Source of the DNA: Ekhidna lutea
GTDB lineage: Bacteria > Bacteroidota > Bacteroidia > Cytophagales > Cyclobacteriaceae
Direction: 5' to 3'
DNA length: 64,000 nt
Assembly: GCF_900188325.1 (NCBI RefSeq)
Contig: NZ_FZPD01000003.1
Location: 434,001 to 498,000, forward strand
The first letter of the stretch is position 1. Each line of letters starts with the position of its first letter. Made by a program: the position numbers and the translations under genes. Shown here piece after piece: positions 1 through 64,000 of this stretch. The notes beneath the pieces were generated by a model, which was given only the letters and a program-made list of their open reading frames with translations, did no database searches and was not told where the DNA came from.

Positions 1-1
1 C

Positions 2-280
2 GTATTTCTTGGCAACTGGAGCTGTGAGAGTGCAGGTGACTATGCCAGTGGGACGAATCACACGTTACCAACCAATGGATACGCACGAAATTATAGTGGC
101 GTGTCTCTGGATAGTTTTGTTAAGAAAATTACGTTCCAGAAGCTCTCTAAGAAGGGCATTCAAAACCTCGGCCCTGCAATTGAAAAAATGGCAGAAGCGG
201 AGCAGTTGCAGGCACACAAGAATGCGGTGAGTTTGAGATTGAAGAAAATAAAAAAAGACCCTGAAACAAGTTCAGGGTGA
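2..280 (+). CDS. hisD: Histidinol dehydrogenase, C-terminal part (cut by window edge)
   Basis: Only the last 92 residues are present; the reading frame is open from base 2. The enzyme oxidises L-histidinol to histidine with two NAD+ (last two steps of the pathway). The visible part carries the family signature around [19 protein letters not shown], followed by [12 protein letters not shown] and the usual C-terminal helices. It is the first gene seen of a histidine operon running to 4889. Oddity: the last residues (KKDPETSSG) and the stop codon lie inside a dispersed palindromic repeat at 257-281, so the natural C-terminus seems to have been extended or replaced by repeat sequence. Confidence 0.95.
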
Positions 281-320
281 CCATAAAATTGAAAGTCATG
301 CTGAATTTATTTCAGCATCT
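257..320. repeat. Pair of dispersed palindromic repeats between hisD and hisC-hisB
   Basis: Two imperfect palindromes of about 25 bases: 257-281 (core CCTGAAACAAGTTCAGG) and 295-320 (core GCTGAATTTATTTCAGC). The first supplies the hisD stop codon. Related copies occur at 1954-1978, 2011-2036, 17114-17139 and 19906-19945. They resemble intergenic palindromes that are common in Bacteroidota genomes; each could form a short RNA hairpin between cistrons. Confidence 0.8.
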
Positions 321-337
321 ATAAATAATTAAACAAG

Positions 338-1945
338 ATGTTTGATATAAATAAAATCACACGCGAAAATGTCAAAGCACTCAAACCATATTCGAGTGCA
401 CGAGACGAATTTGATGGAGTTGCAGAGGTATCATTAGATGCAAATGAAAATCCTTTTGGGTTTGGACTAAACCGCTACCCTGACGGAGCAATGAGTGGTT
501 TGAAAGCTGCCATCGCTAAGTATAGGAATGTAGAGATCCCTCGATTAATCTTCGGAAATGGAAGCGATGAATTAATTGACTTGCTTATTCGTGCCTTTTG
601 TGAGCCGGGTCAGGACAAAGTCATGATCTTTCCGCCAACTTTTGGTATGTATAAAGTGGCCGCTGATGTAAACGACGTAGAGGTGATTAGCGAACCATTG
701 ACTGATAATTTTCAAATAGATTTCGAGAGCCTGCAACCCAAGTTATTAGATGAAAATCTGAAGATCATTTTCATCTGTTCACCAAATAACCCAACGGGCA
801 ATTGTATTAACAAGGATACAATTCTATCAATCACCGCTGCTTTTTCCGGGTTGGTCGTGATTGATGAAGCTTATATTGATTTTGGAGAGGAAAGCTTGGT
901 GCAGGAAGATATTTCTAACCTGTTTATCCTACAGACATTTTCAAAAGCATTGGGACTGGCCGGGGCTAGACTGGGTATTGGTTTTGGATCATCTGAGGTG
1001 ATCAATGTGTTGAACAAAATCAAACCGCCATACAACGTCAATACATTGACGCAGGAAAAAGCAATTGATGTTTTGAATAGACCTGAGTTAATCAAGAAAC
1101 AGGTTACGATACTGATTGAAGAGCGAGAAAAGATGGAGCAAGAGCTAAAGGGCATTCCCTCAGTGAAAAAGATTTATCCTTCGGATGCCAATTTCTTACT
1201 GGTTGCTTTTGTAGATGCTCAAAAAACCTATGCAGATCTGATGGCAAAAGGTATTGTAGTTCGTGATCGTTCCGGTCAGGTGCCAAATACTTTAAGAATC
1301 ACGATAGGTATACCAACAGAAAATCAACGCCTGATTGCTGCTCTCAAAGAAGAGAAGTACGAAGAAAAGGGTAGAATTGGAAGGTGTGTTCGGGCCACCT
1401 CAGAAACGAAAATCAAGATTGAAGTCAATTTGGACGATCCTACCAAAACATCCATATCTACTGGTGTGGCATTCTTTGATCACATGCTCGATCAAATAGC
1501 AAGACATGGAGCAATTGGTCTCCATGTGGAGGTTGAAGGTGACATTCACATCGATACGCACCACACCATTGAGGATACAGCGTTGGCATTGGGCACAGCA
1601 TTCAACGATGCATTGAAGGATCGAAAAGGAATCGAACGATATGGATTCCTACTACCAATGGATGATTGCCTGGCTCAAGTGGCCATCGATTTTGGTGGGC
1701 GACCATGGCTGGAATGGGATGCTTCTTTTGATGCAACGCACGTAGGCGAAATGCCAACTGAGATGGCTTCTCACTTCTTTAAGTCATTCTCAGATACTGC
1801 CAGATGTAATTTGAATGTGAAAGCAGAGGGTGAGAACGATCACCATAAGATCGAGTCGATATTCAAAGCATTCGCGCGTGCCATTAAGATGGCGGTGAGA
1901 AAGGATGATAGTGGAGTGTTGCCATCAACAAAAGGAGTGTTATGA
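338..1945 (+). CDS. hisC: HisC-HisB fusion: histidinol-phosphate aminotransferase / imidazoleglycerol-phosphate dehydratase
   Basis: A 535-residue single frame. Residues 1-345 are a complete PLP aminotransferase HisC: SPNNPTG at 148-154, DEAY at 176-179, the PLP lysine in [13 protein letters not shown] at K203, and a C-terminal RITIG arginine segment. From about residue 350 the protein is a complete imidazoleglycerol-phosphate dehydratase: DHMLDQ at 381-386, HHTIED at 408-413, DHHKIES at 501-507, ending PSTKGVL. In this phylum HisB is normally a separate gene with an N-terminal HAD histidinol-phosphate phosphatase before the dehydratase; that phosphatase half is missing and the join is at the domain boundary. 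So steps 6 and 8 are on one chain, and the enzyme for step 9 is not in the window. No stop or frameshift separates the domains. Confidence 0.93.
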
Positions 1946-1953
1946 TTGAAAAG

Positions 1954-2036
1954 GATTCTGAAACAAGTTCAGAATGACTCCAGAAATTAAAATTTACTTT
2001 ATTTAAAACTGTCATGCTGAACTCGTTTCAGCATCT
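1954..2036. repeat. Pair of dispersed palindromic repeats between hisC-hisB and hisH
   Basis: Copies at 1954-1978 (core TCTGAAACAAGTTCAGA) and 2011-2036 (core GCTGAACTCGTTTCAGC) repeat the arrangement seen after hisD: one copy next to the upstream stop codon, the other just before the downstream start. Function unknown; hairpins between cistrons could affect operon mRNA stability (inference). Confidence 0.8.
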
Positions 2037-2045
2037 ATTTAGAAA

Positions 2046-2624
2046 ATGATTGCTATAGTTAAATACAACGCAGGTAATATCCGATCAGTGAAAAATGCGC
2101 TGGATCGGATTGGAGTGGAATCCGTGATTACGGATGATCCTGAGACATTGAATAGTGCTGAGAAAGTGATCTTCCCTGGTGTAGGTGAAGCAGGAACTGC
2201 TATGAGTTATCTGAAGGAAAGAGGTCTGGATGAAGTCATCATTTCTCTTAAGCAACCCTTTCTGGGAATTTGCTTAGGGATGCAACTCATGTGTTCTCAC
2301 TCGGAAGAGAAGGACACTACTTGCCTGGGCATTTTCAAAGAAAAAGTGAGGAAGTTTCCGTCAAAAGGGATTGTGCCACATATGGGTTGGAATGACTTCA
2401 CTAAAACAGAAGGTCCTCTTTTTGAAGGAATTACAACGACTGATAACATGTATTTTGTCCATAGCTATTACGCTGAAGTGGGAGAAGATACAGTTGGTGA
2501 GACTGACTATCTGGTGCCATTCACCTCTGCACTGCAAAAGGATAACTTTTATGGAGTGCAGTTCCACCCGGAGAAGTCAGCGGATGTGGGGCAAAAACTG
2601 TTGGAGAATTTTTTGAAATTATAA
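2046..2624 (+). CDS. hisH: Imidazole glycerol phosphate synthase, glutaminase subunit HisH
   Basis: 192 residues, normal length for the family. Class I glutamine amidotransferase: the nucleophile is C76 in GICLGMQLM, and the H174/E176 pair lies in QFHPEKS; the oxyanion region PGVGEAG is at 44-50. It releases ammonia from glutamine and passes it to HisF (3532-4287), with which it forms the heterodimer that makes IGP and AICAR. Third gene of the visible his operon; the start ATG follows the repeat at 2011-2036 by 9 bases. Confidence 0.97.
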   Translation: MIAIVKYNAGNIRSVKNALDRIGVESVITDDPETLNSAEKVIFPGVGEAGTAMSYLKERGLDEVIISLKQPFLGICLGMQLMCSHSEEKDTTCLGIFKEKVRKFPSKGIVPHMGWNDFTKTEGPLFEGITTTDNMYFVHSYYAEVGEDTVGETDYLVPFTSALQKDNFYGVQFHPEKSADVGQKLLENFLKL

Positions 2625-2705
2625 AAATATGATTGTCACATTGAGCCTGTCGAAATGGACATTGCAGGTTTCGAGAGCCTCAACCTTACATTCTAAAATA
2701 TTGAT

Positions 2706-3428
2706 ATGCGAATAATACCAGCCATAGACATCATCGAAGGAAAGTGCGTTCGTCTTTCTAAGGGAGATTACGCAACGAAGAAAATTTACAATGAAGACCC
2801 GCTTGAGGTTGCTAAGCAATTTGAAGATGCAGGTTTGCAGTACCTTCATTTAGTTGATCTGGATGGTGCGAAAGCCAAGCACATTGTAAACTGGAAGGTG
2901 TTGGAGAAACTGGCAACAAAAACACATCTGAAAATTGATTTTGGTGGAGGGATCAAGTCAGATGAAGATCTAAAGGTTGCTTTTGAAAGTGGAGCGAAAC
3001 AGATTACCGGAGGTAGCATCGCAGTAAAAGAACCGGTGAAATTCACCTCCTGGATTATGGCCTATGGTGCAGAAAAAATTATTCTTGGAGCAGATGCTAT
3101 GGACAGCAAAATTGCGGTATCTGGCTGGCAGGAAGAATCCGACCTTGAAATTGAAAGTTTCATTGAAGACTATGTGACCAAAGGAATTGAATATGTGATT
3201 TCTACGGATATCTCGAAAGATGGTATGCTGGAGGGTTCTTCGTTTGACCTTTATGAATCAATTCTAAAAAAACTACCAGAGTTGAAGCTGATTGCCAGTG
3301 GAGGAGTTAGTTCTATTGACGATTTAGTCAAGTTAAAAGAGCAAGGTTTGGAAGGAGCGATTGTGGGGAAAGCGATTTATGAGAATAGAATTAGTTTGAA
3401 GGAATTGGGGGAACTAACATCCCCCTAA
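2706..3428 (+). CDS. hisA: ProFAR isomerase HisA
   Basis: 240 residues, (beta/alpha)8 barrel. It isomerises the ProFAR intermediate to PRFAR, the substrate of HisF. Catalytic aspartates are D8 (IPAIDI) and D168 (STDISKDG), with D130 in LGADAMD at the same point as in HisF; the phosphate sites DFGGGI and ASGGVSS are seen. The last residues (LTSP) and stop codon come from the start of a CCCCCTAACCCCC repeat at 3418-3450, a second case in this operon of a repeat supplying the 3' end of a gene. Confidence 0.96.
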
Positions 3429-3505
3429 CCCCCTTCAAAGGGGGATTCACATCTTATTTAGTTCAGAAATATCCCCCTGCCTGCTGCAGGCAGGCTTCAG
3501 GGGAT
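3418..3505. repeat. Palindromic CCCCCTTCAAAGGGGG-type repeats between hisA and hisF
   Basis: The spacer has a near-perfect palindrome CCCCCTTCAAAGGGGG (about 3431-3446) and a second C-rich stretch with nested palindrome CCTGCCTGCTGCAGGCAGG (about 3477-3495) followed by CTTCAGGGGATTATAGGGG. The same wording (ATTCCCCCTTTGAAGGGGG) recurs at about 14090, 19661, 20564 and 24979, marking a dispersed family. Confidence 0.75.
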
Positions 3506-3531
3506 TATAGGGGTGTTTTATTAGGAAAAAA

Positions 3532-4287
3532 ATGTTAAAAAAACGAATCATACCGTGCTTAGACATCAAAGACGGACAAACCGTAAAGGGTGTCAACTTT
3601 GTGGACATCCGTGGTGCCGGAGATCCAATCGAGCTGGCGAAACGCTATGTGAAAGAGGGTGCTGATGAGTTGGTGTTTCTGGACATCACAGCGACGGTCG
3701 ATGAACGGAAGACCTTTGCAGCTTTGGTGGAAGAAATTGCGCATGAAATCAATATTCCATTCACCGTAGGTGGTGGCATCTCATCTGTAGAAGATGCCGA
3801 TGTATTGGTGAAAGCGGGTGCCGACAAGGTAAGCATTAACTCTGCGGCTGTCAGAAGACCTCAATTAGTCAAAGAAATCGCTGATGAATTTGGGAGTCAG
3901 TTTGTGGTAGTGGCCATAGATGCAGGTCTGGTAGATGGTGAGTGGAAAGTATTTGTAAAAGGAGGGCGTGAGGCCACAGAGCTGGATGTTTATGATTGGG
4001 CCAAACAGGTGGAAGCCTTAGGAGCGGGAGAAATATTATTGACTTCCATGGCCAATGATGGCACTAAGAATGGGTTTGCTTTGGAGCTGACCGGAAAGTT
4101 AGCAGCTGATTTAAATATCCCTGTCATTGCATCAGGTGGAGCAGGAAGTAAAGCACATTTCGCAGAGGTGTTTGAAAAAACAAAAGCAACAGGTGCTCTG
4201 GCAGCCAGTGTGTTTCATTTTGGGGAGATACCGATACCAGAATTGAAGACCTTTTTAAGAAATAAGAAGTTAGAAGTTAGAATATGA
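3532..4287 (+). CDS. hisF: Imidazole glycerol phosphate synthase, cyclase subunit HisF
   Basis: 251 residues, (beta/alpha)8 barrel paralogous to HisA. Catalytic D11 (IPCLDIKDG) and D130 (VVAIDAG) are both present; phosphate-binding VGGGIS at 79-84 and ASGGAGS near 200. Together with HisH it converts PRFAR to imidazole glycerol phosphate and AICAR. It follows HisA after a repeat-bearing spacer of 103 bases and precedes hisIE by 23 bases. Confidence 0.97.
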
Positions 4288-4310
4288 CCTGATTTAGAAA
4301 CAGAAATCGA

Positions 4311-4889
4311 ATGAAACAACAAGAATTGATACCAGCAATCATTCAACATGCTGAAACCAACCAGGTACTTATGCTTGGCTACATGAACGATGAATCGCTT
4401 GCGAAAACCAAAGAAGAAGGTAAAGTCACTTTTTACAGTCGATCAAAGAAGCGACTCTGGACGAAGGGCGAGACTTCAGGTAATTTTCTGAATGTTACGA
4501 GCATCCAGGAAGACTGTGATAACGATACCTATCTGATCAAAGTGATTCCTGAAGGAGACACCTGTCACAAGGGAACTTATACCTGCTTTAGAGAAAAAGA
4601 GCCAACCGGTTTCTTACATGAGTTGCAAGGGGTAATCCAGTCAAGAAAAGACAACCCATCTGAAAAGTCATACACCACAGAGCTTTTCCAAAAGGGAACC
4701 AAGAAGATTGCCCAAAAAGTGGGCGAAGAAGCAACAGAAGTAATCCTGGAAGCAATGGATGGAAAGAAAGATTTGCTGATCGAGGAGTCTTCGGATTTAC
4801 TATATCACTTTCTTGTATTGCTAGCGGATCAGGGATTAAAGCTGGAGGATGTGGAGGCTAAATTGATGGAGCGGCATTTGAAGAAGTGA
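4311..4889 (+). CDS. hisI: Bifunctional phosphoribosyl-AMP cyclohydrolase / phosphoribosyl-ATP pyrophosphohydrolase
   Basis: 192 residues. Residues 1 to about 105 are the PRA-CH domain (LMLGYMNDES, FYSRSKKRLWTKGETSGN, then metal-binding DCDND and the cysteines of GDTCHKGTYTC). Residues from about 108 are the PRA-PH domain (KSYTTELF, EEATEVILEA, DLLYHFLVLLA). It performs steps 2 and 3 of histidine synthesis. Last gene of the operon; the next gene is convergent with its stop only 4 bases away. Also called hisIE. Confidence 0.96.
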   Translation: MKQQELIPAIIQHAETNQVLMLGYMNDESLAKTKEEGKVTFYSRSKKRLWTKGETSGNFLNVTSIQEDCDNDTYLIKVIPEGDTCHKGTYTCFREKEPTGFLHELQGVIQSRKDNPSEKSYTTELFQKGTKKIAQKVGEEATEVILEAMDGKKDLLIEESSDLLYHFLVLLADQGLKLEDVEAKLMERHLKK

Positions 4890-4892
4890 GGT

Positions 4893-5306
4893 TTACTTCT
4901 TAGGAGAATTCTTCAAAAATTGATCTAGTGATTGTTTTAATTCTTCTTGTTCTTTGATCAAATCGCTGGAAATCGAGACAACTTCACCTGACTTAAGATG
5001 TATCTTCCAAACAACAGTTTCGATTCCTTTGGTGAAAGATGTTTTTCGTTGATGTTTAACTATATCCCTTTTATTGATCCAATGACTCTTTTTTAGGTTC
5101 TTGATGCCTATTTCTTGATCTTTGATGATAATGGTGGTAAAACTTAACACCAATGCCAGGGTCAAAAAAGCCCCGATGGCTATTAATATCCAGATTAGAA
5201 CTGAAAGATCTTCCCGGCTTCTCAGGATCAAGGCGGTTCCAAAGAATAGCACAGGGATGAAGATCATCAATGTATTTGACCTAAAAACTTCGTTTGGATT
5301 TGCCAT
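4893..5306 (-). CDS. Small membrane protein with two N-terminal TM segments and a PH-like tail
   Basis: 137 residues, unrecognised. Two hydrophobic segments (about residues 12-28 and 37-61) are followed by a soluble beta-rich stretch with the pattern SGEVVSISSDL, which looks like the PH-like fold of bacterial two-TM proteins (inference). A protein of the same build is encoded at 33719-34189. The stop codon is 4 bases from the hisIE stop, so the genes converge. No neighbours suggest a role. Confidence 0.7.
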   Translation of the reverse strand: MANPNEVFRSNTLMIFIPVLFFGTALILRSREDLSVLIWILIAIGAFLTLALVLSFTTIIIKDQEIGIKNLKKSHWINKRDIVKHQRKTSFTKGIETVVWKIHLKSGEVVSISSDLIKEQEELKQSLDQFLKNSPKK

Positions 5307-5380
5307 AGCTACTTCTAAAAAACTTAAATGTAAGATTGAAGAATAACTTTGTAAATAAATATTTCAGGTTGCACCCAAAT

Positions 5381-5405
5381 AAAAAGCCGTCCTCCTCAGG
5401 ACGGC
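5381..5405 (-). terminator. Rho-independent terminator of the 5472-6410 gene
   Basis: Read on the minus strand, a perfect 7-bp stem GGCCGTCC/GGACGGC-type hairpin (arms GCCGTCC and GGACGGC, 6-base loop) is followed by TTTTTATTT. It lies about 65 bases past the stop codon of the secreted-protein gene transcribed in this direction. Confidence 0.8.
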
Positions 5406-5471
5406 CAACCAGCTATGGAAATATGAATCACCACGATTCACATTTTGTTATTTTACCAATGTAGCATTCTC

Positions 5472-6410
5472 CTATTTATTGAAATACCCAAACATCTCGC
5501 TTAGCGCCTGATTGTTGAACTCCTTCATTGTTCCGGTTGTGGTTGCAACATATTTGTCTTTATCACATTTCGCCTCATGAGTAAAGTCGTTGGATGAGTG
5601 TGTCAGGAAACCGCTATAGGTAGGCTTAGTAGCCATTGAAAATGCTTTTAGTTTTTCTCCCTCGTTTTCGAAAACACCTTCAAATTCAGGCATTTTCTTT
5701 GGGGTGTAATTAATTGCTATCATTTTGCCCGCCCAGGCATTCAATACACATGATGGCATTTTCAACCCAATATTTCCCTTCACACTGGAAGTGCCCAAAA
5801 CAGAACTTTGACTGGCATTCAGATCAATGGCAGAAAACGTATAATCTGCTGTTAATACCATTACATCGTCCATTTCTTTTAGCAACCTCATTGGGGCACC
5901 AACCACCTGTTTCTCTTTTCCCGAATTGGATATTCCTTTTACATAGTATTGAAATCCCTCTGGGGTAACTTTTAAATAACCTGGGTTCTGATCCTCGTTG
6001 ATATTTGCTCCCATTAATTCATATTCTTCAAAATATTTTAAGTCTCCAATGTCATTGACAGTTAGCACTTCAAAACCTTGACTTTTAAATGCATTGACAA
6101 AGTCATTATAAACTGTATTTGTGATTTGTTGAAGATCTGGCGCATCAATACCAGTTACAGCAACATTCATACTTGCACTGGAAGATCCTTTACGTGAATT
6201 AGTGGTGGTTTTAGATACTGCTTTAGCATCTGCAGTCATTTGAAAATTGACATTAAACTCCTTGATGTAAACCTTCCTTGGGAATTTTTTCAGATTCTTT
6301 TCTCCGTATCCATTGGATTTAAGTTCCAATTCTTGAGCACTTGAAAAATGCATGAGTAATAAAGCAGCGCAAAGGAGCAACAGGCTTTTTAAATTATCTG
6401 GCGTTTTCAT
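5472..6410 (-). CDS. Secreted protein of unknown function
   Basis: 312 residues with a clear signal peptide (hydrophobic LLLLCAALLLMHFSSAQ, cleavage likely near residue 25). The body has no motif I can name; it contains VTGIDAPDLQQITNTVYNDF, consistent with a periplasmic domain of the type that binds nucleotide- or lipid-like ligands, but I do not assign a function. A rho-independent terminator follows it. It is divergent from the sensor kinase at 6601 with about 190 bases between the starts, enough for both promoters. Confidence 0.75.
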   Translation of the reverse strand: MKTPDNLKSLLLLCAALLLMHFSSAQELELKSNGYGEKNLKKFPRKVYIKEFNVNFQMTADAKAVSKTTTNSRKGSSSASMNVAVTGIDAPDLQQITNTVYNDFVNAFKSQGFEVLTVNDIGDLKYFEEYELMGANINEDQNPGYLKVTPEGFQYYVKGISNSGKEKQVVGAPMRLLKEMDDVMVLTADYTFSAIDLNASQSSVLGTSSVKGNIGLKMPSCVLNAWAGKMIAINYTPKKMPEFEGVFENEGEKLKAFSMATKPTYSGFLTHSSNDFTHEAKCDKDKYVATTTGTMKEFNNQALSEMFGYFNK

Positions 6411-6600
6411 GATTAATGATTTAGTGGTAAATGATATTGGGTTTTCTTTCCGCTAAATGACTGATTGGGCTCCATGTGTAATTGATTTGTTAATGAAACC
6501 ATCGAATTCACTTGAGGAATTTTATAGACTAAGTTCAGTTTATACTCTATAAACTTTATAGGGCATATGCCGTATTTTATCTGGTTTTGTACTTTTAAGT

Positions 6601-9567
6601 ATGAGATCATGCCTTCTCATTGCATTTATTTTGCTGACGAGTGCTTCCATAGCGCAATATCGGTTTGACCATTTGACAGTCAATGATGGGTTGGCGCAAA
6701 ACTCAATAAACGATATATACCAGGACTCAGAAGGGTTCATGTGGTTTGCTACTCAAGATGGGCTAAGCAGGTACGATGGATACACCTTTGTGAATTATAC
6801 GCCTGATGGGCTACTTCCTGTTGCTGATAATTTTTTATGGGATATAGTAGAAGATAAAAATGGCAACATTTGGAGCGCATCTCGTGATGGAGTCACACGA
6901 CTCAATTGGAAGGAGAATAAGGTCACTCACTTTAAAGTTTCACGCTCTAGTAATATCTCCAGATCTCAAAATCAATCAAGCGGTTTATTCTCAACGAGGG
7001 AACAAATGATTTTGTCCTTTATGGATGGCACGTATAGAATTCCACAGTCTCTATTTCCGGATTCTGTGCAGGTCATTTTAACAGATGAATATTTGTATTA
7101 TGAGGATCAATCAATTTTAGGGTTTGCACAGGTTGAAGGCGAGGAAATATTAATAACGCCAACTGAAGTAATTCAAAAAAATCAAAGATTGGCTTTTCCG
7201 GAGGGACATTTCAAGTCACTTCAATACAAGGACTTTCTTTTATTTGATGATTTATATTGGATAGCTACAAACAATGGGATTCTTACTTCAGGATCTTCTT
7301 TTGAAGGATTTAATTTAGTCGAGTCAACTGTTGGGTATGCTATCACTTCCCTTTCGCTTGGCCCTGACAAGGTAAATCTGTGGGTTGGTACAGATAAGGG
7401 AATCCTGATTCTAGACCCAAAATCCAGGAAAATCATAGGTCATATTCTTGCAGGATCAGAAAATGACGATTTAAGCACCAATAATATTTCTGAGGTATTC
7501 GAATCGAAAGATGGATTGACATGGATTGGTACTGCAAATGGGGGTCTAAATATTTATGATAGCCAAAAAGACAGATTTAGATGCTTGACAAAGAGGCATA
7601 TTCCTATTACCCCTCCTATATGGTCAATTTTTAAAACTGATGAAGAGCTGCTTCTGGGAGTGGATAATGGACTATATCGAATTGAATTGACAGGAGATGA
7701 AAACGCAGTAAAACTCCCCATTCTTTCAAAAGCCAAAAAGATATCACACTCATATTTAGATACTCGAATTACTGCTGTCACGAAGCTGGAAGCGGATAAA
7801 TTTTTGATCGGTACTTTCAATGGTAAGCTTGGGGTTTTAGACGGAGATAGAGTCAAAATGATTCCATTAACTCTTAAAGAAGGAAGCGTCATTACTGATA
7901 TTGAAATCACAAAAAATGCAGTTTGGGTTACAACCTATCAAGGGATAATCAAATTAGATAGGGAGTTAAATCAAACAGGTTTCGATGCAATGAAAGAATT
8001 CGATCTTCCAACTAATTACTTCCTATCTGTTTTCCAAAGTGATGATGAGACCCTGTGGTTTGCTGGGAATACCGGTTTTTTTTCTTTTTCAGAAGAAAAA
8101 GGGGGCAGAAAGTATCCATACAATGAAAGCAATCTCGAAAAAAGCCCGGCCTTCAATTTTATCACCGGTTTTTTTGAAGATGTAAATGGAAGAATATGGA
8201 TTTCCACATTTGGAGGGGGTGTCAGCAGACTTGACAGAAATACAGATACTTTTAAACATTTTCAGAAGAAGGATGGCTTGAGCAATAATGTCTGTTCAGC
8301 AATTGAAGGGAATGACAAATATGTTTTTGTAAGCACAAATAATGGAATCAATAGAATTGACATTGAGTCGGGAGAAATAACTGGATATTGTCGGGCTGAT
8401 GGTTTAATTGATGATGAATTTGCAATATGTTCATCCTTTTCAGATCAGGATGAATTCTATTTTGGAGGCGTGTCAGGTCTTTCAATATTTAATTCAAAGG
8501 ATCTCGAAAAGAATAATACGATCCCAAAGCCTGTCATTACCAATTTAGCTGTCAACTATAAGGATCAGCCTTTGGCTAGATTATCAGCTGCTGAATTAGA
8601 TTTATTTCCAGAGGATAAAATTTTCAGTTTCGAATTTTCACCTCTCACTTTTCGCAAAAGGAACCAGCTCGAGTATGAATATAAGATGTCCGGATTTGAT
8701 AATCAATGGGTCTTAGTTCCTGCTTCTCAACGTATAGCCACTTATTCTCTACCTCCCAATAGCTATGAATTTCAGGTCAGAACAGTAGATGGCAATAGCC
8801 GGAGCGAAATTACCAGGCTGTCAATCGTAGTGCATCCGGCGTTCTATCAGACCTGGTGGTTCATTACTTTATCTCTAATCGTTGTTATTCTGCTAATCAT
8901 TTTTGTGGTAAGATATTACTCGCATCAATCACTAAAGGAGCGATTGAGAAAACTCGAAATTCAACAGAAAATACAGTCAGAACGGGAAAGAATTAGTCGT
9001 GATCTACATGACAATGTTGGATCACAGATTACTTATATCGCAAGTTCCATTGATCATCTTTCAGGAAATGGTTCTTCGGACGATTTGAAAGAACTGGGAG
9101 AATATGCCCGTGATACGATGCGACAGCTTCGTGAGACGATTTGGGTTATTAATCATGATGAGGTGACGTTGGATGAGTTAAAATCAAAGGTGATAGAATA
9201 TTTGGCTGATGTTTTACAATTTCACTCTCAAATCGTGCATGAAGTCAATTTTGAATCATCTGATCTCAAGCTTAAACCTTCAGATGCAATTAACTTATTT
9301 CGCATAATCCAGGAAGCGGTTAACAATATCATTAAACACGCAAAAGCTTCTAAAATTGAAATACAATTAAATCTTAATGAAGGTAATCAGCTAATTATTG
9401 CGGATAATGGAGTAGGGTTTATTGGCAATTCAAAGGACGGGCATTTTGGTTTGATAAATATGAAGGGTCGGGCAGCAGAGTTGGGAGCGGATTTTCAATT
9501 GATCACCAAACCAAAGGCCGGGACCACTATTAAGATAAGTGGATTTCAAATAGGTCAAATGACGTAG
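6601..9567 (+). CDS. Two-component sensor: propeller / Y_Y_Y / histidine kinase (NarX-type)
   Basis: 988 residues. Signal peptide at 1-18 (LLIAFILLTSASIAQ), then a periplasmic double beta-propeller built of Reg_prop repeats (e.g. DSEGFMWFATQDGLSRYDG near 40, DVNGRIWISTFGGG near 525), a Y_Y_Y immunoglobulin-like domain (about 690-735), one TM helix (about 754-775), a HisKA_3 dimerisation domain with phospho-acceptor H803 in SRDLHDNVGSQ, and a HATPase_c domain (ADNGVGF, HFGLINMKGRA). This is the membrane architecture of Bacteroidota sugar-response and stress sensors without the fused regulator. Its partner is the LuxR-type regulator 33 bases downstream. The ligand is unknown. Confidence 0.92.
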   Translation: MRSCLLIAFILLTSASIAQYRFDHLTVNDGLAQNSINDIYQDSEGFMWFATQDGLSRYDGYTFVNYTPDGLLPVADNFLWDIVEDKNGNIWSASRDGVTRLNWKENKVTHFKVSRSSNISRSQNQSSGLFSTREQMILSFMDGTYRIPQSLFPDSVQVILTDEYLYYEDQSILGFAQVEGEEILITPTEVIQKNQRLAFPEGHFKSLQYKDFLLFDDLYWIATNNGILTSGSSFEGFNLVESTVGYAITSLSLGPDKVNLWVGTDKGILILDPKSRKIIGHILAGSENDDLSTNNISEVFESKDGLTWIGTANGGLNIYDSQKDRFRCLTKRHIPITPPIWSIFKTDEELLLGVDNGLYRIELTGDENAVKLPILSKAKKISHSYLDTRITAVTKLEADKFLIGTFNGKLGVLDGDRVKMIPLTLKEGSVITDIEITKNAVWVTTYQGIIKLDRELNQTGFDAMKEFDLPTNYFLSVFQSDDETLWFAGNTGFFSFSEEKGGRKYPYNESNLEKSPAFNFITGFFEDVNGRIWISTFGGGVSRLDRNTDTFKHFQKKDGLSNNVCSAIEGNDKYVFVSTNNGINRIDIESGEITGYCRADGLIDDEFAICSSFSDQDEFYFGGVSGLSIFNSKDLEKNNTIPKPVITNLAVNYKDQPLARLSAAELDLFPEDKIFSFEFSPLTFRKRNQLEYEYKMSGFDNQWVLVPASQRIATYSLPPNSYEFQVRTVDGNSRSEITRLSIVVHPAFYQTWWFITLSLIVVILLIIFVVRYYSHQSLKERLRKLEIQQKIQSERERISRDLHDNVGSQITYIASSIDHLSGNGSSDDLKELGEYARDTMRQLRETIWVINHDEVTLDELKSKVIEYLADVLQFHSQIVHEVNFESSDLKLKPSDAINLFRIIQEAVNNIIKHAKASKIEIQLNLNEGNQLIIADNGVGFIGNSKDGHFGLINMKGRAAELGADFQLITKPKAGTTIKISGFQIGQMT

Positions 9568-9600
9568 AAGCATGTTTATCAGATGGTCTATTTTTAACTA

Positions 9601-10251
9601 ATGAATGTCAAAATTGGCCTGGCAGATGATAATCCTAAGCTCCTTCAGTCTCTTACAAAGGGGCTCAAGAAGTATGAACATATACATCTGGAATTCTTAG
9701 CTATTAATGGACAGGAAGTTTTAGATAACCTGGAAAAGAAAAATATTGATGTGATGCTCATGGACATCAATATGCCGGTTATGAATGGCATTGAGGCTAC
9801 CCAAAAACTGAAAGATAAATTTCCAGACATCAAAGTGATCATGCTCACTGTTTTTGATGAAAACGATAAAATTTTTGATTCAATTTTAGCTGGCGCATCC
9901 GGCTATTTATTGAAAGATGTAAAAACAATTCAGATCATAGAAGCCATTGAAGATGTACTGGAAGGTGGGGCGCCTATGAGTCCGGAAATAGCCACTCGAA
10001 TTCTGGGTTTATTGCGAGGTAAAACTTCAGGGGAGTTGCAAAAGCAACGTGCGGACAAGTTTGGATTGACAGAAAGAGAGATTGAAATTTTACAGGAAAT
10101 AGCCTCTGGAGCTCATTACAATCAGATAGCAGAAAAGCTATTTATTTCTCCAAAAACCGTAAGAAAACACATTGAAAATATTTACGCTAAACTTCATGTT
10201 CATAATAAAGTTGAAGCTATTCAGCTTGCCATGAAGCACAAGATTATTTAG
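9601..10251 (+). CDS. NarL/LuxR-family response regulator
   Basis: 216 residues. Receiver domain 1-120 with acidic pair D9/D10, phospho-acceptor D55 in VMLMDINMPVMNG, conserved T/K (LTV, LLKDV). C-terminal LuxR-type HTH: GLTEREIEILQEIASG, then NQIAEKLFISPKTVRKHIEN. It directly follows the HisKA_3 kinase and is the expected phosphotransfer partner. Target genes cannot be told from the sequence; the divergent secreted-protein gene at 5472-6410 is one candidate by position. Confidence 0.93.
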   Translation: MNVKIGLADDNPKLLQSLTKGLKKYEHIHLEFLAINGQEVLDNLEKKNIDVMLMDINMPVMNGIEATQKLKDKFPDIKVIMLTVFDENDKIFDSILAGASGYLLKDVKTIQIIEAIEDVLEGGAPMSPEIATRILGLLRGKTSGELQKQRADKFGLTEREIEILQEIASGAHYNQIAEKLFISPKTVRKHIENIYAKLHVHNKVEAIQLAMKHKII

Positions 10252-10256
10252 CTATT

Positions 10257-10736
10257 CTATTCAATCATCGCTCCATCAAAATAACTGATCCGCATGTGAC
10301 AGCCATCTTCTATCCCGACATAATGAAATTGAGTTCTTGGCCAGGTGGCTTGCGGGAAATGTTTCATTAAAATGGGACTTTGGACCTTGAGTAGAATCCC
10401 AATTACATCAGGGTCTTTCCCTGCATTGAAGCGATTATTTAGTTTTGTTTTAGCCTCACTAATTAATTGCAATACGACCCCTTGTTGTCGGTATTTCTGA
10501 GCGACAAAAGCACGAAAAAGCCAAAATACTTTACCTATTGGTTCATATTTTCTTTTCATGATCGTGCTTACTCCGATTAGCTGTCCTTCTCTTTCCCGTG
10601 CGATGAATGCAATCTGACTCGCTCGTTGGTTAGCCTGTTCTTCGTTCAGTGCTTTTTCCTTCAACCAAAAATCTATCACCTCTTTTTTGAGTTCTTCAGT
10701 ATGCTGATCAAATATGAAGTGAATTATTGGAGTCAT
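10257..10736 (-). CDS. GNAT-like acetyltransferase
   Basis: 159 residues. The stretch FRAFVAQKYRQQGVVLQLI (about residues 74-92) fits the acetyl-CoA-binding motif A of GNAT N-acetyltransferases (R/Q-x-x-G-x-G/A with one replacement, RQQGV), preceded by the beta strand EGQLIGVSTI. The substrate cannot be told. It converges with the response regulator gene (5 bases between the stops). Confidence 0.6.
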   Translation of the reverse strand: MTPIIHFIFDQHTEELKKEVIDFWLKEKALNEEQANQRASQIAFIAREREGQLIGVSTIMKRKYEPIGKVFWLFRAFVAQKYRQQGVVLQLISEAKTKLNNRFNAGKDPDVIGILLKVQSPILMKHFPQATWPRTQFHYVGIEDGCHMRISYFDGAMIE

Positions 10737-10798
10737 TTGGTAATGAGCGAAGAATCAATTTAGCAAAATGCTACCCTATTCCAAATGTAGATCTGATC

Positions 10799-11968
10799 TT
10801 ATCGCTTTTTAATGGATTTCATCCAATTAGTTTCCTCGCAAAGCTGACTAAGCTGAAAAGCTGAAAGAATGAACAATACGGGTAGTACCGGCATCAAAAA
10901 CCGACCATCCCAGTCTGCAGCTGTCAACCCCACACCCGCAATGTGAATAATGAAATAGGACAATGCAAATGCTTTTATCTCTGGACGAATAGCCTTATTC
11001 CATAGACTTTTTACGAAAAGAAAATAGGAGAATAACAGAAACAGCCCATTGAACATATTGTGACCGATAGACCAGAGCGGTCGCACATGGGTAATCAAGA
11101 ACATCACTTTCGCCAGAGTAAGCTTAAGCCAATACGAAAAATTAAATAAAGCAAAATGGGTGATGCGAATAATTGGCGGGTAGGAATCACCAAGAATATT
11201 AAGATCACCTGGCACATCCACCATATAGTATTGAATCCCTTTGATGTGAGGAAGCGTAGTAACACCAGATATAATTTCACCTAGCTGATAGTTCTCAATC
11301 ACATCATAAGTCATCAGGTATCTGTTCACCAACACAATAGCTCCGAAGGTCAGCCCTAATCCCATCATTAGATTGACAGGGCGAGACACCTTATTTCGCA
11401 TGCTAAACAAAACAGTAATCATTATTGCTAAGCCAAAAGCAATTCCTGTAGGCTTTACAAAAGCGAGGAAAACTATCATTCCAATCAGTCCTATATAGCT
11501 AATGGTATCACCTGTTTTATAGACTCGAGCTAAAAAATAGATGGCAATACAAGTGGAACTGATATATAGCGACTCACACAGAACATAAGAATTCCAGAAA
11601 GGTATTTCTATGAATAGAAGAAATAGTGCAGTCGTTATTGCAGCTATTTCCGGTTTTTCAAAAATGATTTTCACACCTCGATAGAGGAATAGTAGCGCGA
11701 CTCCACTGAGAATATACTGCGCGACAATGATGTTGAGATGATGATTGCCGGGGAGTTTATCTATCAGGTGTATAAAAAGCACAAACCCGAAATAACGCAT
11801 ATTGTGTTTTTCAATATAGAAGCCGTCTTTCAGGTTCTCACTATACTCCAAATAGCGAAACGCATCACCGAAAACTTTTACGCTGTTGATGTGAAAGGAG
11901 ATCCCAGAGACGATCGCGAATAGTATTCCTAAGCCAATGAGATAATACGTCTCCTTTTTCAGTTCCAT
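10799..11968 (-). CDS. Polytopic membrane protein, glycosyltransferase-39-like
   Basis: 389 residues with around ten hydrophobic segments from residue 9 on, e.g. IGLGILFAIVSGISFHINSV and FVLFIHLIDKL. The N-terminal loop has GDAFRYLEYSENL with acidic residues after the first TM helix, the site of catalytic aspartate in GT39/PMT-like and ArnT-like lipid-linked sugar transferases. I infer membership of that broad GT-C class; substrate unknown. Its start overlaps the stop of the next upstream gene (TAATG at 11968), so the two are translationally coupled. Confidence 0.65.
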   Translation of the reverse strand: MELKKETYYLIGLGILFAIVSGISFHINSVKVFGDAFRYLEYSENLKDGFYIEKHNMRYFGFVLFIHLIDKLPGNHHLNIIVAQYILSGVALLFLYRGVKIIFEKPEIAAITTALFLLFIEIPFWNSYVLCESLYISSTCIAIYFLARVYKTGDTISYIGLIGMIVFLAFVKPTGIAFGLAIMITVLFSMRNKVSRPVNLMMGLGLTFGAIVLVNRYLMTYDVIENYQLGEIISGVTTLPHIKGIQYYMVDVPGDLNILGDSYPPIIRITHFALFNFSYWLKLTLAKVMFLITHVRPLWSIGHNMFNGLFLLFSYFLFVKSLWNKAIRPEIKAFALSYFIIHIAGVGLTAADWDGRFLMPVLPVLFILSAFQLSQLCEETNWMKSIKKR

Positions 11969-12330
11969 TAATCAATTGGATAAGGTACAAAAACGAAGTT
12001 TGTAAACTCCTGATCGATCACAAATAAGCAGCAGAACTCATCAGGGTCTTTGAAGTTTTCCTTGAAAATCTTCTCATCGGCAATCAAGCCTCGCTGCGTA
12101 AATTCCTCCAGAAAGGATGCGTAGTAATGCCAGTCATTTTCCGCCTGAAAAGCTTCGACCAATACCTGCCCAATGGGCTGAGAAACCTGGCACATAGGGA
12201 AGATTGGATATTCGGAAAATCCTTGCTTTTTAATAGCGTAGGCTGCCTCCTTTAATGGCTCTGCCACCTTCACAAAATCTGAAGATATTCTGCCTAATTG
12301 CTTTGGACTTAATTCTGGATCGTTTTGCAT
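11968..12330 (-). CDS. Small soluble protein of unknown function, coupled to the membrane GT-like gene
   Basis: 120 residues, mostly helical and acidic, no signal peptide or TM segment, not recognised. It contains KVAEPLKEAAYAIKKQGFSE and ends FVFVPYPID. Its stop and the start of the downstream membrane protein share one base, so the pair forms an operon. A 41-base repeat lies just upstream of its start (12357-12397). Confidence 0.65.
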   Translation of the reverse strand: MQNDPELSPKQLGRISSDFVKVAEPLKEAAYAIKKQGFSEYPIFPMCQVSQPIGQVLVEAFQAENDWHYYASFLEEFTQRGLIADEKIFKENFKDPDEFCCLFVIDQEFTNFVFVPYPID

Positions 12331-12356
12331 TTGTACAATTTTTCTTTTTAGTAATT

Positions 12357-12397
12357 GTCCCCTTGAGGTGGTCCGACATTTCGGGACTATAGGGGTG
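12357..12397. repeat. 41-base repeat, inverted partner of 14021-14061, flanking rlmD
   Basis: Read as printed it holds CCCCTTGAGGTGGTCCGAC, ATTTCGGGACTATAGGGGTG. Its reverse complement is nearly identical (about 39 of 41 bases by eye) to 14021-14061 on the other side of the rRNA methyltransferase gene. The core GGTCCGAC(A/G)TTTCGGG recurs at 14102, 20580 and 24998. Confidence 0.85.
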
Positions 12398-12436
12398 TTT
12401 CTAACCTCCCAAAGCCGATCAAATTGGGAAATCGAA

Positions 12437-13834
12437 TCAATCTCTTAATTTAAGTAACACCACATTCTCTACATGCTGCGTTTGCGGGAACATATCCACT
12501 GGTTGAATTTTCACTACATCATATACTTGTCCCAACACTTCTAAATCTCTCGCCTGGGTAGCAGGATTACAGCTCACATACACAATCTTGTCTGCCTTCA
12601 AATCAGCCAAAAGCTGCGTTACCCGTGGGTGCATTCCCGCTCTTGGTGGATCCGTGATGATCACATCCGGCTTGCCATGCTCATTGATGAACTCATTGCC
12701 CAGCAGATCTTTCATATCACCCGCATAGAAATCCGTGTTGTTTATGCCGTTGATTTCACTGTTGATTTTGGCATCCTCAATAGCAGCTTCCACATATTCA
12801 ATGCCCACTACTTTCTTAGCTGATCGAGCCACAAAGTTCGCGATAGTTCCTGTTCCTGTATAAAGATCATAGACCAGTTCATCACCTTTTAGGCCGGCAA
12901 AATCAGCAGCTACTTTGTATAGTTCATGGGCCTGCTCCGAATTGGTTTGATAAAAGGACTTTGGGCCAATCTTAAACTTCAAATCACCCATTTGTTCCAT
13001 GATGTGGTCCTTTCCTGCAAAGAGCTCTACCTCCAGGTCCCCAAAAGAATCGTTCCCTTTTTCATTCACCACGTACATCAACGATGTGATTTCAGGGAAT
13101 TCTTTATTGATGAAATTCATCATCAAATCAATAAGCTCCTGATCACGATAGTGTACCTGAAGTATAACCATCAGGTCTCTTGTGGTAGCTGTTCGTATTA
13201 CCAGATTCCGAAGGAATCCTTCCTGCTTCTTTACATCGTAATAAGGAACACTATGCTCATCGGCGAACTTTTTTACTGCCAACCGAATCTCATTTGAGGG
13301 GTCGCCTTGCAGGTGGCACTTATTGATGTTCACGATTTTATTGAATTGCTTCGGGATGTGAAAGCCAAGTCCAGTGCGCACATGCTCTTCCCCACTTTCA
13401 ATTTCCTCTTTTGTCAGCCACCGGAAATTAGAAAAGGTAAACTCTAGCTTGTTTCTGTAGAAAGAAGTTTTGTCAGAGCCAAGTATTGGTTTGATGTCAG
13501 GCAATTCAAGACCACTAAGTTTTCTAAGGTTTTCTTCAACATGCCCCTGCTTATATTTCAGCTGAGCGTCATACTGCATGTGTTGCCATTTACATCCGCC
13601 ACACAACCCAAAATGCTCACAAAAAGGCTCAGCTCGCTCACTGGATTTCTGATGAAACGCTTCCACATATCCCTCAAGAAATTTCTTCTTTTTGCCTACC
13701 ACTTTCACACGAGCCACATCCCCGGGTGCCGTTTCTTTTACAAAAACCACCTGTCCATTGACACGCCCTACACCCTTTCCTTCAGAGGAAATCCCAGTTA
13801 TTTCCAACGATTCTATTACAGCTCCTTTCTTCAT
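12437..13834 (-). CDS. rlmD: 23S rRNA (uracil-5-)-methyltransferase, RlmD/RumA family
   Basis: 465 residues from the ATG at 13834 (MKKGAVIESLEITG); a start 7 codons upstream is possible but adds residues not typical of the family. N-terminal TRAM domain (about 1-60), a 4Fe-4S cluster motif CEHFGLCGGC with a fourth cysteine in NKCHLQG, SAM-binding segment YDLYTGTGT, and the catalytic motifs TDPPRAGMHP and VYVSCNP (nucleophilic cysteine 422). It transfers a methyl group from SAM to C5 of uridine in 23S rRNA. Bacteroidota often carry one such enzyme, so the exact position (U1939 or another) is not certain. The gene is bracketed by a 41-base inverted repeat. Confidence 0.92.
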   Translation of the reverse strand: MKKGAVIESLEITGISSEGKGVGRVNGQVVFVKETAPGDVARVKVVGKKKKFLEGYVEAFHQKSSERAEPFCEHFGLCGGCKWQHMQYDAQLKYKQGHVEENLRKLSGLELPDIKPILGSDKTSFYRNKLEFTFSNFRWLTKEEIESGEEHVRTGLGFHIPKQFNKIVNINKCHLQGDPSNEIRLAVKKFADEHSVPYYDVKKQEGFLRNLVIRTATTRDLMVILQVHYRDQELIDLMMNFINKEFPEITSLMYVVNEKGNDSFGDLEVELFAGKDHIMEQMGDLKFKIGPKSFYQTNSEQAHELYKVAADFAGLKGDELVYDLYTGTGTIANFVARSAKKVVGIEYVEAAIEDAKINSEINGINNTDFYAGDMKDLLGNEFINEHGKPDVIITDPPRAGMHPRVTQLLADLKADKIVYVSCNPATQARDLEVLGQVYDVVKIQPVDMFPQTQHVENVVLLKLRD

Positions 13835-14216
13835 TGCCGCAAAATTACTATTCACATCGCTGCTATACCGCTTCTGCTTTACTTATTTGACTTTATAGGT
13901 TTATTAGGAGAGAACATCCAGCTTTTCACATCTACTGATATCCGGGTCGTCCGCTTTACTTCGTGTCCGCTTCCACCCCGTCTAGTTTGCTAAGAGATTC
14001 GCTTCGATCTAATTATTGGACACCCCTGAAGTCCCGAAATGTCGGACCACCTCAAGGGGACATTCCGTCACTTAATAGGAATTAATTCCCCCTTTGAAGG
14101 CGGTCTGACGTTTCGGGGGTGTGCTGGAAGGCGCTGTTGCAGGGGGATGTAATTATGTTAATTATTCTTCATTGTCGAAATGACAGAATGAGATACCACA
14201 CTAACTTCGCACCTCC
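13835..14216. repeat. Repeat-filled spacer between rlmD and hrpB
   Basis: About 380 bases without a gene. Contents: a 75-base element at 13922-13996 that matches, inverted, 24797-24872 (shared words AGACGGG, GCGGACACG, CGGATATC); the 41-base repeat 14021-14061 that pairs with 12357-12397; and ATTCCCCCTTTGAAGGCGG followed by GGTCTGACGTTTCGGG (14088-14120). Promoters for both divergent genes must lie here; TAACTTCG at about 14198 is one mismatch from the Bacteroidota -7 consensus TAnnTTTG ahead of hrpB. Confidence 0.75.
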
Positions 14217-16706
14217 ATGCCATTCGACCCCAAAACCATAGACCTGCCAATCGTTGAAATCCTCGAAGAAGTCAAGGATAAACTGGCTAATGACTCCACG
14301 CTAATCGTTCACGCACCACCGGGCGCAGGGAAGAGTACTTTGCTGCCTTTGGCTATATACAATGACGCCTGGCTCAAAGGACAAAAGATTATTATGCTTG
14401 AGCCGAGAAGGTTGGCGGCAAGATCAGTAGCCATGCGAATGGCAGAGCTGCTGGGTGAGAAAGTAGGAGAGACGGTCGGCTACCGTATTCGCTTTGAAAC
14501 GAAGGTGAGTGATAAGACACAAATAGAGGTAGTCACCGAAGGCATCCTTACACGTATGCTCCATGGCGATAACTCCCTGGAAGGGGTAGGGCTGGTCATC
14601 TTTGATGAATTCCATGAGCGAAGCATCCATGCGGATGTGGCATTGGCACTGTGCAGAGAATCTCAACAGGTGTTGAGACAAGACCTGAAGATATTGGTGA
14701 TGTCAGCAACACTGAACACTCCACAACTGTCAAGTCTTTTAGGTGCGAAAGTGGTGGAAAGTCAGGGACGGCAATATCCTGTGGAGGTTTTCCATGAAGG
14801 CGATCAGGATCAGTTTATGATCCCGGAAATGACAGCCAACACCATTGTCAAAGCATCTAAAAAACATGAGGGAGATATTTTAGTCTTTCTACCAGGTCAG
14901 GGAGAAATCAAGAAATGTGAAGGTATCATTCGTTCAAAATTAAGAGGTTGGTCAATCCACCCATTGTATGGACAGCTTGCCTACAACAAACAAAAGGCTG
15001 CTATTCTTCCGGATAGAGAAGGACGAAGGAAAGTAGTGTTGGCTACCAATATTGCGGAGACAAGTTTAACCATTGAAGGGATCAAAGTGGTAGTGGATAC
15101 AGGCTTTGGACGTACCATGAAATGGGATCCGAAATCGGGATTATCGCGACTGGAGACCGTTCAGATTTCTAAAGACTCTGCAGATCAGCGAGCCGGACGA
15201 GCTGGTCGATTAAGTGCCGGAGTGTGCTACCGCATGTGGTCCAAAGTAACAGATGGGCGACTACAAGAGCATCGCACACCTGAAATTCTGGAAGTAGACC
15301 TGGCCTCCCTGGCATTGGACCTGGCGAGCTGGGGCATCACCGATCCCAACAGCCTCACCTGGCTGACGCCACCACCAAGAGGAGCCTGGCTTTCTGCGAT
15401 AAACACCTTGCATGAGCTGGAAGCACTGGAGAATGGTCGGATTACCGAACATGGGAAAAATATGCATCGATTGCCATGCCATCCTCGCATTGCTCACATG
15501 ATGCTGATGGCGGAAGAGGATGATTTGGTTCCATTGGCTGCTGATATTGCAGCACTGCTGGAGGAGCGCGATCCGCTTGGAAAAGAAGCGGGGATTGATG
15601 TCAATATTCGCATTGAAGCCCTGCGAACGCATCGAAGAGAGCAACGAAAAGGAGGCCGGCTGGATCGTATTGAAAAGGTTGCGTCATCGTATCGGCAATT
15701 GTTTGATGTAGAAGAGGACAATGATCACTTTGATCCGTATGAAACAGGTCTGTTGCTGACCTATGCGTTTCCTGAACGTATTGCCCACAACCGCCCGGGG
15801 AACAATGCGCAGTTTAAGCTTGCCAATGGACGCATCGCCATGGCCGGACATAAAGATGATCTGGCACATGAATCGTGGCTGGCAGTGGCCAATCTGGATG
15901 CCCGTGATGGAATGGGAAAAATATTTCTGGCTTCTCCGCTCAATCCGAAAGACCTGGCACCCCGGGTGAAAGAAGTGGAAGTGATTGAGTGGGACACGGA
16001 AGATGGTGGACTGAATGCCAGTAAAGACTTGCGAATTGGGAGCATTGTACTGAAATCCGTGCCACTACCCGATCCTGATCCATCGCATCTCGTGGAGGCC
16101 ATTTCCGAAGCAATCAAAAAGGAAGGCCGCACCTTGCTGGATTGGAGTGAACAAGTAGAGCAGCTTCAGAATAGAGTTAGGTGCCTTGGCAAATGGAGAC
16201 CTGCTGACGTTTGGCCAGATTTTAGTACGGACAATCTGATACTCACCAATAACGAATGGCTAACCCCTTATTTGGAGGGTGTGCGCAAACCGAGCGAGCT
16301 GAAAAAGATCAACTTATACGAAGTGTTGTATCACTCGCTGGACTATGACAACCAGCAGCAATTAGAAAAACTGGCTCCAGCTAAAATGGAAGTACCCAGC
16401 GGCTCTGAGATCAAGATCATGTACCGTGACAATGGAGAGGCACCAGTTTTGGCAGCTCGCATTCAGGAGTTGTTTGGAATGGCCGAAACACCGACTGTGA
16501 ATGATGGTAAGCAGCCACTATTGATTCATCTGCTTTCTCCCGGATTCAAACCTGTGCAGGTGACCTCCGACCTGAAAAACTTCTGGAACGAAACCTACTA
16601 CGAGGTGCGCAAAGATTTGAAAGGCCGCTACCCCAAACACCACTGGCCCGACGATCCATGGACCGCTGAGGCAGTGAGGGGAGTGAAGCGGAAGGGCAGC
16701 AAATAA
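14217..16706 (+). CDS. hrpB: ATP-dependent helicase HrpB
   Basis: 829 residues, full length for the DEAH-box family. Walker A in PPGAGKSTLLPL (about 37-48), motif II DEFHERSIHAD (about 130-140), motif III SATLN, motif VI QRAGRAGRLSAG (about 326-337), then the HA2/ratchet region and the C-terminal HrpB domain (ending HHWPDDPWTAEAVRG). The biochemical role of HrpB is poorly known; a link to RNA processing is the usual assumption. The gene stands alone between two repeat-rich spacers. Confidence 0.95.
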   Translation: MPFDPKTIDLPIVEILEEVKDKLANDSTLIVHAPPGAGKSTLLPLAIYNDAWLKGQKIIMLEPRRLAARSVAMRMAELLGEKVGETVGYRIRFETKVSDKTQIEVVTEGILTRMLHGDNSLEGVGLVIFDEFHERSIHADVALALCRESQQVLRQDLKILVMSATLNTPQLSSLLGAKVVESQGRQYPVEVFHEGDQDQFMIPEMTANTIVKASKKHEGDILVFLPGQGEIKKCEGIIRSKLRGWSIHPLYGQLAYNKQKAAILPDREGRRKVVLATNIAETSLTIEGIKVVVDTGFGRTMKWDPKSGLSRLETVQISKDSADQRAGRAGRLSAGVCYRMWSKVTDGRLQEHRTPEILEVDLASLALDLASWGITDPNSLTWLTPPPRGAWLSAINTLHELEALENGRITEHGKNMHRLPCHPRIAHMMLMAEEDDLVPLAADIAALLEERDPLGKEAGIDVNIRIEALRTHRREQRKGGRLDRIEKVASSYRQLFDVEEDNDHFDPYETGLLLTYAFPERIAHNRPGNNAQFKLANGRIAMAGHKDDLAHESWLAVANLDARDGMGKIFLASPLNPKDLAPRVKEVEVIEWDTEDGGLNASKDLRIGSIVLKSVPLPDPDPSHLVEAISEAIKKEGRTLLDWSEQVEQLQNRVRCLGKWRPADVWPDFSTDNLILTNNEWLTPYLEGVRKPSELKKINLYEVLYHSLDYDNQQQLEKLAPAKMEVPSGSEIKIMYRDNGEAPVLAARIQELFGMAETPTVNDGKQPLLIHLLSPGFKPVQVTSDLKNFWNETYYEVRKDLKGRYPKHHWPDDPWTAEAVRGVKRKGSK

Positions 16707-17233
16707 TCCGAGGAAATTCCCGGTCTTGTGCCGGAATCTTCCATGGGTTCTCCTCCGAAGATCCCGGAATAAATCCGGGATACCACACAAAAATGCTTAC
16801 GTGCAAAACCAGATCGCTATTCCCTTGGGAGGGCAACCGCAGGTGCCCGATTCATGGGAATCTCAATGCTACTTGATAATGAGATCCCCAAGCCTCACTC
16901 CTTCGTCGTTCGCAAGGGGATGACGGAAGATAAGGCGTAGAAGATCCCAGAATAACGCACGGAAATAAAATACTGCTATTAGAATTACGGTTTGTTCTGA
17001 ACAAAGTAATTCCCCGCTTAGCAAAGAGGGATGTGAAAGACAAAGATGCTGAATGTTCCACTCGGCAAGTTCAGTATGACGCTCTGAATATAAACGACGC
17101 TTTTAGATAGAACGTCACCCTGAATTTATTTCAGGGTCTAATAATCGGATCGTCTTCAAAAGGGTGTGATGGTAGGGGATGTTCTGCTTTACACAAATAA
17201 AAACACATGCGGATGCTTGCATTAGCAGAGGCA
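16707..17233. repeat. Repeat island 1, downstream of hrpB
   Basis: Over 500 bases with no credible gene. It holds a degenerate CCGGTCTTGTGCCGG hairpin followed by TCTTCCATGGGTTCTCCTCC (matches 18107-18150), the palindrome GATCCCGGAATAAATCCGGG (16760-16781), the first long copy of the 120-230-base repeat (16807-17033), a CTGAATTTATTTCAG palindrome (17114-17139) and a variant GCGGATGCTTGC element (about 17209). Short open frames here are generated by the repeats. Confidence 0.75.
16807..17033 (+). repeat. Long dispersed repeat, copy 1
   Basis: About 227 bases beginning AACCAGATCGCTATTCCC, with TTGGGAGGGCAACCGCAGG and TCACTCCTTCGTCGTTCGC inside and ending near GAATTACGGTTTGTTCTGA, AATTCCCC. It matches 19439-19674 along its length and 19697-19822 over its first half, in the same orientation. 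Inner ATTCCC...GGGAAT arms (about 16819 and 16857) can pair around a GC-rich core, so the unit may fold as RNA or single-stranded DNA. Confidence 0.85.
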
Positions 17234-17266
17234 CAAAAAAAGCCTGAATGAAAGACATTCAGGCTT
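17234..17266 (-). terminator. Rho-independent terminator of the 17290-17706 gene
   Basis: Perfect 11-bp stem AAGCCTGAATG/CATTCAGGCTT with a 5-base loop; on the minus strand it is followed by TTTTTTTGTGCC. It lies just past the stop codon of the membrane protein gene. Confidence 0.9.
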
Positions 17267-17289
17267 AAAGGTATTGTTAGCTAGCTCTA

Positions 17290-17706
17290 CTATTTTCTAC
17301 CCAGCATTGCTCCTATCACACCACCGGTGATACCCATCATGATCATAGAAACGAAAGGGTCTACAAGTGCACCGGTAAGGTTCATCATGTTGGAAGTGCC
17401 AAACATGGTAAGGTTCATACCCAGTCCCAGGATAAGACCTAGAATTGCGCCGGCTTTTAACCCACCACTAAACGTTGTGATGTTCGCCCATTTGCCGAAA
17501 ATATAGACTAGGAAATAGGCCTGGAGAAGATTTCCCACAATCAGCGCCCACCAGACCATATCCTCTTCTGCGCGCATCACATTAGTCGCAGAGCCGGCAT
17601 TGTCTGCATAGAAATCCATCAATAAAAACCCGTAAAAGAGCCACCCCAATAGGAAAAAGACGACAAACCCAACCAGGGTTGCCAATACTCGATTTTTAGC
17701 TGTCAT
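17290..17706 (-). CDS. Four-TM integral membrane protein (DUF1761-like)
   Basis: 138 residues, four hydrophobic segments (about 8-28, 50-72, 80-100, 108-135), with glycine-rich helices GAILGLILGLGMNL and GITGGVIGAMLG. The pattern of NVMRAEEDMVWWALIVGN after the first TM segment resembles DUF1761 small membrane proteins, a family with no known function; the assignment is by resemblance only. A strong terminator follows it, so it is a single-gene unit. Confidence 0.7.
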   Translation of the reverse strand: MTAKNRVLATLVGFVVFFLLGWLFYGFLLMDFYADNAGSATNVMRAEEDMVWWALIVGNLLQAYFLVYIFGKWANITTFSGGLKAGAILGLILGLGMNLTMFGTSNMMNLTGALVDPFVSMIMMGITGGVIGAMLGRK

Positions 17707-18248
17707 AATTATTTAGGTTAGTGTTACTCTATAAAGCTACCGAATTTTGTGCATAATTCGGCCGACCTTACTTTGAGGAGATGCTTGTCCTTCTCTTCTT
17801 AAGATCCCGGAATAAATCCGGGATAGGGAAACCAAAACATTTACGTCACCTCGAGGGAGGTACGAGCGAAGAAGTCTTATCATTTGATGCTCAGGAATAA
17901 AATCGTTTCTACTTCTGTCGTCGGATCACGATGATGGAAGCATTTTATTCCCGACTGTATTCAGTCCGTGACCTTTGCAACGCATCACGAGGTTCTTGCA
18001 AAGCAGTCAGGGTTCTTTGCAAAGCAGTCAGCGATGTTCGCAAGACTGACCCGTCCTAAAATAATTTGATAGAGATAATTCCCTCTTTGAAGACGGTCCG
18101 ATGATTCCCGGCCTTGTGCCGGGATCTTCCATGGGTTCTCCTCCGAAAATCCCGGAACAAGCCTGCCTACCGGTCAGGCAGGTCCGGGATGACACAAGGA
18201 AATAAAATCCTTCAAAAATCCTAAGGAGTCTGAGCCTGCCAGATCAAT
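17707..18248. repeat. Repeat island 2, between the membrane protein and fic
   Basis: About 540 bases with no gene. Contents: the palindrome GATCCCGGAATAAATCCGGG (17803-17824); two near-direct copies of a GGTTCTTGCAAAGCAGTCAG unit (about 17990-18030); an ATTCCCTCTTTGAAGACGG element with a degenerate GGTCCGA core (about 18080-18106); the hairpin CCCGGCCTTGTGCCGGG (18107-18123); and CCTGCCTACCGGTCAGGCAGG, a perfect palindrome around ACCGGT (about 18163-18183). The promoter of the 17290-17706 gene should lie in the first 60 bases. Confidence 0.7.
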
Positions 18249-19358
18249 TTACCTTGGACCAGCACTCGGATGATCAACACTCAAATAATACCGGGTGCCT
18301 TTTCGCTCACCGGTTCGTTTGAACGCTCCCATCTCTACCATTTTCTGTAAGTCCCGTGTGGCGGTGGAAGCAGTGGTGCCTGTGATTTTTATGTAGTTGT
18401 CAGCGCTGAGCCCGCCCTTAAATCCATTTATGCCTTCATCAAAAATTCGCCCCACCACTTTCTTCTGGCGTTCATTAAGTTTCGCTTGAAATCGACTGTA
18501 GTATTTCCCTTTTTCGATCAGAAAGTCGATCATGCTTTGGGTGTGATCCTGAGCTTTGAGCACCATCTCACAGAAATACACCAGCCATTTGGTGATTTCC
18601 AGCCCCACACTATTCTCCTGCAAAGCCTGATAATAGGCCTTTTTCTCACGCTCAATCGTTGTGGAAATGGCGATAAGCGTCGGACGTTTCAAATGTTGGG
18701 ACAAAGCCTTTTCAGAGATAGCCCGACCAATCCGTCCGTTCCCGTCCTCAAACGGGTGGATGCTTTCGAAATAGAGGTGAGCGATCCCAGCCCGGGTGAG
18801 CGGCTCGATAGACCCACTGTCGTTAAACCACTGCACAAACAACTCCATTTCTTTTGGCACTCGTGCAGAAGGCGGTGCTTCAAAATGCACTTTTGGTTTG
18901 TCATACACACCAGATACGATTTGCATGGGATCTTCATGGGTACGATATCGGCCCATGTCGGTTAGGTCACGACGACCGTAGGTGATCATTTCGTTCCAGC
19001 TGCATAGCTGTTCATGTGTCAGTGGATGCTCATAGGTTTTGTACAGGTCGATCATCATCTCGGCAATACCCTGCTCTGCCGGAGGAATTCTCTTTTGATC
19101 CGTTTTTAATCCAAAATGCTTTCGAATTGAGGATTGAAGGGAGTCTCGATTTAATAATTCACCCTCTATTTCAGACGTTTTGTAAGCTTCATCGCTGATC
19201 AGGTTGACTTTTAATGCGTCATGATCGTCATCACTCACATGCTTCAGACTTCCGGAAATCACCCCTGATTTCTGTAGAAATTCTTTTTCATATTCGGCCA
19301 GTTTAGCCTTATCGTAAGTAAAGTTTGGCCAGTTTTCTTCTTCCCAGTTCCAGCGCAT
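18249..19358 (-). CDS. Fic family protein (DUF4172-Fic-wHTH)
   Basis: 369 residues. N-terminal DUF4172-like helix region (WNWEEENWPNFTYD), an inhibitory-type motif T61-SEI-E65-G66 that fits (S/T)xxxE(G/N) of class II Fic proteins, the catalytic Fic motif HPFEDGNGRIGR at 201-212 with all key residues, and a C-terminal winged helix (NYIKITGTTASTATRDLQKM, about 320-345). Fic enzymes transfer AMP or another nucleotide-phosphate group to protein hydroxyls; the target is unknown. Two palindromes in and before the start codon (19358-19429) look like operators, and the wHTH makes self-regulation likely (inference). It lies between two repeat islands. Confidence 0.92.
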   Translation of the reverse strand: MRWNWEEENWPNFTYDKAKLAEYEKEFLQKSGVISGSLKHVSDDDHDALKVNLISDEAYKTSEIEGELLNRDSLQSSIRKHFGLKTDQKRIPPAEQGIAEMMIDLYKTYEHPLTHEQLCSWNEMITYGRRDLTDMGRYRTHEDPMQIVSGVYDKPKVHFEAPPSARVPKEMELFVQWFNDSGSIEPLTRAGIAHLYFESIHPFEDGNGRIGRAISEKALSQHLKRPTLIAISTTIEREKKAYYQALQENSVGLEITKWLVYFCEMVLKAQDHTQSMIDFLIEKGKYYSRFQAKLNERQKKVVGRIFDEGINGFKGGLSADNYIKITGTTASTATRDLQKMVEMGAFKRTGERKGTRYYLSVDHPSAGPR

Positions 19359-19429
19359 GAGCTATATCCTGATCATTTATAGCTCAATATAAGTTAAATA
19401 ATGAGCTATAAAAAATTATTTATGGCTCA
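19358..19429. promoter_or_regulatory. Two operator-like palindromes in the fic promoter
   Basis: Site 1, 19358-19386: TGAGCTATA, 11 bases, TATAGCTCA (perfect 9-bp arms, overlapping the fic start codon). Site 2, 19402-19429: TGAGCTATA, 10 bases, TATGGCTCA (8 of 9 paired). The same half-site in both and the placement over the fic start are what a repressor-binding region looks like. The candidate binder is the wHTH of the Fic protein itself. Confidence 0.7.
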
Positions 19430-19438
19430 TTTTTGTTC

Positions 19439-19674
19439 AAACCAGACCGCTATTCCTTTGGGAGGGCAACCGCAGGAGCCCGAGTCATGGGAATCTAAAT
19501 ACTACCTGAGATAATAGATCCTCAAGTCTCACTCCTTCGTCGTTCGCAAGGGGATGACGGAAGATAGGAGCGGAAGATCCCGGCATAAAGCCGGGATGAA
19601 GCACGGAAATAAAATACTGCTATTAGAATTACGGTTTGTTCTGAACAAAGCAATTCCCCCTTTGAAGGGGGATG
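19439..19674 (+). repeat. Long dispersed repeat, copy 2
   Basis: About 236 bases, same order of blocks as 16807-17033: AACCAGACCGCTATTCC, GGGAGGGCAACCGCAGG, TCACTCCTTCGTCGTTCGC, GGAAATAAAATACTGCTATT, GAATTACGGTTTGTTCTGA. The main difference is that the middle has a complete GATCCCGGCATAAAGCCGGG palindrome where copy 1 has a decayed one. Confidence 0.85.
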
Positions 19675-19696
19675 TAATTTCTCTCAGACCTAATTA

Positions 19697-19822
19697 AAAC
19701 CAGACCGTATTCCCTTGGGAGGGCAACCGCAGGAGCCCGAGTCATGGGAATCTCAATACTACCTGAGATAATAGATCCCCAAGTCTCACTCCTTCGTCGT
19801 TCGCAAGGGGATGACGGAAGAG
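19697..19822 (+). repeat. Long dispersed repeat, copy 3 (short form)
   Basis: About 126 bases matching only the first half of copies 1 and 2, from AAACCAGACCGTATTCCC to GGGGATGACGGAAGA. It follows copy 2 by about 20 bases in the same orientation, making a local tandem. Confidence 0.85.
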
Positions 19823-19962
19823 AGATAATTTATCGGAACTTTCATCATTGCTGAGATGCTAAGCGGACGCTTGCACCAGAAAGAAGCCGTAAACAAAATA
19901 TTTAGCTCACCCTGAATTTGTTCCGTCGTGGAACAGTCAGGGTCTTCAAAATAGCTTCTCGC

Positions 19963-20427
19963 TTATGCTAACACCCTGCCTTGCCTTTTAACTTCAGCAT
20001 CTTTCATGGCGCCATACATCATTCCTAAAGTCATTCCAAGACCAGCACCAATCGATAAACCAATGCTAATTCCAATAGCACCAAAGGCTGTTCCGAATGT
20101 CAGGCCAATACCAGGGCCAAAAACCAACCCGTAGGCTAACCCAATACTGGTGTAATACCCTTCAGTAATTAATGAAAATTCATTTCTTAAGTAGGTGGAA
20201 AATTCGTTGAGCTTACCTTTCAGGTATTTCTTTCGATTATCCGTGTTGGCCGTTAAATCTAACCCGTCCAGGTGGCTTTCTATCGCATGGACTTGTTCGT
20301 CAGTTAATCCTCTCTTTTCTAAGCTGGAAAGTATTTGGGTAAACCCCTGATAGACTTTCAATTCAGATTTTTTATTTGTGTCTTCAATGAGGTTGCTGAA
20401 GAATGCTTGCGCTTCGCTTAATTTCAT
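19963..20427 (-). CDS. Glycine-rich membrane-associated protein of unknown function
   Basis: 154 residues. The N-terminal 90 are soluble and helical (SEAQAFFSNLIEDTNKKSEL; LTDEQVHAIESHLDGLDL). Residues about 92-140 are a long glycine-zipper-like hydrophobic stretch of GxxxG steps (GLAYGLVFGPGIGLTFG, GLSIGAGLGMTLGMMYG), ending in a basic tail KRQGRVLA. This suggests helix-packed membrane insertion. I know no function. Its reading frame is undisturbed though it sits inside the repeat island, which argues for a real gene. Confidence 0.7.
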   Translation of the reverse strand: MKLSEAQAFFSNLIEDTNKKSELKVYQGFTQILSSLEKRGLTDEQVHAIESHLDGLDLTANTDNRKKYLKGKLNEFSTYLRNEFSLITEGYYTSIGLAYGLVFGPGIGLTFGTAFGAIGISIGLSIGAGLGMTLGMMYGAMKDAEVKRQGRVLA

Positions 20428-20751
20428 TTTAAAAAATTTTCCAATGTTAAAAGTAACTGTAATGGAATTGGTTTAATGGTCAATTTTAGCAGGCGGGCCG
20501 GGAGGTTGGTGCATGGGTCGGTTATCGGTTGTGAATGGTTGAAAGAGTGAATGCACGAGGTAATTCCCTCTTTGAAGGCGGTCCGACGTTTCGGGGGGGG
20601 ATGGAAATGCGGAGAGGAGAGGGATGTTTTAAAGTAAGCATAAAAGCACAAGCGGACGCTTGCGCCAGAGAGGGGGATGTTTTCTCCTCAATGAGATATG
20701 ACAGCACAAGATTGAATAGGCACAAGCGGACGCTTGCGCTGGAGGAGGAAC
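20428..20751. repeat. Repeat island 4, between the glycine-rich gene and the AAA-DUF4435 gene
   Basis: About 320 bases without a convincing gene. It has AATTCCCTCTTTGAAGGCGG followed by the GGTCCGACGTTTCGGG core (20580-20595) and two copies of GCACAAGCGGACGCTTGCG (20646-20666 and 20720-20740), each followed by a purine-rich GGAG stretch. The promoter of the 19963-20427 gene should lie in its first part. Confidence 0.7.
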
Positions 20752-22641
20752 TCAATCTAGAATTCGTTGTAGTTTCTTTCCAAGTTTAGAATTATTGAGA
20801 TTTTTAATCTCATAATTAAATGTATAGTTCTCTTCCCTAAGAAGTTTACAAAGCTCTTTTCCTGGCAACCAGTGAAGTAAATCTTTATTTACAAATTCTT
20901 CAACAAGCAATTCAGCCTTTTTCTCGAGCTCAGAAAAATCATTGTATTTCTCTTTTAAAGTACTAGTAGAATCTATTGCTTTTTTTAAATCTTCCTTGAT
21001 TGTGTTGTGACTATTGAATTTGTTGTATGTGACTAATTTGAAAAATGTCTTTAAATATTCATTTGACAATCTTTGTTTCTTCTGAATAATAACCTTCCGA
21101 AACTTTTCTTTAGTAAAATTCTTTTCCCAGAAGGGGATTGTTTCATCGAACAGATATAAGTTTTCTATCTCCCAAAAGTTGAAATAATAGATATTGTTAT
21201 TATTTTCTTTAGAAATATACATTTCTTCAATAGGTGGAATACAGTTTATCAATTCGTCTATGTTAATGTTTGAATTGAAATAGTCACACAAAGTTTGTCG
21301 CAACCAAATATCTCCATCTTGAATTCCTTTAGAACTTATTGATTTTGCATCAACTAAATCACCTAATAAATTGGAGAATGATTCGCTTTGAGCAACATTA
21401 CCGCTATTCCCAATAGGGATGATATTAGGTAAGTTTTCCGGATTAAAGAACATTTCATAAAAATCCCTATGCTTCTGAGCAGGTGACCCAAGGTTTTCAA
21501 TAAAGAGGTTTCTCTTCTTTGACAGCATGAGTGGTGTAAACCAAACACCATTTCTTTTTAGTGCTTTCACAAAGTCAACATCGCCGGTTGAATTTGAAAT
21601 TCTCCTTTTATTATCAAGCAAAACAAGGCTTGGAGGTATCTGACTTGTTGCAAGTTGTTCAATAAGTGCAGTTGAGTGTGTAGCAATAATGATTTTAGAT
21701 CGTGAAAGATTATTTGAAATGAGTTGAATTTCCTTGACAAGGACTTTGATCATATCATCATGCATGTGAAGTTCAGGTTCATCAAAAATGATAAAATCAT
21801 TTGATGAGTCATTAGCTTTTATCAAGTTGAAAATTAGGTTCAGAAGAACATTTTCTCCATCACTCAGATGATCGGCGCTAATTGCATTTTCTCCATCTAT
21901 TAAAAAAAGTCTTATTTGATCATTTGCATTTAAGTCATATTGAATCTTAATAGTCTTTTTGGTCGCTCCAAGAAACTTGTGAAGTTTATCGTTGATTTCT
22001 TGCTCTAGTTTGTTGATTTCATTTTTAAAATCATCACTTTCAAAAAATTGCCTCATTTTGCTAATAGCAAACTGATTTACGAAATCCACCTCCTTGTCAA
22101 AAAGTGAAGAAACTTCGTTTTTTTCGTTATTTCTGTAAAGTACACTATTAAACAAGCGTCCAGTTAATTCAAATTTTCTTGAATGGTTGTCATTGTGTAT
22201 CCAGAGCCAATTTGATTTAAATGTCGGTTTTGATATGTCAATATAATTATTAAAATCTGAGTTAGAATTTTTGATATTGTTAAGAAAATGGGCTGGAATA
22301 ATTTCTTGTTTTTTAGATAGAGATAGGTTTATGGTTTCTTGCTTATCTCTAAATGTGTATTTGATTATTGGTATTTCACCAAACTCATTTATCAAATTTG
22401 TATTGTTCGATTTCAAGGATCGTTTTGCATTTTCATTAAAAAAAGATGACTCAATTCCCTTTGATATATCACCATCTTCAGATGTAATGAAATGTATTAG
22501 TCTAAGTAGGTTAGTTTTCCCACTACCATTCCGCCCAACCAGTAAGTTTATTCCAGGACTTATTTTTAATGGTTGTCCATTTAGTAATCTAATGCCAGCA
22601 TAACCATTTATTTTTTTTAGAATTAGATCGCCATAGCTCAT
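20752..22641 (-). CDS. AAA/ABC-type ATPase fused to a DUF4435 (Toprim-like) domain; PARIS/OLD-like defence candidate
   Basis: 629 residues. N-terminal ATPase of the AAA_15/OLD kind: Walker A GRNGSGKT 36-43, ABC signature LSDGE 259-263, Walker B FIIFDEPE 283-290, H-loop ATHST 320-324, with a coiled-coil-prone stretch about 195-225. From about 375 the chain fits a DUF4435/Toprim-like domain: acidic E382 in LFIENLG, GNSGNV 411-416, D442/D444 in QDGDIW, then EIENLYL 491-497 and PGKELCKLL 593-601. In the anti-phage PARIS system these two parts are AriA and AriB, and fused forms are known; OLD nucleases share the outline. I infer a defence role, not a proven one. It diverges from the 22763 gene and stands next to an IS110 element in a repeat-rich island. 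Confidence 0.8.
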   Translation of the reverse strand: MSYGDLILKKINGYAGIRLLNGQPLKISPGINLLVGRNGSGKTNLLRLIHFITSEDGDISKGIESSFFNENAKRSLKSNNTNLINEFGEIPIIKYTFRDKQETINLSLSKKQEIIPAHFLNNIKNSNSDFNNYIDISKPTFKSNWLWIHNDNHSRKFELTGRLFNSVLYRNNEKNEVSSLFDKEVDFVNQFAISKMRQFFESDDFKNEINKLEQEINDKLHKFLGATKKTIKIQYDLNANDQIRLFLIDGENAISADHLSDGENVLLNLIFNLIKANDSSNDFIIFDEPELHMHDDMIKVLVKEIQLISNNLSRSKIIIATHSTALIEQLATSQIPPSLVLLDNKRRISNSTGDVDFVKALKRNGVWFTPLMLSKKRNLFIENLGSPAQKHRDFYEMFFNPENLPNIIPIGNSGNVAQSESFSNLLGDLVDAKSISSKGIQDGDIWLRQTLCDYFNSNINIDELINCIPPIEEMYISKENNNNIYYFNFWEIENLYLFDETIPFWEKNFTKEKFRKVIIQKKQRLSNEYLKTFFKLVTYNKFNSHNTIKEDLKKAIDSTSTLKEKYNDFSELEKKAELLVEEFVNKDLLHWLPGKELCKLLREENYTFNYEIKNLNNSKLGKKLQRILD

Positions 22642-22762
22642 AGCTTAACAGAGTTACGAGTAAAATTAATTTTTTAAATGAGATTATGTAAAGCCCAATT
22701 TAATGTTTGAGCACTTTTGTTTTTTATATTAGTTAACTGTATTGACTTATTATCCTAATAAA

Positions 22763-23293
22763 ATGAAATTTTCAGAGAAAAAGAGTAACGTTTTAATCGA
22801 ATTATATAAAGTTAGAAAGGATGGTAGATATCATGATCCAATTACACTTCTCAAAAACATTGGGATAAAGATTGATCATATTGAAGCAAAAGAGATAAAG
22901 GATTCTTTAAAGGATATGAACTATGCTTCTCCAATTAAATATGGCTTTAGTTCTGCCATGAAGATTACTGGATATGGAATAGAGTATGTGGAGGAAAGCC
23001 TTATAGATGCAAAGGACATTGATCAAAGTTTTACAAATACGGAAGTTAAAGATATCAATAATCGACTCGACGATATTTTAAATCAAATAACAGAGTTAAA
23101 ACTTGGTCAACAGCTCACATATGATGATTTTGATAAGGAATTTAAAGAGTTAAAGGACTTATTAAAAAAGTTAAATAAGAAGAATTGGTGGGAAACTTTG
23201 CATGGTAAGTTACTGCTTATGGGACTAGGTAAATTGGATGAGGATGCTTTTCAAATTATTTCTAAATCATTCGATATTAAATTCTTAAAATAG
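22763..23293 (+). CDS. Predicted winged-helix / coiled-coil protein divergent from the AAA-DUF4435 gene
   Basis: 176 residues from the ATG at 22763; an upstream TTG at 22742 is less likely. The N-terminal 75 residues have the pattern of a winged helix with wing GYGIEYVEESL (similar to phage and accessory-gene HTH proteins). Residues about 85-140 are a probable coiled coil (INNRLDDILNQITELKLGQ, KEFKELKDLLKKLNKKN), then an amphipathic tail WWETLHGKLLLMGLGKL. Function not recognised. It might be a regulator or sensor partner of the neighbouring ATPase because they share a 120-base divergent promoter region, which is inference from position only. Confidence 0.7.
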   Translation: MKFSEKKSNVLIELYKVRKDGRYHDPITLLKNIGIKIDHIEAKEIKDSLKDMNYASPIKYGFSSAMKITGYGIEYVEESLIDAKDIDQSFTNTEVKDINNRLDDILNQITELKLGQQLTYDDFDKEFKELKDLLKKLNKKNWWETLHGKLLLMGLGKLDEDAFQIISKSFDIKFLK

Positions 23294-23384
23294 AAAATTA
23301 TCGTTTTGCTACAATGTTTTTAAAACCACCCAACTAGCGCATTCTATGATAATATCAAGGAATTTTAATTGTATTTTATTGTGA

Positions 23385-24362
23385 TCAGTAGTTTGCATGT
23401 TGAACGAATGGCGTACCTCGTTCTACAGTAGCAAATACTCTTGATATCAACTTGTTTCTTACAGCATTGATTACAGCCATTTTGTTTTTTCCTTCACTGA
23501 CTTTCCTATCAAAATAAGCTTTTAGTTCTCTGTCATGTCTGACTGCATTTATGGCTCCCATACTCAGAAGTGATTTGGCTTTTTTGTTGGCTAAATGACT
23601 TATTCGGGTCCGTCCCTTTATGCTAGATCCGGAGGAGTATTCGAAAGGTGCGACACCTGAATAGCAAGCATATTGCCTTGCGTTTTTGAAACAGGTGAAT
23701 GACCTAGTCGTCATGATTAGATAGATTGCTATTTGAGGCCCTATTCCTGGAACAGACTGACATAACTCAAATGCTTCATTCAATCCACTATCTGATTGGA
23801 TCAGTTCGATCATCTTACTGTCTAACTTTCTGATCTGATCCTTTAAGACTGAAATCGCTTTATCTGCTGACTTGTTTATTTCGACCATCAATCGAGTGTC
23901 AATAAATTCATTGCATTCTTTAGCGGGCATGGCAATGCTGTTCTTAGCCTTTACCAACCGTTCACGCTGACCATACATGAGTTTCAGTTTCAGAAGGAGC
24001 TTTTCCGGGATGGTAGTTATAGTCAAGTACTCTTGGAAGAGAAGCCCGTATCTGGCTATGGCTTTAGCATCAGCTTTGTCATTCTTCCCTCGCTGTATAC
24101 CAAGAGATTTCTTTATCTGGGCAGCTGGAATGAGTGTGTATACTATTTTCCTGGATGCCAAGAATTCACAAATAGGGAATGCGTAAACTCCAGTGTGCTC
24201 AATACATACCAGCGTGTGTTCGTTGACCAATTGACTTAATTTTTCAAAGTCGGATTTCTCATTCCTGATCCTTAGGGACTCTGAACCAGAAGATGTGCTT
24301 ATACATAAATCCAGCGTTCTCTTGGAAACGTCAATACCAATTACAGTTTCATACTTTTTCAT
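23385..24362 (-). CDS. IS110-family transposase (DEDD, Transposase_20)
   Basis: 325 residues from the ATG at 24362 (MKKYETVIGIDVSK); a start 6 codons earlier also fits but the chosen one places the first catalytic aspartate at D11 as usual. RuvC-like DEDD residues: D11, E55 (CIEHTGVY), D95 and D98 (NDKADAKAIARYG). C-terminal Transposase_20 domain with SVPGIGPQIAIYLI and the serine-bearing segment GVAPFEYSSGSS. The family recombines DNA under guidance of an element-encoded bridge RNA. The gene is intact, so the element could be active. Confidence 0.93.
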   Translation of the reverse strand: MKKYETVIGIDVSKRTLDLCISTSSGSESLRIRNEKSDFEKLSQLVNEHTLVCIEHTGVYAFPICEFLASRKIVYTLIPAAQIKKSLGIQRGKNDKADAKAIARYGLLFQEYLTITTIPEKLLLKLKLMYGQRERLVKAKNSIAMPAKECNEFIDTRLMVEINKSADKAISVLKDQIRKLDSKMIELIQSDSGLNEAFELCQSVPGIGPQIAIYLIMTTRSFTCFKNARQYACYSGVAPFEYSSGSSIKGRTRISHLANKKAKSLLSMGAINAVRHDRELKAYFDRKVSEGKNKMAVINAVRNKLISRVFATVERGTPFVQHANY

Positions 24363-24430
24363 AACTTTAAATGATTTCATTAATGCCTTTAATAGGCCTC
24401 AAAGCCTAATATTCTATTTAATGCAAATCA

Positions 24431-24506
24431 AAAAGACAGTAGAGGACTTATGCGCCAGATAAGTCGTCAGCTTAGCGCGCGTGATAGTTCACCTCTACTG
24501 TTTTTT
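24431..24506 (-). ncRNA. Structured region upstream of the IS110 transposase; bridge-RNA candidate
   Basis: Long stem with arms 24431-24445 and 24492-24506 (core ACAGTAGAGG / CCTCTACTGT, extended by A-T pairs and one G-T), enclosing a second perfect hairpin ACTTAT-GCGCCAG-ATAAGT (24446-24464) and a GCGC-rich stretch that could pair with that loop. The place, 5' of the transposase in the non-coding end, is where IS110 elements encode their bridge RNA. The alternatives are a bidirectional terminator (T-runs on both strands) or a structured insertion target. Confidence 0.45.
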
Positions 24507-24589
24507 GTTTACCTAGAAAGTATAACTATTTCTATTGAAGCTAATCTAAAGGCAAGCGTCCGCTTGTGCTTTACTATTAAGTTTGTCTT

Positions 24590-24769
24590 ATGAAAAAAAT
24601 CATTTTTTATACTTTCTTTTTTATTATCCCAAGTCTGCTTGCTATATATCTAATCTACCGGTTGGCTGTGACAGACGGATTGATAAAAAGTGACTATATA
24701 ATCATGCTTATCATTTTCGCACTTGCTCTTCTTCGTCGGGTAGTCCAACCCCGTATGTTAGACTCTTGA
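24590..24769 (+). CDS. Small two-TM hypothetical protein
   Basis: 59 residues starting MKKIIFYTFFFIIPSLLAIY and ending RRVVQPRMLDS. Two hydrophobic segments (about 3-23 and 38-50) with a short polar loop VTDGLIKSD, and a basic C-terminal end. An AAGCGTCCGCTTG repeat lies just upstream. Its composition is that of a genuine small membrane protein, but there is no known relative or operon context, so it remains tentative. Confidence 0.45.
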   Translation: MKKIIFYTFFFIIPSLLAIYLIYRLAVTDGLIKSDYIIMLIIFALALLRRVVQPRMLDS

Positions 24770-24796
24770 TTTCAAGTTTCAACTCAAGGCGAATCA

Positions 24797-24872
24797 CTTT
24801 GCGATTTAGACGGGATGGGAGCCGACACGCAGTAAGGCGTACAGCGCGGATATCGGTGGAGGTGGAATGGAG
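24797..24872 (+). repeat. 75-base dispersed repeat, partner of 13922-13996
   Basis: The sequence GGCGAATCACTTTGCG, TTAGACGGG, GCCGACACGCAGTAAGGCG, CGGATATCGGTGGAGGTGG aligns with the reverse complement of 13922-13996 over its whole length at roughly three bases in four by eye. The two copies lie 11 kb apart in opposite orientation at the two edges of the repeat-rich region. Confidence 0.75.
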
Positions 24873-24892
24873 AGTGGTCTCTTCGAAACATC

Positions 24893-25030
24893 CCCCTGCC
24901 AACACATTTTCCTCCCCCTACCCCCTCCAGAGGGGGAGATGCACCCGGATATTGTGGATGTGTTTGGTTTCGGTGGAATTCCCCCTTTCTTAAAGGCGGT
25001 CCGACGTTTCGGGGGGAGCGAGAGATAGTG
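24893..25030. repeat. C-rich/GGTCCGACGTTTCGGG repeat spacer
   Basis: The stretch after the small ORF holds CCCCTACCCCCTCCAGAGGGGG, ATTCCCCCTTTCTTAAAGG and the GGTCCGACGTTTCGGG core (24998-25013), which ends 30 bases before the stop of the aminotransferase gene. It is the last cluster of the repeat family seen in the window. Confidence 0.7.
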
Positions 25031-25042
25031 TGGAGGAGGGGA

Positions 25043-26134
25043 TTATAAAACCTCTCCCAACGCCTCGATGCAATGCTCGTTTTCTTCGGGGCGGCCGACG
25101 GAGATGCGGATGCAGTGAGCGATGGGGTCGTAGAGTGGACGTACGAGTACGCCACGCTTCATCAGTGCATCAAAGACGTGCATTACCTGGTCTCTGTCTT
25201 TCCAAACCGTCATGACGAAGTTGCCATAGGAGGGCACATATTTTACGCCCAGCCGGTCAAATTCCTTGTAGAAGTACTTCAGTCCGCTGGTGTTGTTGTC
25301 GATGGTTTCTTTCAGGAAGTCATCGTCGTTGAGTGCGCCCATGCCTGCCGCCTGTGCCAGCGCCGTAGGCTCAAAGGTGAGCTTGGCTTTTCCCATCGCC
25401 TCGATGATCTTTTCATGGCCCACACCAAAACCGAGTCGGATGCCGGCAATGCCATAGGCTTTGCTAAAGGTTCGAAGCGTCAGAATATTGGGGTAATCCA
25501 TCTCGAGCGAGTTTGGAAACTCCGGATCGAGTGCGGTGGAGTATTCGAAGTAGGCTTCATCCACGATCACCAGGATGTGGTCGGGGACGTGCTGCATGAA
25601 GTTGTCGAGCTCTGCTTTGCTGATACCCGTGCCCGTAGGGTTGTTGCAGTTGGCCAGGTAGATGACCTTGGTGTTTCGGTTGATGCGGCTTTTGATGGCC
25701 TCCAGGTCAAATCCATAGCCTTGCGTCATGGGCATGGCGACACAGCGCACATTGTTGATGCGTGCCCAGTTGTAGATGATGACAAATCCTCCTTCGGAGG
25801 TCAGGAATTCATCTTCTCCTGAGCACAGTGCACGGATGGCAAGCATCAGCACCGACTCGGATCCATTTCCCAGTACGATCTGGTTTTCGGGTTTGCCCAG
25901 TCTTTTGGAAAGTGCTTTTTTCAAGTCTACACTGGCCGGGTCGGGATAGTAGTTGATGGTGTCGTACGCATCGATGACTGCCTGCTTGGATTTTGGTGAA
26001 TAACCGAGCGTGTTTTCATTGTTCCACAGGATAGCAACTCTGTCCCAGCCGTACTCTTCCCTGAGCTGTGGGATGGTCTTTCCAGGCTGGTAGCTTTTGA
26101 TGGCGGCAATGTGATCAGGTATTTGGATGTTCAT
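25043..26134 (-). CDS. PLP aminotransferase, HisC/aromatic type (not in the his operon)
   Basis: 363 residues. Fold type I aminotransferase of the HisC family: GNGSESV near 97, NCNNPTG, DEAYFEY, PLP lysine in TFSKAYGIAGIRLG and a C-terminal RISVGRPEEN. It differs clearly from the HisC half of the fusion protein at 338. It lies at the end of the minus-strand paa genes, so a role with aromatic amino acids (phenylalanine to phenylpyruvate, feeding phenylacetate) is attractive but inferred; a histidinol-phosphate role is the alternative. The gene is visibly richer in G+C than its neighbours on both sides, suggesting a different origin. Confidence 0.85.
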   Translation of the reverse strand: MNIQIPDHIAAIKSYQPGKTIPQLREEYGWDRVAILWNNENTLGYSPKSKQAVIDAYDTINYYPDPASVDLKKALSKRLGKPENQIVLGNGSESVLMLAIRALCSGEDEFLTSEGGFVIIYNWARINNVRCVAMPMTQGYGFDLEAIKSRINRNTKVIYLANCNNPTGTGISKAELDNFMQHVPDHILVIVDEAYFEYSTALDPEFPNSLEMDYPNILTLRTFSKAYGIAGIRLGFGVGHEKIIEAMGKAKLTFEPTALAQAAGMGALNDDDFLKETIDNNTSGLKYFYKEFDRLGVKYVPSYGNFVMTVWKDRDQVMHVFDALMKRGVLVRPLYDPIAHCIRISVGRPEENEHCIEALGEVL

Positions 26135-26195
26135 TTTTCTTTTAGTCGTTGGTAAGTTGGTAATTGGAGCTTGGTATCCTCATTGCACTTATTAA

Positions 26196-26606
26196 CTAAA
26201 CCTCCCATTCTTCTTGCTTCCTAAAGACAACTCCTTTAAACAAGCCGACCAATTCATCCCCTCGGGTAACACGTACAATATACTGCCCCAGGCTTTTAGA
26301 GATGCTTTCTTTTTCAGCGGTGGCGACTAGCTCATCTCCAGCAAAAATGGGTTTGATGTGATTGATCGATGTTTCAATGGAAACGGCTTTTTGTCCGTGG
26401 GAGTTCGAGGCGAACGCAAAAGCTGAATCGGCTAGCGAAAAGGAGATGCCTCCATGCGCCACCCGGTGACCGTTGAGCATTTCTTCCCGCACGGTCATCT
26501 TGATCCGCGCATAGCCTTCCTGTACCTCAAGCACCTCTACTCCCAGCCACTGACTGAAGGAGTCGTTGGCCATCATTTCGGCGACTATTTTTTCTGCGGT
26601 TGTCAT
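26196..26606 (-). CDS. paaI: PaaI-type hotdog thioesterase
   Basis: 136 residues, hotdog fold with the 4HBT motif HRVAHGGISFSLADSAFAFA (about 47-66; H-G-G and the aspartate that orients the water). It hydrolyses aromatic acyl-CoA such as (hydroxy)phenylacetyl-CoA, rescuing CoA from dead-end products of the phenylacetate route. It follows paaH after a 71-base gap containing two dispersed repeats (26618-26639, 26655-26680). Confidence 0.9.
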   Translation of the reverse strand: MTTAEKIVAEMMANDSFSQWLGVEVLEVQEGYARIKMTVREEMLNGHRVAHGGISFSLADSAFAFASNSHGQKAVSIETSINHIKPIFAGDELVATAEKESISKSLGQYIVRVTRGDELVGLFKGVVFRKQEEWEV

Positions 26607-26617
26607 TGTTTGTCTAT

Positions 26618-26680
26618 ACTTCGACAGGCTCAGTATGACAAACGTTTTGTAGTTGTCACCCTGAGTTTATCGAAGGGTCA
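26618..26680. repeat. Pair of dispersed repeats between paaI and paaH
   Basis: Two copies of the CTTCGACAGGCTCAG / CCCTGAGTTTATCGAAGGG type in facing orientation (26618-26639 and 26655-26680). A related, decayed pair occurs at 2634-2690 between hisH and hisA (GAGCCTGTCGAAATGG). The second copy overlaps the end of paaH. Confidence 0.75.
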
Positions 26681-27835
26681 ATAAAACGTTTTTCCTTCCT
26701 TTTTCATTCTTCTCAATAACGGACTGCATCGATACCGGTCTTCACGATACTCGTCGTACAGCGCATCCATTTTCTCTACACACCAGTCAATGCCTTTTTC
26801 ATCGGCCCACTTCAGTAATCCTTTTGGGTAGTTCACGCCTTTGGTCATGGCGGTATCAATGTCTTCCCTGCTGGCGATGTTCAGGAACAGCGCGTCTGCA
26901 GCTTCATTGATGAGCATAGCAAGCGTGCGGTCAAGTATCTGCTGGCCTAGTTTCTCGTCTTTCTTCGGTTCCGGTTTCACGGCTCCTTCGGCATAATCAT
27001 AATAGCCTCTGCCGGATTTTCGTCCAAGAAAGCCAGCTTCTGACATGCGCTTTTGCGTGAAGGATGGCTTGTATCGTGGATCGTAGAAAAACGATGCAAA
27101 AACCGTTTCCGTCACCGTGTAGTTGATGTCGTTTCCAATGAAATCCATCAACTCGAATGGCCCCATGCGAAAGCCACCCAGTTCTTTCATCGCCCAATCA
27201 ATTGTAGCAAAGTCGGCTATTCCTTCTTCGTACATGCGTAGCGATTCGCCATAGAATGGTCGTGCCACCCGGTTTACAATAAAACCCGGTGTGTCTTTGG
27301 CCAATACGGTTAATTTTTTCCAGCTATCTACCCAGTCTTTGGCTTGTTGGGTGGTTTCTTCTGCTGTTTGTACGGCAGGAATGATCTCCACCAATGGCAT
27401 CAACGGAGCAGGGTTGAAGAAATGAATGCCCACAAATCGGGAAGGATCTTTCAATGATGCTCCAATGGATGCCAATGAAAGCGAAGAGGTGTTGGAAGCA
27501 ATGATGGTGTCTTCGCGTACAATTTCCTCGACTGCTTTAAACACCTTTTGCTTGATCTCCAGATTCTCTACGATCGCCTCGATGACCAAATCCGAGTTTT
27601 CGAAATATTGCTGGTCTTCGGTGAAGTCGATTCGTCCAAGAATCTTATCAGCTGTGGCCTGATCGATTTTTTCTTTTTCCACCAGTCGGTTCATCACCTT
27701 CACCAGGCTGGCGGATGATTTTTCCAGGATGTCATTGTTGGTATCGTTGATCACCACATCCCATCCGGCCGTGGCGGCTACCTGCGCTATTCCGGTTCCC
27801 ATGGTTCCGGCTCCTATCACACTTAATTTTGGCAT
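26678..27835 (-). CDS. paaH: 3-hydroxyacyl-CoA dehydrogenase PaaH
   Basis: 385 residues. N-terminal Rossmann domain with GAGTMGTGIAQVAA (about 8-21) and the acidic end of strand 2 (VVINDTN), then the catalytic segment NTSSLSLASI, HFFNPAPLMPLVEI, and the C-terminal 3HCDH domain with a second repeat. It oxidises 3-hydroxyadipyl-CoA with NAD+ in phenylacetate degradation. Its start overlaps the stop of paaG (TAATG). Confidence 0.9.
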   Translation of the reverse strand: MPKLSVIGAGTMGTGIAQVAATAGWDVVINDTNNDILEKSSASLVKVMNRLVEKEKIDQATADKILGRIDFTEDQQYFENSDLVIEAIVENLEIKQKVFKAVEEIVREDTIIASNTSSLSLASIGASLKDPSRFVGIHFFNPAPLMPLVEIIPAVQTAEETTQQAKDWVDSWKKLTVLAKDTPGFIVNRVARPFYGESLRMYEEGIADFATIDWAMKELGGFRMGPFELMDFIGNDINYTVTETVFASFFYDPRYKPSFTQKRMSEAGFLGRKSGRGYYDYAEGAVKPEPKKDEKLGQQILDRTLAMLINEAADALFLNIASREDIDTAMTKGVNYPKGLLKWADEKGIDWCVEKMDALYDEYREDRYRCSPLLRRMKKEGKTFY

Positions 27836-28614
27836 TACTCTCCTTTAAAATTCGGTTTTCGTTTCTCGATGAAGGCCTGCACGCCTTCTTTGTAGTCGTG
27901 GGTTTCGGTGGCTTTGAACTGCCACTCTTTTTCCATTTCAAGCTGCTGGTTTAGATCATTAGTAAATGATTGGTTCAGCAAATGCTTCGTGTATGCCAGC
28001 CCTTTAGTTGGCATATTAGCCAGCTTCTGCGCAATCTTCTTAGCTTCCTCTGCAAACAAATCGTCGCTAAAAACTTTGTAAATCATGCCCATCTGCTCTG
28101 CTTCGATTGCAGACACTTTATCGCCTAACATCATCAAAGCGGATGCTTTTCCGAATCCAATGATTCTTGGAAGCATGAATGTCCCGCCACTATCCGGTAC
28201 CAATCCTATTTTGCTGAATGCCTGGATGAAGGCAGATGATTCGGTGGCTACACACACATCACAAGCCAAAGCGATGTTGGCTCCTGCTCCAGCTGCCACT
28301 CCATTCACTGCAGCGATGATTGGCTTTTCAATGCTTCTGATCTGCCGGATAATCGGATTGTAGTGTTCGTCCACGATCTGCTCAATCTCCAGTCCATTGT
28401 CGGCAATGGCTTCCTGCAGGTCCTGCCCGGCACAAAAGGCTTTGCCATTTCCGGTGAGCATGATAGCTCGCACGGAATTGTCTTTAGCGAACTCATCCAG
28501 TGCTTTTTGTACAGCGAGTGCCAGCTCTTTATTGAAGCTATTGAAGACATCCGGCCGGTTGAAGGTCAGGATGCCAAGGTTATCTTTTTTGGTTATTTGA
28601 AGGGTGTCTGACAT
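27835..28614 (-). CDS. paaG: Enoyl-CoA hydratase/isomerase PaaG
   Basis: 259 residues, crotonase fold. Oxyanion-hole segments GKAFCAGQDLQEA (about 56-68) and AAVNGVAAGAGANIAL (about 103-118), and the catalytic acid region IGLVPDSGGTFMLPR. The aspartate in VPDSGG is typical of PaaG, which isomerises the ring 1,2-epoxide of phenylacetyl-CoA to the oxepin; PaaF-type hydratases are the alternative. It is coupled to paaH. The upstream side faces a plus-strand gene, so a promoter should lie between 28615 and 28707. Confidence 0.87.
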   Translation of the reverse strand: MSDTLQITKKDNLGILTFNRPDVFNSFNKELALAVQKALDEFAKDNSVRAIMLTGNGKAFCAGQDLQEAIADNGLEIEQIVDEHYNPIIRQIRSIEKPIIAAVNGVAAGAGANIALACDVCVATESSAFIQAFSKIGLVPDSGGTFMLPRIIGFGKASALMMLGDKVSAIEAEQMGMIYKVFSDDLFAEEAKKIAQKLANMPTKGLAYTKHLLNQSFTNDLNQQLEMEKEWQFKATETHDYKEGVQAFIEKRKPNFKGE

Positions 28615-28707
28615 GTGGTTAATGTTTGGAATGCGAAGTTAAGAATTCTTGTCTTCCTTGGCAGTGAGAATGCTTCGTTATCTTTAAAGTAGACTAATTA
28701 CACTGCT

Positions 28708-29223
28708 ATGAAAAAAGTACTCACATTCACACTTATTTTGATCGCGCTTTCAACGTATTCTCAAGATGGGAATAGGGAGCAAATTTCGAATGCTATCAAC
28801 ACCATGGTAGAAGGCTGGAAAGCGGGGAACGGAGAATTATTTGCAAGCCCATTTACAGATGATGCTACCTTCAAAACATGGTTTGGACTGGAGATTAATG
28901 GTAAGGAAGCTATCGCTGAAGGTCATAATTTCATCTTTAAGTATTTCTATGCGAATACTGTTTGGAATCTGAAAGTTGATAAGATTCGGTTTTTGACTGA
29001 CGATTTTGCACTTGCTTATTGTTCGGGAGCGATTTTTAAGATGGGAGCGACAGAAAAAACAGAGCCTGATTGTGTTCCACTAGCGGTATTTCAGAGGATT
29101 GATGAACAATGGAAAATAGTTTCATTTCAGAATACTCTATATGCCGTAGGTGAGGGTGGCAAGAGCCCAGGTGATGCAGGTGTGGCTAAACAGGCTATTT
29201 GGGAGAAGGTTGGGAGTAGATAA
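28708..29223 (+). CDS. Secreted NTF2-like (SnoaL/DUF4440-type) protein
   Basis: 171 residues with a signal peptide (MKKVLTFTLILIALSTYSQ). The body follows the NTF2-like pattern: helix INTMVEGWKAGNGELFASPF, then FTDDATFKTWFG, a C-terminal strand pair QRIDEQWKIVSFQNTLY. Such small cone-shaped domains bind or convert small molecules; no function can be given. It interrupts the paa genes on the opposite strand, dividing them into paaE-D and paaG-I blocks. Confidence 0.75.
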   Translation: MKKVLTFTLILIALSTYSQDGNREQISNAINTMVEGWKAGNGELFASPFTDDATFKTWFGLEINGKEAIAEGHNFIFKYFYANTVWNLKVDKIRFLTDDFALAYCSGAIFKMGATEKTEPDCVPLAVFQRIDEQWKIVSFQNTLYAVGEGGKSPGDAGVAKQAIWEKVGSR

Positions 29224-29508
29224 TATTAATTATTTGAGTTTTTCTTTTCCTATCCTTCAATATAGGGAAGGCTCTTCTTTTTTTTGCCTAAAGTCCACTC
29301 CGTCCGTGGTGGGCTACACTTTTTTCATTTATAAAAAAATGCACATTAAATCTAGACAAAATCAATCCAGCTTACGCGCTAGCCCAACACGTGATTTTGA
29401 CGGAGCTCGCCTGTAGCGAGCATGGATTAGCACGCATTTCATAGCAAAAAAGATTTAGGATCATTTCTCCCAATTGGGACTTCTAGCTTGCTTCTTGTTT
29501 CTTGATGC
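29224..29508. other. Non-coding spacer with small hairpins
   Basis: 285 bases without a gene between the NTF2-like gene and the paaD stop. A weak terminator-like stem (CCTTC at 29254, GAAGG at 29267) followed by a T-run lies 30 bases after the plus-strand stop. Further on there is a perfect GCTCGC-CTGTA-GCGAGC hairpin (about 29406-29422) and the phrase TTACGCGCTAGCCCAACA, which resembles TTACGCTAGCCCAGCA at about 42746. Confidence 0.5.
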
Positions 29509-29997
29509 TTAATGACACTTAAAATAATCAAACGGCTCCAGGCAGTCGTTGCACTTGAAGAGAGACTTGCAAGCGGTAGAGCCAAATTCACTTAAAAGCT
29601 GGGTGTTTTTTGAACCACATTGCGGGCATTCGATATCTTCCGGATTAGTGGGATTCGGAGGAGCAATACCGTATGCTTTGAGTTTTTGCTTGCCTTCTTC
29701 CGTCATCCATTCGGTGGTCCAGGCAGGGGAAAGGACAGTTGTGATTTTGAAATGATCAATGCCTTCTTTTTTCAAGGCATTGTGGATGTCTTTTTCAATT
29801 TCCAGCATGGCCGGACAGCCGGAATAGGTAGGGGTGATGATCACTTCCACAAAATCATCGGTGATGAGTACATCGCGCACAATGCCCAGATCAGTAACTG
29901 AGATAACCGGTATTTCCGGATCGGTTACGTTTTCAAGGATTTGGTAAATCGTTGATTGGTTAATTAGTTGATTCGTATTTGTCCTTTCTTCGCTCAT
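29509..29997 (-). CDS. paaD: Phenylacetyl-CoA epoxidase assembly subunit PaaD
   Basis: 162 residues. An N-terminal MIP18/DUF59 domain (NVTDPEIPVISVTDLGIV at about 22-39, TPTYSGCPAM) and a C-terminal zinc ribbon with CPQCGS and CNDCLEPFDYFKC. PaaD is thought to mature the di-iron centre of the PaaAC oxygenase. Fifth gene of the paaE-A-B-C-D set; 39 bases after paaC. Confidence 0.93.
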   Translation of the reverse strand: MSEERTNTNQLINQSTIYQILENVTDPEIPVISVTDLGIVRDVLITDDFVEVIITPTYSGCPAMLEIEKDIHNALKKEGIDHFKITTVLSPAWTTEWMTEEGKQKLKAYGIAPPNPTNPEDIECPQCGSKNTQLLSEFGSTACKSLFKCNDCLEPFDYFKCH

Positions 29998-30036
29998 CTG
30001 CCTAATTAACTATTTAACTAGTCGACTAGTTTCCAA

Positions 30037-30792
30037 TCACCACTCCTGACCCGGATAGGCTCTTTGCAGAAACTGTAAATCTGAAAGTATGTAGCCGAGG
30101 TGCTCGGTATGACGACCGTCTTTTCCACCTTCATGTGTGTAGGTGCTTTCCGGAACTTCTAAAGTTGCTTCCGTTAGAATCTCACGGATTTTCGCATCAC
30201 GCTTTTCTTTCAAAGCAGCCAAATTAACACCATAACCTTCTTCAAAAGCCTTGGTCTCCGTTTCATTCGGTTTCGTTAGTTCTCCGGAATACGACCAAAG
30301 CTCATCTATCGCAGCTTTCATCCGATCGTGACTTTCTTCAGTTCCATCTCCCAAACGGATGACCCAGTCACCACTCCACTTTACATGATAAAGTGCTTCT
30401 TTATGTGATTTTCCTGCAATGGCAGCTAATCGCTCATCCTTACTATTGATTAACATTTCATAGAAATGCACGCTGTAGGTATCGAATAAAAATTGCCTGA
30501 ATATCGTTTGGGCGAAATCGCCGTTGGGTTGCTCCACCAATTGGACATTTCGATAATCCCATGCATCCCGGAATGCCACGATTTCATCCTCACTTTTACC
30601 TTCGTCTTGTATCTCAGCAGCATACTGATACCACATCCTGCATTGCCCAATCAAATCAAGGCTGATGTTTGACATGGCGATATCCTGCTCTAGGATGGGC
30701 CCATGGCCACACCATTCTGCGAGGCGCTGGCCCAGGATCAGACTAGAGTCTGCGTGTTGTAGTACGTAGTTATATAAGTTTTGATCTTTCAT
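30037..30792 (-). CDS. paaC: Phenylacetyl-CoA epoxidase structural subunit PaaC
   Basis: 251 residues, ferritin-like helical protein without the full set of iron ligands. Typical start of the family (LQHADSSLILGQRLAEWCGHGP) and the later helices SHKEALYHVKWSGDWVIRLG and HTEHLGYILSDLQFLQRAYPG. It pairs with PaaA in the ring-1,2-epoxidase complex that adds oxygen to phenylacetyl-CoA. Confidence 0.95.
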   Translation of the reverse strand: MKDQNLYNYVLQHADSSLILGQRLAEWCGHGPILEQDIAMSNISLDLIGQCRMWYQYAAEIQDEGKSEDEIVAFRDAWDYRNVQLVEQPNGDFAQTIFRQFLFDTYSVHFYEMLINSKDERLAAIAGKSHKEALYHVKWSGDWVIRLGDGTEESHDRMKAAIDELWSYSGELTKPNETETKAFEEGYGVNLAALKEKRDAKIREILTEATLEVPESTYTHEGGKDGRHTEHLGYILSDLQFLQRAYPGQEW

Positions 30793-30877
30793 TTATAAGT
30801 CAACAGTTGATTAGTCGACAGTCTACAGACTTCAGGCCAAACTGAGGACTGTTGTCTGAAAGGCTGTTGACTTCATG

Positions 30878-31159
30878 TCACATATGCTTTACTTCGTCAG
30901 GCAAGTCATAAAATGTTGGATGCCTATACACCTTATCTTTTGCCGGCTCATACAATGGATCGGAATCGTCCGGATCTGAAGCGGTGATAAATTCTGATTT
31001 CACTACCCAGATACTTACACCTTCATTTCTTCGTGTGTATACATCTCTGGCATTCTGAATTGCCATCTCCTCATCTGCAGCGTGAAGGCTACCCACATGC
31101 TTGTGGTTTAGTCCTGCTTTACTTCTGATAAATATTTCCCAAAGGGGCCAGTTTTTCAT
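30878..31159 (-). CDS. paaB: Phenylacetyl-CoA epoxidase subunit PaaB
   Basis: 93 residues, usual length. Recognised by WEIFIRSKAGLNHKHVGSLHA at the N-terminus (shortened here to the key pattern) and ARDVYTRRNEGVSIWVV. PaaB bridges PaaAC heterodimers in the epoxidase complex. In this genome it is separated from paaA by a broken four-helix-bundle gene at 31177-31575. Confidence 0.93.
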   Translation of the reverse strand: MKNWPLWEIFIRSKAGLNHKHVGSLHAADEEMAIQNARDVYTRRNEGVSIWVVKSEFITASDPDDSDPLYEPAKDKVYRHPTFYDLPDEVKHM

Positions 31160-31176
31160 AGTTTTTGGTTAATTCG

Positions 31177-31575
31177 TTAAATAGTTGATTGGTTAATTGG
31201 TTTCCTGTCTTCCTCTTTTCTATTCTTTAAATAAGTAATATAACCATTCAACATCCTAATCAATTCTTCATATTGGGCATTGTAAATGCTGAAAGTTTCT
31301 TCATTCAAATACCCTTCATCTAATGCAACAGTCAAGTGATCAAAAGTTTCAATTAAACTACCCCTTGCGGTTCTGCAAAATTGAATATTCTCCTGAAAAT
31401 GAAATCATCCATGACCTTCAGCAATATTTGCTGAGATTGACCGGGACGATCTTATGATTTGATCAACGAGTTTATATTTTTCTTCTGTTGGAAATGATTT
31501 ACTCAGCTTTGAAATTTCATTTCTGAAAACTCTAGCCTTTTTCCAAACTTCTAAATCTGTTATTCCAAGACTCAC
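31177..31575 (-). pseudogene. Four-helix-bundle protein (23S rRNA-intervening-sequence family), broken by a stop codon
   Basis: Reading frame of 133 codons from GTG at 31575 to TAA at 31177 with no frameshift, but codon 57 is TGA (31405-31407). Upstream of it: LEVWKKARVFRNEISKLS and SSRSISANIAEGHG; downstream: FHFQENIQFCRTARGSL, LNEETFSIYNAQYEEL. In the family the residue after the EGxG motif is nearly always arginine, so CGA to TGA is the likely change. These small proteins occur as insertions in 23S rRNA genes and as free genes scattered in Bacteroidota. This one was inserted between paaA and paaB in the same direction and seems to have decayed recently. Confidence 0.85.
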
Positions 31576-31602
31576 TAATTAACTACTCTACTAATTAACT
31601 AA

Positions 31603-32544
31603 CTAAGCAGCTTGCTGCTTTTTCGCTTTCTTCTCTGCATGAGCTGCTGCAGCCTCTCTCACCCAGGCACCATTGTCGTAAGCATTTCTTCGGGCATCCA
31701 CTCTTTGCTTATTGCATGGACCATTCCCTTTAATCACATTGAAAAACTCTTCCCAATTGATCTCACCAAAATCGTAGTGTCCACGCTCTTCATTCCACTT
31801 CAAATCTTTATCCGGAATGGTAATGCCCAACAAATCTGCCTGTGGTTTAGATACATCCACAAATTTTTGGCGAAGTTCATCATTGGTAAATCGTTTGATT
31901 CCCCATCGCATGGATTGCTCTGTGTGAGTAGAATCCTTGTCTTGCGGGCCAAACATCATGAGTGAAGGCCACCACCATCTATTCAGTGCATCCTGGGCCA
32001 TTTTCTTTTGCTCCTCTGAACCACGACAAAGCGTAAGCATGATCTCAAATCCCTGGCGCTGGTGGAAAGATTCTTCTTTACATACTCTTACCATTGCTCT
32101 TGCATAAGGGCCATAAGAAGCACGACATAATGGAACCTGATTCATGATTGCAGCACCATCAACTAACCAGCCGATGGCACCCATATCCGCCCAGGTAAGT
32201 GTAGGATAGTTGAAAATGGATGAATATTTTGCTTTGCCGGAATGTAAATCCTGAAGGAGCTGATCTCTTTCTATCCCGAGCGTTTCGCATGCACTATAGA
32301 GATATAGTCCATGACCTGCTTCGTCCTGCACCTTTGCTAATGCGGCTGCTTTTCTTCTCAATGAAGGCGCTCTGGTGATCCAGTTGGCTTCCGGTAGCAT
32401 CCCCACGATTTCAGAATGAGCATGCTGAGAGATTTGACGGATTAATGTCTTGCGATAATTCTCCGGCATCCAATCTTTTGGTTCGATCCGAATGTCCTTG
32501 TCAATCTTCTCGTTGAACCGATCTTCTAAACTCTTTATATCCAT
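31603..32544 (-). CDS. paaA: Phenylacetyl-CoA epoxidase catalytic subunit PaaA
   Basis: 313 residues, ferritin-like di-iron oxygenase subunit. Iron-ligand segments [14 protein letters not shown] (E75, H78) and [14 protein letters not shown] (E157/E158, H161) are intact. It epoxidises the ring of phenylacetyl-CoA using electrons from PaaE. The C-terminal tail is alanine/lysine-rich. It follows paaE by about 60 bases. Confidence 0.95.
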
Positions 32545-32604
32545 CTTCTAATCCTTTGTTTCAAAGTTACTTAACACCTTTCAAATGCGCATTGTTCGGT
32601 GGCG

Positions 32605-33669
32605 TCAAACATCAAAATTCAACTTCACCTTGTCCGTCTTTGGATATGACTGGCAACTTAACACTAACCCTCTTTCTAGCTCGTCTGGTTCCAATGCGTA
32701 GTTCACATCCATTTCTACCTCACCTTCCTCGAGTTTACAAACACATGTCGAACATACCCCGCCTTTGCATGCATAAGGTAGATCAGCACCATTATCAAAA
32801 GCCACATCCAGAATTGATTTGTCTGAATCATAAGGGAAGGTCATGCTGTTTCCATCAAGAACTACTGTGATTTCAGCGTGTGCTTTTTCATGTGTGATTT
32901 CTTTGTCCCTTCCACCCAATTTTCCGACAGGAGAAGTAAATAGTTCCAAATGAATTCTCTCCTCAGGAACGCCAAGGTTCTTTAATTCGCTTTGTACGGC
33001 GAGCATCATTTCTTCCGGGCCACAAGTAAAGTAATGATCCACAGATTCAGGATCGAAGAATCGACCGGCGTACCCCTGAATTTTTTCTTCATTAATTCGC
33101 CCATTAAACAGATCGGATTCTTGTCGTTCCTTACTCAGTACATGATACAGGCTGAATCTTCCCATGTAGCGATTTTTCAATGCTTCGAGCCTTTCCTGAA
33201 AAATGATTGTGCTGGTTCGCCTGTTCCCATAAAAGAGCGTGAATTCACTTTCTGGCTCAGTTCGTAACGTTGTTTCTATGATTGAGATGATCGGTGTAAT
33301 CCCACTGCCACTAGCGAATGCAACATAAGAATTAGCATTCTCCGGATCAAGTGGAACATAGAAATGGCCGTGTGGAGGGTTTACTTCAACTTCATCGCCG
33401 ACTTTGAGTTCTTCATTGGCATACGTTGAAAAGGCTCCACCATCTAATTTTTTAATCGCTACGGTTAATTGTTCATCGATCGGGCAAGAGCAGATAGAGT
33501 ATGAACGACGAATATCTTCCCCGTTTATGTCTTTCTTGAGTGTTAGGTGCTGCCCTTGAATAAATGTGAACGCCTCCCTCAAATCATCAGGAACGTCAAA
33601 TGTCACTTCGACAGATTCCTCTGTTGGTCTTAATATTTCTGTTACTCTAAGTGAATGAAATTTTGCCAT
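32605..33669 (-). CDS. paaE: Phenylacetyl-CoA epoxidase reductase PaaE
   Basis: 354 residues. FAD-binding domain (RRSYSICSCP, about 53-62), NAD(P)-binding domain (ASGSGITPIISII about 119-131; TCGPEEMML), and a C-terminal plant-type 2Fe-2S ferredoxin domain (ACKGGVCSTCVCKL, then C about 340). It transfers electrons from NADPH to the PaaA di-iron site. First gene of the minus-strand paa unit, so the operon promoter should lie just upstream. Confidence 0.95.
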   Translation of the reverse strand: MAKFHSLRVTEILRPTEESVEVTFDVPDDLREAFTFIQGQHLTLKKDINGEDIRRSYSICSCPIDEQLTVAIKKLDGGAFSTYANEELKVGDEVEVNPPHGHFYVPLDPENANSYVAFASGSGITPIISIIETTLRTEPESEFTLFYGNRRTSTIIFQERLEALKNRYMGRFSLYHVLSKERQESDLFNGRINEEKIQGYAGRFFDPESVDHYFTCGPEEMMLAVQSELKNLGVPEERIHLELFTSPVGKLGGRDKEITHEKAHAEITVVLDGNSMTFPYDSDKSILDVAFDNGADLPYACKGGVCSTCVCKLEEGEVEMDVNYALEPDELERGLVLSCQSYPKTDKVKLNFDV

Positions 33670-33688
33670 GTCTATTTTTTGGGTGAGG

Positions 33689-33696
33689 CAAAGCTA
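33689..33696 (-). promoter_or_regulatory. paaE: Possible -7 promoter box of the paa operon
   Basis: TAGCTTTG on the minus strand, 20 bases before the paaE start, fits the Bacteroidota sigma-A -7 consensus TAnnTTTG exactly. I see no convincing -33 TTTG element at the usual distance, so the call is weak. Confidence 0.35.
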
Positions 33697-33718
33697 ACCA
33701 TCGAAAGGAATTTTGAGG

Positions 33719-34189
33719 TCACTTAAGGGCAAGCTTCTCTCTGATTTTTGTCACCTTCTCTTCGGCACGCTCTTCCAGAGGATGACTAAATAAAAAATAT
33801 TTATCTCCATTATCCAATTTTAGATAGGCACGATATTCGTGATTGGCGACTACATTGGATTGATTTGAAAGTGAATACATGGTTTGCTTTGTTTTCACTT
33901 TATTGAGGAAGATTTTTTCAATCGAATGATATTTTACCGGTTTCCCTAACTTTTTCCCCATTGTCCACACGCCATCAAAAATGGTTTTATGCTCTTCGTC
34001 TACTATGATAACATTTGTGGCAAACCATAATGCCGGCAGAAATGACGAGATGGCGATGGCAATAAGAATAGACCAGGGTTCCGGCAGCATGTCCATTAAT
34101 TTAATGGTGATGACAACCATGATTATGACACTTACAAATCTGATTGGAAGATTGACAGCTTTACCTTTGTTTATTCGAATGATCCTCAT
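33719..34189 (-). CDS. Two-TM membrane protein with PH-like C-terminal region
   Basis: 156 residues, unrecognised. A basic N-terminus (MRIIRINKGKAVNLP) is followed by two TM segments (about 17-36 and 42-62), then a soluble beta-rich domain (VDEEHKTIFDGVW ... YRAYLKLDNGDKYFLFSH). The layout is the same as that of the 4893-5306 protein. It diverges from the Lon-domain gene by about 50 bases. Confidence 0.7.
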   Translation of the reverse strand: MRIIRINKGKAVNLPIRFVSVIIMVVITIKLMDMLPEPWSILIAIAISSFLPALWFATNVIIVDEEHKTIFDGVWTMGKKLGKPVKYHSIEKIFLNKVKTKQTMYSLSNQSNVVANHEYRAYLKLDNGDKYFLFSHPLEERAEEKVTKIREKLALK

Positions 34190-34238
34190 GAATGATCGAA
34201 TCTACTAAACTATTTTCGCACTATTGAGTTTTTTCATT

Positions 34239-34865
34239 ATGAGTGAACTTGCACTTTTTCCATTGAATATTGTCCCTTTCCCGGGAGAACCTCTTAACCT
34301 GCATATTTTCGAGCCCCGATATAAGCAGTTGGTGGCTGATTGTCTGCGAGACGGGTCCACTTTTGGAATACCATCCTATGTGTTGAATAAAATTGAATTG
34401 GGCACAGAAGTGAAAATCATGGATGTGACCAAAAAGTATAAGGATGGAAGGATGGATATCAAAACGATAGGATTGGAGACCATCAAGGTGCTGGATTTTC
34501 AGAACCCATGGAAAGACAAAGAATATGCTGGTGGTGAGGTAGAATATGTTATTTCCAAAGATGTCCGGGACATTTCGCTTTTAGTCCAGTTTAAGGAAAA
34601 AGTAGCCGAACTATTTACCTGGCTTGGAGAGACTGATTTACCCGATGTTTCGGACGTTCAATCAGTTTTTGATATTGGACATAAAATCGGGCTAAAGCCG
34701 GGGGAGGAGTACCAACTACTGGAAATGACCAGTGAAAATGAGCGGCTGAAATTTGGAATCTCTCACCTCGAGCAATTAATCCCTGCACTGGAACGTGCCC
34801 AGCATGCACAGGATCGAATTAAGCAAAATGGTCATTACAAGCACCTGGACCCACTGAAATTTTGA
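34239..34865 (+). CDS. Lon N-terminal (substrate-binding) domain protein
   Basis: 208 residues from ATG 34239 (MSELALFPLNIVPFPGEPLN); a TTG five codons earlier is less likely. The whole protein is a Lon-type LAN/PUA-like domain (ALFPLNIVPFPGE, HIFEPRYKQLV, TFGIP) with a helical C-terminal bundle and no AAA or protease part. In many bacteria such proteins stand alone; the function is not settled. It lies about 60 bases ahead of nuoA in the same direction. Confidence 0.9.
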   Translation: MSELALFPLNIVPFPGEPLNLHIFEPRYKQLVADCLRDGSTFGIPSYVLNKIELGTEVKIMDVTKKYKDGRMDIKTIGLETIKVLDFQNPWKDKEYAGGEVEYVISKDVRDISLLVQFKEKVAELFTWLGETDLPDVSDVQSVFDIGHKIGLKPGEEYQLLEMTSENERLKFGISHLEQLIPALERAQHAQDRIKQNGHYKHLDPLKF

Positions 34866-34927
34866 CTTAAAATCAACTAGGTACTAGTTTTTTAGCTATC
34901 TCACCGATTCCGTATTAATTTCCCATC

Positions 34928-35386
34928 ATGATCCAAATCAGCGGTTTTGGTACGGTTCTGCTTTTTATCGTAGGAGGGATTGGGTTTCTGATGATAACCC
35001 TTTTGGTAGGTAAACTTTTACGTCCGAATAATCCCACTACTGAAAAGCAAACCACTTATGAGTCAGGAGAGGAGCCGTCTGGGACTGCCTGGGGCCAGTT
35101 CAATGTGCGTTTCTACATAGTCGCATTAATTTTCCTTCTATTCGAGGCGGAACTCATCTTTCTTTTTCCATGGGCCACTGTTTTTGGAGACGAACAATTG
35201 ATTGCAGAGTCCGATGGGCTTTGGGCCCAATTCTCAATGATCGAGACCTTCATTTTCATTGGAATTCTTTTGGTGGGATTGGCGTATGTATGGTCAAAGG
35301 GAATGCTGGAGTGGGTCCGACCAAAACCCAAAGCATCTGATTTCAAATCCAGGATTCCTGAAAGTGCTTATAAAGATTTTAAATGA
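34928..35386 (+). CDS. nuoA: NADH-quinone oxidoreductase subunit A
   Basis: 152 residues, three TM segments (about 7-28, 60-80, 98-118). Family signature [20 protein letters not shown] (about 44-63) and the acidic [12 protein letters not shown]. Membrane subunit of complex I at the quinone-site junction. Its stop overlaps the nuoB start (ATGA). Confidence 0.95.
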
Positions 35387-35922
35387 AGCAGGAAGAAAAT
35401 ATATCATTAGGTGGCCTGAAAACCGGTGAAGGTGGAATCATTATCTCAAAATTGGATGATCTGTTAAACTGGTCCAGACTGAGTAGCCTTTGGCCGGTTG
35501 GGTTTGGCTTGGCTTGCTGTGCCATTGAGTTTATGTCCACTGCTTCTTCTGCTTACGATCTGGATCGGTTTGGAGTGATTCCCAGAAATTCTCCAAGGCA
35601 GGCAGATGTGATGATTGTATCCGGTACGGTCACCTTCAAAATGGCTGATAGGGTGAAGCGCTTATATGAGCAAATGGCTGATCCAAAATATGTCATCTCG
35701 ATGGGATCATGTGCTAATTGCGGAGGCCCTTATTGGGAGCATGGCTACCATGTACTGAAAGGTGTGGATCGGGTAATTCCTGTTGATGTGTATGTTCCGG
35801 GGTGCCCACCAAGGCCGGAAGCGCTTATTGGAGGGTTCTTAAAACTTCAGGAAAAAATCAGAACGGAATCCATAATGAGACCAAAAGCACTGGAGAAATT
35901 AATGAAGAAAGATGCAGTTTGA
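35383..35922 (+). CDS. nuoB: NADH-quinone oxidoreductase subunit B
   Basis: 179 residues. Ligands of the N2 4Fe-4S cluster: the CC pair of [10 protein letters not shown] (about 44-53), C in [11 protein letters not shown] and C in [11 protein letters not shown]. It carries electrons to quinone. It overlaps nuoA by four bases and nuoC by eleven. Confidence 0.96.
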
Positions 35923-36394
35923 AGAAATTAAATCCCTGATCGAAAAAGAGCTTTCCGGTTCCGTTCTAGGAGAGGATTTAATATCAACTCCGAAAGCTTT
36001 GCTGATTGACTCAAGTCAGATTAAAAGCGTTTGTGAATTTCTTCATACTCATGAAAAAACCTACTTCGATTCGCTTTCCTGTTTGACAGGCCTGGACAAT
36101 GGAGAAGAGGCAAATACGATGGAGGTGATTTATCATATGTACAGCATTCCATTCGATCTTCATTTAACACTTCGAGTGGCACTTGACAGATCAAAACCAA
36201 CAGTTGATTCAGTTACTGACATTTGGAAAACAGCAGACTGGCATGAGCGCGAAGCGTATGATCTATTGGGCATTCAATTTAAAGGTCACCCGGATTTAAG
36301 GAGAATTTTATTGCCCGATGATTGGGAGGGATATCCGCTGAGAAAAGATTATGTAGAGCAGGAGAAGTACCATGAAGTAAAAGTGAAATATTGA
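35912..36394 (+). CDS. nuoC: NADH-quinone oxidoreductase subunit C
   Basis: 160 residues, the 30-kDa subunit. Signature [18 protein letters not shown] (about 110-127) followed by [18 protein letters not shown]. Peripheral arm subunit that packs against NuoD. It is a separate gene here, not fused to nuoD as in Escherichia coli. It starts inside the end of nuoB. Confidence 0.96.
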
Positions 36395-36397
36395 ATC

Positions 36398-37591
36398 ATG
36401 GTTGAATCATTTCTTACCAAATCTGAGCCATTAAAGTACAAGGAGGAGAATCTCAAAACAGAAGAGATGATCATCAACCTTGGTCCGCAGCATCCGTCAA
36501 CTCACGGAGTACTAAGGTTAGAGGTGGTGACAGATGGTGAGATTGTAGTGGATGTGATTCCGCATCTGGGATACCTGCACCGCTGCTTTGAGAAACATGC
36601 AGAGTCTTTGCCATATAATCAGACAATTCCATACACAGATAGGATGGACTATGTAGCCGCCATGAATAATGAATGGGCGTTTGTGATGGGAGCTGAGCGA
36701 ATGCTTGGAATCGATAAAGAGATACCAAAACGGGTAGAATATATCCGGGTGTTGGTTTCTGAGCTCAACAGAATTGCAGCTCACTTCATCGCCATTGGCA
36801 CCTACGGGATGGATATCGGCGCATTTACACCATTCCTATGGATGATGCGTGATCGGGAGCATATTCTCCGGATGCTGGAATGGGCCAGTGGAGCTCGAAT
36901 GCTTTACAATTACATCTGGGTCGGTGGACTATTTTATGATCTTCCGGTTGGTTTTGAAGAGCGAGCAAAAGAATTTGTAGACTACCTAAAGCCAAAACTC
37001 AAAGATTCCGAAACACTCCTAATCAACAACAAAATATTTATTGAGCGTACAGTCAATGTAGGAGTGTTGCCACGAGATTTAGCCATCAACTATGGGGTGA
37101 CTGGTCCAATGTTGAGAGGCTCTGGTTTGCGATTTGACCTAAGAAAAGTAGATGGTTACAGTGTATATCCTGAATTGGATTTTGAAGTCCCGGTTGGGAC
37201 TGGAAAAATGGGAACAGTTGGAGATTGCTGGGATCGAAACTGGGTGAGGTATGAGGAGTGCTGGCAATCGATAAAGATTATTGAACAATGTGTGGAAAAA
37301 CTCTCGGGTGAACACAAGCGCACCAAAGAATTTGATCCCCGAGCGATGGTACCTAAAAAAATCAGACCGAAAGCACAGGATTTTTATGTTCGGGCAGAAA
37401 ACCCCAAAGGCGAATTGGGTTATTTCTTCCGAGCAGATGGTCGATCTGACCAACCGCTTAGATGTAAAGCACGGGCACCCAGCTTTAGTAATTTGTCAGT
37501 AATTGCTGAAATCAGCAAAGGATGTATGCTGGGAGATTTATTTGCAATTCTGGGATCAATGGATTTAAATATGGGTGAAGTAGATCGCTAA
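36398..37591 (+). CDS. nuoD: NADH-quinone oxidoreductase subunit D
   Basis: 397 residues, the 49-kDa subunit. [18 protein letters not shown] near 27-44 forms part of the quinone cavity (H-S-T-H loop), HRCFEKHAE and the C-terminal MGEVDR are typical. The start 3 bases after nuoC makes the set ABCD one operon. No nuoE or later gene follows; the next gene is an NAD(P)HX repair enzyme. Confidence 0.96.
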
Positions 37592-37596
37592 TCACT

Positions 37597-39093
37597 ATGA
37601 AAGTCCTTACTTCTGAACAAATACGGGCAGCCGATCAGTACACGATCAAGCATGAGCCGATTTCATCACTTGATCTGATGGAGCGTGCAAGCGAGAAGTT
37701 TGTACTGAAATTCATGCAGATCAATCGGGAGAATAGGCCTGTTCGGATTTTTTGCGGAGTTGGTAATAATGGTGGAGATGGTCTCGCAATTGGGAGACTT
37801 TTAAAGGATAAAGGATGGGATGTGTATTTATACATCGTAGGAAATACACGGAAAGGGTCTGAAGATTTTAAAGCTAATCTCGAGCGCTCAGGGCTTTATG
37901 CTGTTCTAAATAAAGAAATCGATCTTCCGAAAATAAACGATTCTGATATTGTCATTGATGGTTTATTTGGCTCAGGACTTTCTCGTCCGCTAGATGGTTT
38001 TTATCGTGAGGTTGTGGAATTTTTAAATGGTCATCAATGCACCAAGGTCTCGATAGATATAGCTTCCGGACTCTACGCGAATCAAGCAATGCCAGGTGAT
38101 GCTGTTGCATTTAAACCGGATTTCACACTTTCTTTTCAGGTACCAAAACTTGCGTTTTTTCTTCCTGACTGCCACCCATACGTTGGTGAGTGGTGTTTGC
38201 TGGATATTGGACTAAACCAGTCATTCATTCAAAAGCAGGAATCGAACATATTCCAATCTGAGCTGAAGGATATTTCTCCACTTTTTCCCGTTAGAGAAAA
38301 ATTTATTCATAAGAATAAAGCTGGACGCCTGATGATTGCCGCAGGTAGCAAAGGAAAAATGGGGGCAGCAATATTATGTGCAAGAGCTGCATTTAAGTCG
38401 GGAGTTGGACTTGTAAACATTTGCTCCCCAAAATGTGGAGTTGATATTTTACAGGTGACAATTCCTGAAGCTATGGTAGTAGATGGAAAAGGAGCCAATG
38501 AAATTCATAGTTTTCCTAAAACAGAAGATACAATTTTGATTGGCCCGGGGCTGGGAACAAAACCAAAGACCATTGATGCATTCGAAAAGCTTTTGAAGAC
38601 AACAGATAAGCCAATGGTTATAGATGCAGATGGATTGAACATATTGTCGAAGAAAAAATCATTGTTAAAACTGGTTCCCAAAGAGTCTATTTTGACACCA
38701 CACCCCGGAGAGTTTAAACGCTTAGTTGGTGAATGGAAAAATGACTTTGACAGACTTTATAAACTCCAGAACTTTTGTGTAAAGCATGAGTTCAATGTTG
38801 TTTTAAAAGGGGCCTACTCTGCTGTTTGCAACTCGACAGGTGATGTTCACTTTAATCCTACTGGCAACTCCGGTTTGGCTACTGCGGGAAGTGGCGATGT
38901 TTTGGCAGGAATTATTGGGGCTTTGCTGTCTCAAAGTTTGAAACCATTTGATGCATTAAGGTTAGGGGTCTACTTGCATGGTGCAGCCGGAGATGAAGCG
39001 GGTAGGTCATTAGAATCACCTTGGATTCAAGCCTCCGATATTGTCAACTTTTTACCAAAAGGGATAAGCTCACTTCTGAATAGAGCGATTTAG
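37597..39093 (+). CDS. nnr: Bifunctional NAD(P)HX epimerase / ADP-dependent NAD(P)HX dehydratase
   Basis: 498 residues. N-terminal YjeF_N epimerase domain (about 1-215; GVGNNGGDGLAIGRLL near 54-69, DGLFGSGLSRPLDG), C-terminal carbohydrate-kinase-like dehydratase (about 225-498; GPGLGTKP, LTPHPGEFKRL, GNSGLATAGSGDVLAG). It repairs hydrated NADH and NADPH. It starts 5 bases after nuoD, so a damaged-NADH repair enzyme is made together with a complex I block. Confidence 0.95.
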   Translation: MKVLTSEQIRAADQYTIKHEPISSLDLMERASEKFVLKFMQINRENRPVRIFCGVGNNGGDGLAIGRLLKDKGWDVYLYIVGNTRKGSEDFKANLERSGLYAVLNKEIDLPKINDSDIVIDGLFGSGLSRPLDGFYREVVEFLNGHQCTKVSIDIASGLYANQAMPGDAVAFKPDFTLSFQVPKLAFFLPDCHPYVGEWCLLDIGLNQSFIQKQESNIFQSELKDISPLFPVREKFIHKNKAGRLMIAAGSKGKMGAAILCARAAFKSGVGLVNICSPKCGVDILQVTIPEAMVVDGKGANEIHSFPKTEDTILIGPGLGTKPKTIDAFEKLLKTTDKPMVIDADGLNILSKKKSLLKLVPKESILTPHPGEFKRLVGEWKNDFDRLYKLQNFCVKHEFNVVLKGAYSAVCNSTGDVHFNPTGNSGLATAGSGDVLAGIIGALLSQSLKPFDALRLGVYLHGAAGDEAGRSLESPWIQASDIVNFLPKGISSLLNRAI

Positions 39094-39266
39094 ACCAATC
39101 TGTAAAAAAAATCGATCAAAGATAAAATCCACTCCTAATAGGTTAAAATCAATTCCTTCTGTAAAAAATCCTACGAGAAATAGGCTGGTTAACGTTAATT
39201 AACGATTATTATTTTTAAGCCATAAGGAACAATATGAAAAAAAATGCGTAATTTGTATACTATACA

Positions 39267-39596
39267 ATGCGCAATAAACTGATCATATTAACGTTCGCTC
39301 TCGCCCTTAGCGGGACGACCCTGGCACAGGGAGGATCAGATTTGCAAGAAATTAAGGTTAGCATTTACCCAAACCCAGCGGTAGAATCAATCGTTGTTGA
39401 GTTTGATCGAAACCTTGATAACCCCGAGTTTGAGCTTAATTCTATGATAGGTAATAAGCTTACCATAAGACCTGAAGAGGTTGGTATTGGTAAATACAAA
39501 ATCCCAGTGAAGGAGCTGGCTACTGGGTATTATTTTCTGATTGTTAAAGATGAAGAAAAACGATTTCGAAAAGCTTTCAAATTCTTAAAGCACTAA
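39267..39596 (+). CDS. Small secreted protein consisting of a T9SS sorting domain
   Basis: 109 residues. Signal peptide (IILTFALALSGTTLAQ, about 5-20) followed directly by a type A T9SS C-terminal domain: IYPNPAVESIVVEF (about 33-46), then GNKLTI, and the final GYYFLIVKDEEKRFRKAFKFLK. Normally this domain is the last 80 residues of a large cargo protein; here it is nearly the whole mature protein. A terminator follows at once. It may be a decoy, a stub left from a larger protein, or a small surface protein in its own right. Confidence 0.85.
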   Translation: MRNKLIILTFALALSGTTLAQGGSDLQEIKVSIYPNPAVESIVVEFDRNLDNPEFELNSMIGNKLTIRPEEVGIGKYKIPVKELATGYYFLIVKDEEKRFRKAFKFLKH

Positions 39597-39612
39597 TTTT
39601 TTAAAGACATTA

Positions 39613-39648
39613 AAAAAACCTCTTGCTAAACAAGAGGTTTTTCTTTTT
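39613..39648. terminator. Bidirectional rho-independent terminator
   Basis: AAAACCTCTTG-CTAAA-CAAGAGGTTTT, a perfect 11-bp stem with T-runs on both strands (TTTTTCTTTTT on the plus side, AAAAAAA before it). It serves the sorting-domain gene and the converging DUF2723 gene. Confidence 0.9.
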
Positions 39649-39665
39649 AAATGCTGTTCAAACTA

Positions 39666-42626
39666 TTATCCACCAGCCTGCAGTTGTGAGTAGTATGAGT
39701 TGAATAGCTCTTCATACGCTGCAGCCTTTTCTCTTTCGCCGTTTGCTCGGTAAGCCCTCGCTAGCTCATTCAAAGAAAGTAGATGTTTTTGAAGCTCATT
39801 CGTTTCAGGACTATCGGTTGCGAAGTAAAAGTCCAGCCATTGAGAAGCGTTCTCCGAAGTGATTTCAGCAACATAATCTGCAAGCTCAGGCTCACCTACT
39901 TTTAATAGCATGCCTACTTGCTGCACGCTAAAGAAGTCTAGTGGCACAGCTTCATTAGGCATCACTTCCAGACATTTTTTCAGGACCTCAGCAGCTCGTG
40001 CATAGTCACCTTCATTAATCAGATTTTCAGCCAGTGTATTGAAAGTTGATCTTGAGTTCAAAACAAAACCCGTGTAATCTTGTGTGTAGTAAACGCTTGG
40101 GTCATCCAGGTTTGTCCAGGTGAATTTGTTCATCACATTGTCATACATCACTTCGGTATTGACCGGATATCCTGAACGGGAATTAGCATTTCGAATTGGA
40201 AGAACTCTGTATGCCATTCCTTCTTGAACCACATTTTGTCTTAAGTCAAAATTGAGTTGAGCAATAGAAGTATTATTCAAATAGATTGGACGTTCCCAAT
40301 TGGAGTTTATTAGTAAATCCAGAAACGCCAGGTCTTTCTTCTCAAGTGCTCTTCCTTTTACTTTCAACACCATACGATCTACAATTTGATCATGCATGTC
40401 TTCCGGCACGATCTGCTTTGCTTTTTCAGTATCTACGTCAATAAAAAGCGTACGTGCAGGAACAGAATTGTAAGCACTTATAGACGTAGGGATTTGCAAT
40501 CCGGGATTTTCATCCTCAATAAATTTCAACAAAAGTTTAGCATTGATCGCATTTCCCTGAAGCTCATCGCGTTCGTAAACAGGCAAGTAATCATTTAGTC
40601 CTCCTTGCTGATAATGGCCAATTGGTAATCCGTAAGGAAGTGGATCAGATTCATAAGCTTGTCTGGCTGATTGCTGAATGTACCAGTCCGTATTGTAATA
40701 GCTAAGGACAAGCACTCTTACATCCGTCCTGAATCCTTCAACCTCCTGTGCATACCATAGCGGGAATGTGTCATTATCTCCACCCGTAAAAATGATGCCA
40801 TTTGGAGCCACTGACGATAAGTAATTTTTAGCCGCATCCACAGAAAAATAACGATCTGAACGGTCGTGATCGTCCCAGTTTTCGCTTGCCATTAGAGCTG
40901 GAATTGATAAACCTATGACTGTTGCAAGCACAGCAGCTATTTTTTTCTGCTTCGAAATGTTTTTGAGTATATCGTAAAGGGCAAGTACTCCAAACCCTAT
41001 CCATATTGTGAAAATGTAAAATGAGCCGGCATAGATGTAGTCTCGTTCACGTGGCTCCACCGGTGGTGTGTTTAGGTAAAGAACAATGGCAATACCGGTC
41101 ATGAAAAATAGTAATGCGGTTGCCGAAAAGAGTTTTACATCTTTTTTGTACTGAATGAACATCCCAAATAATCCTAGCAATAATGGAAGCCCGAAATAAA
41201 TATTTCGTCCCTTATTGCTCGCTAAAATATCAGGTAGCTTCTCAAATGCTCCAGATATTCCAACCCAACCTGCACCCTGAATGTCACTTTCTCTACCAGA
41301 AAAATTCCACATAAAGTATCTGAAATACTGATGCCCTAGCTGATGCACAATCAGGTAGTAGAAATTATCCCCCCAACTCGGTTTTTCTCCTTCCTTTAAT
41401 CCTGTTACCTGCCTGTATTTTCTGATATGGTTCGGGGCTGAACTATACATCCTCGGTAGGATAGTGGTATGCTTTGGATCATAAACCTGCGTGACCTTAT
41501 AATCCTTTATTACATACTCATCATCACCTCTCATGTAAACAGGAGAGCCTTTTTTATTTTCTATTAGGTCTGCTGTATAATAGGGACCTTTAAATAGCGG
41601 ACGGCTACCGTACTGTTCCCTTTTTAGGTAGGAAACGAACGAGATGATTTCCTCAGGATTGTTCTCATCGATAGGTGGATTGTAATTGCTCCTAATCACA
41701 GCAATTGCATATGAAGAGTAACCAATAAGAATAAATGCCAGCGCTAATAAAGATGTATTTAAAACGTACTTGTTATGCTTAATGGAATAATGAATGCCGT
41801 AAACAAGACCCCCTAAGACTAAAAGGCCAAAGAAGATCACTCCAGATCCAAATGGAAGGCCGAGGCTATTCACAAAGAAGATCTCAATTTTTCCTGCCAT
41901 AGAAGGAAGGCCTGGAATAACTCCTTCCAGTACAATCAGAACGATAGCAGCAGATATCGCCATGGTATAAAAGATGCCTTTCTTAGTGACGTTCTCATAG
42001 TATTTGAAATAGACGATTAATCCTAGCACAGGAATGGCAACTAAGTTGAGTAAGTGCACGCCGATGGAAAGCCCCATCATATATGCGATCAGGATTAACC
42101 ATCGCGCTCTGTCTTGCTCTTTGCTCATATTTTCCCATTTGAGAATAGCCCAAAAAACGAAAGAGGTGAAGAACGCCGACATTCCATACACTTCAGCTTC
42201 AACGGCTGAAAACCAGAAAGAGTCTGAGAATGTACATGCCATCGCTCCAACAAGACCGGTCCCCATAATCGCTATCGTGTCAGCAGTTGTTTCTTCCCCT
42301 TTTTTGATTTTCATCACCCGCTTAGCCAGGTGTGTGATCGACCAGAATATAAAGAGCACGAAAAATGCACTACTTACTACACTGAGCATATTTACCCAAA
42401 ATGCAACTTGGGTTACGTCTCCTCCTGCAAGCATGGAAAACATGCGCCCGGTAAGTAAAAAGAAAGGTGCGCCCGGAGGGTGAGGCACTTCCAGCTTGTA
42501 CGAGCAAGCGATAAACTCACCTGCGTCCCAAAAAGAAGCTGTGGGCTCTACAGTAAGGCAATAGGTAATAAATGCGATCAAAAAGGCAATCCAGCCGGTG
42601 ATGATATTGATTTTTTGGTATCCCAT
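39666..42626 (-). CDS. DUF2723 family membrane glycosyltransferase (GT117-like)
   Basis: 986 residues from ATG 42626 (MGYQKINIITGW); ATGs 4 and 11 codons upstream are possible. The N-terminal DUF2723 region shows TVEPTASFWDAGEFIACSYK and HPPGAPFFLLTGRM, with D and E placed as in GT-C catalytic loops, then about 12 TM segments to residue 580. A large periplasmic part follows with GGDNDTFPLWYAQE, and the C-terminus is TPR-like (INEGDYARAAEVLKKCLEV). Family members in this phylum act in protein O-glycosylation or surface glycan work; the acceptor is not known here. Confidence 0.85.
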   Translation of the reverse strand: MGYQKINIITGWIAFLIAFITYCLTVEPTASFWDAGEFIACSYKLEVPHPPGAPFFLLTGRMFSMLAGGDVTQVAFWVNMLSVVSSAFFVLFIFWSITHLAKRVMKIKKGEETTADTIAIMGTGLVGAMACTFSDSFWFSAVEAEVYGMSAFFTSFVFWAILKWENMSKEQDRARWLILIAYMMGLSIGVHLLNLVAIPVLGLIVYFKYYENVTKKGIFYTMAISAAIVLIVLEGVIPGLPSMAGKIEIFFVNSLGLPFGSGVIFFGLLVLGGLVYGIHYSIKHNKYVLNTSLLALAFILIGYSSYAIAVIRSNYNPPIDENNPEEIISFVSYLKREQYGSRPLFKGPYYTADLIENKKGSPVYMRGDDEYVIKDYKVTQVYDPKHTTILPRMYSSAPNHIRKYRQVTGLKEGEKPSWGDNFYYLIVHQLGHQYFRYFMWNFSGRESDIQGAGWVGISGAFEKLPDILASNKGRNIYFGLPLLLGLFGMFIQYKKDVKLFSATALLFFMTGIAIVLYLNTPPVEPRERDYIYAGSFYIFTIWIGFGVLALYDILKNISKQKKIAAVLATVIGLSIPALMASENWDDHDRSDRYFSVDAAKNYLSSVAPNGIIFTGGDNDTFPLWYAQEVEGFRTDVRVLVLSYYNTDWYIQQSARQAYESDPLPYGLPIGHYQQGGLNDYLPVYERDELQGNAINAKLLLKFIEDENPGLQIPTSISAYNSVPARTLFIDVDTEKAKQIVPEDMHDQIVDRMVLKVKGRALEKKDLAFLDLLINSNWERPIYLNNTSIAQLNFDLRQNVVQEGMAYRVLPIRNANSRSGYPVNTEVMYDNVMNKFTWTNLDDPSVYYTQDYTGFVLNSRSTFNTLAENLINEGDYARAAEVLKKCLEVMPNEAVPLDFFSVQQVGMLLKVGEPELADYVAEITSENASQWLDFYFATDSPETNELQKHLLSLNELARAYRANGEREKAAAYEELFNSYYSQLQAGG

Positions 42627-42659
42627 AGTCGAATTCATGTGAAAGGGCGAAAATAGCAA

Positions 42660-42875
42660 TTAACCTGAAGATTTCAGGTGATTTGAACTGTCATTACAAA
42701 TTGACATGCAAGGTATTGAAAAATTGTACGTATTGAGGAGGTTTTACGCTAGCCCAGCAAAACGGATGAATTTTTTAACATCTTTTAAGCAAAGAAAGTA
42801 ACGGGGACGCCCTTACGCACCTTCCTTGCGGCCACACCGGCGCTGGCGGGTGGGCCGCTGGTCCTGCATATTTGA
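42660..42875. other. Spacer with a GC-rich hairpin
   Basis: Promoter side of the DUF2723 gene on the right-hand end of a 216-base gap. It includes TTACGCTAGCCCAGCA (about 42746) and a very GC-rich hairpin at 42828-42858: arms GCGGCC/GGCCGC, then CACC/GGTG with one bulged A and a 10-base loop. This 70-base patch stands out from the AT-rich surroundings and is not part of any frame I trust. Confidence 0.55.
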
Positions 42876-43523
42876 TCAATAAACGGCCAGGTAGAATGCC
42901 AGCCAGACAAAAAAGAATAGCACATAGGTGCTAAGGATAATGTACGTTGAAATTTTTAAGCTTTTCCCGCTAAGGAAATAGATACCAAATACAAGCGCTG
43001 GCCAGTATAAAGCTTCAAAAATATTTATTGACTTGAGTGGGTAATGCCACTTTGGTGCGATTTGTGTGTAATCAACAAGGTTAATGAGTGAAAATGGATA
43101 GAAAGCCATGTAGTCATTGTAGTCCGGGTCGGTATACATCAGTGTAAACCAAAGCACCTTTACTACCTCCGGCAAAAAGAAAATGATTTCGGCAAACATC
43201 ACCATTTTCCATAATTGATTGAAATGAAGACGATATCCAAACATGAAGCAGCCAATCCAAAGTGTGAGTGTGGTCCATGTCCACTTCCAGGCGAGGAAAA
43301 TAGGTACACTTAAATACTGAATGCCATATAAAATGTCAAATACCCATATATCTCCTCTTTCGTTTAGCACTTCAAAAGCCGCAATAGAATCTATGATGAA
43401 AATACGCTTAACAAAAAGTAATGCGATGTATGTCATGCAGATAATGAAAAACATACCTGCTACGTTGAAGTTGAACCAATCTTCAAGGAATTGCTTTCTG
43501 TATTTTTTAAACCGGTCGGTCAT
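42876..43523 (-). CDS. Polytopic membrane protein of unknown function
   Basis: 215 residues from ATG 43523 (MTDRFKKYRKQFLEDWFNF). Five or six TM segments (about 20-42, 63-82, 88-108, 115-135, 168-188, 195-215). Not recognised. Its start lies only 15 bases from the start of the divergent secreted TPR-like gene, so promoters of the two must overlap the coding sequences. Confidence 0.7.
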   Translation of the reverse strand: MTDRFKKYRKQFLEDWFNFNVAGMFFIICMTYIALLFVKRIFIIDSIAAFEVLNERGDIWVFDILYGIQYLSVPIFLAWKWTWTTLTLWIGCFMFGYRLHFNQLWKMVMFAEIIFFLPEVVKVLWFTLMYTDPDYNDYMAFYPFSLINLVDYTQIAPKWHYPLKSINIFEALYWPALVFGIYFLSGKSLKISTYIILSTYVLFFFVWLAFYLAVY

Positions 43524-43538
43524 ATAGATTTGCGTAAA

Positions 43539-44726
43539 ATGAAATTGCACGTCAAAAATATCATTGCTTCATGCTTAATCCTACTTACGGTGGGAGTGTA
43601 TGCTCAGCGGCAAAACGGGCTATCGGGCGGTGATAGCACAAAGTATAGCTTGCTAATAAATCCTTTCATTGAAATTGAAAGTACTGAGGCGATCAATTCC
43701 ATGTACAACTTTGAGTTTAAAAAGGCACATAGTCACTTCAATTACCTACAGAAAAAGTATCCATGGCATCCACTGCCATATTTATTAAAAGGGCTTAACT
43801 ATTGGTGGAGAATCGTTCCCAATTATCAAAATAAGGAATGGGATGAAGAGTTTCTGGCGTATATGGATACCACCAAGATATTGGCGGAAAACGTGAGAGA
43901 TAACTTCAATGAGATTGAAGGGTCATTTTTTTTAGCGGCTGCATATGCCTTTGAGGGTAGATTATACTCCGAACGCAGAGATTATCGGAAGGCAGCTTTT
44001 GCCGGGAGCAGATCTTTAAAATACCTAAGCGAATGTAGAGGTCATGAAGATTACAGTCCGGAGCTGCTGTTTGGAGATGCGCTCTTTAACTACTATGCCG
44101 AATGGATACGGGAAGAATACCCATTACTCCGGCCATTGATGGTATTCTTTCCCAAAGGGGATAAGGAAGAAGGAGTAAAACAACTCAAAGAGGTAGCTCG
44201 AAATGCATTTTACTCTCGTACCGAAGCTCAGTATTATCTCATGCGTATCCTGGCGATGGAAGAAAATGATTTCGCAGGGGCACTTCAGGTTAGTAGCTAT
44301 CTGTATGAGCAATTTCCGAATAATGCCTACTTCCACAGATATTATGCGCGTTTGTTGTATCAGACTGGTCAGTATTCAAAGTCAGAAACACTTTCCAAAG
44401 AGATGTTAACCCGGCTGGATGATGGTTGGGCTGGTTATGAGCCCAATAGTGGCAGGTATGCCTGTTTCTTCCTCGGTCATATAAATGAAATCAGGAGAAA
44501 TTATGCTGAGGCAAAGAAATATTATCACAGAGGATTAAAATACGCTGAAGAAGTAGATGCTACGGATCGAGGCTATTACTTTTATTCGCTCTTGCATTTG
44601 GGCGAAATAGCAGAAAAAGAGGGTGATGAAGATTTAGCGAAAGACTATTACAAACAAGTAAAGAAGGCAGCTAAGAGAAGTCACTCTGCTCATGAAGGTG
44701 CAAGAAGAAGGTTAAAGGAGCTTTAA
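43539..44726 (+). CDS. Secreted TPR-like protein
   Basis: 395 residues from ATG 43539 (MKLHVKNIIASCLILLTVG), with signal peptide to about residue 23. The mature part is helical with TPR-like repeats (FEFKKAHSHFNYLQKKYP near 55, EAQYYLMRILAMEENDFAGAL, NYAEAKKYYHRGLKYAEE, DEDLAKDYYKQVKKAAKR). Probably a periplasmic scaffold protein; no partner is evident. It converges with the glycosyltransferase gene, overlapping by four bases at the stops. Confidence 0.8.
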   Translation: MKLHVKNIIASCLILLTVGVYAQRQNGLSGGDSTKYSLLINPFIEIESTEAINSMYNFEFKKAHSHFNYLQKKYPWHPLPYLLKGLNYWWRIVPNYQNKEWDEEFLAYMDTTKILAENVRDNFNEIEGSFFLAAAYAFEGRLYSERRDYRKAAFAGSRSLKYLSECRGHEDYSPELLFGDALFNYYAEWIREEYPLLRPLMVFFPKGDKEEGVKQLKEVARNAFYSRTEAQYYLMRILAMEENDFAGALQVSSYLYEQFPNNAYFHRYYARLLYQTGQYSKSETLSKEMLTRLDDGWAGYEPNSGRYACFFLGHINEIRRNYAEAKKYYHRGLKYAEEVDATDRGYYFYSLLHLGEIAEKEGDEDLAKDYYKQVKKAAKRSHSAHEGARRRLKEL

Positions 44727-45793
44727 AATTGAAAGGCTTTCAGCCATTTTTCCTTGTTGGCATCTACACTGTAGTTTTCTTCTACCGTTTTTCTTCCGGC
44801 TTTTCCCATTTTTTTTCGCAGTTGTTCATCTTCAATAAGCAGGGATAATTTTTCTATCCATTCTTCTGTTGAGCCTGCCAAAAAACCATTTTCTCCATCA
44901 ACGATGATATCCGAATTGACGCCAACTGGCGACATTATGGCTGGTATTTCCAGCGCCATATATTGGAGGCCTTTTAGTCCGCATTTTCCCTTACTCCACT
45001 CATCATCAGGCAATGGCATTATACCAATATCTATTTCACATAAGTCAGAAACCTCTGTTTTTGCTTTCCATGGAAGACCATTAATGTTAAGTTCCTTATT
45101 GGTATAGTTTCCGTCCCCGATTACTTTAAAATATATTTTGTCTTTGTACTTTTCATTTATGACTTTAAGAGCTTCTAATGCACTTTCAAAATGTTTGATT
45201 GTAGAAAAGCTCCCACTCCATCCAATACATACCTTATTTGAATCCTTACTTACCTCCATACGCTGATATTCCTTGAGATCAATCGTAGTAGGAATAATGG
45301 TGACGTTAGAGGTATGTTGCTTGGCATAGTCTGCTAAATACTGATTGCCGGCTATTGTGAGGTCACAATAGGATATGATTTTTCCTGTTTTTGAAGGGTT
45401 TTTCAACTTCTGAAAAAATGTCTGATTAGGATTTTCATCCTGCAACCAAATTGAGTCATCAAAATCAAAAATGAGTTTTGCGTTAGATTTTTTCAGTAAC
45501 CATTCAAAGAACGTCCCAAAGAAAAAAGCATCTCGGTAGATGAAGATGTAATCGAATTTGTGCGCTCTAAGAAGGTCTTTGATTCGTGTCAGAAGGGCTG
45601 AGAGACCAACAAATACTTTTCCAAATACATTGCCAGCGCCATAAAACACCTTGTCCTGCTTTTGGTTGAGCATGGGTGAGTAGGTGACATCAAAACCATT
45701 CTGTTCCAGAAAAGCGAGGTATTGTTCATGCCTGAAGCGCTGGCCCGGTGATCGTTCTTTTCTATGAAGTGTAAGAAAAAGTATTCTGGGCAT
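44723..45793 (-). CDS. Glycosyltransferase, GT4-like (GT-B fold)
   Basis: 356 residues from ATG 45793 (MPRILFLTLHRKERSPGQR); this start overlaps the stop of the epimerase gene (TGATG), better than an upstream ATG. N-terminal Rossmann half with IFIYRDAFFFGTFFEWLL, C-terminal donor half with IGWSGSFSTIKHFES, IGIMPLPDDEWSKGKCG, and the E-x7-E-type motif near GLKGLQYMALEIPAIMS. It belongs to the polysaccharide cluster; donor and acceptor unknown. Confidence 0.87.
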   Translation of the reverse strand: MPRILFLTLHRKERSPGQRFRHEQYLAFLEQNGFDVTYSPMLNQKQDKVFYGAGNVFGKVFVGLSALLTRIKDLLRAHKFDYIFIYRDAFFFGTFFEWLLKKSNAKLIFDFDDSIWLQDENPNQTFFQKLKNPSKTGKIISYCDLTIAGNQYLADYAKQHTSNVTIIPTTIDLKEYQRMEVSKDSNKVCIGWSGSFSTIKHFESALEALKVINEKYKDKIYFKVIGDGNYTNKELNINGLPWKAKTEVSDLCEIDIGIMPLPDDEWSKGKCGLKGLQYMALEIPAIMSPVGVNSDIIVDGENGFLAGSTEEWIEKLSLLIEDEQLRKKMGKAGRKTVEENYSVDANKEKWLKAFQF

Positions 45794-46788
45794 CAGTCTT
45801 CCAGCCAAACAGGCGGTAATTTTTCAGTGATTTCAATGTTTTCGAATTTAGAGCTCTTTTTTGCTCCGGTAGCTTTAGCCCAGCCTACCATACCTTTCAA
45901 ACCCTCTTCAAGGCTGGTTTTACTGTACTCACCAAATATTTTCTTGATTTTAGAATGGTCTGAATGAGCATGTACTACTTCATTTCTGGCATCAAGAAAA
46001 CGAAGCTCACTTTTCATTCCCATCGCATCTATGACTGCATTCGCCAGCTCTTTTACTGTGTATTCTTTATCGGCCCCTATATTGAAAACCTCTCCGTAGC
46101 ATTCCTTGTGATCAACGCAATTAGCAATAATTGGAGCGATATCTCCAACATACGTAAATGCTCTCGTCTGGCTGCCATCACCAAAAACTGTAAGCGGGTT
46201 TCCCTGCATTAGCTGATTCATGAAAATTCCTACTACGTTTCTATATCTATCACCTAGATTTTGATATTCACCATAGACATTGTGTGGTCTGAAAATAACA
46301 TAGTCAAGCCCAAACATTTCATGCGACACCTTGAGGTCCATTTCTACCGCAAGTTTTGCAATTCCATATGGATCCTCAGGCTCTGGAGTCATGTCCTCCC
46401 TCATGGGAGGAGGTAATGCGCCGTATGTGGCAATGGAAGATGTAAAGACAAAGCATTTAACTTTATGCTTGACTGACTCATTGATTAGGTTTACACTGCC
46501 CGTCAAATTATTAGAGTAGTTGAATCGTTTGATAAAATGACTCAATCCCTCGGCAGCATATGCAGCTAGATGATAGACATATTCTATTTCATATTCATTA
46601 AATAATTTCTGAAGCAATTCATGGTCTAGAATTGTCCCCTCAATAAATATGGCCTTTTCAGGAACGTTCTCTTTAAATCCACCGCTCAAATCGTCAAGAA
46701 CTATAACTTGCTTGCCGCTTGATAATAGACTTCTTGCGACATGTGCTCCAATAAATCCGGCTCCTCCGGTTACTAATGAATAGGGCAT
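45793..46788 (-). CDS. NAD-dependent sugar epimerase/dehydratase (extended SDR)
   Basis: 331 residues. Rossmann motif VTGGAGFIGAHVA (about 6-18), DDLSGG, catalytic SSIATYG and Y-x3-K in PYGIAKLAVE (about 146-155), RPHNVYGEYQ. It is most like UDP-glucose/UDP-GlcNAc 4-epimerases; NDP-sugar specificity cannot be decided. It begins 18 bases from the divergent methyltransferase gene at 46807. Confidence 0.9.
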   Translation of the reverse strand: MPYSLVTGGAGFIGAHVARSLLSSGKQVIVLDDLSGGFKENVPEKAIFIEGTILDHELLQKLFNEYEIEYVYHLAAYAAEGLSHFIKRFNYSNNLTGSVNLINESVKHKVKCFVFTSSIATYGALPPPMREDMTPEPEDPYGIAKLAVEMDLKVSHEMFGLDYVIFRPHNVYGEYQNLGDRYRNVVGIFMNQLMQGNPLTVFGDGSQTRAFTYVGDIAPIIANCVDHKECYGEVFNIGADKEYTVKELANAVIDAMGMKSELRFLDARNEVVHAHSDHSKIKKIFGEYSKTSLEEGLKGMVGWAKATGAKKSSKFENIEITEKLPPVWLED

Positions 46789-46806
46789 TAACTTTACTTT
46801 TTCGAG

Positions 46807-47595
46807 ATGAGTACAGAATTAATTAAGGATGGCAAAGAAAGCGAACAATTGGAATCGGTTCGTGATTTTTTCGATGGACATGCATCAGAATATAAAAAGA
46901 AATATGAAAAGAAGAATATTTTCTATGAGTACTTTTTTTATGAGAGATTAGCTAAAGCGACTGATGGAGTTGAGTTCACAGGTAAATCCATTCTAGATGT
47001 TGGAGCAGGGACCGGACCTCTATATGACTACCTTCAGACGAAAAAGTGGAATGATTTCACAAAATACACTGCTACAGATATTTCTTCAGAGATGCTTAAA
47101 AAGAGCCATATTCCTGAAGAACAGCAACTCGCTGGTGACTTTTTGAAGTTAAAATTTGAGGAGAAGTATGATCTGATCTATATGCTTGGAGTCACCACTT
47201 ATTTAAGAAAGGATCAAATGCAACAATATCTATCAAAAATAAGCAGTTTATTAAATGAAGAGGGGTTATTCATTGTATCGTTTACTAACAAAAACTCGCT
47301 CGATATATTAATTAGGAGGCTTGTAAGGCCATTTGTAAGATTATTTGCCGGTAAAAACCGAGTACTTTCTCAGGATTTCACATCATCATATTATTCAAAA
47401 AAAGAATGTATCAATCTAATTGAGGATCAATTTAATACCAGGGAAATAATTGGCCTAAATCATACTTTTTTTCCGCTTAGCAGAATAGTACCCGGTGTTT
47501 CTATAAAAATTGCTACAGCTATCTCTAAATTGCGAATGAAAACATTAAAACGGTTTTTTAGTAGTGACTTACTAATTAAAGCCATCAGCAAGTAA
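46807..47595 (+). CDS. SAM-dependent methyltransferase
   Basis: 262 residues, class I fold: motif I ILDVGAGTGPLYDYL (about 62-76), ATDISSEMLKKS (about 92-103), DLIYMLGVTTYL. A C-terminal tail without TM segments follows. First gene on the plus strand of the polysaccharide cluster, presumably methylating a sugar intermediate. Its stop overlaps the start of the broken dehydratase gene (TAATG). Confidence 0.85.
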   Translation: MSTELIKDGKESEQLESVRDFFDGHASEYKKKYEKKNIFYEYFFYERLAKATDGVEFTGKSILDVGAGTGPLYDYLQTKKWNDFTKYTATDISSEMLKKSHIPEEQQLAGDFLKLKFEEKYDLIYMLGVTTYLRKDQMQQYLSKISSLLNEEGLFIVSFTNKNSLDILIRRLVRPFVRLFAGKNRVLSQDFTSSYYSKKECINLIEDQFNTREIIGLNHTFFPLSRIVPGVSIKIATAISKLRMKTLKRFFSSDLLIKAISK

Positions 47596-48046
47596 TGGAT
47601 AACATTGCGATAATTGGGGGTACAGGTACATTGGGTAAATCAATGGAAAAATAAAAATGGAGGCTGAGGAAATTTTCAAAAAGGAAAATAAGAATCCATC
47701 TAGAAACCTTGGAGTTGTAAAGCTTGGAAATACTATAGGAGCAAGAGGGTCTGTATTTGAACCCTTTAAGAAACAAGGAAAATCAGGAATACTAAAATTA
47801 ACACACCCTGAAGCTACCAGATTTTGTATTAGTCAAAGTAAAGCAGCCAATTTCATTTTAAAGGCATTAAAGTCTCAGACCGAATTTATTGAAACCCTGA
47901 AAATGAAGGCATTCAAAGTGATTGAATTGGCTCGTGATCTTGCTCCTGGGTGCAGCATTGAGATATCAGGGTTGAGACCTGGAGGTAGGTTGTATGAAGA
48001 GATTGATGGAAATAGCTCTAAGGCAATTCAAGAATTAAAACTTTAA
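47595..48046 (+). pseudogene. Remnant of an NDP-GlcNAc 4,6-dehydratase (PseB/CapD-like) with internal deletion
   Basis: Two pieces. 47595-47654 encodes MDNIAIIGGTGTLGKS plus three residues, a normal Rossmann N-terminus of this family, then a stop. 47657-48046, in another frame, encodes 129 residues of the C-terminal part: VVKLGNTIGARGSVFEPFKK, THPEATRFCISQSKAANFIL, APGCSIEISGLRPGGRLYEE. The middle (about 200 residues with the catalytic Y-x3-K) is missing. I read this as one gene lost by deletion plus frameshift. Losing it should have changed the glycan made by the cluster unless another gene covers the step. Confidence 0.75.
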
Positions 48047-48050
48047 TTTT

Positions 48051-49379
48051 TTGGGAATAAAAGACTTTATCATAACCCCAATTTACTTAGGATTATTTAC
48101 TATTCTGGCTATCGTAATACGTCCATATGTTACTACAAGCAGAACTAGAAAATATTTTTTACCAGCATTGTGGGTGAGGTTCATTGGGGCCATTGCATTA
48201 GGCGTTATTTATCAGTTTTATTACGGTGGAGGGGATACATTAAACTATTGGGAACACGGTAGTAAATGGATATGGCAAGCACTTAATGAACAACCTGTGG
48301 TAGGAATTAAGATGTTATTGGAAGGAGGGAGTAAATGGAATCCAGAAACTTTTTCATATACAAACAATATCTGGTATTATAAGAGTCCTTCATCTTATGC
48401 AATTGTAAAAATCACTACAGTATTTGACTTATTTACATTGCATACGTATTCAGCAACTGCCTTATTTTTTTCTGTTTTTAGTTTTTCAGGGTTATGGGCG
48501 CTTTTTACCTCATTGCAGAAAAAATATCCTCGTTCAAATAAACTGGTTTTGGGGATATTGTTTTTTCCTTCTTTAATTTTTTGGGGCTCTGGGATTTTAA
48601 AAGACACTATTACTATTGGGGCACTTGGATGGATGCTATGGGCATTAATAGAATGGATTGAATTCAGATCACGCAACTATTTCGGGTTAGTAATATTCAT
48701 AATTGCTTTTATGGCTGTATCTGTGATCAAGTTGTATGTTGTACTTTGTCTTATACCAACTATCATTATATGGTTGTTTCTGAAATATTTAAGAGTAGTA
48801 AAAAGTCTTGTTCTTAGGATTCTCATCATTCCTTTTTTGATAATTGTTTGTGGAGTGGGGGCATATCTGATTTTACAACAAATTACAGAAGGTAATAGAC
48901 AGTACGAATTAACTAATTTGGCTGAAAGAGCCAAGATAACGGCCTATGACATTAGGTATGGTTGGGGAGCTCGGCTGGAAGGTGATGGAGGATATGATTT
49001 AGGTGAGCTGGATGGAACTTGGAGTAACATGGTTCAATTAGCTCCTAAAGCAGTTGTTGTTTCACTATTCAGACCCTTCCCATGGGAAGTAAGAAACCCC
49101 CTGATGTTATTAGCTTCTTTAGAGAGTATTGTTATTTTAATCCTTGTCATCAGGCTTTTTACAAGACCAATGGGAATTACAAAAATCATGAAAGACCCAT
49201 TTTTGATTTTCTGTTTAGCTTTCACGATTTTATTCTCGTTTGCTATCGGAATAAGTTCTTATAATTTCGGAACATTAATGCGCTATAAAATCCCGATGAT
49301 TCCATTGCTTTTAACATTCCTTTTGGTCAATACGTCAGCCACAAATTCAAATGAAAAAAGTATACTTCACCAATCTTGA
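48051..49379 (+). CDS. Polytopic membrane protein, polysaccharide polymerase-like
   Basis: 442 residues with about 11 TM segments and a longer extracytoplasmic loop (LAERAKITAYDIRYGWGARLEGDGG near 290-315). After the second TM segment it has FYYGGGDTLNYWEHG. There is no ATG near; a TTG at 48051, 5 bases after the pseudogene stop, gives the most natural N-terminus. Size, loop and place among glycosyltransferases and a flippase suggest a Wzy-like polymerase (inference). Confidence 0.65.
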   Translation: MGIKDFIITPIYLGLFTILAIVIRPYVTTSRTRKYFLPALWVRFIGAIALGVIYQFYYGGGDTLNYWEHGSKWIWQALNEQPVVGIKMLLEGGSKWNPETFSYTNNIWYYKSPSSYAIVKITTVFDLFTLHTYSATALFFSVFSFSGLWALFTSLQKKYPRSNKLVLGILFFPSLIFWGSGILKDTITIGALGWMLWALIEWIEFRSRNYFGLVIFIIAFMAVSVIKLYVVLCLIPTIIIWLFLKYLRVVKSLVLRILIIPFLIIVCGVGAYLILQQITEGNRQYELTNLAERAKITAYDIRYGWGARLEGDGGYDLGELDGTWSNMVQLAPKAVVVSLFRPFPWEVRNPLMLLASLESIVILILVIRLFTRPMGITKIMKDPFLIFCLAFTILFSFAIGISSYNFGTLMRYKIPMIPLLLTFLLVNTSATNSNEKSILHQS

Positions 49380-50442
49380 TGGTCTTAGGTTCTTTGCTTT
49401 TTTTGCGGTGTTTCTGGCGCATAGCTTTTATTCAGAGGATACTCGTGTTACTTCTAATGAGATATATCTAAGCATAAGAGAGCTTGGTCATATAGGTATT
49501 TTTGGTGTCAACTTCTTCTTTGTTCTTAGTGGCTTTTTGATCACTTATTTGTTGATTCAGGAAAAGAATGAAAATGGCAAGATTAACTTGAAGCATTTTT
49601 ACGCACGAAGGGTTTTAAGAATCTGGCCATTATACTACACAGTCATTGTAATAGGGTTTGTCTTAATTCCATTCATTCAGCGTGAAATAATGGGGCAAGT
49701 AAATTATGAAGAGTCTGCCAACCTTGGACACTACCTTTTATTTGTAAATAATTTTTCAAATGAAACCCCATCTACCGCGGTTCTAGGTATTCTTTGGTCA
49801 ATTGCTGTGGAAGAGCAATTCTATTTGGTTTGGCCGGTTATAATCGGATTTATGAGCTTCAAAAGATTACCTTTCCTATTTTCATTCATCATAATTGTTT
49901 CAGTACTTTTTAGAATTTTTTTGATTGGGTATGGATATAAACATACGCTATCATGCATGTCAGATTTAGCCATAGGTAGCTTATTCGCTTATTATTCTTT
50001 CTTTTCAATACGCTTTAGAACTCTTTTTCAAAGTATGAGGTCGTGGCAAATTTTGATTATTTACCTCGTCGGGCTGGGATTATTTTTTATTCGAGATTTA
50101 TGGTCTGAAATACCTCTTTTGTATTTAAATGAGCGACTATTATTTTCATTATTTTTTGCATTTGTAATTCTGGAGCAGACTTATTCACGATCGATATTTA
50201 AAATAGGGAAATTGAAGCTTATAAGTAGATTAGGGCAAGTCACTTATGGGTTATACATGCTCCATTTTATAGCAATTTATATTGTGGCGAAACTTATCCA
50301 ATATTTAATGAAAACAAGCTTGGTTTCAGTTTTGGTTATAGAGCCCGTAATATCACTTTTGCTTGCTGTCATTTTGAGCTATTTCAGTTTTTATTTATTA
50401 GAAAAGCCGTTTCTCAATCTTAAAAGGAAATTTGGAGCGTGA
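49351..50442 (+). CDS. Acyltransferase 3 family protein (OafA/YrhL-like)
   Basis: 363 residues, about ten TM segments. Family motifs: NLDGLRFFAFFAVFLAHSF with the catalytic histidine at about H24, FFVLSGFLITYLL (about 56-68), FYARRVLRIWPLYY (about 83-96), SIAVEEQFYLVWP (about 150-162). It puts acetyl or another acyl group on a glycan. It overlaps the previous gene by 29 bases and the next by four. Confidence 0.93.
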   Translation: MKKVYFTNLDGLRFFAFFAVFLAHSFYSEDTRVTSNEIYLSIRELGHIGIFGVNFFFVLSGFLITYLLIQEKNENGKINLKHFYARRVLRIWPLYYTVIVIGFVLIPFIQREIMGQVNYEESANLGHYLLFVNNFSNETPSTAVLGILWSIAVEEQFYLVWPVIIGFMSFKRLPFLFSFIIIVSVLFRIFLIGYGYKHTLSCMSDLAIGSLFAYYSFFSIRFRTLFQSMRSWQILIIYLVGLGLFFIRDLWSEIPLLYLNERLLFSLFFAFVILEQTYSRSIFKIGKLKLISRLGQVTYGLYMLHFIAIYIVAKLIQYLMKTSLVSVLVIEPVISLLLAVILSYFSFYLLEKPFLNLKRKFGA

Positions 50443-51812
50443 AGTCTTTCAATGATTATCTAGTCGGGATCGCTAAACTGCTAAAGACTCGTGGGTCATT
50501 TGTTCAGAATTTTTCAATTGTTTTTGGGGGGAAATCACTTGCTGTCATTCTAGGCATTTTTATAACACCAATCCTTGCCCGAATTTACTCACCTGAAGCT
50601 TACGGATTATATGCCATTTACTTTGCTCTTGTTGCGAATTTTAGCTTGGTGATCTCGCTAAGGCTGCCTATGGCATTTATTCTCGCTACTGACGAACAAG
50701 AATTCAAGACAATTTTAAAAGTAACGATGAGCTTTGTGCTTTATTTAACAGTACTAATATTGTTGATGTTTTTGTTGTGGAGAGTTGAGATTTTCGATCT
50801 GTTTAATGCAAAAAAATTAAACTCAGTCTGGTATGTAATAATCATAGGTACACTTCTGCATGCAATAACATCTATGTTAGGTAGTTGGAATGTTCGAGAG
50901 AAAGCTTTTAAGGTGTCAACTACTGTCGCTTTATCAGAAGCTACGACAATAAAAGCATCCAATTTACTCATCGGAATAAAAACAGCGGGAAACTCCTTTG
51001 GTCTCATTATTGGAGATTTAATTGGAAAAATTGTAAATCTTATTTTCCAATTTGTATTTTTTATCAGAAATAGAAGTGCTTACCTTATTCCTTGCTTTTC
51101 GTTCAAATTACAGCGAGAAACCCTCTCCAAACATTGGAAGTATCCAGTCATTTTGCTACCTACATCATGGATAGCAGTCATTAGTAATAATCTAGTGATT
51201 TTTTATATCACCTATCAATTCGATATTTCCATTTTGGGAGAATTTAGCATGAGCTCAAGTTTAATACTAATCCCTGTAAATCTTATAGCCAACTCATCAC
51301 AACCAATTCTAATGCAGCGTATGGTAGAATTGAATAATGATGATAAAAGTATCGCAATACCTTTAGTTAAGTATGTTTCAACAATCATCTATGGTGCTGC
51401 TATTTGCTGTCCGTTGATTATCCTACTTAGCGAACCTTTAATTTCTGTATTTCTTGGAGACAAATGGCAAAATACACCTCAAATAATTGAGGTATTAAGC
51501 CCAACATTGCTATTTCAAATACTCTTTATTTCTCTGGCAGGTGTTTTGATTGCATTAGAGAAGAAAGAAAGACTATTTCGTCTTCAAGTAATAAGGCTAC
51601 TTACTTTGTCTGTCCTTTTTGTGACTTCAAACTTATTAAATCTTGATTTTTATCAAACAATAATGGTGTATTCAGTTGGTTTTTCACTGCTGTCATTTGT
51701 ATTGATACTTAATATTCTCAAGTCAATTGATGCTTTAAAAAGTAATCAGCTGATTTGGCCATTTATTAGTTTTATATCTCTTTGCTCAATTACTTTTTTG
51801 ATAACAAGATGA
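50439..51812 (+). CDS. Oligosaccharide flippase (Wzx-like, MOP superfamily)
   Basis: 457 residues with 12 or so TM segments. The N-terminal helix NFSIVFGGKSLAVILGIFIT followed by PILARIYSPEAYGLYAIY is typical of Wzx/RfbX flippases, which move undecaprenyl-linked units over the inner membrane. GTG start overlaps the acyltransferase stop (GTGA). It supports a Wzx/Wzy-type export path for this glycan. Confidence 0.9.
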   Translation: MKSFNDYLVGIAKLLKTRGSFVQNFSIVFGGKSLAVILGIFITPILARIYSPEAYGLYAIYFALVANFSLVISLRLPMAFILATDEQEFKTILKVTMSFVLYLTVLILLMFLLWRVEIFDLFNAKKLNSVWYVIIIGTLLHAITSMLGSWNVREKAFKVSTTVALSEATTIKASNLLIGIKTAGNSFGLIIGDLIGKIVNLIFQFVFFIRNRSAYLIPCFSFKLQRETLSKHWKYPVILLPTSWIAVISNNLVIFYITYQFDISILGEFSMSSSLILIPVNLIANSSQPILMQRMVELNNDDKSIAIPLVKYVSTIIYGAAICCPLIILLSEPLISVFLGDKWQNTPQIIEVLSPTLLFQILFISLAGVLIALEKKERLFRLQVIRLLTLSVLFVTSNLLNLDFYQTIMVYSVGFSLLSFVLILNILKSIDALKSNQLIWPFISFISLCSITFLITR

Positions 51813-52546
51813 CAATTTCGAATCAACAGGTTAAAACGTTTTACGATGAGTTCACCATTTCTCAGGAAGCTATGGGCATTAATCATAGACACCTGAGCAT
51901 TCAAAGGCATCTTGAAGAATTTGGCCTTCAAAAAGACAATAATATTCTGGAAATAGGGTGTGGTATAGGAACACTCACAGAATTGATGCTAAGTTACGTT
52001 GGAAAGAATGGTAAAATAACAGCAGTGGATGTTAGTGAGAAAAGCATTTCGATAGCGAAAAAAAGACTAGAAGTGTATGACAATGTTAACCTTGAAGTTT
52101 TCGACTTCACAAAAGATATAAAGGACGCATTGTTTGACGTTATTGTTCTTCCGGATGTAATCGAACATATACCACTTAAACTTCATGAGAGTCTTTTCTT
52201 AAATCTTTCAAAGATGTTAAAAAAAGAAGGGTTTGTTCTTATACACATACCAGATCCAAATTATTTGCAATGGAATATTGATCATAAAAAGGAAGGCTTG
52301 CAAATCATAGATCAACCCATTTATACTCACTTACTTGCTACCAATATTGTCAAATCGCAATTATATATTGCATACCTGAAGTCATACTCTTTATATGTTA
52401 ATAATCCTGATTATCAGGTAGTAGTTCTTAAGAAAAAAGAGGGCCTTGAGATGTATAATTCGATTATGCCTACGAATGATTCTTTACTTAGAAGGATTAA
52501 GAGGAAATTCAGATACTTGCGGAGGAAATTAATCTGTCTATTTTGA
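51809..52546 (+). CDS. SAM-dependent methyltransferase
   Basis: 245 residues from ATG 51809 (MTISNQQVKTFYDEF), which overlaps the flippase stop (ATGA). Class I motifs ILEIGCGIGTLTELML (about 46-61), AVDVSEKSISIAKKRL, VIVLPDVIEHIP. C-terminal tail is basic (RRIKRKFRYLRRK). Sugar or aglycone methylation within the cluster is expected; the target is unknown. Confidence 0.87.
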   Translation: MTISNQQVKTFYDEFTISQEAMGINHRHLSIQRHLEEFGLQKDNNILEIGCGIGTLTELMLSYVGKNGKITAVDVSEKSISIAKKRLEVYDNVNLEVFDFTKDIKDALFDVIVLPDVIEHIPLKLHESLFLNLSKMLKKEGFVLIHIPDPNYLQWNIDHKKEGLQIIDQPIYTHLLATNIVKSQLYIAYLKSYSLYVNNPDYQVVVLKKKEGLEMYNSIMPTNDSLLRRIKRKFRYLRRKLICLF

Positions 52547-53760
52547 GACCTTCAAATAGAGACACGTTAGTGCTTTTTACGCTTAGTTATCCGTTTGGCA
52601 AGGCGGAAAGTTTTTTGGAGAATGAGATTAAGTATCTATCAAGATTTTTTAAGAAGGTATATGTTTTTCCGTCTGTTTCTGAAGGCTATTCACGACAAAT
52701 TCCATCTAATGTTCATGTGTTAGATATACCTGGAAAGATGAAAGAGTTTTCTTTCAAAATACTTTTCAAAAATTTTTCATTCTTTTTAAGAATAATATGC
52801 TATTCTATTTTTTGTTCAAAAAATAGAATTCAATACCTAAGACACATTAAAAGTGTTGCTCATTATTTTGTGATAGATATTTCTAAAGCAGAGGGAATAA
52901 AAGAATGCTTGGATCAGCATAAAATTAGCGATGCCTTTTTTTATGATTACTGGCTTCTCAATTCCAGTTTATCTCTGATTAGCATTAAGGAACAAGGGGT
53001 GATTAAGGGCAAAATTATAGCTAGGGCCCATGGATTTGATCTTTATGACAATCGACACATTGAAGGAATTGTACCCTTTAAGGAATTTAAAATAGCTCAG
53101 CTGGATCAGCTAGTAACCATATCTCTACATGGCTCTCGGTATCTTAAATCCCAGTTGAACCCTTCGCTTTGTGAAAAAATTGAGACTCATTACCTAGGCG
53201 TTGAGTCGCCGCTCAAGATTCCACTTGCTTCAAAAGGGAACTTAATAGTTTCCTGTTCTAATTTGATTGCATTAAAGAGGGTGGATTTGATTGTTAAAGC
53301 ACTCAAAAATGTTAACCACTCTGCTAAATGGATTCATTTTGGTGGAGGTCCGGAGCTAGATACAATAAAAAAATTATTAAAAGAACTTCCGGATTTTATT
53401 GAGGTCAGGTTAGCTGGTGAAGTTTCGAATCAAAAAATTCATGACTTCTATTCAAATAATCATGTTGAGTTATTTGTTTCGTTGAGTGAAAATGAGGGGC
53501 TACCCGTATCAATGATGGAAGCTCAATCATATGGCATTCCAATCTTAGGCACGGCCATCAATGGGGTTCCAGAAATTGTTAATGAATCAACAGGTATTTT
53601 AGCTCCACTGAATGTTTCGGCCAATTATGTTGCATCTATCATAAATAGAGTATTGAATAGAGAGATAATTTTTGACCGAGGGAAAATAAGAGATCATTTT
53701 GCTAATCACTTTAGTGCTGAAGTCAACTATCCAAAATTTATTGAGCAAGTCATGAAGTAG
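52543..53760 (+). CDS. Glycosyltransferase, GT4 family
   Basis: 405 residues from a TTG overlapping the methyltransferase stop (TTGA). GT-B fold: N-terminal half with FTLSYPFGKAESFLENEI, C-terminal half with SCSNLIALKRVDLIVKAL, HFGGGPELDTIKKLL and the donor site SLSENEGLPVSMMEAQSYG (about 315-333; the E-x7-E motif). Retaining transferase acting on the cytoplasmic face. Confidence 0.9.
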   Translation: MRPSNRDTLVLFTLSYPFGKAESFLENEIKYLSRFFKKVYVFPSVSEGYSRQIPSNVHVLDIPGKMKEFSFKILFKNFSFFLRIICYSIFCSKNRIQYLRHIKSVAHYFVIDISKAEGIKECLDQHKISDAFFYDYWLLNSSLSLISIKEQGVIKGKIIARAHGFDLYDNRHIEGIVPFKEFKIAQLDQLVTISLHGSRYLKSQLNPSLCEKIETHYLGVESPLKIPLASKGNLIVSCSNLIALKRVDLIVKALKNVNHSAKWIHFGGGPELDTIKKLLKELPDFIEVRLAGEVSNQKIHDFYSNNHVELFVSLSENEGLPVSMMEAQSYGIPILGTAINGVPEIVNESTGILAPLNVSANYVASIINRVLNREIIFDRGKIRDHFANHFSAEVNYPKFIEQVMK

Positions 53761-53767
53761 CTACAAT

Positions 53768-54823
53768 ATGAATGGCAAGACAATACTTCTTATTTCACCA
53801 GAGTCATGGGATGATCATCATGTTTCAAAGCATCATTATGCCGAGGAACTTGCTTTTATGGGCAATCAAGTTTATTTCTTAGAACCAAAATATGAAATTT
53901 ATAAAGAGCACATTTCCAGTGGTCTAACCTTACTGAGATATAAAAAGCATTTGTCAGGTATGCGTTTTTTACCACGAAAACTCAGGGCTAAAATAATCGT
54001 TAAGGATTTTTTGAGAATCCAGGATAACATAGGGCGTAAAATAGATATTATTTGGAACTTTGACAGTTCAAGATTTTATGAGTTGAGTGATATCCCACAC
54101 CAGGTTCTGAAAATCTGTCATTTAGTTGATTTGAATCAAAATTTTGAATGGACTACACTTGTTAAAACCGCAGACTACTGTTTTTGTGTAGCAAAGCCTA
54201 TTTTTAAAAGGTTATGTCAGTACAATGCGAATACTCATTTAATAAATCATGGTTATAGAGAATCAAAAGTAACTTTAGATGTCTCTTTACCTGGTGATAA
54301 TCATATAAAAGCCGTTTATGCAGGTAACTTAGATATAGCATATCTCGATCATCAACTTATTGCGAATTTGATCGAAACATTCACAAATGTAGATTTTATT
54401 TTTATTGGAGGATTTTCAGAAAATAACCCACTGCGTCAAATAAGGAAGAAAAATTTATTCTTAACAGGAAAGAAACCAGCAGATTCTTTAAATGCATACT
54501 ATCGTAAGGCCGATGTTCTACTTCTAGCTTATTTGGCTGATATTTATCAAGATCAGGTTTCTAATTCACATAAAATAATGGAATACCTCGGTTCAGGTAA
54601 GACGGTTATTGCATCGAAAACAACGGATTATTTGGATAGTCCTTATATTGAAATGGCTTTTTCAGAAAGTGAATATTTGAAGAAGTTTGATGATATAATT
54701 AACAACCTGGAACTTTTCAATGCAGCTTCAAAGCAACAAGAAAGAATTGATTTTGCTAGAAGTAATTCTTATGATAAGCAAATAGCCAGAATCAATAACA
54801 TTCTGACAGAAAAATCGCAATGA
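53768..54823 (+). CDS. Glycosyltransferase (GT-B, TuaH-like)
   Basis: 351 residues. Start motif ISPESWDDHHVSKHHYAEEL, then IWNFDSSRFYEL; C-terminal part with VYAGNLDIAYLDHQLI and DVLLLAYLADIY, YLGSGKTVIASKT. The pattern fits the group of TuaH-like and related GT4/GT1 transferases. Seven bases after the previous gene; its stop overlaps the next start (ATGA). Confidence 0.8.
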   Translation: MNGKTILLISPESWDDHHVSKHHYAEELAFMGNQVYFLEPKYEIYKEHISSGLTLLRYKKHLSGMRFLPRKLRAKIIVKDFLRIQDNIGRKIDIIWNFDSSRFYELSDIPHQVLKICHLVDLNQNFEWTTLVKTADYCFCVAKPIFKRLCQYNANTHLINHGYRESKVTLDVSLPGDNHIKAVYAGNLDIAYLDHQLIANLIETFTNVDFIFIGGFSENNPLRQIRKKNLFLTGKKPADSLNAYYRKADVLLLAYLADIYQDQVSNSHKIMEYLGSGKTVIASKTTDYLDSPYIEMAFSESEYLKKFDDIINNLELFNAASKQQERIDFARSNSYDKQIARINNILTEKSQ

Positions 54824-56037
54824 AAAGGGTCTTATTTGTAAGTATTGCTTTTCCTCCTAAAAAAGATCCTGAATGCATCCAAACTGCCAGGTACTTTCAT
54901 TATCTATCTAAAACAGATAAGTTTTATCTTGATGTTTTGACATCAAAGTCTCCAACATTGTTCATGCCTGAAGATCCTACATTGAACAAATATAATTGCG
55001 GATGGGACCATAAGTACGAGCTGAAGATTTTAGAAAATAAATACCTGTCTTTCATTCAGAGAAATCTATGGGAATCCCCGTTAATACTTCCGGATACCAA
55101 GGCACATTTTCATAGGCAGTGGAAGAAAGCTGTGAGTATGATTAATAATCCACCTGATATCATTTACTCAAGAAGTTATCCGCTAAGTTCTTCTGTTGCA
55201 GCTTATAAATTAGTTAAGTACTTCAAGGTTCCATGGGTGTTACATTTAAGTGACCCTTGGGAAGACTCACCCTTACACCAATATTCCCCAAAGGGAAAAT
55301 CATATCATAAAATATGGGAAAACTTATGTTTTAACCAAGCGAATGCCATATGTCTTACAAGCCAAAAATCGATTGAATTTTACTCTAAAAAGTATCCTAA
55401 ATTGGCTAATAAATTTCAGCTTTTCCCTAATGTTTTTGATCCTAGTGAGATTAAAAGAAATCGATATCAAATTCGTGATAAATTAAGGATTGTTTACACA
55501 GGAGGGCTTGCTGGAACACGGTCCCCTAATACGTTTTTAGAGGGATTACAACAATTCAATAAGGTGAGTGGGATGAGCAATTTATTAGAAGTCATTTTTG
55601 CTGGGCCCTGTGATCGGAAGATGCAGGCCGTAATCAAGAAATTCAATCTTTCAAACTTTAAATATGTAGGATCATTGTCACTCGAAGAGTCGATTAAACT
55701 TCAGCGAACAGCGGACATACTTTTGATTATTGATAGTCATATTCATTCTGAGGAGCTGTCAATGTATTTTCCTTCCAAGATTTTAGAGTATCTAATCGCT
55801 CAAAGACGAATTGTATCATTGACAACAAAAAATAGTTCCACAGCGCATATAATGAGCCAATTGGGCTTTCATTCTATAGATTTGGAGGATGTGGATGAAA
55901 TTGCGAATCATTTGGGCTTTCTTGCAGATAAATTGGTCTCAAAATCCTATTCATATTTTCAAATAGAAAATGTTCCAGAAGAATTTAGTGCTTCTTATAA
56001 TGCGAACAGGCTAGCTGAACTATTAAATAATGTATGA
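54820..56037 (+). CDS. Glycosyltransferase, GT4-like
   Basis: 405 residues. N-terminus FVSIAFPPKKDPECIQTARY, acceptor half with SRSYPLSSSVAAYKLVKYF and HLSDPWEDSP; donor half with VYTGGLAGTRSPNTFLEGL and FPSKILEYLIAQRRIVSL. Typical of transferases annotated as group 1 in surface-polysaccharide loci. Its stop overlaps the wecB start. Confidence 0.85.
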   Translation: MKRVLFVSIAFPPKKDPECIQTARYFHYLSKTDKFYLDVLTSKSPTLFMPEDPTLNKYNCGWDHKYELKILENKYLSFIQRNLWESPLILPDTKAHFHRQWKKAVSMINNPPDIIYSRSYPLSSSVAAYKLVKYFKVPWVLHLSDPWEDSPLHQYSPKGKSYHKIWENLCFNQANAICLTSQKSIEFYSKKYPKLANKFQLFPNVFDPSEIKRNRYQIRDKLRIVYTGGLAGTRSPNTFLEGLQQFNKVSGMSNLLEVIFAGPCDRKMQAVIKKFNLSNFKYVGSLSLEESIKLQRTADILLIIDSHIHSEELSMYFPSKILEYLIAQRRIVSLTTKNSSTAHIMSQLGFHSIDLEDVDEIANHLGFLADKLVSKSYSYFQIENVPEEFSASYNANRLAELLNNV

Positions 56038-57137
56038 AGAAAGTTGCAGTTATTTTTGGAACCAGACCTGAAGCTATCAAGTTAATTCCTGTTTATTTCG
56101 CTTTAAAAGAAGCTAATGTAGAAGTTCATTTGATCTCCACAGGTCAGCACCGGGAGATGCTTAATCAAATATTCAATTTTTTTGAGGTCAAACCGGATAT
56201 TGATTTGGATCTTATGACGGAAAATCAGGATTTAGTGGACCTATCTTCAGTACTCCTTTCAGGGTTGAGTAAAGTAGTAGAGGACTTGAAGCCATCTCAT
56301 ATCCTTGTGCAAGGTGATACTACAACAGCAATGATTGGATCACTTGTTGGGTTTTATAAGAAAATAAAGGTAGGTCATGTCGAAGCAGGATTACGAACGT
56401 ATAATAGGTTTTCACCTTATCCGGAGGAAGTGAATAGAAGGATAATTGGTCTGAATGCAGACATCCATTTTGCTCCAACAAGTCGTGCTGAAAAGACCTT
56501 GAATGATGAAAAGCTCACGAATATCTATAACGTGGGGAATACAGTCATTGATAGTGTTCTCCTAGCTAAAGCCAAGGTTGAGAAGAATAAAGAATCATAT
56601 CACAATACATTTCAATTCATTGAGGATTCAAAAAAAATGATCCTTATTACTGGTCATAGAAGAGAAAGTTTTGGAAAGGCGTTTGAGGATATTTGTAATG
56701 CGATTCTTCAACTAGCAAATGAGAATCCAGATCTCATTTTTGTTTACCCAGTTCATATGAATCCGCAGGTAAAAAAGCCGGTAGGTAATATTTTGCGAAG
56801 TGTTAAAAATGTATATCTAATTGATCCTGTTCCCTACGATCAAATGGTATTTTTAATGATGAATGCACATATTATATTAACAGACTCGGGTGGAATACAA
56901 GAAGAAGCTCCCTCACTAAATATACCGGTGATTGTTATGAGGGAGACAACTGAACGTCCCGAAGGGATTGATGAGGGATGTGCGATTTTAAGTGGAACGA
57001 GTCACATAGGTATAACAAGTGCTTTCAAGGTTATTTATAATGACATCACAAAATGGAAGCAAATGGCTTCTTCTCCTAATCCTTATGGTGATGGAAAGTC
57101 ATCTGAAAGAATTGCCAAAATTCTGAGTCAGGAATGA
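56034..57137 (+). CDS. wecB: UDP-N-acetylglucosamine 2-epimerase (non-hydrolysing)
   Basis: 367 residues. Signatures GTRPEAIKLIPV (about 8-19), VQGDTTTAM, VEAGLRT (about 117-123), PEEVNRRI, TGHRRESFG, DSGGIQEEAPSLNIP (about 284-298) and RETTERPEG. It interconverts UDP-GlcNAc and UDP-ManNAc, so the glycan probably has ManNAc or a derivative. No wecC dehydrogenase is in the window. Confidence 0.95.
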   Translation: MKKVAVIFGTRPEAIKLIPVYFALKEANVEVHLISTGQHREMLNQIFNFFEVKPDIDLDLMTENQDLVDLSSVLLSGLSKVVEDLKPSHILVQGDTTTAMIGSLVGFYKKIKVGHVEAGLRTYNRFSPYPEEVNRRIIGLNADIHFAPTSRAEKTLNDEKLTNIYNVGNTVIDSVLLAKAKVEKNKESYHNTFQFIEDSKKMILITGHRRESFGKAFEDICNAILQLANENPDLIFVYPVHMNPQVKKPVGNILRSVKNVYLIDPVPYDQMVFLMMNAHIILTDSGGIQEEAPSLNIPVIVMRETTERPEGIDEGCAILSGTSHIGITSAFKVIYNDITKWKQMASSPNPYGDGKSSERIAKILSQE

Positions 57138-58357
57138 AGACTTCAATTGTATATGTGTACAATAGTTTCAAAGATCCATTGTTTCAAGCAACATTGTGGT
57201 TATACCTGAAAGAGGAAGTAAAAAACAGAAGATTCAATTTTTTATTGATTACCTACGAGCAAAAGGAATTTGAGATTTCAAGGGAGGAGAAGAATCAGAT
57301 TAAAGAGGAATTAAAAGAATTCAACATTACCTGGTATCCTCTTAAATGGCATTCAGGGCGATTCAAGCTAATAAAAAAATTATTTGATTTCATTTCATCC
57401 ATATTTTTGATAGCTAAACTTTATGTCAGAAAGAAGCCATCATCAATCATTTCACTAGGGACAGTCGCAGGGAGTTTTGCTTACATAGTTTCCAGATTAT
57501 TTCGTCTAAAAAACTATATCTATCAATATGAGCGACATAGTGAGTTTTTAGCTGATTTTGGCATTTGGAGTAGAAGATCTATTTCATTCCAAATTCTTAA
57601 CTATTTCGAACGACTATCGGGCAGAAACTCTGAGCTACTCGCTACTGGAACAACCCACATGATTAAAAGGCTCGAACAGGAAGGTGTAAAGGGTGATCTT
57701 TATCTTTTACCCAGCTGTGTCAATGATTTCCACTTTCAATTTTCTGCTGAAAGTAGAGATAGAATAAGGGATTTGTTAAAAATTGGTTCCAAAAGAGTGG
57801 TAATCTATTTAGGTAAATTTGGGGGTATCTATTTTTCACTTGATGAAGTGTCAGATTTTTTTTATCAGTGGAAATGTTTAGATAAAAAAACGTTTTTCAT
57901 TGTTTTAACTCCAGAAGATTCTGAAGCTGTTGAAAACCAACTTAAAAATTCTGGGCTTTTACCAGAGTCTTTCTTTATTGGTCACGTACCGCACAGAGAA
58001 GTACCAGCTTATTTATCTGCCGCAGATATGGGTATTGTAGCAGTTCCTTCATTCCCATCGCAGAAATTCAGATCCCCAATAAAAGTAGGGGAGTATCTAT
58101 GCTGTGGCTTACCGTATGTGGTTGGTAGAGAGATTTCAAATGATGATGATGTAGCATTAAAAAGCGACGTTGGGATTGTACTCAATAGTTATAGTATGGA
58201 AGAATTAGAAAAAAACTATTCTAAAGTAGAATCCTTTTTTGATGAGGAACGCATTTCATTGAGAAAACGCTGCAGAGATGTGGGGCTTACCTATCGGGGG
58301 TTTAGCCGATTAAAAAAGAAGGGAGAGGAGATTTTCGATAAACTTGCATCCTTATAA
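57134..58357 (+). CDS. Glycosyltransferase, GT4-like
   Basis: 407 residues. N-terminus IVYVYNSFKDPLFQATLWLY, central YQYERHSEFLADFGIW, donor half VVIYLGKFGGIYFS, FFIGHVPHREVPAYLSAADM and SPIKVGEYLCCGLPYVVG, where the E-containing loop replaces the classical E-x7-E. It overlaps wecB by four bases. A 42-base gap separates it from the next gene. Confidence 0.83.
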   Translation: MKTSIVYVYNSFKDPLFQATLWLYLKEEVKNRRFNFLLITYEQKEFEISREEKNQIKEELKEFNITWYPLKWHSGRFKLIKKLFDFISSIFLIAKLYVRKKPSSIISLGTVAGSFAYIVSRLFRLKNYIYQYERHSEFLADFGIWSRRSISFQILNYFERLSGRNSELLATGTTHMIKRLEQEGVKGDLYLLPSCVNDFHFQFSAESRDRIRDLLKIGSKRVVIYLGKFGGIYFSLDEVSDFFYQWKCLDKKTFFIVLTPEDSEAVENQLKNSGLLPESFFIGHVPHREVPAYLSAADMGIVAVPSFPSQKFRSPIKVGEYLCCGLPYVVGREISNDDDVALKSDVGIVLNSYSMEELEKNYSKVESFFDEERISLRKRCRDVGLTYRGFSRLKKKGEEIFDKLASL

Positions 58358-58399
58358 TACTGTTCAAACTGATTATTTTATGAGAATTATTGGCTTTAT

Positions 58400-59368
58400 A
58401 TGCAAATTGAATTGGATTTATCGATTGTCATAATCAACTACAACACGAATGAATTAACGCGTGACTGTATAGCCTCCATTAAAGAAAATAATCATTCCTT
58501 AAATTATGAAATTATTGTTATTGATAATTCTTCGCAAAAGGAAGACCCGGAGGATATAAAGGCAGCCTATCCGGAGATTAATTTAATTACGTCGGACGAA
58601 AACCTTGGTTTTGGAAGGGCAAACAACATTGGCATCAAGATATCCAAGGGTAAGTACATTCTGCTTCTGAATTCAGATACTATCATATTGGATGATTGCC
58701 TAAGCAACTGTCTGGAATTTATGAAAAGTGAACATGCCAAATCCAATAATATTGGATTGATTGGGTGTAAGGTATTAAATGAGGATCGGACACACCAACC
58801 ATCAATTTTTAGAGACCATGATCCTTTAACCTATTTCCTTACGTCAAACTTAGTATTATCCCATCTATCGATTAGCAGAAATGCTTTCGATTTTGAGAAA
58901 ACACAAATAGTTTCTGGTGTCTCTGGCTGTTTTATGATGTTTGATTCAAGTGTTTTTAAGCACATAAAACCTTTTGATCCGGATTTTTTTATGTATGCCG
59001 AAGAATCTGAACTTTGCAGAAACAGAGTCTCAAAAAAATTTCGAATATGCTATTTCAGTAACGCATCTATCATCCACTTGGGAGGTCAAAGTTCACCAAC
59101 ATCAAAGGCAAGGTTTCAAAATATGCTCTCATATGCACTTTACAGGTATAAACTGGGGACTGGTGATTATTTTCTCTACCTTATTGCAACCCTTTTAAAC
59201 GTTCTCACTTTGTTGATTTTTCTACCTATTTTGATACTGACGAAAAAAAAATCTAGGATTTATGAGTTAAAGGGATATTTTTTGATTTTGCCATACCTTC
59301 TTTTGTACATTCCAAAATACTCTCGGAAATGGGGAGGCAGGGAAAGTCCATTAAAATTTCATAAATGA
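58400..59368 (+). CDS. Glycosyltransferase family 2 (rhamnosyltransferase-like)
   Basis: 322 residues, GT-A fold. IINYNTNELTRDCIASI (about 11-27), IDNSSQKEDP, ENLGFGRANNIGIK, NSDT as the DxD-type metal motif (about 96-99), MYAEESELCRN (about 198-208). One or two TM segments near the C-terminus (about 258-285). It resembles membrane-anchored rhamnosyl- or similar transferases. The next gene overlaps by four bases. Confidence 0.9.
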   Translation: MQIELDLSIVIINYNTNELTRDCIASIKENNHSLNYEIIVIDNSSQKEDPEDIKAAYPEINLITSDENLGFGRANNIGIKISKGKYILLLNSDTIILDDCLSNCLEFMKSEHAKSNNIGLIGCKVLNEDRTHQPSIFRDHDPLTYFLTSNLVLSHLSISRNAFDFEKTQIVSGVSGCFMMFDSSVFKHIKPFDPDFFMYAEESELCRNRVSKKFRICYFSNASIIHLGGQSSPTSKARFQNMLSYALYRYKLGTGDYFLYLIATLLNVLTLLIFLPILILTKKKSRIYELKGYFLILPYLLLYIPKYSRKWGGRESPLKFHK

Positions 59369-60219
59369 ATCGAATAATCAAATTTAAAGAATCCATTTTT
59401 GAAAAGATTGATAGGCTTTTTATTAGGATAGATAAGGGGCATTTAAGGCGTACTTCCAGCCTAAAACTCATTCCAGCTTTTCAAATGAGAAGAGGAGGTA
59501 AGGTTAGTTACGCGGAATGGGCTTATGTCATTGGCATATTCCACACATTAATCGACCAAAACTCAAGTCCTAAATGTCAGATTCTTGATGTCGGGTGCGG
59601 AACAGGACTTTTGGGAATTGCAGCATACAATCGGGTGATGAGTGGGGGGAGCTATACTGGAATAAATGTAAATGAAAAAGATGTTGAGTTTTGTCGGTCT
59701 AATTTCAAAAATGGGGAATATGATTTCATCCATTTGGATACGTATAATGCGACATACGCAAATAATCAACAAAAGCAGCCAATTCCGTGGAATCTAAGTA
59801 ATCAGAGCTATGATGTAATAACTGCTCTTTCTGTCTGGACACATTTCAACGAAAATGATGCGAGATATTATCTGAACGAAGCATCAAGGGTTCTGAAAGG
59901 AGAAGGGAGGGCAATTATCAGCTTCTTTATACTTGATAAATACTATGATACATTTTTAAAGAACAAGTCAGCGATCCCACAGCATAATGCCTTATCATTT
60001 GATTGGACTTTCAATGCTGATGCATATGATTCTTGTAATTGGAAGACTACCAAATGGGCTCTTTCACCAGAAGATGCAATTGCAATAAATGAGGATGGTT
60101 TGAATAGTTTGCTTCAGGAATCGGGTCTTGAAATTGATGGAAATTATCCCGGAACCTGGAAAAATTATCCTGGGCTGTATTTTCAAGATATTCTTATTTT
60201 GAAAAGAAAAAATGCATAA
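59365..60219 (+). CDS. SAM-dependent methyltransferase
   Basis: 284 residues. Motif I ILDVGCGTGLLGIAAYN (about 73-89), YTGINVNEKDVEFCRSNF, DVITALSVWTHFNENDARYYL. Class I fold. Its start overlaps the GT2 stop and its end overlaps the sulfotransferase start by eight bases. Third methyltransferase of the cluster. Confidence 0.88.
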   Translation: MNRIIKFKESIFEKIDRLFIRIDKGHLRRTSSLKLIPAFQMRRGGKVSYAEWAYVIGIFHTLIDQNSSPKCQILDVGCGTGLLGIAAYNRVMSGGSYTGINVNEKDVEFCRSNFKNGEYDFIHLDTYNATYANNQQKQPIPWNLSNQSYDVITALSVWTHFNENDARYYLNEASRVLKGEGRAIISFFILDKYYDTFLKNKSAIPQHNALSFDWTFNADAYDSCNWKTTKWALSPEDAIAINEDGLNSLLQESGLEIDGNYPGTWKNYPGLYFQDILILKRKNA

Positions 60220-61000
60220 AACTTTTACTATAGCAGGAATGCATCGCTCCGGAACCAGTCTAATGGCCAATTGGTTTCATAACTCCAATGCATTTTTGGG
60301 GTTTGATTTATTGGATGCTGCCTCTTCAAATAAAAAGGGTCATTTTGAAGATGTGGAATTTTTGGAGCTACATAAAAAAGATTTACGAGACAAAGGGTAT
60401 CATGAGACAGGCCTACTAATTGAGAAAGAAAAAGATTGGTTTTTCAACGATGAAAATCGTTCCATTGCATCTTCAATAATTGATAAAAGAAGTTCGTTCG
60501 AATTTTGGGGGTGGAAAGAACCGCGTACCGCTCTCTATTTGGAGCAATGGAAAAAGCTGATACCTCATCTGAAGGTAATTAGTGTATACAGGGAGCCAAC
60601 CTTAGTCATAGACTCCCTTTATCGAAGGCTTAAACGAAACAAATGGTATTATACCAGAAATCCAATCACACGATTAAAGTGGTGGGTTGATATCGATCAT
60701 AATCCAAGGAAATGGCACCACAAATTTTCAGCGGTTTATACACATTACAATAAAAAAATCATCGATTTTCACAAAGAGCATCCCAAAGATTCAATTTTGA
60801 TCAATATTGAAGACTTGTTGACTGGTGAAGAGAAAATTCGGATTGAAATTGAATCATTTTTAAGCCAAAACTTGAATTTTGTGCCTTTTTCGACGGTCTA
60901 TGAAAAGCAACTGATGAAGGGAAAGACTGATCCTTTAAATTTACCCGAAATTGAATCTTCCATTGAAATTTTTGGGTTAATGGAGGATTTGAAGGTTTAG
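60212..61000 (+). CDS. P-loop sulfotransferase-like protein
   Basis: 262 residues. The 5'-phosphosulfate-binding loop of PAPS sulfotransferases is seen at the N-terminus as GMHRSGTSLMANWF (about 8-21); VISVYREPTLVIDSLYRR (about 125-142) matches the 3'-phosphate-binding segment (R/S positions). It may sulfate a sugar of the polysaccharide, a modification common in marine bacteria (inference). The next gene starts 3 bases later. Confidence 0.85.
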   Translation: MHKTFTIAGMHRSGTSLMANWFHNSNAFLGFDLLDAASSNKKGHFEDVEFLELHKKDLRDKGYHETGLLIEKEKDWFFNDENRSIASSIIDKRSSFEFWGWKEPRTALYLEQWKKLIPHLKVISVYREPTLVIDSLYRRLKRNKWYYTRNPITRLKWWVDIDHNPRKWHHKFSAVYTHYNKKIIDFHKEHPKDSILINIEDLLTGEEKIRIEIESFLSQNLNFVPFSTVYEKQLMKGKTDPLNLPEIESSIEIFGLMEDLKV

Positions 61001-61003
61001 TGG

Positions 61004-64000
61004 ATGAGATTATTAATTTACTTTTTTCTATTCATTGCAATTAATCAACTGCATGCACAGAACCTCTCTGTGAGTGCGCCTGATACATTGTGTAGTCAAG
61101 AGATTGTTAACTTCGAAAACTTAAGTAGTGGAATTGACAGTGTCCAATGGGATTTTTGTCCTGGAGATTTGGCATTCACTCCATCAAATTCTTCAACTTA
61201 TGACATTCCTGCGAGCACAACAAGTTTAGATGAAATTGAAGTGGTATTTGACGGCTCCAATTATTATGCATTTGTTCTTGGACTTAATAATACCCTTGGT
61301 CGCATAACTATTGGAGACTCCCTGACAGATAACCCATCAGCGTTTACTAATTTTGGTACTGTTGGATCCATTTCAAGTCCGAGACGTTTGAGCCTTATCA
61401 AACAGGGAGGCAATTGGTATATTTTTATATCCAATTTGACTAGTAATACAGTATCTAGAATTGATTTTGGAGACGATCTTGGAGCCAATATCTCCGCTTC
61501 AACAAATTTAGGCAATCTTGAATCTGAACTAACCCAACCTTTTGCAATAGAAGCTTTAGAGGTCAATGGTAATTACTATCTCCTGGTAGGAAATCATAGC
61601 GCAAAAACCGTAAAAATTTTCAACTATGGTGCTTCATATTCGAATGCTCCAACCTTAATTAATACAATCGTAGCACCGTCAGGTTTAGGTAATATGACCT
61701 CAATTAAGACATTGGCTCTGGATGATGAATTGCATATAGTGATTTCTGGACAATCAAATGGGTACGTATACGCTCTCAGTTCTAATTTGAGCAATTCTGC
61801 TACTCAAATTCATGATCTTGGATCATTGGGAGCGCTCACAAACCCGCGAGACTTAGATGTATTATATGATAATGGGGAAATTCAGGTTAATGTCATGAGC
61901 ATTTCAGGCAATCATTATTCATACAGATTTGATGAGCAATGGAATTTTCTGGCATATACTGATTACGGCCAAGTAACTGAAATAAGCGACACCAGATCAA
62001 TTGATTTTAATAAACAAAACTCTCAATGGACTGGATTTTCTATAAACAGGAGCACAAACAAAGAATTGGTAGTTATTCAATATCCAAATGAATGTGGCAG
62101 CACTAAAAATTCCTCCACACTCGATGACCCAATGGATGTTGCCTACGACTCATTAAGTTGGAATTTCTACACTGTTCATGGTTTTTCTGATGGTTACAGA
62201 TATCATTATAAAGATTCAATCTTCATTAAAGGATTATCTTCAGTCTATTTTGATGTGGATTTAGCGTGCACAAACAGTGCGAGTGTCTTTTCTTCATCTT
62301 TAGAAATACTTGAAACTACTGCCGTATCATTTAGTTGGAATTTTGATGATCCTTCAAGTGGAGCATCCAATACAAGTTCAGATGCAAACCCAACTCATGT
62401 TTACAGCTCACCGGGAGATTATGATGTTATTCTATCAGTTTCTGATGATTGCGGTATCACTATGGACACAACGATAGTATTAACCGTTTTCGATGAAAAT
62501 GACTTAAAGCCCGGGTTTGATCAGACTACCTCATTACTCTGCTCAAATAGTAATATTCAATTTAATGACACTTCGAATTTCATCTCGGATGAACCCCAAT
62601 TATGGGAATGGTATATAGACGATAGCCTTGCCTCTACGGAGCAACATCCGATTTTTAATTTTTCTGGTTCTGGTTTCTACTCAGTTCGCCTAGACGTGGA
62701 AGGTTTAAGTGGTTGCATTAAGTCAGCGGAAGAAATAATTGAAATTCAGGAGGGTCCCGGAGTAACAATTTCATATGATAATAATTGCTTTGGATCCGAA
62801 GTAAATTTTTATAGTACTGTAGCTGGTGATGATAGTGGAGGATATAGCTGGGATTTGGATGGTGATTTGGTTGAAGATAGTACAATCCCAAATCCGTCAT
62901 TTGAATATTTAGTAAGTGGAGATTATACAATTACGTTAATTGTTTCTAATGGTATTGGATGTCAGACTGAAGTAACTTTAGATTTAGAGGTTCCAGGTAT
63001 TGATTTTATTGACTTTAATCTGAATACGGGAACTGAAAATTTGCCTGTTGATTTAAATGCATTAGATGAAACGATAGTAAATGATTCTGTAACTAACTGG
63101 TCATGGGTGTTGAATGATACCATATTTTCTAATGATCAGAATACCGTATTAACTGTTAGTGAGCCCGGTGAATATTCTGTGTTATTAATAGGGCAGTCCG
63201 CTCAAGGATGTACCGATTCATTGACAAAAACTCTAACTATTGATGAGGCTATTTCACCATCACCCTCTTTTACATTTAAGAAAGATGTTTGTCTTGATCA
63301 ATCAATTGAATTACTTAACACATCAGTAAATGCCTCATCGTTTGAGTGGGATTTTTGTCTGGAGGACTTTACTGAAACGCCGACAGTTGACACTACGACC
63401 TTCAACGGATTGAGTGCTTTATATGGGTACAAACTATTTCAGGAAAATGGAAACTGGATTGGACTGTTGACGGAAAGGGACGCGAATGCAATTTATAGAC
63501 TTGAATTTGGAAACTCTCCCCTTAATCAGCCAGACATTACAAACCTTGGAAATCTATCGGGTTTACTAGATGGTCCAGTCGGATTTGATTGCGTTTATGA
63601 TAATGGGAATTGGCATTGCTTTTTAGGATATTTTGACAATAACCACGAAATAATCAGGCTTGATTTTGGAAGTAGCCTCACCAATGACCCTACAGCAATT
63701 GGAATAGGATCGTTCGGGATTTCTGGAAGGATTAGGGACTTGGCTATAGTTCAACATTCGGATAGCAGTTATTTAGTTCTTCCTTCATACTCTTTCAATT
63801 CACTTACGATCGTGAATTTGGGAATTTCTGTTACAGATGAAGTTGCCAGTGAGGATATAATCACAACAAATCCTATTTCTGGGTCACAAAATATTAATGG
63901 AGTCTCGGTGTTAAAGCATAATAGCAGTTGGTTGGTTTTTGTGAGCTCACTGTCCAATAGTGTTGTTCAGAAATTGGATTTTGGAGAGACTATCTTCAAT
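61004..64000 (+). CDS. Giant secreted PKD / propeller-repeat protein (cut by window edge)
   Basis: 999 residues visible, frame open to the end of the window. Signal peptide (LIYFFLFIAINQLHAQ, about 3-19). Then a unit SVQWDFCPGD followed by about 330 residues of propeller-like strands (YYAFVLGLNNTLGRI, WYIFISNLTSNTVSRIDFG), PKD-type domains around 440-490 (VSFSWNFDDPSSG, PTHVYSSPGDYDVILSVSD), 530-570, 615-655 and 700-740, and at about 780 a second copy of the first unit (SFEWDFCLED, YRLEFGNS, IIRLDFGSSL). Repeat build, secretion signal and lineage suggest a T9SS-exported surface adhesin or gliding-type protein; the C-terminal sorting domain would lie past the edge. Confidence 0.88.
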   Translation, partial: MRLLIYFFLFIAINQLHAQNLSVSAPDTLCSQEIVNFENLSSGIDSVQWDFCPGDLAFTPSNSSTYDIPASTTSLDEIEVVFDGSNYYAFVLGLNNTLGRITIGDSLTDNPSAFTNFGTVGSISSPRRLSLIKQGGNWYIFISNLTSNTVSRIDFGDDLGANISASTNLGNLESELTQPFAIEALEVNGNYYLLVGNHSAKTVKIFNYGASYSNAPTLINTIVAPSGLGNMTSIKTLALDDELHIVISGQSNGYVYALSSNLSNSATQIHDLGSLGALTNPRDLDVLYDNGEIQVNVMSISGNHYSYRFDEQWNFLAYTDYGQVTEISDTRSIDFNKQNSQWTGFSINRSTNKELVVIQYPNECGSTKNSSTLDDPMDVAYDSLSWNFYTVHGFSDGYRYHYKDSIFIKGLSSVYFDVDLACTNSASVFSSSLEILETTAVSFSWNFDDPSSGASNTSSDANPTHVYSSPGDYDVILSVSDDCGITMDTTIVLTVFDENDLKPGFDQTTSLLCSNSNIQFNDTSNFISDEPQLWEWYIDDSLASTEQHPIFNFSGSGFYSVRLDVEGLSGCIKSAEEIIEIQEGPGVTISYDNNCFGSEVNFYSTVAGDDSGGYSWDLDGDLVEDSTIPNPSFEYLVSGDYTITLIVSNGIGCQTEVTLDLEVPGIDFIDFNLNTGTENLPVDLNALDETIVNDSVTNWSWVLNDTIFSNDQNTVLTVSEPGEYSVLLIGQSAQGCTDSLTKTLTIDEAISPSPSFTFKKDVCLDQSIELLNTSVNASSFEWDFCLEDFTETPTVDTTTFNGLSALYGYKLFQENGNWIGLLTERDANAIYRLEFGNSPLNQPDITNLGNLSGLLDGPVGFDCVYDNGNWHCFLGYFDNNHEIIRLDFGSSLTNDPTAIGIGSFGISGRIRDLAIVQHSDSSYLVLPSYSFNSLTIVNLGISVTDEVASEDIITTNPISGSQNINGVSVLKHNSSWLVFVSSLSNSVVQKLDFGETIFN

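Follow-up and report, generated by a model that had tools for sequence, protein, structure and literature searches.

Gene fusions of the histidine pathway are a much-used model for the origin of multifunctional enzymes, as set out in the accessible parts of PMC1963479 and PMC8305728. Imidazoleglycerol-phosphate dehydratase (IGPD) catalyses step 6 of the pathway, the aminotransferase HisC step 7 and histidinol-phosphate phosphatase step 8 (PMC3896937, accessible part); section 3.2.2 of PMC8305728, in the portion available, interchanges the numbers of phosphatase and dehydratase, and the available portion of PMC1963479 gives eighth and sixth. The closest described relative of the protein reported here is bifunctional HisB (HisNB) of Enterobacteria, Campylobacter and Bacteroidota, in which a phosphatase of the HAD family (step 8) precedes the dehydratase; according to the accessible text of PMC8305728, hisNB is present in all 72 Bacteroidetes studied. 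The Ekhidna lutea protein has a homologous dehydratase, likewise C-terminal, and retains a remnant of the HAD-IGPD linker, but its N-terminal partner is HisC (step 7), whereas the phosphatase is encoded at another locus. Relative to a stand-alone HisC and a monofunctional HisB (IGPD), the families and conserved residues are the same, although here they are contained in one polypeptide with a ten-residue linker. No HisC-dehydratase fusion came up in searches of open-access papers, nor is a HisC fusion mentioned in the accessible part of PMC8305728; the strings hisC-hisB and hisCB, considered as possible fusions, were operon formulas where checked.

Architecture of the fusion and its operon

The window, a stretch of 64,000 nucleotides of E. 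lutea (assembly GCF_900188325.1, contig NZ_FZPD01000003.1, positions 434,001 to 498,000), contains a single open frame of 535 residues (338-1945, + strand) comprising a complete HisC (residues 1-340), a ten-residue linker (341-350) and a complete dehydratase (351-535). The original prediction that one frame joins HisC to the dehydratase is thus borne out, both halves scoring above their NCBIfam cut-offs, and the fusion of HisC with the dehydratase half of HisB is confirmed. The gene is part of an operon of the order hisG-hisD-[hisC-IGPD]-hisH-hisA-hisF-hisIE, which occupies the window as follows:

2-280, + strand: 3' end of hisD, a gene that begins upstream of the window (whole gene at L002:8889-10280)
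338-1357, + strand: HisC half, residues 1-340 (TIGR01141, 342.3 bits; K203 in the SK motif presumed to bind PLP)
1358-1387, + strand: linker, residues 341-350 (remnant of the HAD-IGPD linker; mean pLDDT 77)
1388-1945, + strand: dehydratase half, residues 351-535, plus stop codon (PF00475, 201.1 bits; NF002111, 245.5 bits)
2046-2624, + strand: hisH (TIGR01855, 219.9 bits, cut-off 105.4)
2706-3428, + strand: hisA (TIGR00007, 253.4 bits, cut-off 228.95)
3532-4287, + strand: hisF (TIGR00735, 345.9 bits, cut-off 294.55)
4311-4889, + strand: hisIE (NF002747, 282 bits, cut-off 187)

Pfam places Aminotran_1_2 at residues 43-335 (E 9.9e-57) and IGPD (PF00475) at residues 375-516 (E 1.1e-59; cut-off 27 bits), and reports the HAD family nowhere in the 535 residues. 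The NCBIfam model TIGR01141 (hisC) matches residues 9-338 over model positions 1-348 of 349 (cut-off 276.55 bits) and NF002111 (IGPD) matches residues 346-535 (cut-off 231 bits). The bifunctional HisB model NF003937 covers residues 304-535 only and remains below its cut-off (305.4 versus 443 bits); the chain lacks the defining HAD domain that in HisB/HisNB precedes IGPD. A separate complete hisB was looked for in the 99%-complete genome and none was found, the fusion being its sole IGPD match. Since IGPD is step 6 and HisC step 7, the fusion couples consecutive steps, rather than the non-consecutive steps 6 and 8 that had been proposed, which are the pair of the ancestral HisB.

K203 of the HisC half aligns with the SKAF motif of E. 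coli HisC (1fg3), and we take it, within its SK motif, to be the PLP-binding lysine, with D176, Y179, N151, R211 and R320 presumably belonging to the active site. All six residues are identical in the nine uncut copies of the genus, as are H382, H390, H408, H409, E412, H479, H502, H503 and E506 of the dehydratase half. These nine are the putative ligands of two Mn ions, mapped by motif after the His/Glu pattern given in the accessible part of PMC10978614.

Within the linker, three of ten columns are identical in the nine genus copies. A 13-residue stretch of this region aligns with PRKGKIERRTSET in the HisNB of G067, the HisC tail passing into the old HAD-IGPD linker. The AlphaFold2 model of the fusion has a mean pLDDT of 90.0 and a pTM of 0.68, residues 341-350 averaging 77; low confidence is confined to residues 21-50 (53-62) and 521-535 (57 and 38). 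Median dN/dS for pairs with dS under 2 was 0.094 for HisC (1/36 pairs), 0.037 for IGPD (3/36), 0.071 for the stand-alone HAD described below (5/36) and 0.37 for the linker (12/36), while median pN/pS over all 36 pairs was 0.31, 0.14, 0.22 and 0.44, respectively; as most pairs are saturated, these values are a rough sign that HisC, IGPD and HAD are maintained and that the linker is freer.

A 26-27-base element, GTCATGCTGAA..TTTCAGCATCT, flanks the fusion gene (window 294-320 before it and 2010-2036 after it), with two matches at up to three mismatches in 64 kb versus 0.00 expected. HisD of E. lutea, just upstream of the window, carries an in-frame insert of ~31 residues (L002:9345-9456, G000:C7) that is absent from five other aligned HisD sequences of the genus and from G067, although at this point G003 HisD is longer by a few residues. 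Because its DNA contains CCTGCCTGCCGGCAAGGCAGG, the insert resembles a palindromic repeat element that is translated. The hisD frame of G007 (L266:10051-11856) continues for a further ~150 residues, as would result from insertion of an element at the stop codon, and its tail appears to us to resemble a DUF559-type domain.

Distribution of the fusion

The fused frame was searched for in 59 genomes (E. lutea itself, nine of the same genus, 27 of the same family and 22 of the same order). It is present in all ten genomes of the genus, nine times at full length and once cut by a contig end (G002). The other nine copies are 69-83% identical to that of E. lutea, and the nine full-length genes all measure 1605 nt, stop codon excluded, including the one from the single-contig genome G005. 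Among the matches listed for the other 49 genomes, none spans both halves. A further search covered 395 genomes drawn evenly from the phylum, with three candidates scored per genome and matches listed down to ~283 bits, such that weaker fusions could be missed; three full-length matches were among those listed, E. lutea and two genomes of one other genus (G273 and G460), both of which carry a HisC-IGPD fusion.

That a HAD-IGPD HisB is usual in Bacteroidota, as had been assumed, agrees with 73 of 80 loci chosen for similarity, which combine a separate hisC with a HAD-IGPD hisB, and with the 72/72 Bacteroidetes of PMC8305728 (accessible part). Of the 80, four pair hisC with an IGPD in which no HAD is recognised, one carries its HAD and its IGPD in separate frames, and two are fused, namely L033 (a Bacteroidales MAG) and L034 (an Alphaproteobacteria MAG by title). 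The suggested mapping of relatives gave the fusion in 10/10 genus genomes and HAD-IGPD in 28/28 loci fetched for other genera of the family sample.

Frames of 733-801 residues in G017, G027, G036 and G048 suggested a triple HisC-HAD-IGPD fusion, which was ruled out in the two loci read (L021 and L032), where hisC and hisNB are two frames with one stop codon between them. The two genes often abut in the same frame in this way (L021, L032 and several others); a change in the single stop codon would give HisC-HAD-IGPD, none of which was seen among the loci examined. The HisB of the Bacteroidetes MAG SZAS-56 (L106:4972-5937) has a shortened N-terminal part, with ILIDLDTIIR where HisB has FIDRDGT; here the HAD half seems to be degenerating in the absence of a fusion. 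L067 (labelled as a Rhodobacteraceae MAG) groups with Flavobacteriaceae and L060 (labelled Flavobacteriaceae) falls inside Pedobacter in the trees of HAD and IGPD, and both labels are probably wrong.

A stand-alone HAD gene and the origin of the two loci

The phosphatase half had been presumed lost, which is correct for the operon copy, where HAD is missing, but not for the genome, since a stand-alone HAD gene, intact in E. lutea, is present elsewhere in 10/10 genomes of the genus. In E. lutea it encodes 173 residues on another contig (G000:C11:323565-324086; L114:1492-2013). On TIGR01261 (hisB_Nterm; cut-off 140) the protein reaches 168.9 bits; it is under the cut-offs of the GmhB models (56.8 versus 149.6 and 87.2 versus 178 bits) and has E. 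coli HisB-N (2fpr) as its best solved relative. The TIGR01656 cut-off is passed in nine of the ten genomes, the G002 copy, cut by a contig end, falling below it. From these matches, step 8 is predicted to be carried out by this HAD histidinol-phosphate phosphatase. Its C-terminus, WKEIYEYLIG, corresponds to the point where HisB enters the linker, and the linker of the fusion matches what comes next in bifunctional HisB; as the two ends meet, both genes taken together amount to nearly one HisC plus one HisNB. A second HAD in G009 (L113, 625-residue frame) was rejected as HisB-type, being nearer to GmhB (150.4 versus 48.8 bits, both below cut-off). This frame (L113:817-2694) comprises a nucleotidyltransferase-like domain, the GmhB-like HAD and a further C-terminal stretch; the latter presumably contains a P-loop-like motif, and we take the adjoining frame to be kinase-like.

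In a sample of 60 genomes of the family, 57 matched the HAD. Two genus members did so with the stand-alone frame and 54 of the 58 genomes of other genera with frames of 363-429 residues (49-67% identity), G081 gave a weak match in a 135-residue frame and three genomes gave none. A convergent neighbour gene lies next to the stand-alone HAD in eight of the nine genus loci that were read at length, the remaining one being cut short by a contig edge, with a gap after the HAD stop of 111, 21 and 46 nt in three of the eight. The neighbour, which has no Pfam family, forms frames of 141-157 residues overall and is also found, again convergent, after hisNB in three of five sister genera (G089, G071 and G078; 149-157 residues; 41-59% identity), with no match beside hisNB in G016 and G063. 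When HisG, HisD, HisC and IGPD were searched by tblastn in nine genus HAD loci, nothing better than E 0.18 was returned, so the rest of the native cluster appears to be gone from that site. The stand-alone HAD is probably, judging by these neighbourhoods, a relic of an earlier his cluster.

The operon occupies a different site. Upstream of hisG, a block of aspS, a 186-residue frame, a deaminase and a superoxide dismutase is found in 6/6 genus stretches (the names aspS, tadA and sodA were assigned by us from Pfam families). The block is collinear in four of the five sister genera (G016, G089, G063 and G078), with no match to his genes beside it in their fetched stretches; in G071 the match is limited to the aspS side, and neither the deaminase nor the dismutase gene adjoins aspS. 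The sister genera carry a hisG-hisD-hisC-hisNB cluster (G016, G089, G071 and G063) or, in G078, hisNB apart from hisDC. Among 15 non-genus stretches fetched, hisH, hisA, hisF and hisIE are also present only in G067 and G025, while G033 and G047 have hisF within ~4 kb of hisC. One clear HisF copy (78-100% identity) was found in each of seven genus genomes searched, G009 having in addition a 37% relative; with a single copy, the native hisF seems to be gone too.

Phylogenies of the two loci disagree. AspS, used as the single species marker, groups the genus with G016, G089 and G071 (support 98/95) and rejects its union with G067 (AU p 7.5e-5). The HAD tree likewise places the genus with G016, G089, G071, G063 and G078 (100/99) and rejects G067 (p 2.4e-4), with the genus HADs forming one clade of modest support (68/92); unlike HAD, AspS leaves G063 and G078 outside the clade holding the genus. 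HisG+HisD unite the genus with G067 (99/95) and with G025 (98/98) and reject its placement with G016, G089, G071 and G063 (p 1.6e-4). HisF groups the genus with G047 (98/92), its placement with G016, G089 and G071 being rejected (p 5.6e-4; p 7.6e-4 with G063 and G078 added). For HisC the same three-genus placement is rejected (p 0.0017) and that with all five sister genera weakly so (p 0.046), whereas IGPD alone is compatible with native placement (p 0.42 and 0.16); taken together, HisC+IGPD place the genus with G067 (97/85 in one tree, thinned by seven rows, and 92/89 in another). Stem lengths are 0.70 for HisC, 0.43 for IGPD, 0.32 for HisF and 0.12 for HisG+HisD; because the first two are long, the displacement of HisC and IGPD could partly reflect a change of rate, and HisG+HisD and HisF carry the argument. 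The nearest relative is G067 for HisG+HisD and HisC and G047 for HisF, and given this variation no donor is identified.

The clades tested were named after the trees had been seen, except for the sister placement, which AspS predicted. The IGPD set was restricted to domains over 100 residues (118 IGPD, 117 rows), and the partial G078 and the cut G002 HAD were left out of the HisG+HisD and HAD trees, respectively. In these comparisons the operon genes and the stand-alone HAD have different ancestries.

Proposed history and relation to known fusions

It is very likely that a native cluster and a foreign operon met in this genus and that complementary halves of their hisNB genes were kept, giving a bifunctional HisC-dehydratase and a separate HAD for step 8. 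In the ancestor of the genus, the arrival of a further and complete hisGDC[NB]HAF[IE] operon, now located behind the superoxide-dismutase gene, would have added to a native hisG-hisD-hisC-hisNB cluster. With two hisNB genes present, the loss of different halves would have been harmless: in the operon the phosphatase half of HisNB would have disappeared, so that hisC came to be in frame with the dehydratase, and the native cluster would have lost hisG, hisD, hisC and the dehydratase half, its phosphatase half staying behind. G067, in which hisC and hisNB are separate but overlapping, with the hisNB start codon inside the end of hisC, illustrates a suitable starting point, from which the fusion would be reached by a single in-frame deletion of about half a kilobase.

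It is possible, though distinctly less likely, that the operon came from an unsampled donor with the fusion already made, so that the fusion would have preceded rather than followed the transfer, and that the native cluster then shrank to its phosphatase half. Fusions do exist elsewhere (L033, L034, G273 and G460). The combined HisC+IGPD tree, built from the 69 of 72 chosen loci with both domains, needs four changes to account for them. Grouping the genus with L033 (p 0.68) or with L183 and L184 (p 0.63) was not rejected by the AU test, the constrained trees having the higher likelihood, and for this reason no number of fusion origins is claimed. Against a pre-fused arrival, L033 sits on a long branch with at most 55% identity to any row, and G067, the nearest relative for HisG+HisD and HisC, has the two genes unfused.

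Plain fission within one genome, in which a resident hisNB split, its HAD moved away and its dehydratase joined hisC with no foreign operon involved, would agree with the HAD terminus ending where the linker remnant of the fusion starts and with a dehydratase half that, taken alone, may be native. We consider it improbable, as HAD and the operon genes give conflicting, AU-rejected placements, the neighbour of native hisNB has been kept by the HAD gene and not by the operon, and the sisters carry four his genes in a hisGDC[NB] cluster, as against a full operon at a different site in the genus. The simple local deletion in a resident operon that had originally been envisaged does not account for these trees and neighbourhoods either.

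Even less probable is a deletion that removed the phosphatase half from the genome, with an unrelated phosphatase taking over step 8, as had also been expected. This is possible in other lineages: in the 2.0-Mb MAG of L033, whose completeness is unknown, neither a HisB-type HAD match nor any HAD above the TIGR01656 cut-off was found, but it encodes a HisJ-family PHP protein (143.2 bits, cut-off 90.2), whereas G273 and G460 have one HAD each over that cut-off, that of G460 (L222) being closest to GmhB (171.8 bits versus a cut-off of 178; hisB_Nterm 71.9 versus 140), and the L034 genome has none. Another phosphatase may therefore serve step 8 in fusion lineages of the L033 and G460 type, in keeping with the original prediction. 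In the genus, however, the HisB-type HAD occurs in every genome, and hisJ-type PHP (TIGR01856) was found in 0/10, with a control that matched 10 of 14 genomes, six of them over cut-off. The two PHP matches in E. lutea lie in frames of 1413 and 1006 residues and were discarded, as were two inositol-phosphatase-like proteins of the same genome that miss the HisN cut-off (143.9 and 119.1 versus 275.15 bits). Finally, although several genus genomes are fragmented drafts, the assembly or sequencing error that the prediction had asked to be checked is excluded for practical purposes, the ten genomes sharing the fusion at the divergence given above and nine, one of them a single contig, showing the same junction and length.

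In the two-locus history favoured here, the C-terminal half of the fusion would dehydrate imidazole-glycerol phosphate (step 6) and the N-terminal half would convert its product into histidinol phosphate by transamination (step 7). IGPD enzymes assemble as octahedral 24-mers, whose outer face in the plant enzyme carries the N-terminal sheet (PMC10978614, accessible part), and HisC is a dimer (PMC3896937, accessible part). HisC could therefore sit outside the cage; the surface of an octahedral particle offers 12 two-fold positions, which 12 HisC dimers could fit. The fuller proposal, which we put forward tentatively and with more doubt than confidence, is that two hisNB genes of different ancestry each keep one half and that a dehydratase 24-mer (~1.4 MDa, estimated) may carry 24 HisC (12 dimers) outside and hand imidazole-acetol phosphate directly from step 6 to step 7. 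Channelling by the fusion is a possibility. Since a non-consecutive pair (6 and 8) has been turned into a consecutive one (6 and 7), whether this brings channelling, stoichiometry or nothing can be tested against the sister genera.

The whole genus departs from the hisNB rule for Bacteroidetes given in the accessible part of PMC8305728. The arrival of a second operon is suggested to have relaxed both copies, such that two bifunctional genes were cut to complementary halves, and the case warns that, when an operon lacks one half of an enzyme, that half can persist elsewhere as what is left of a displaced cluster. Like hisIE, hisHF (HIS7), HIS4 and the multi-enzyme protein of Acanthamoeba, several of which serve consecutive steps, the fusion unites pathway enzymes in one chain; none of the his fusions described in the accessible parts of PMC1963479, PMC8305728 and PMC6029752 includes HisC. 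The fission of multifunctional genes, for example of folate genes (PMC4224340, accessible part), is comparable in that domains become separate genes, as here. Unlike in folate-gene fission as presented there, the surviving his pieces sit at two loci of different ancestry, and the locus is best read not as a loss but as the redistribution of the functions of one bifunctional enzyme over these two loci, accompanied by a new fusion of consecutive steps.
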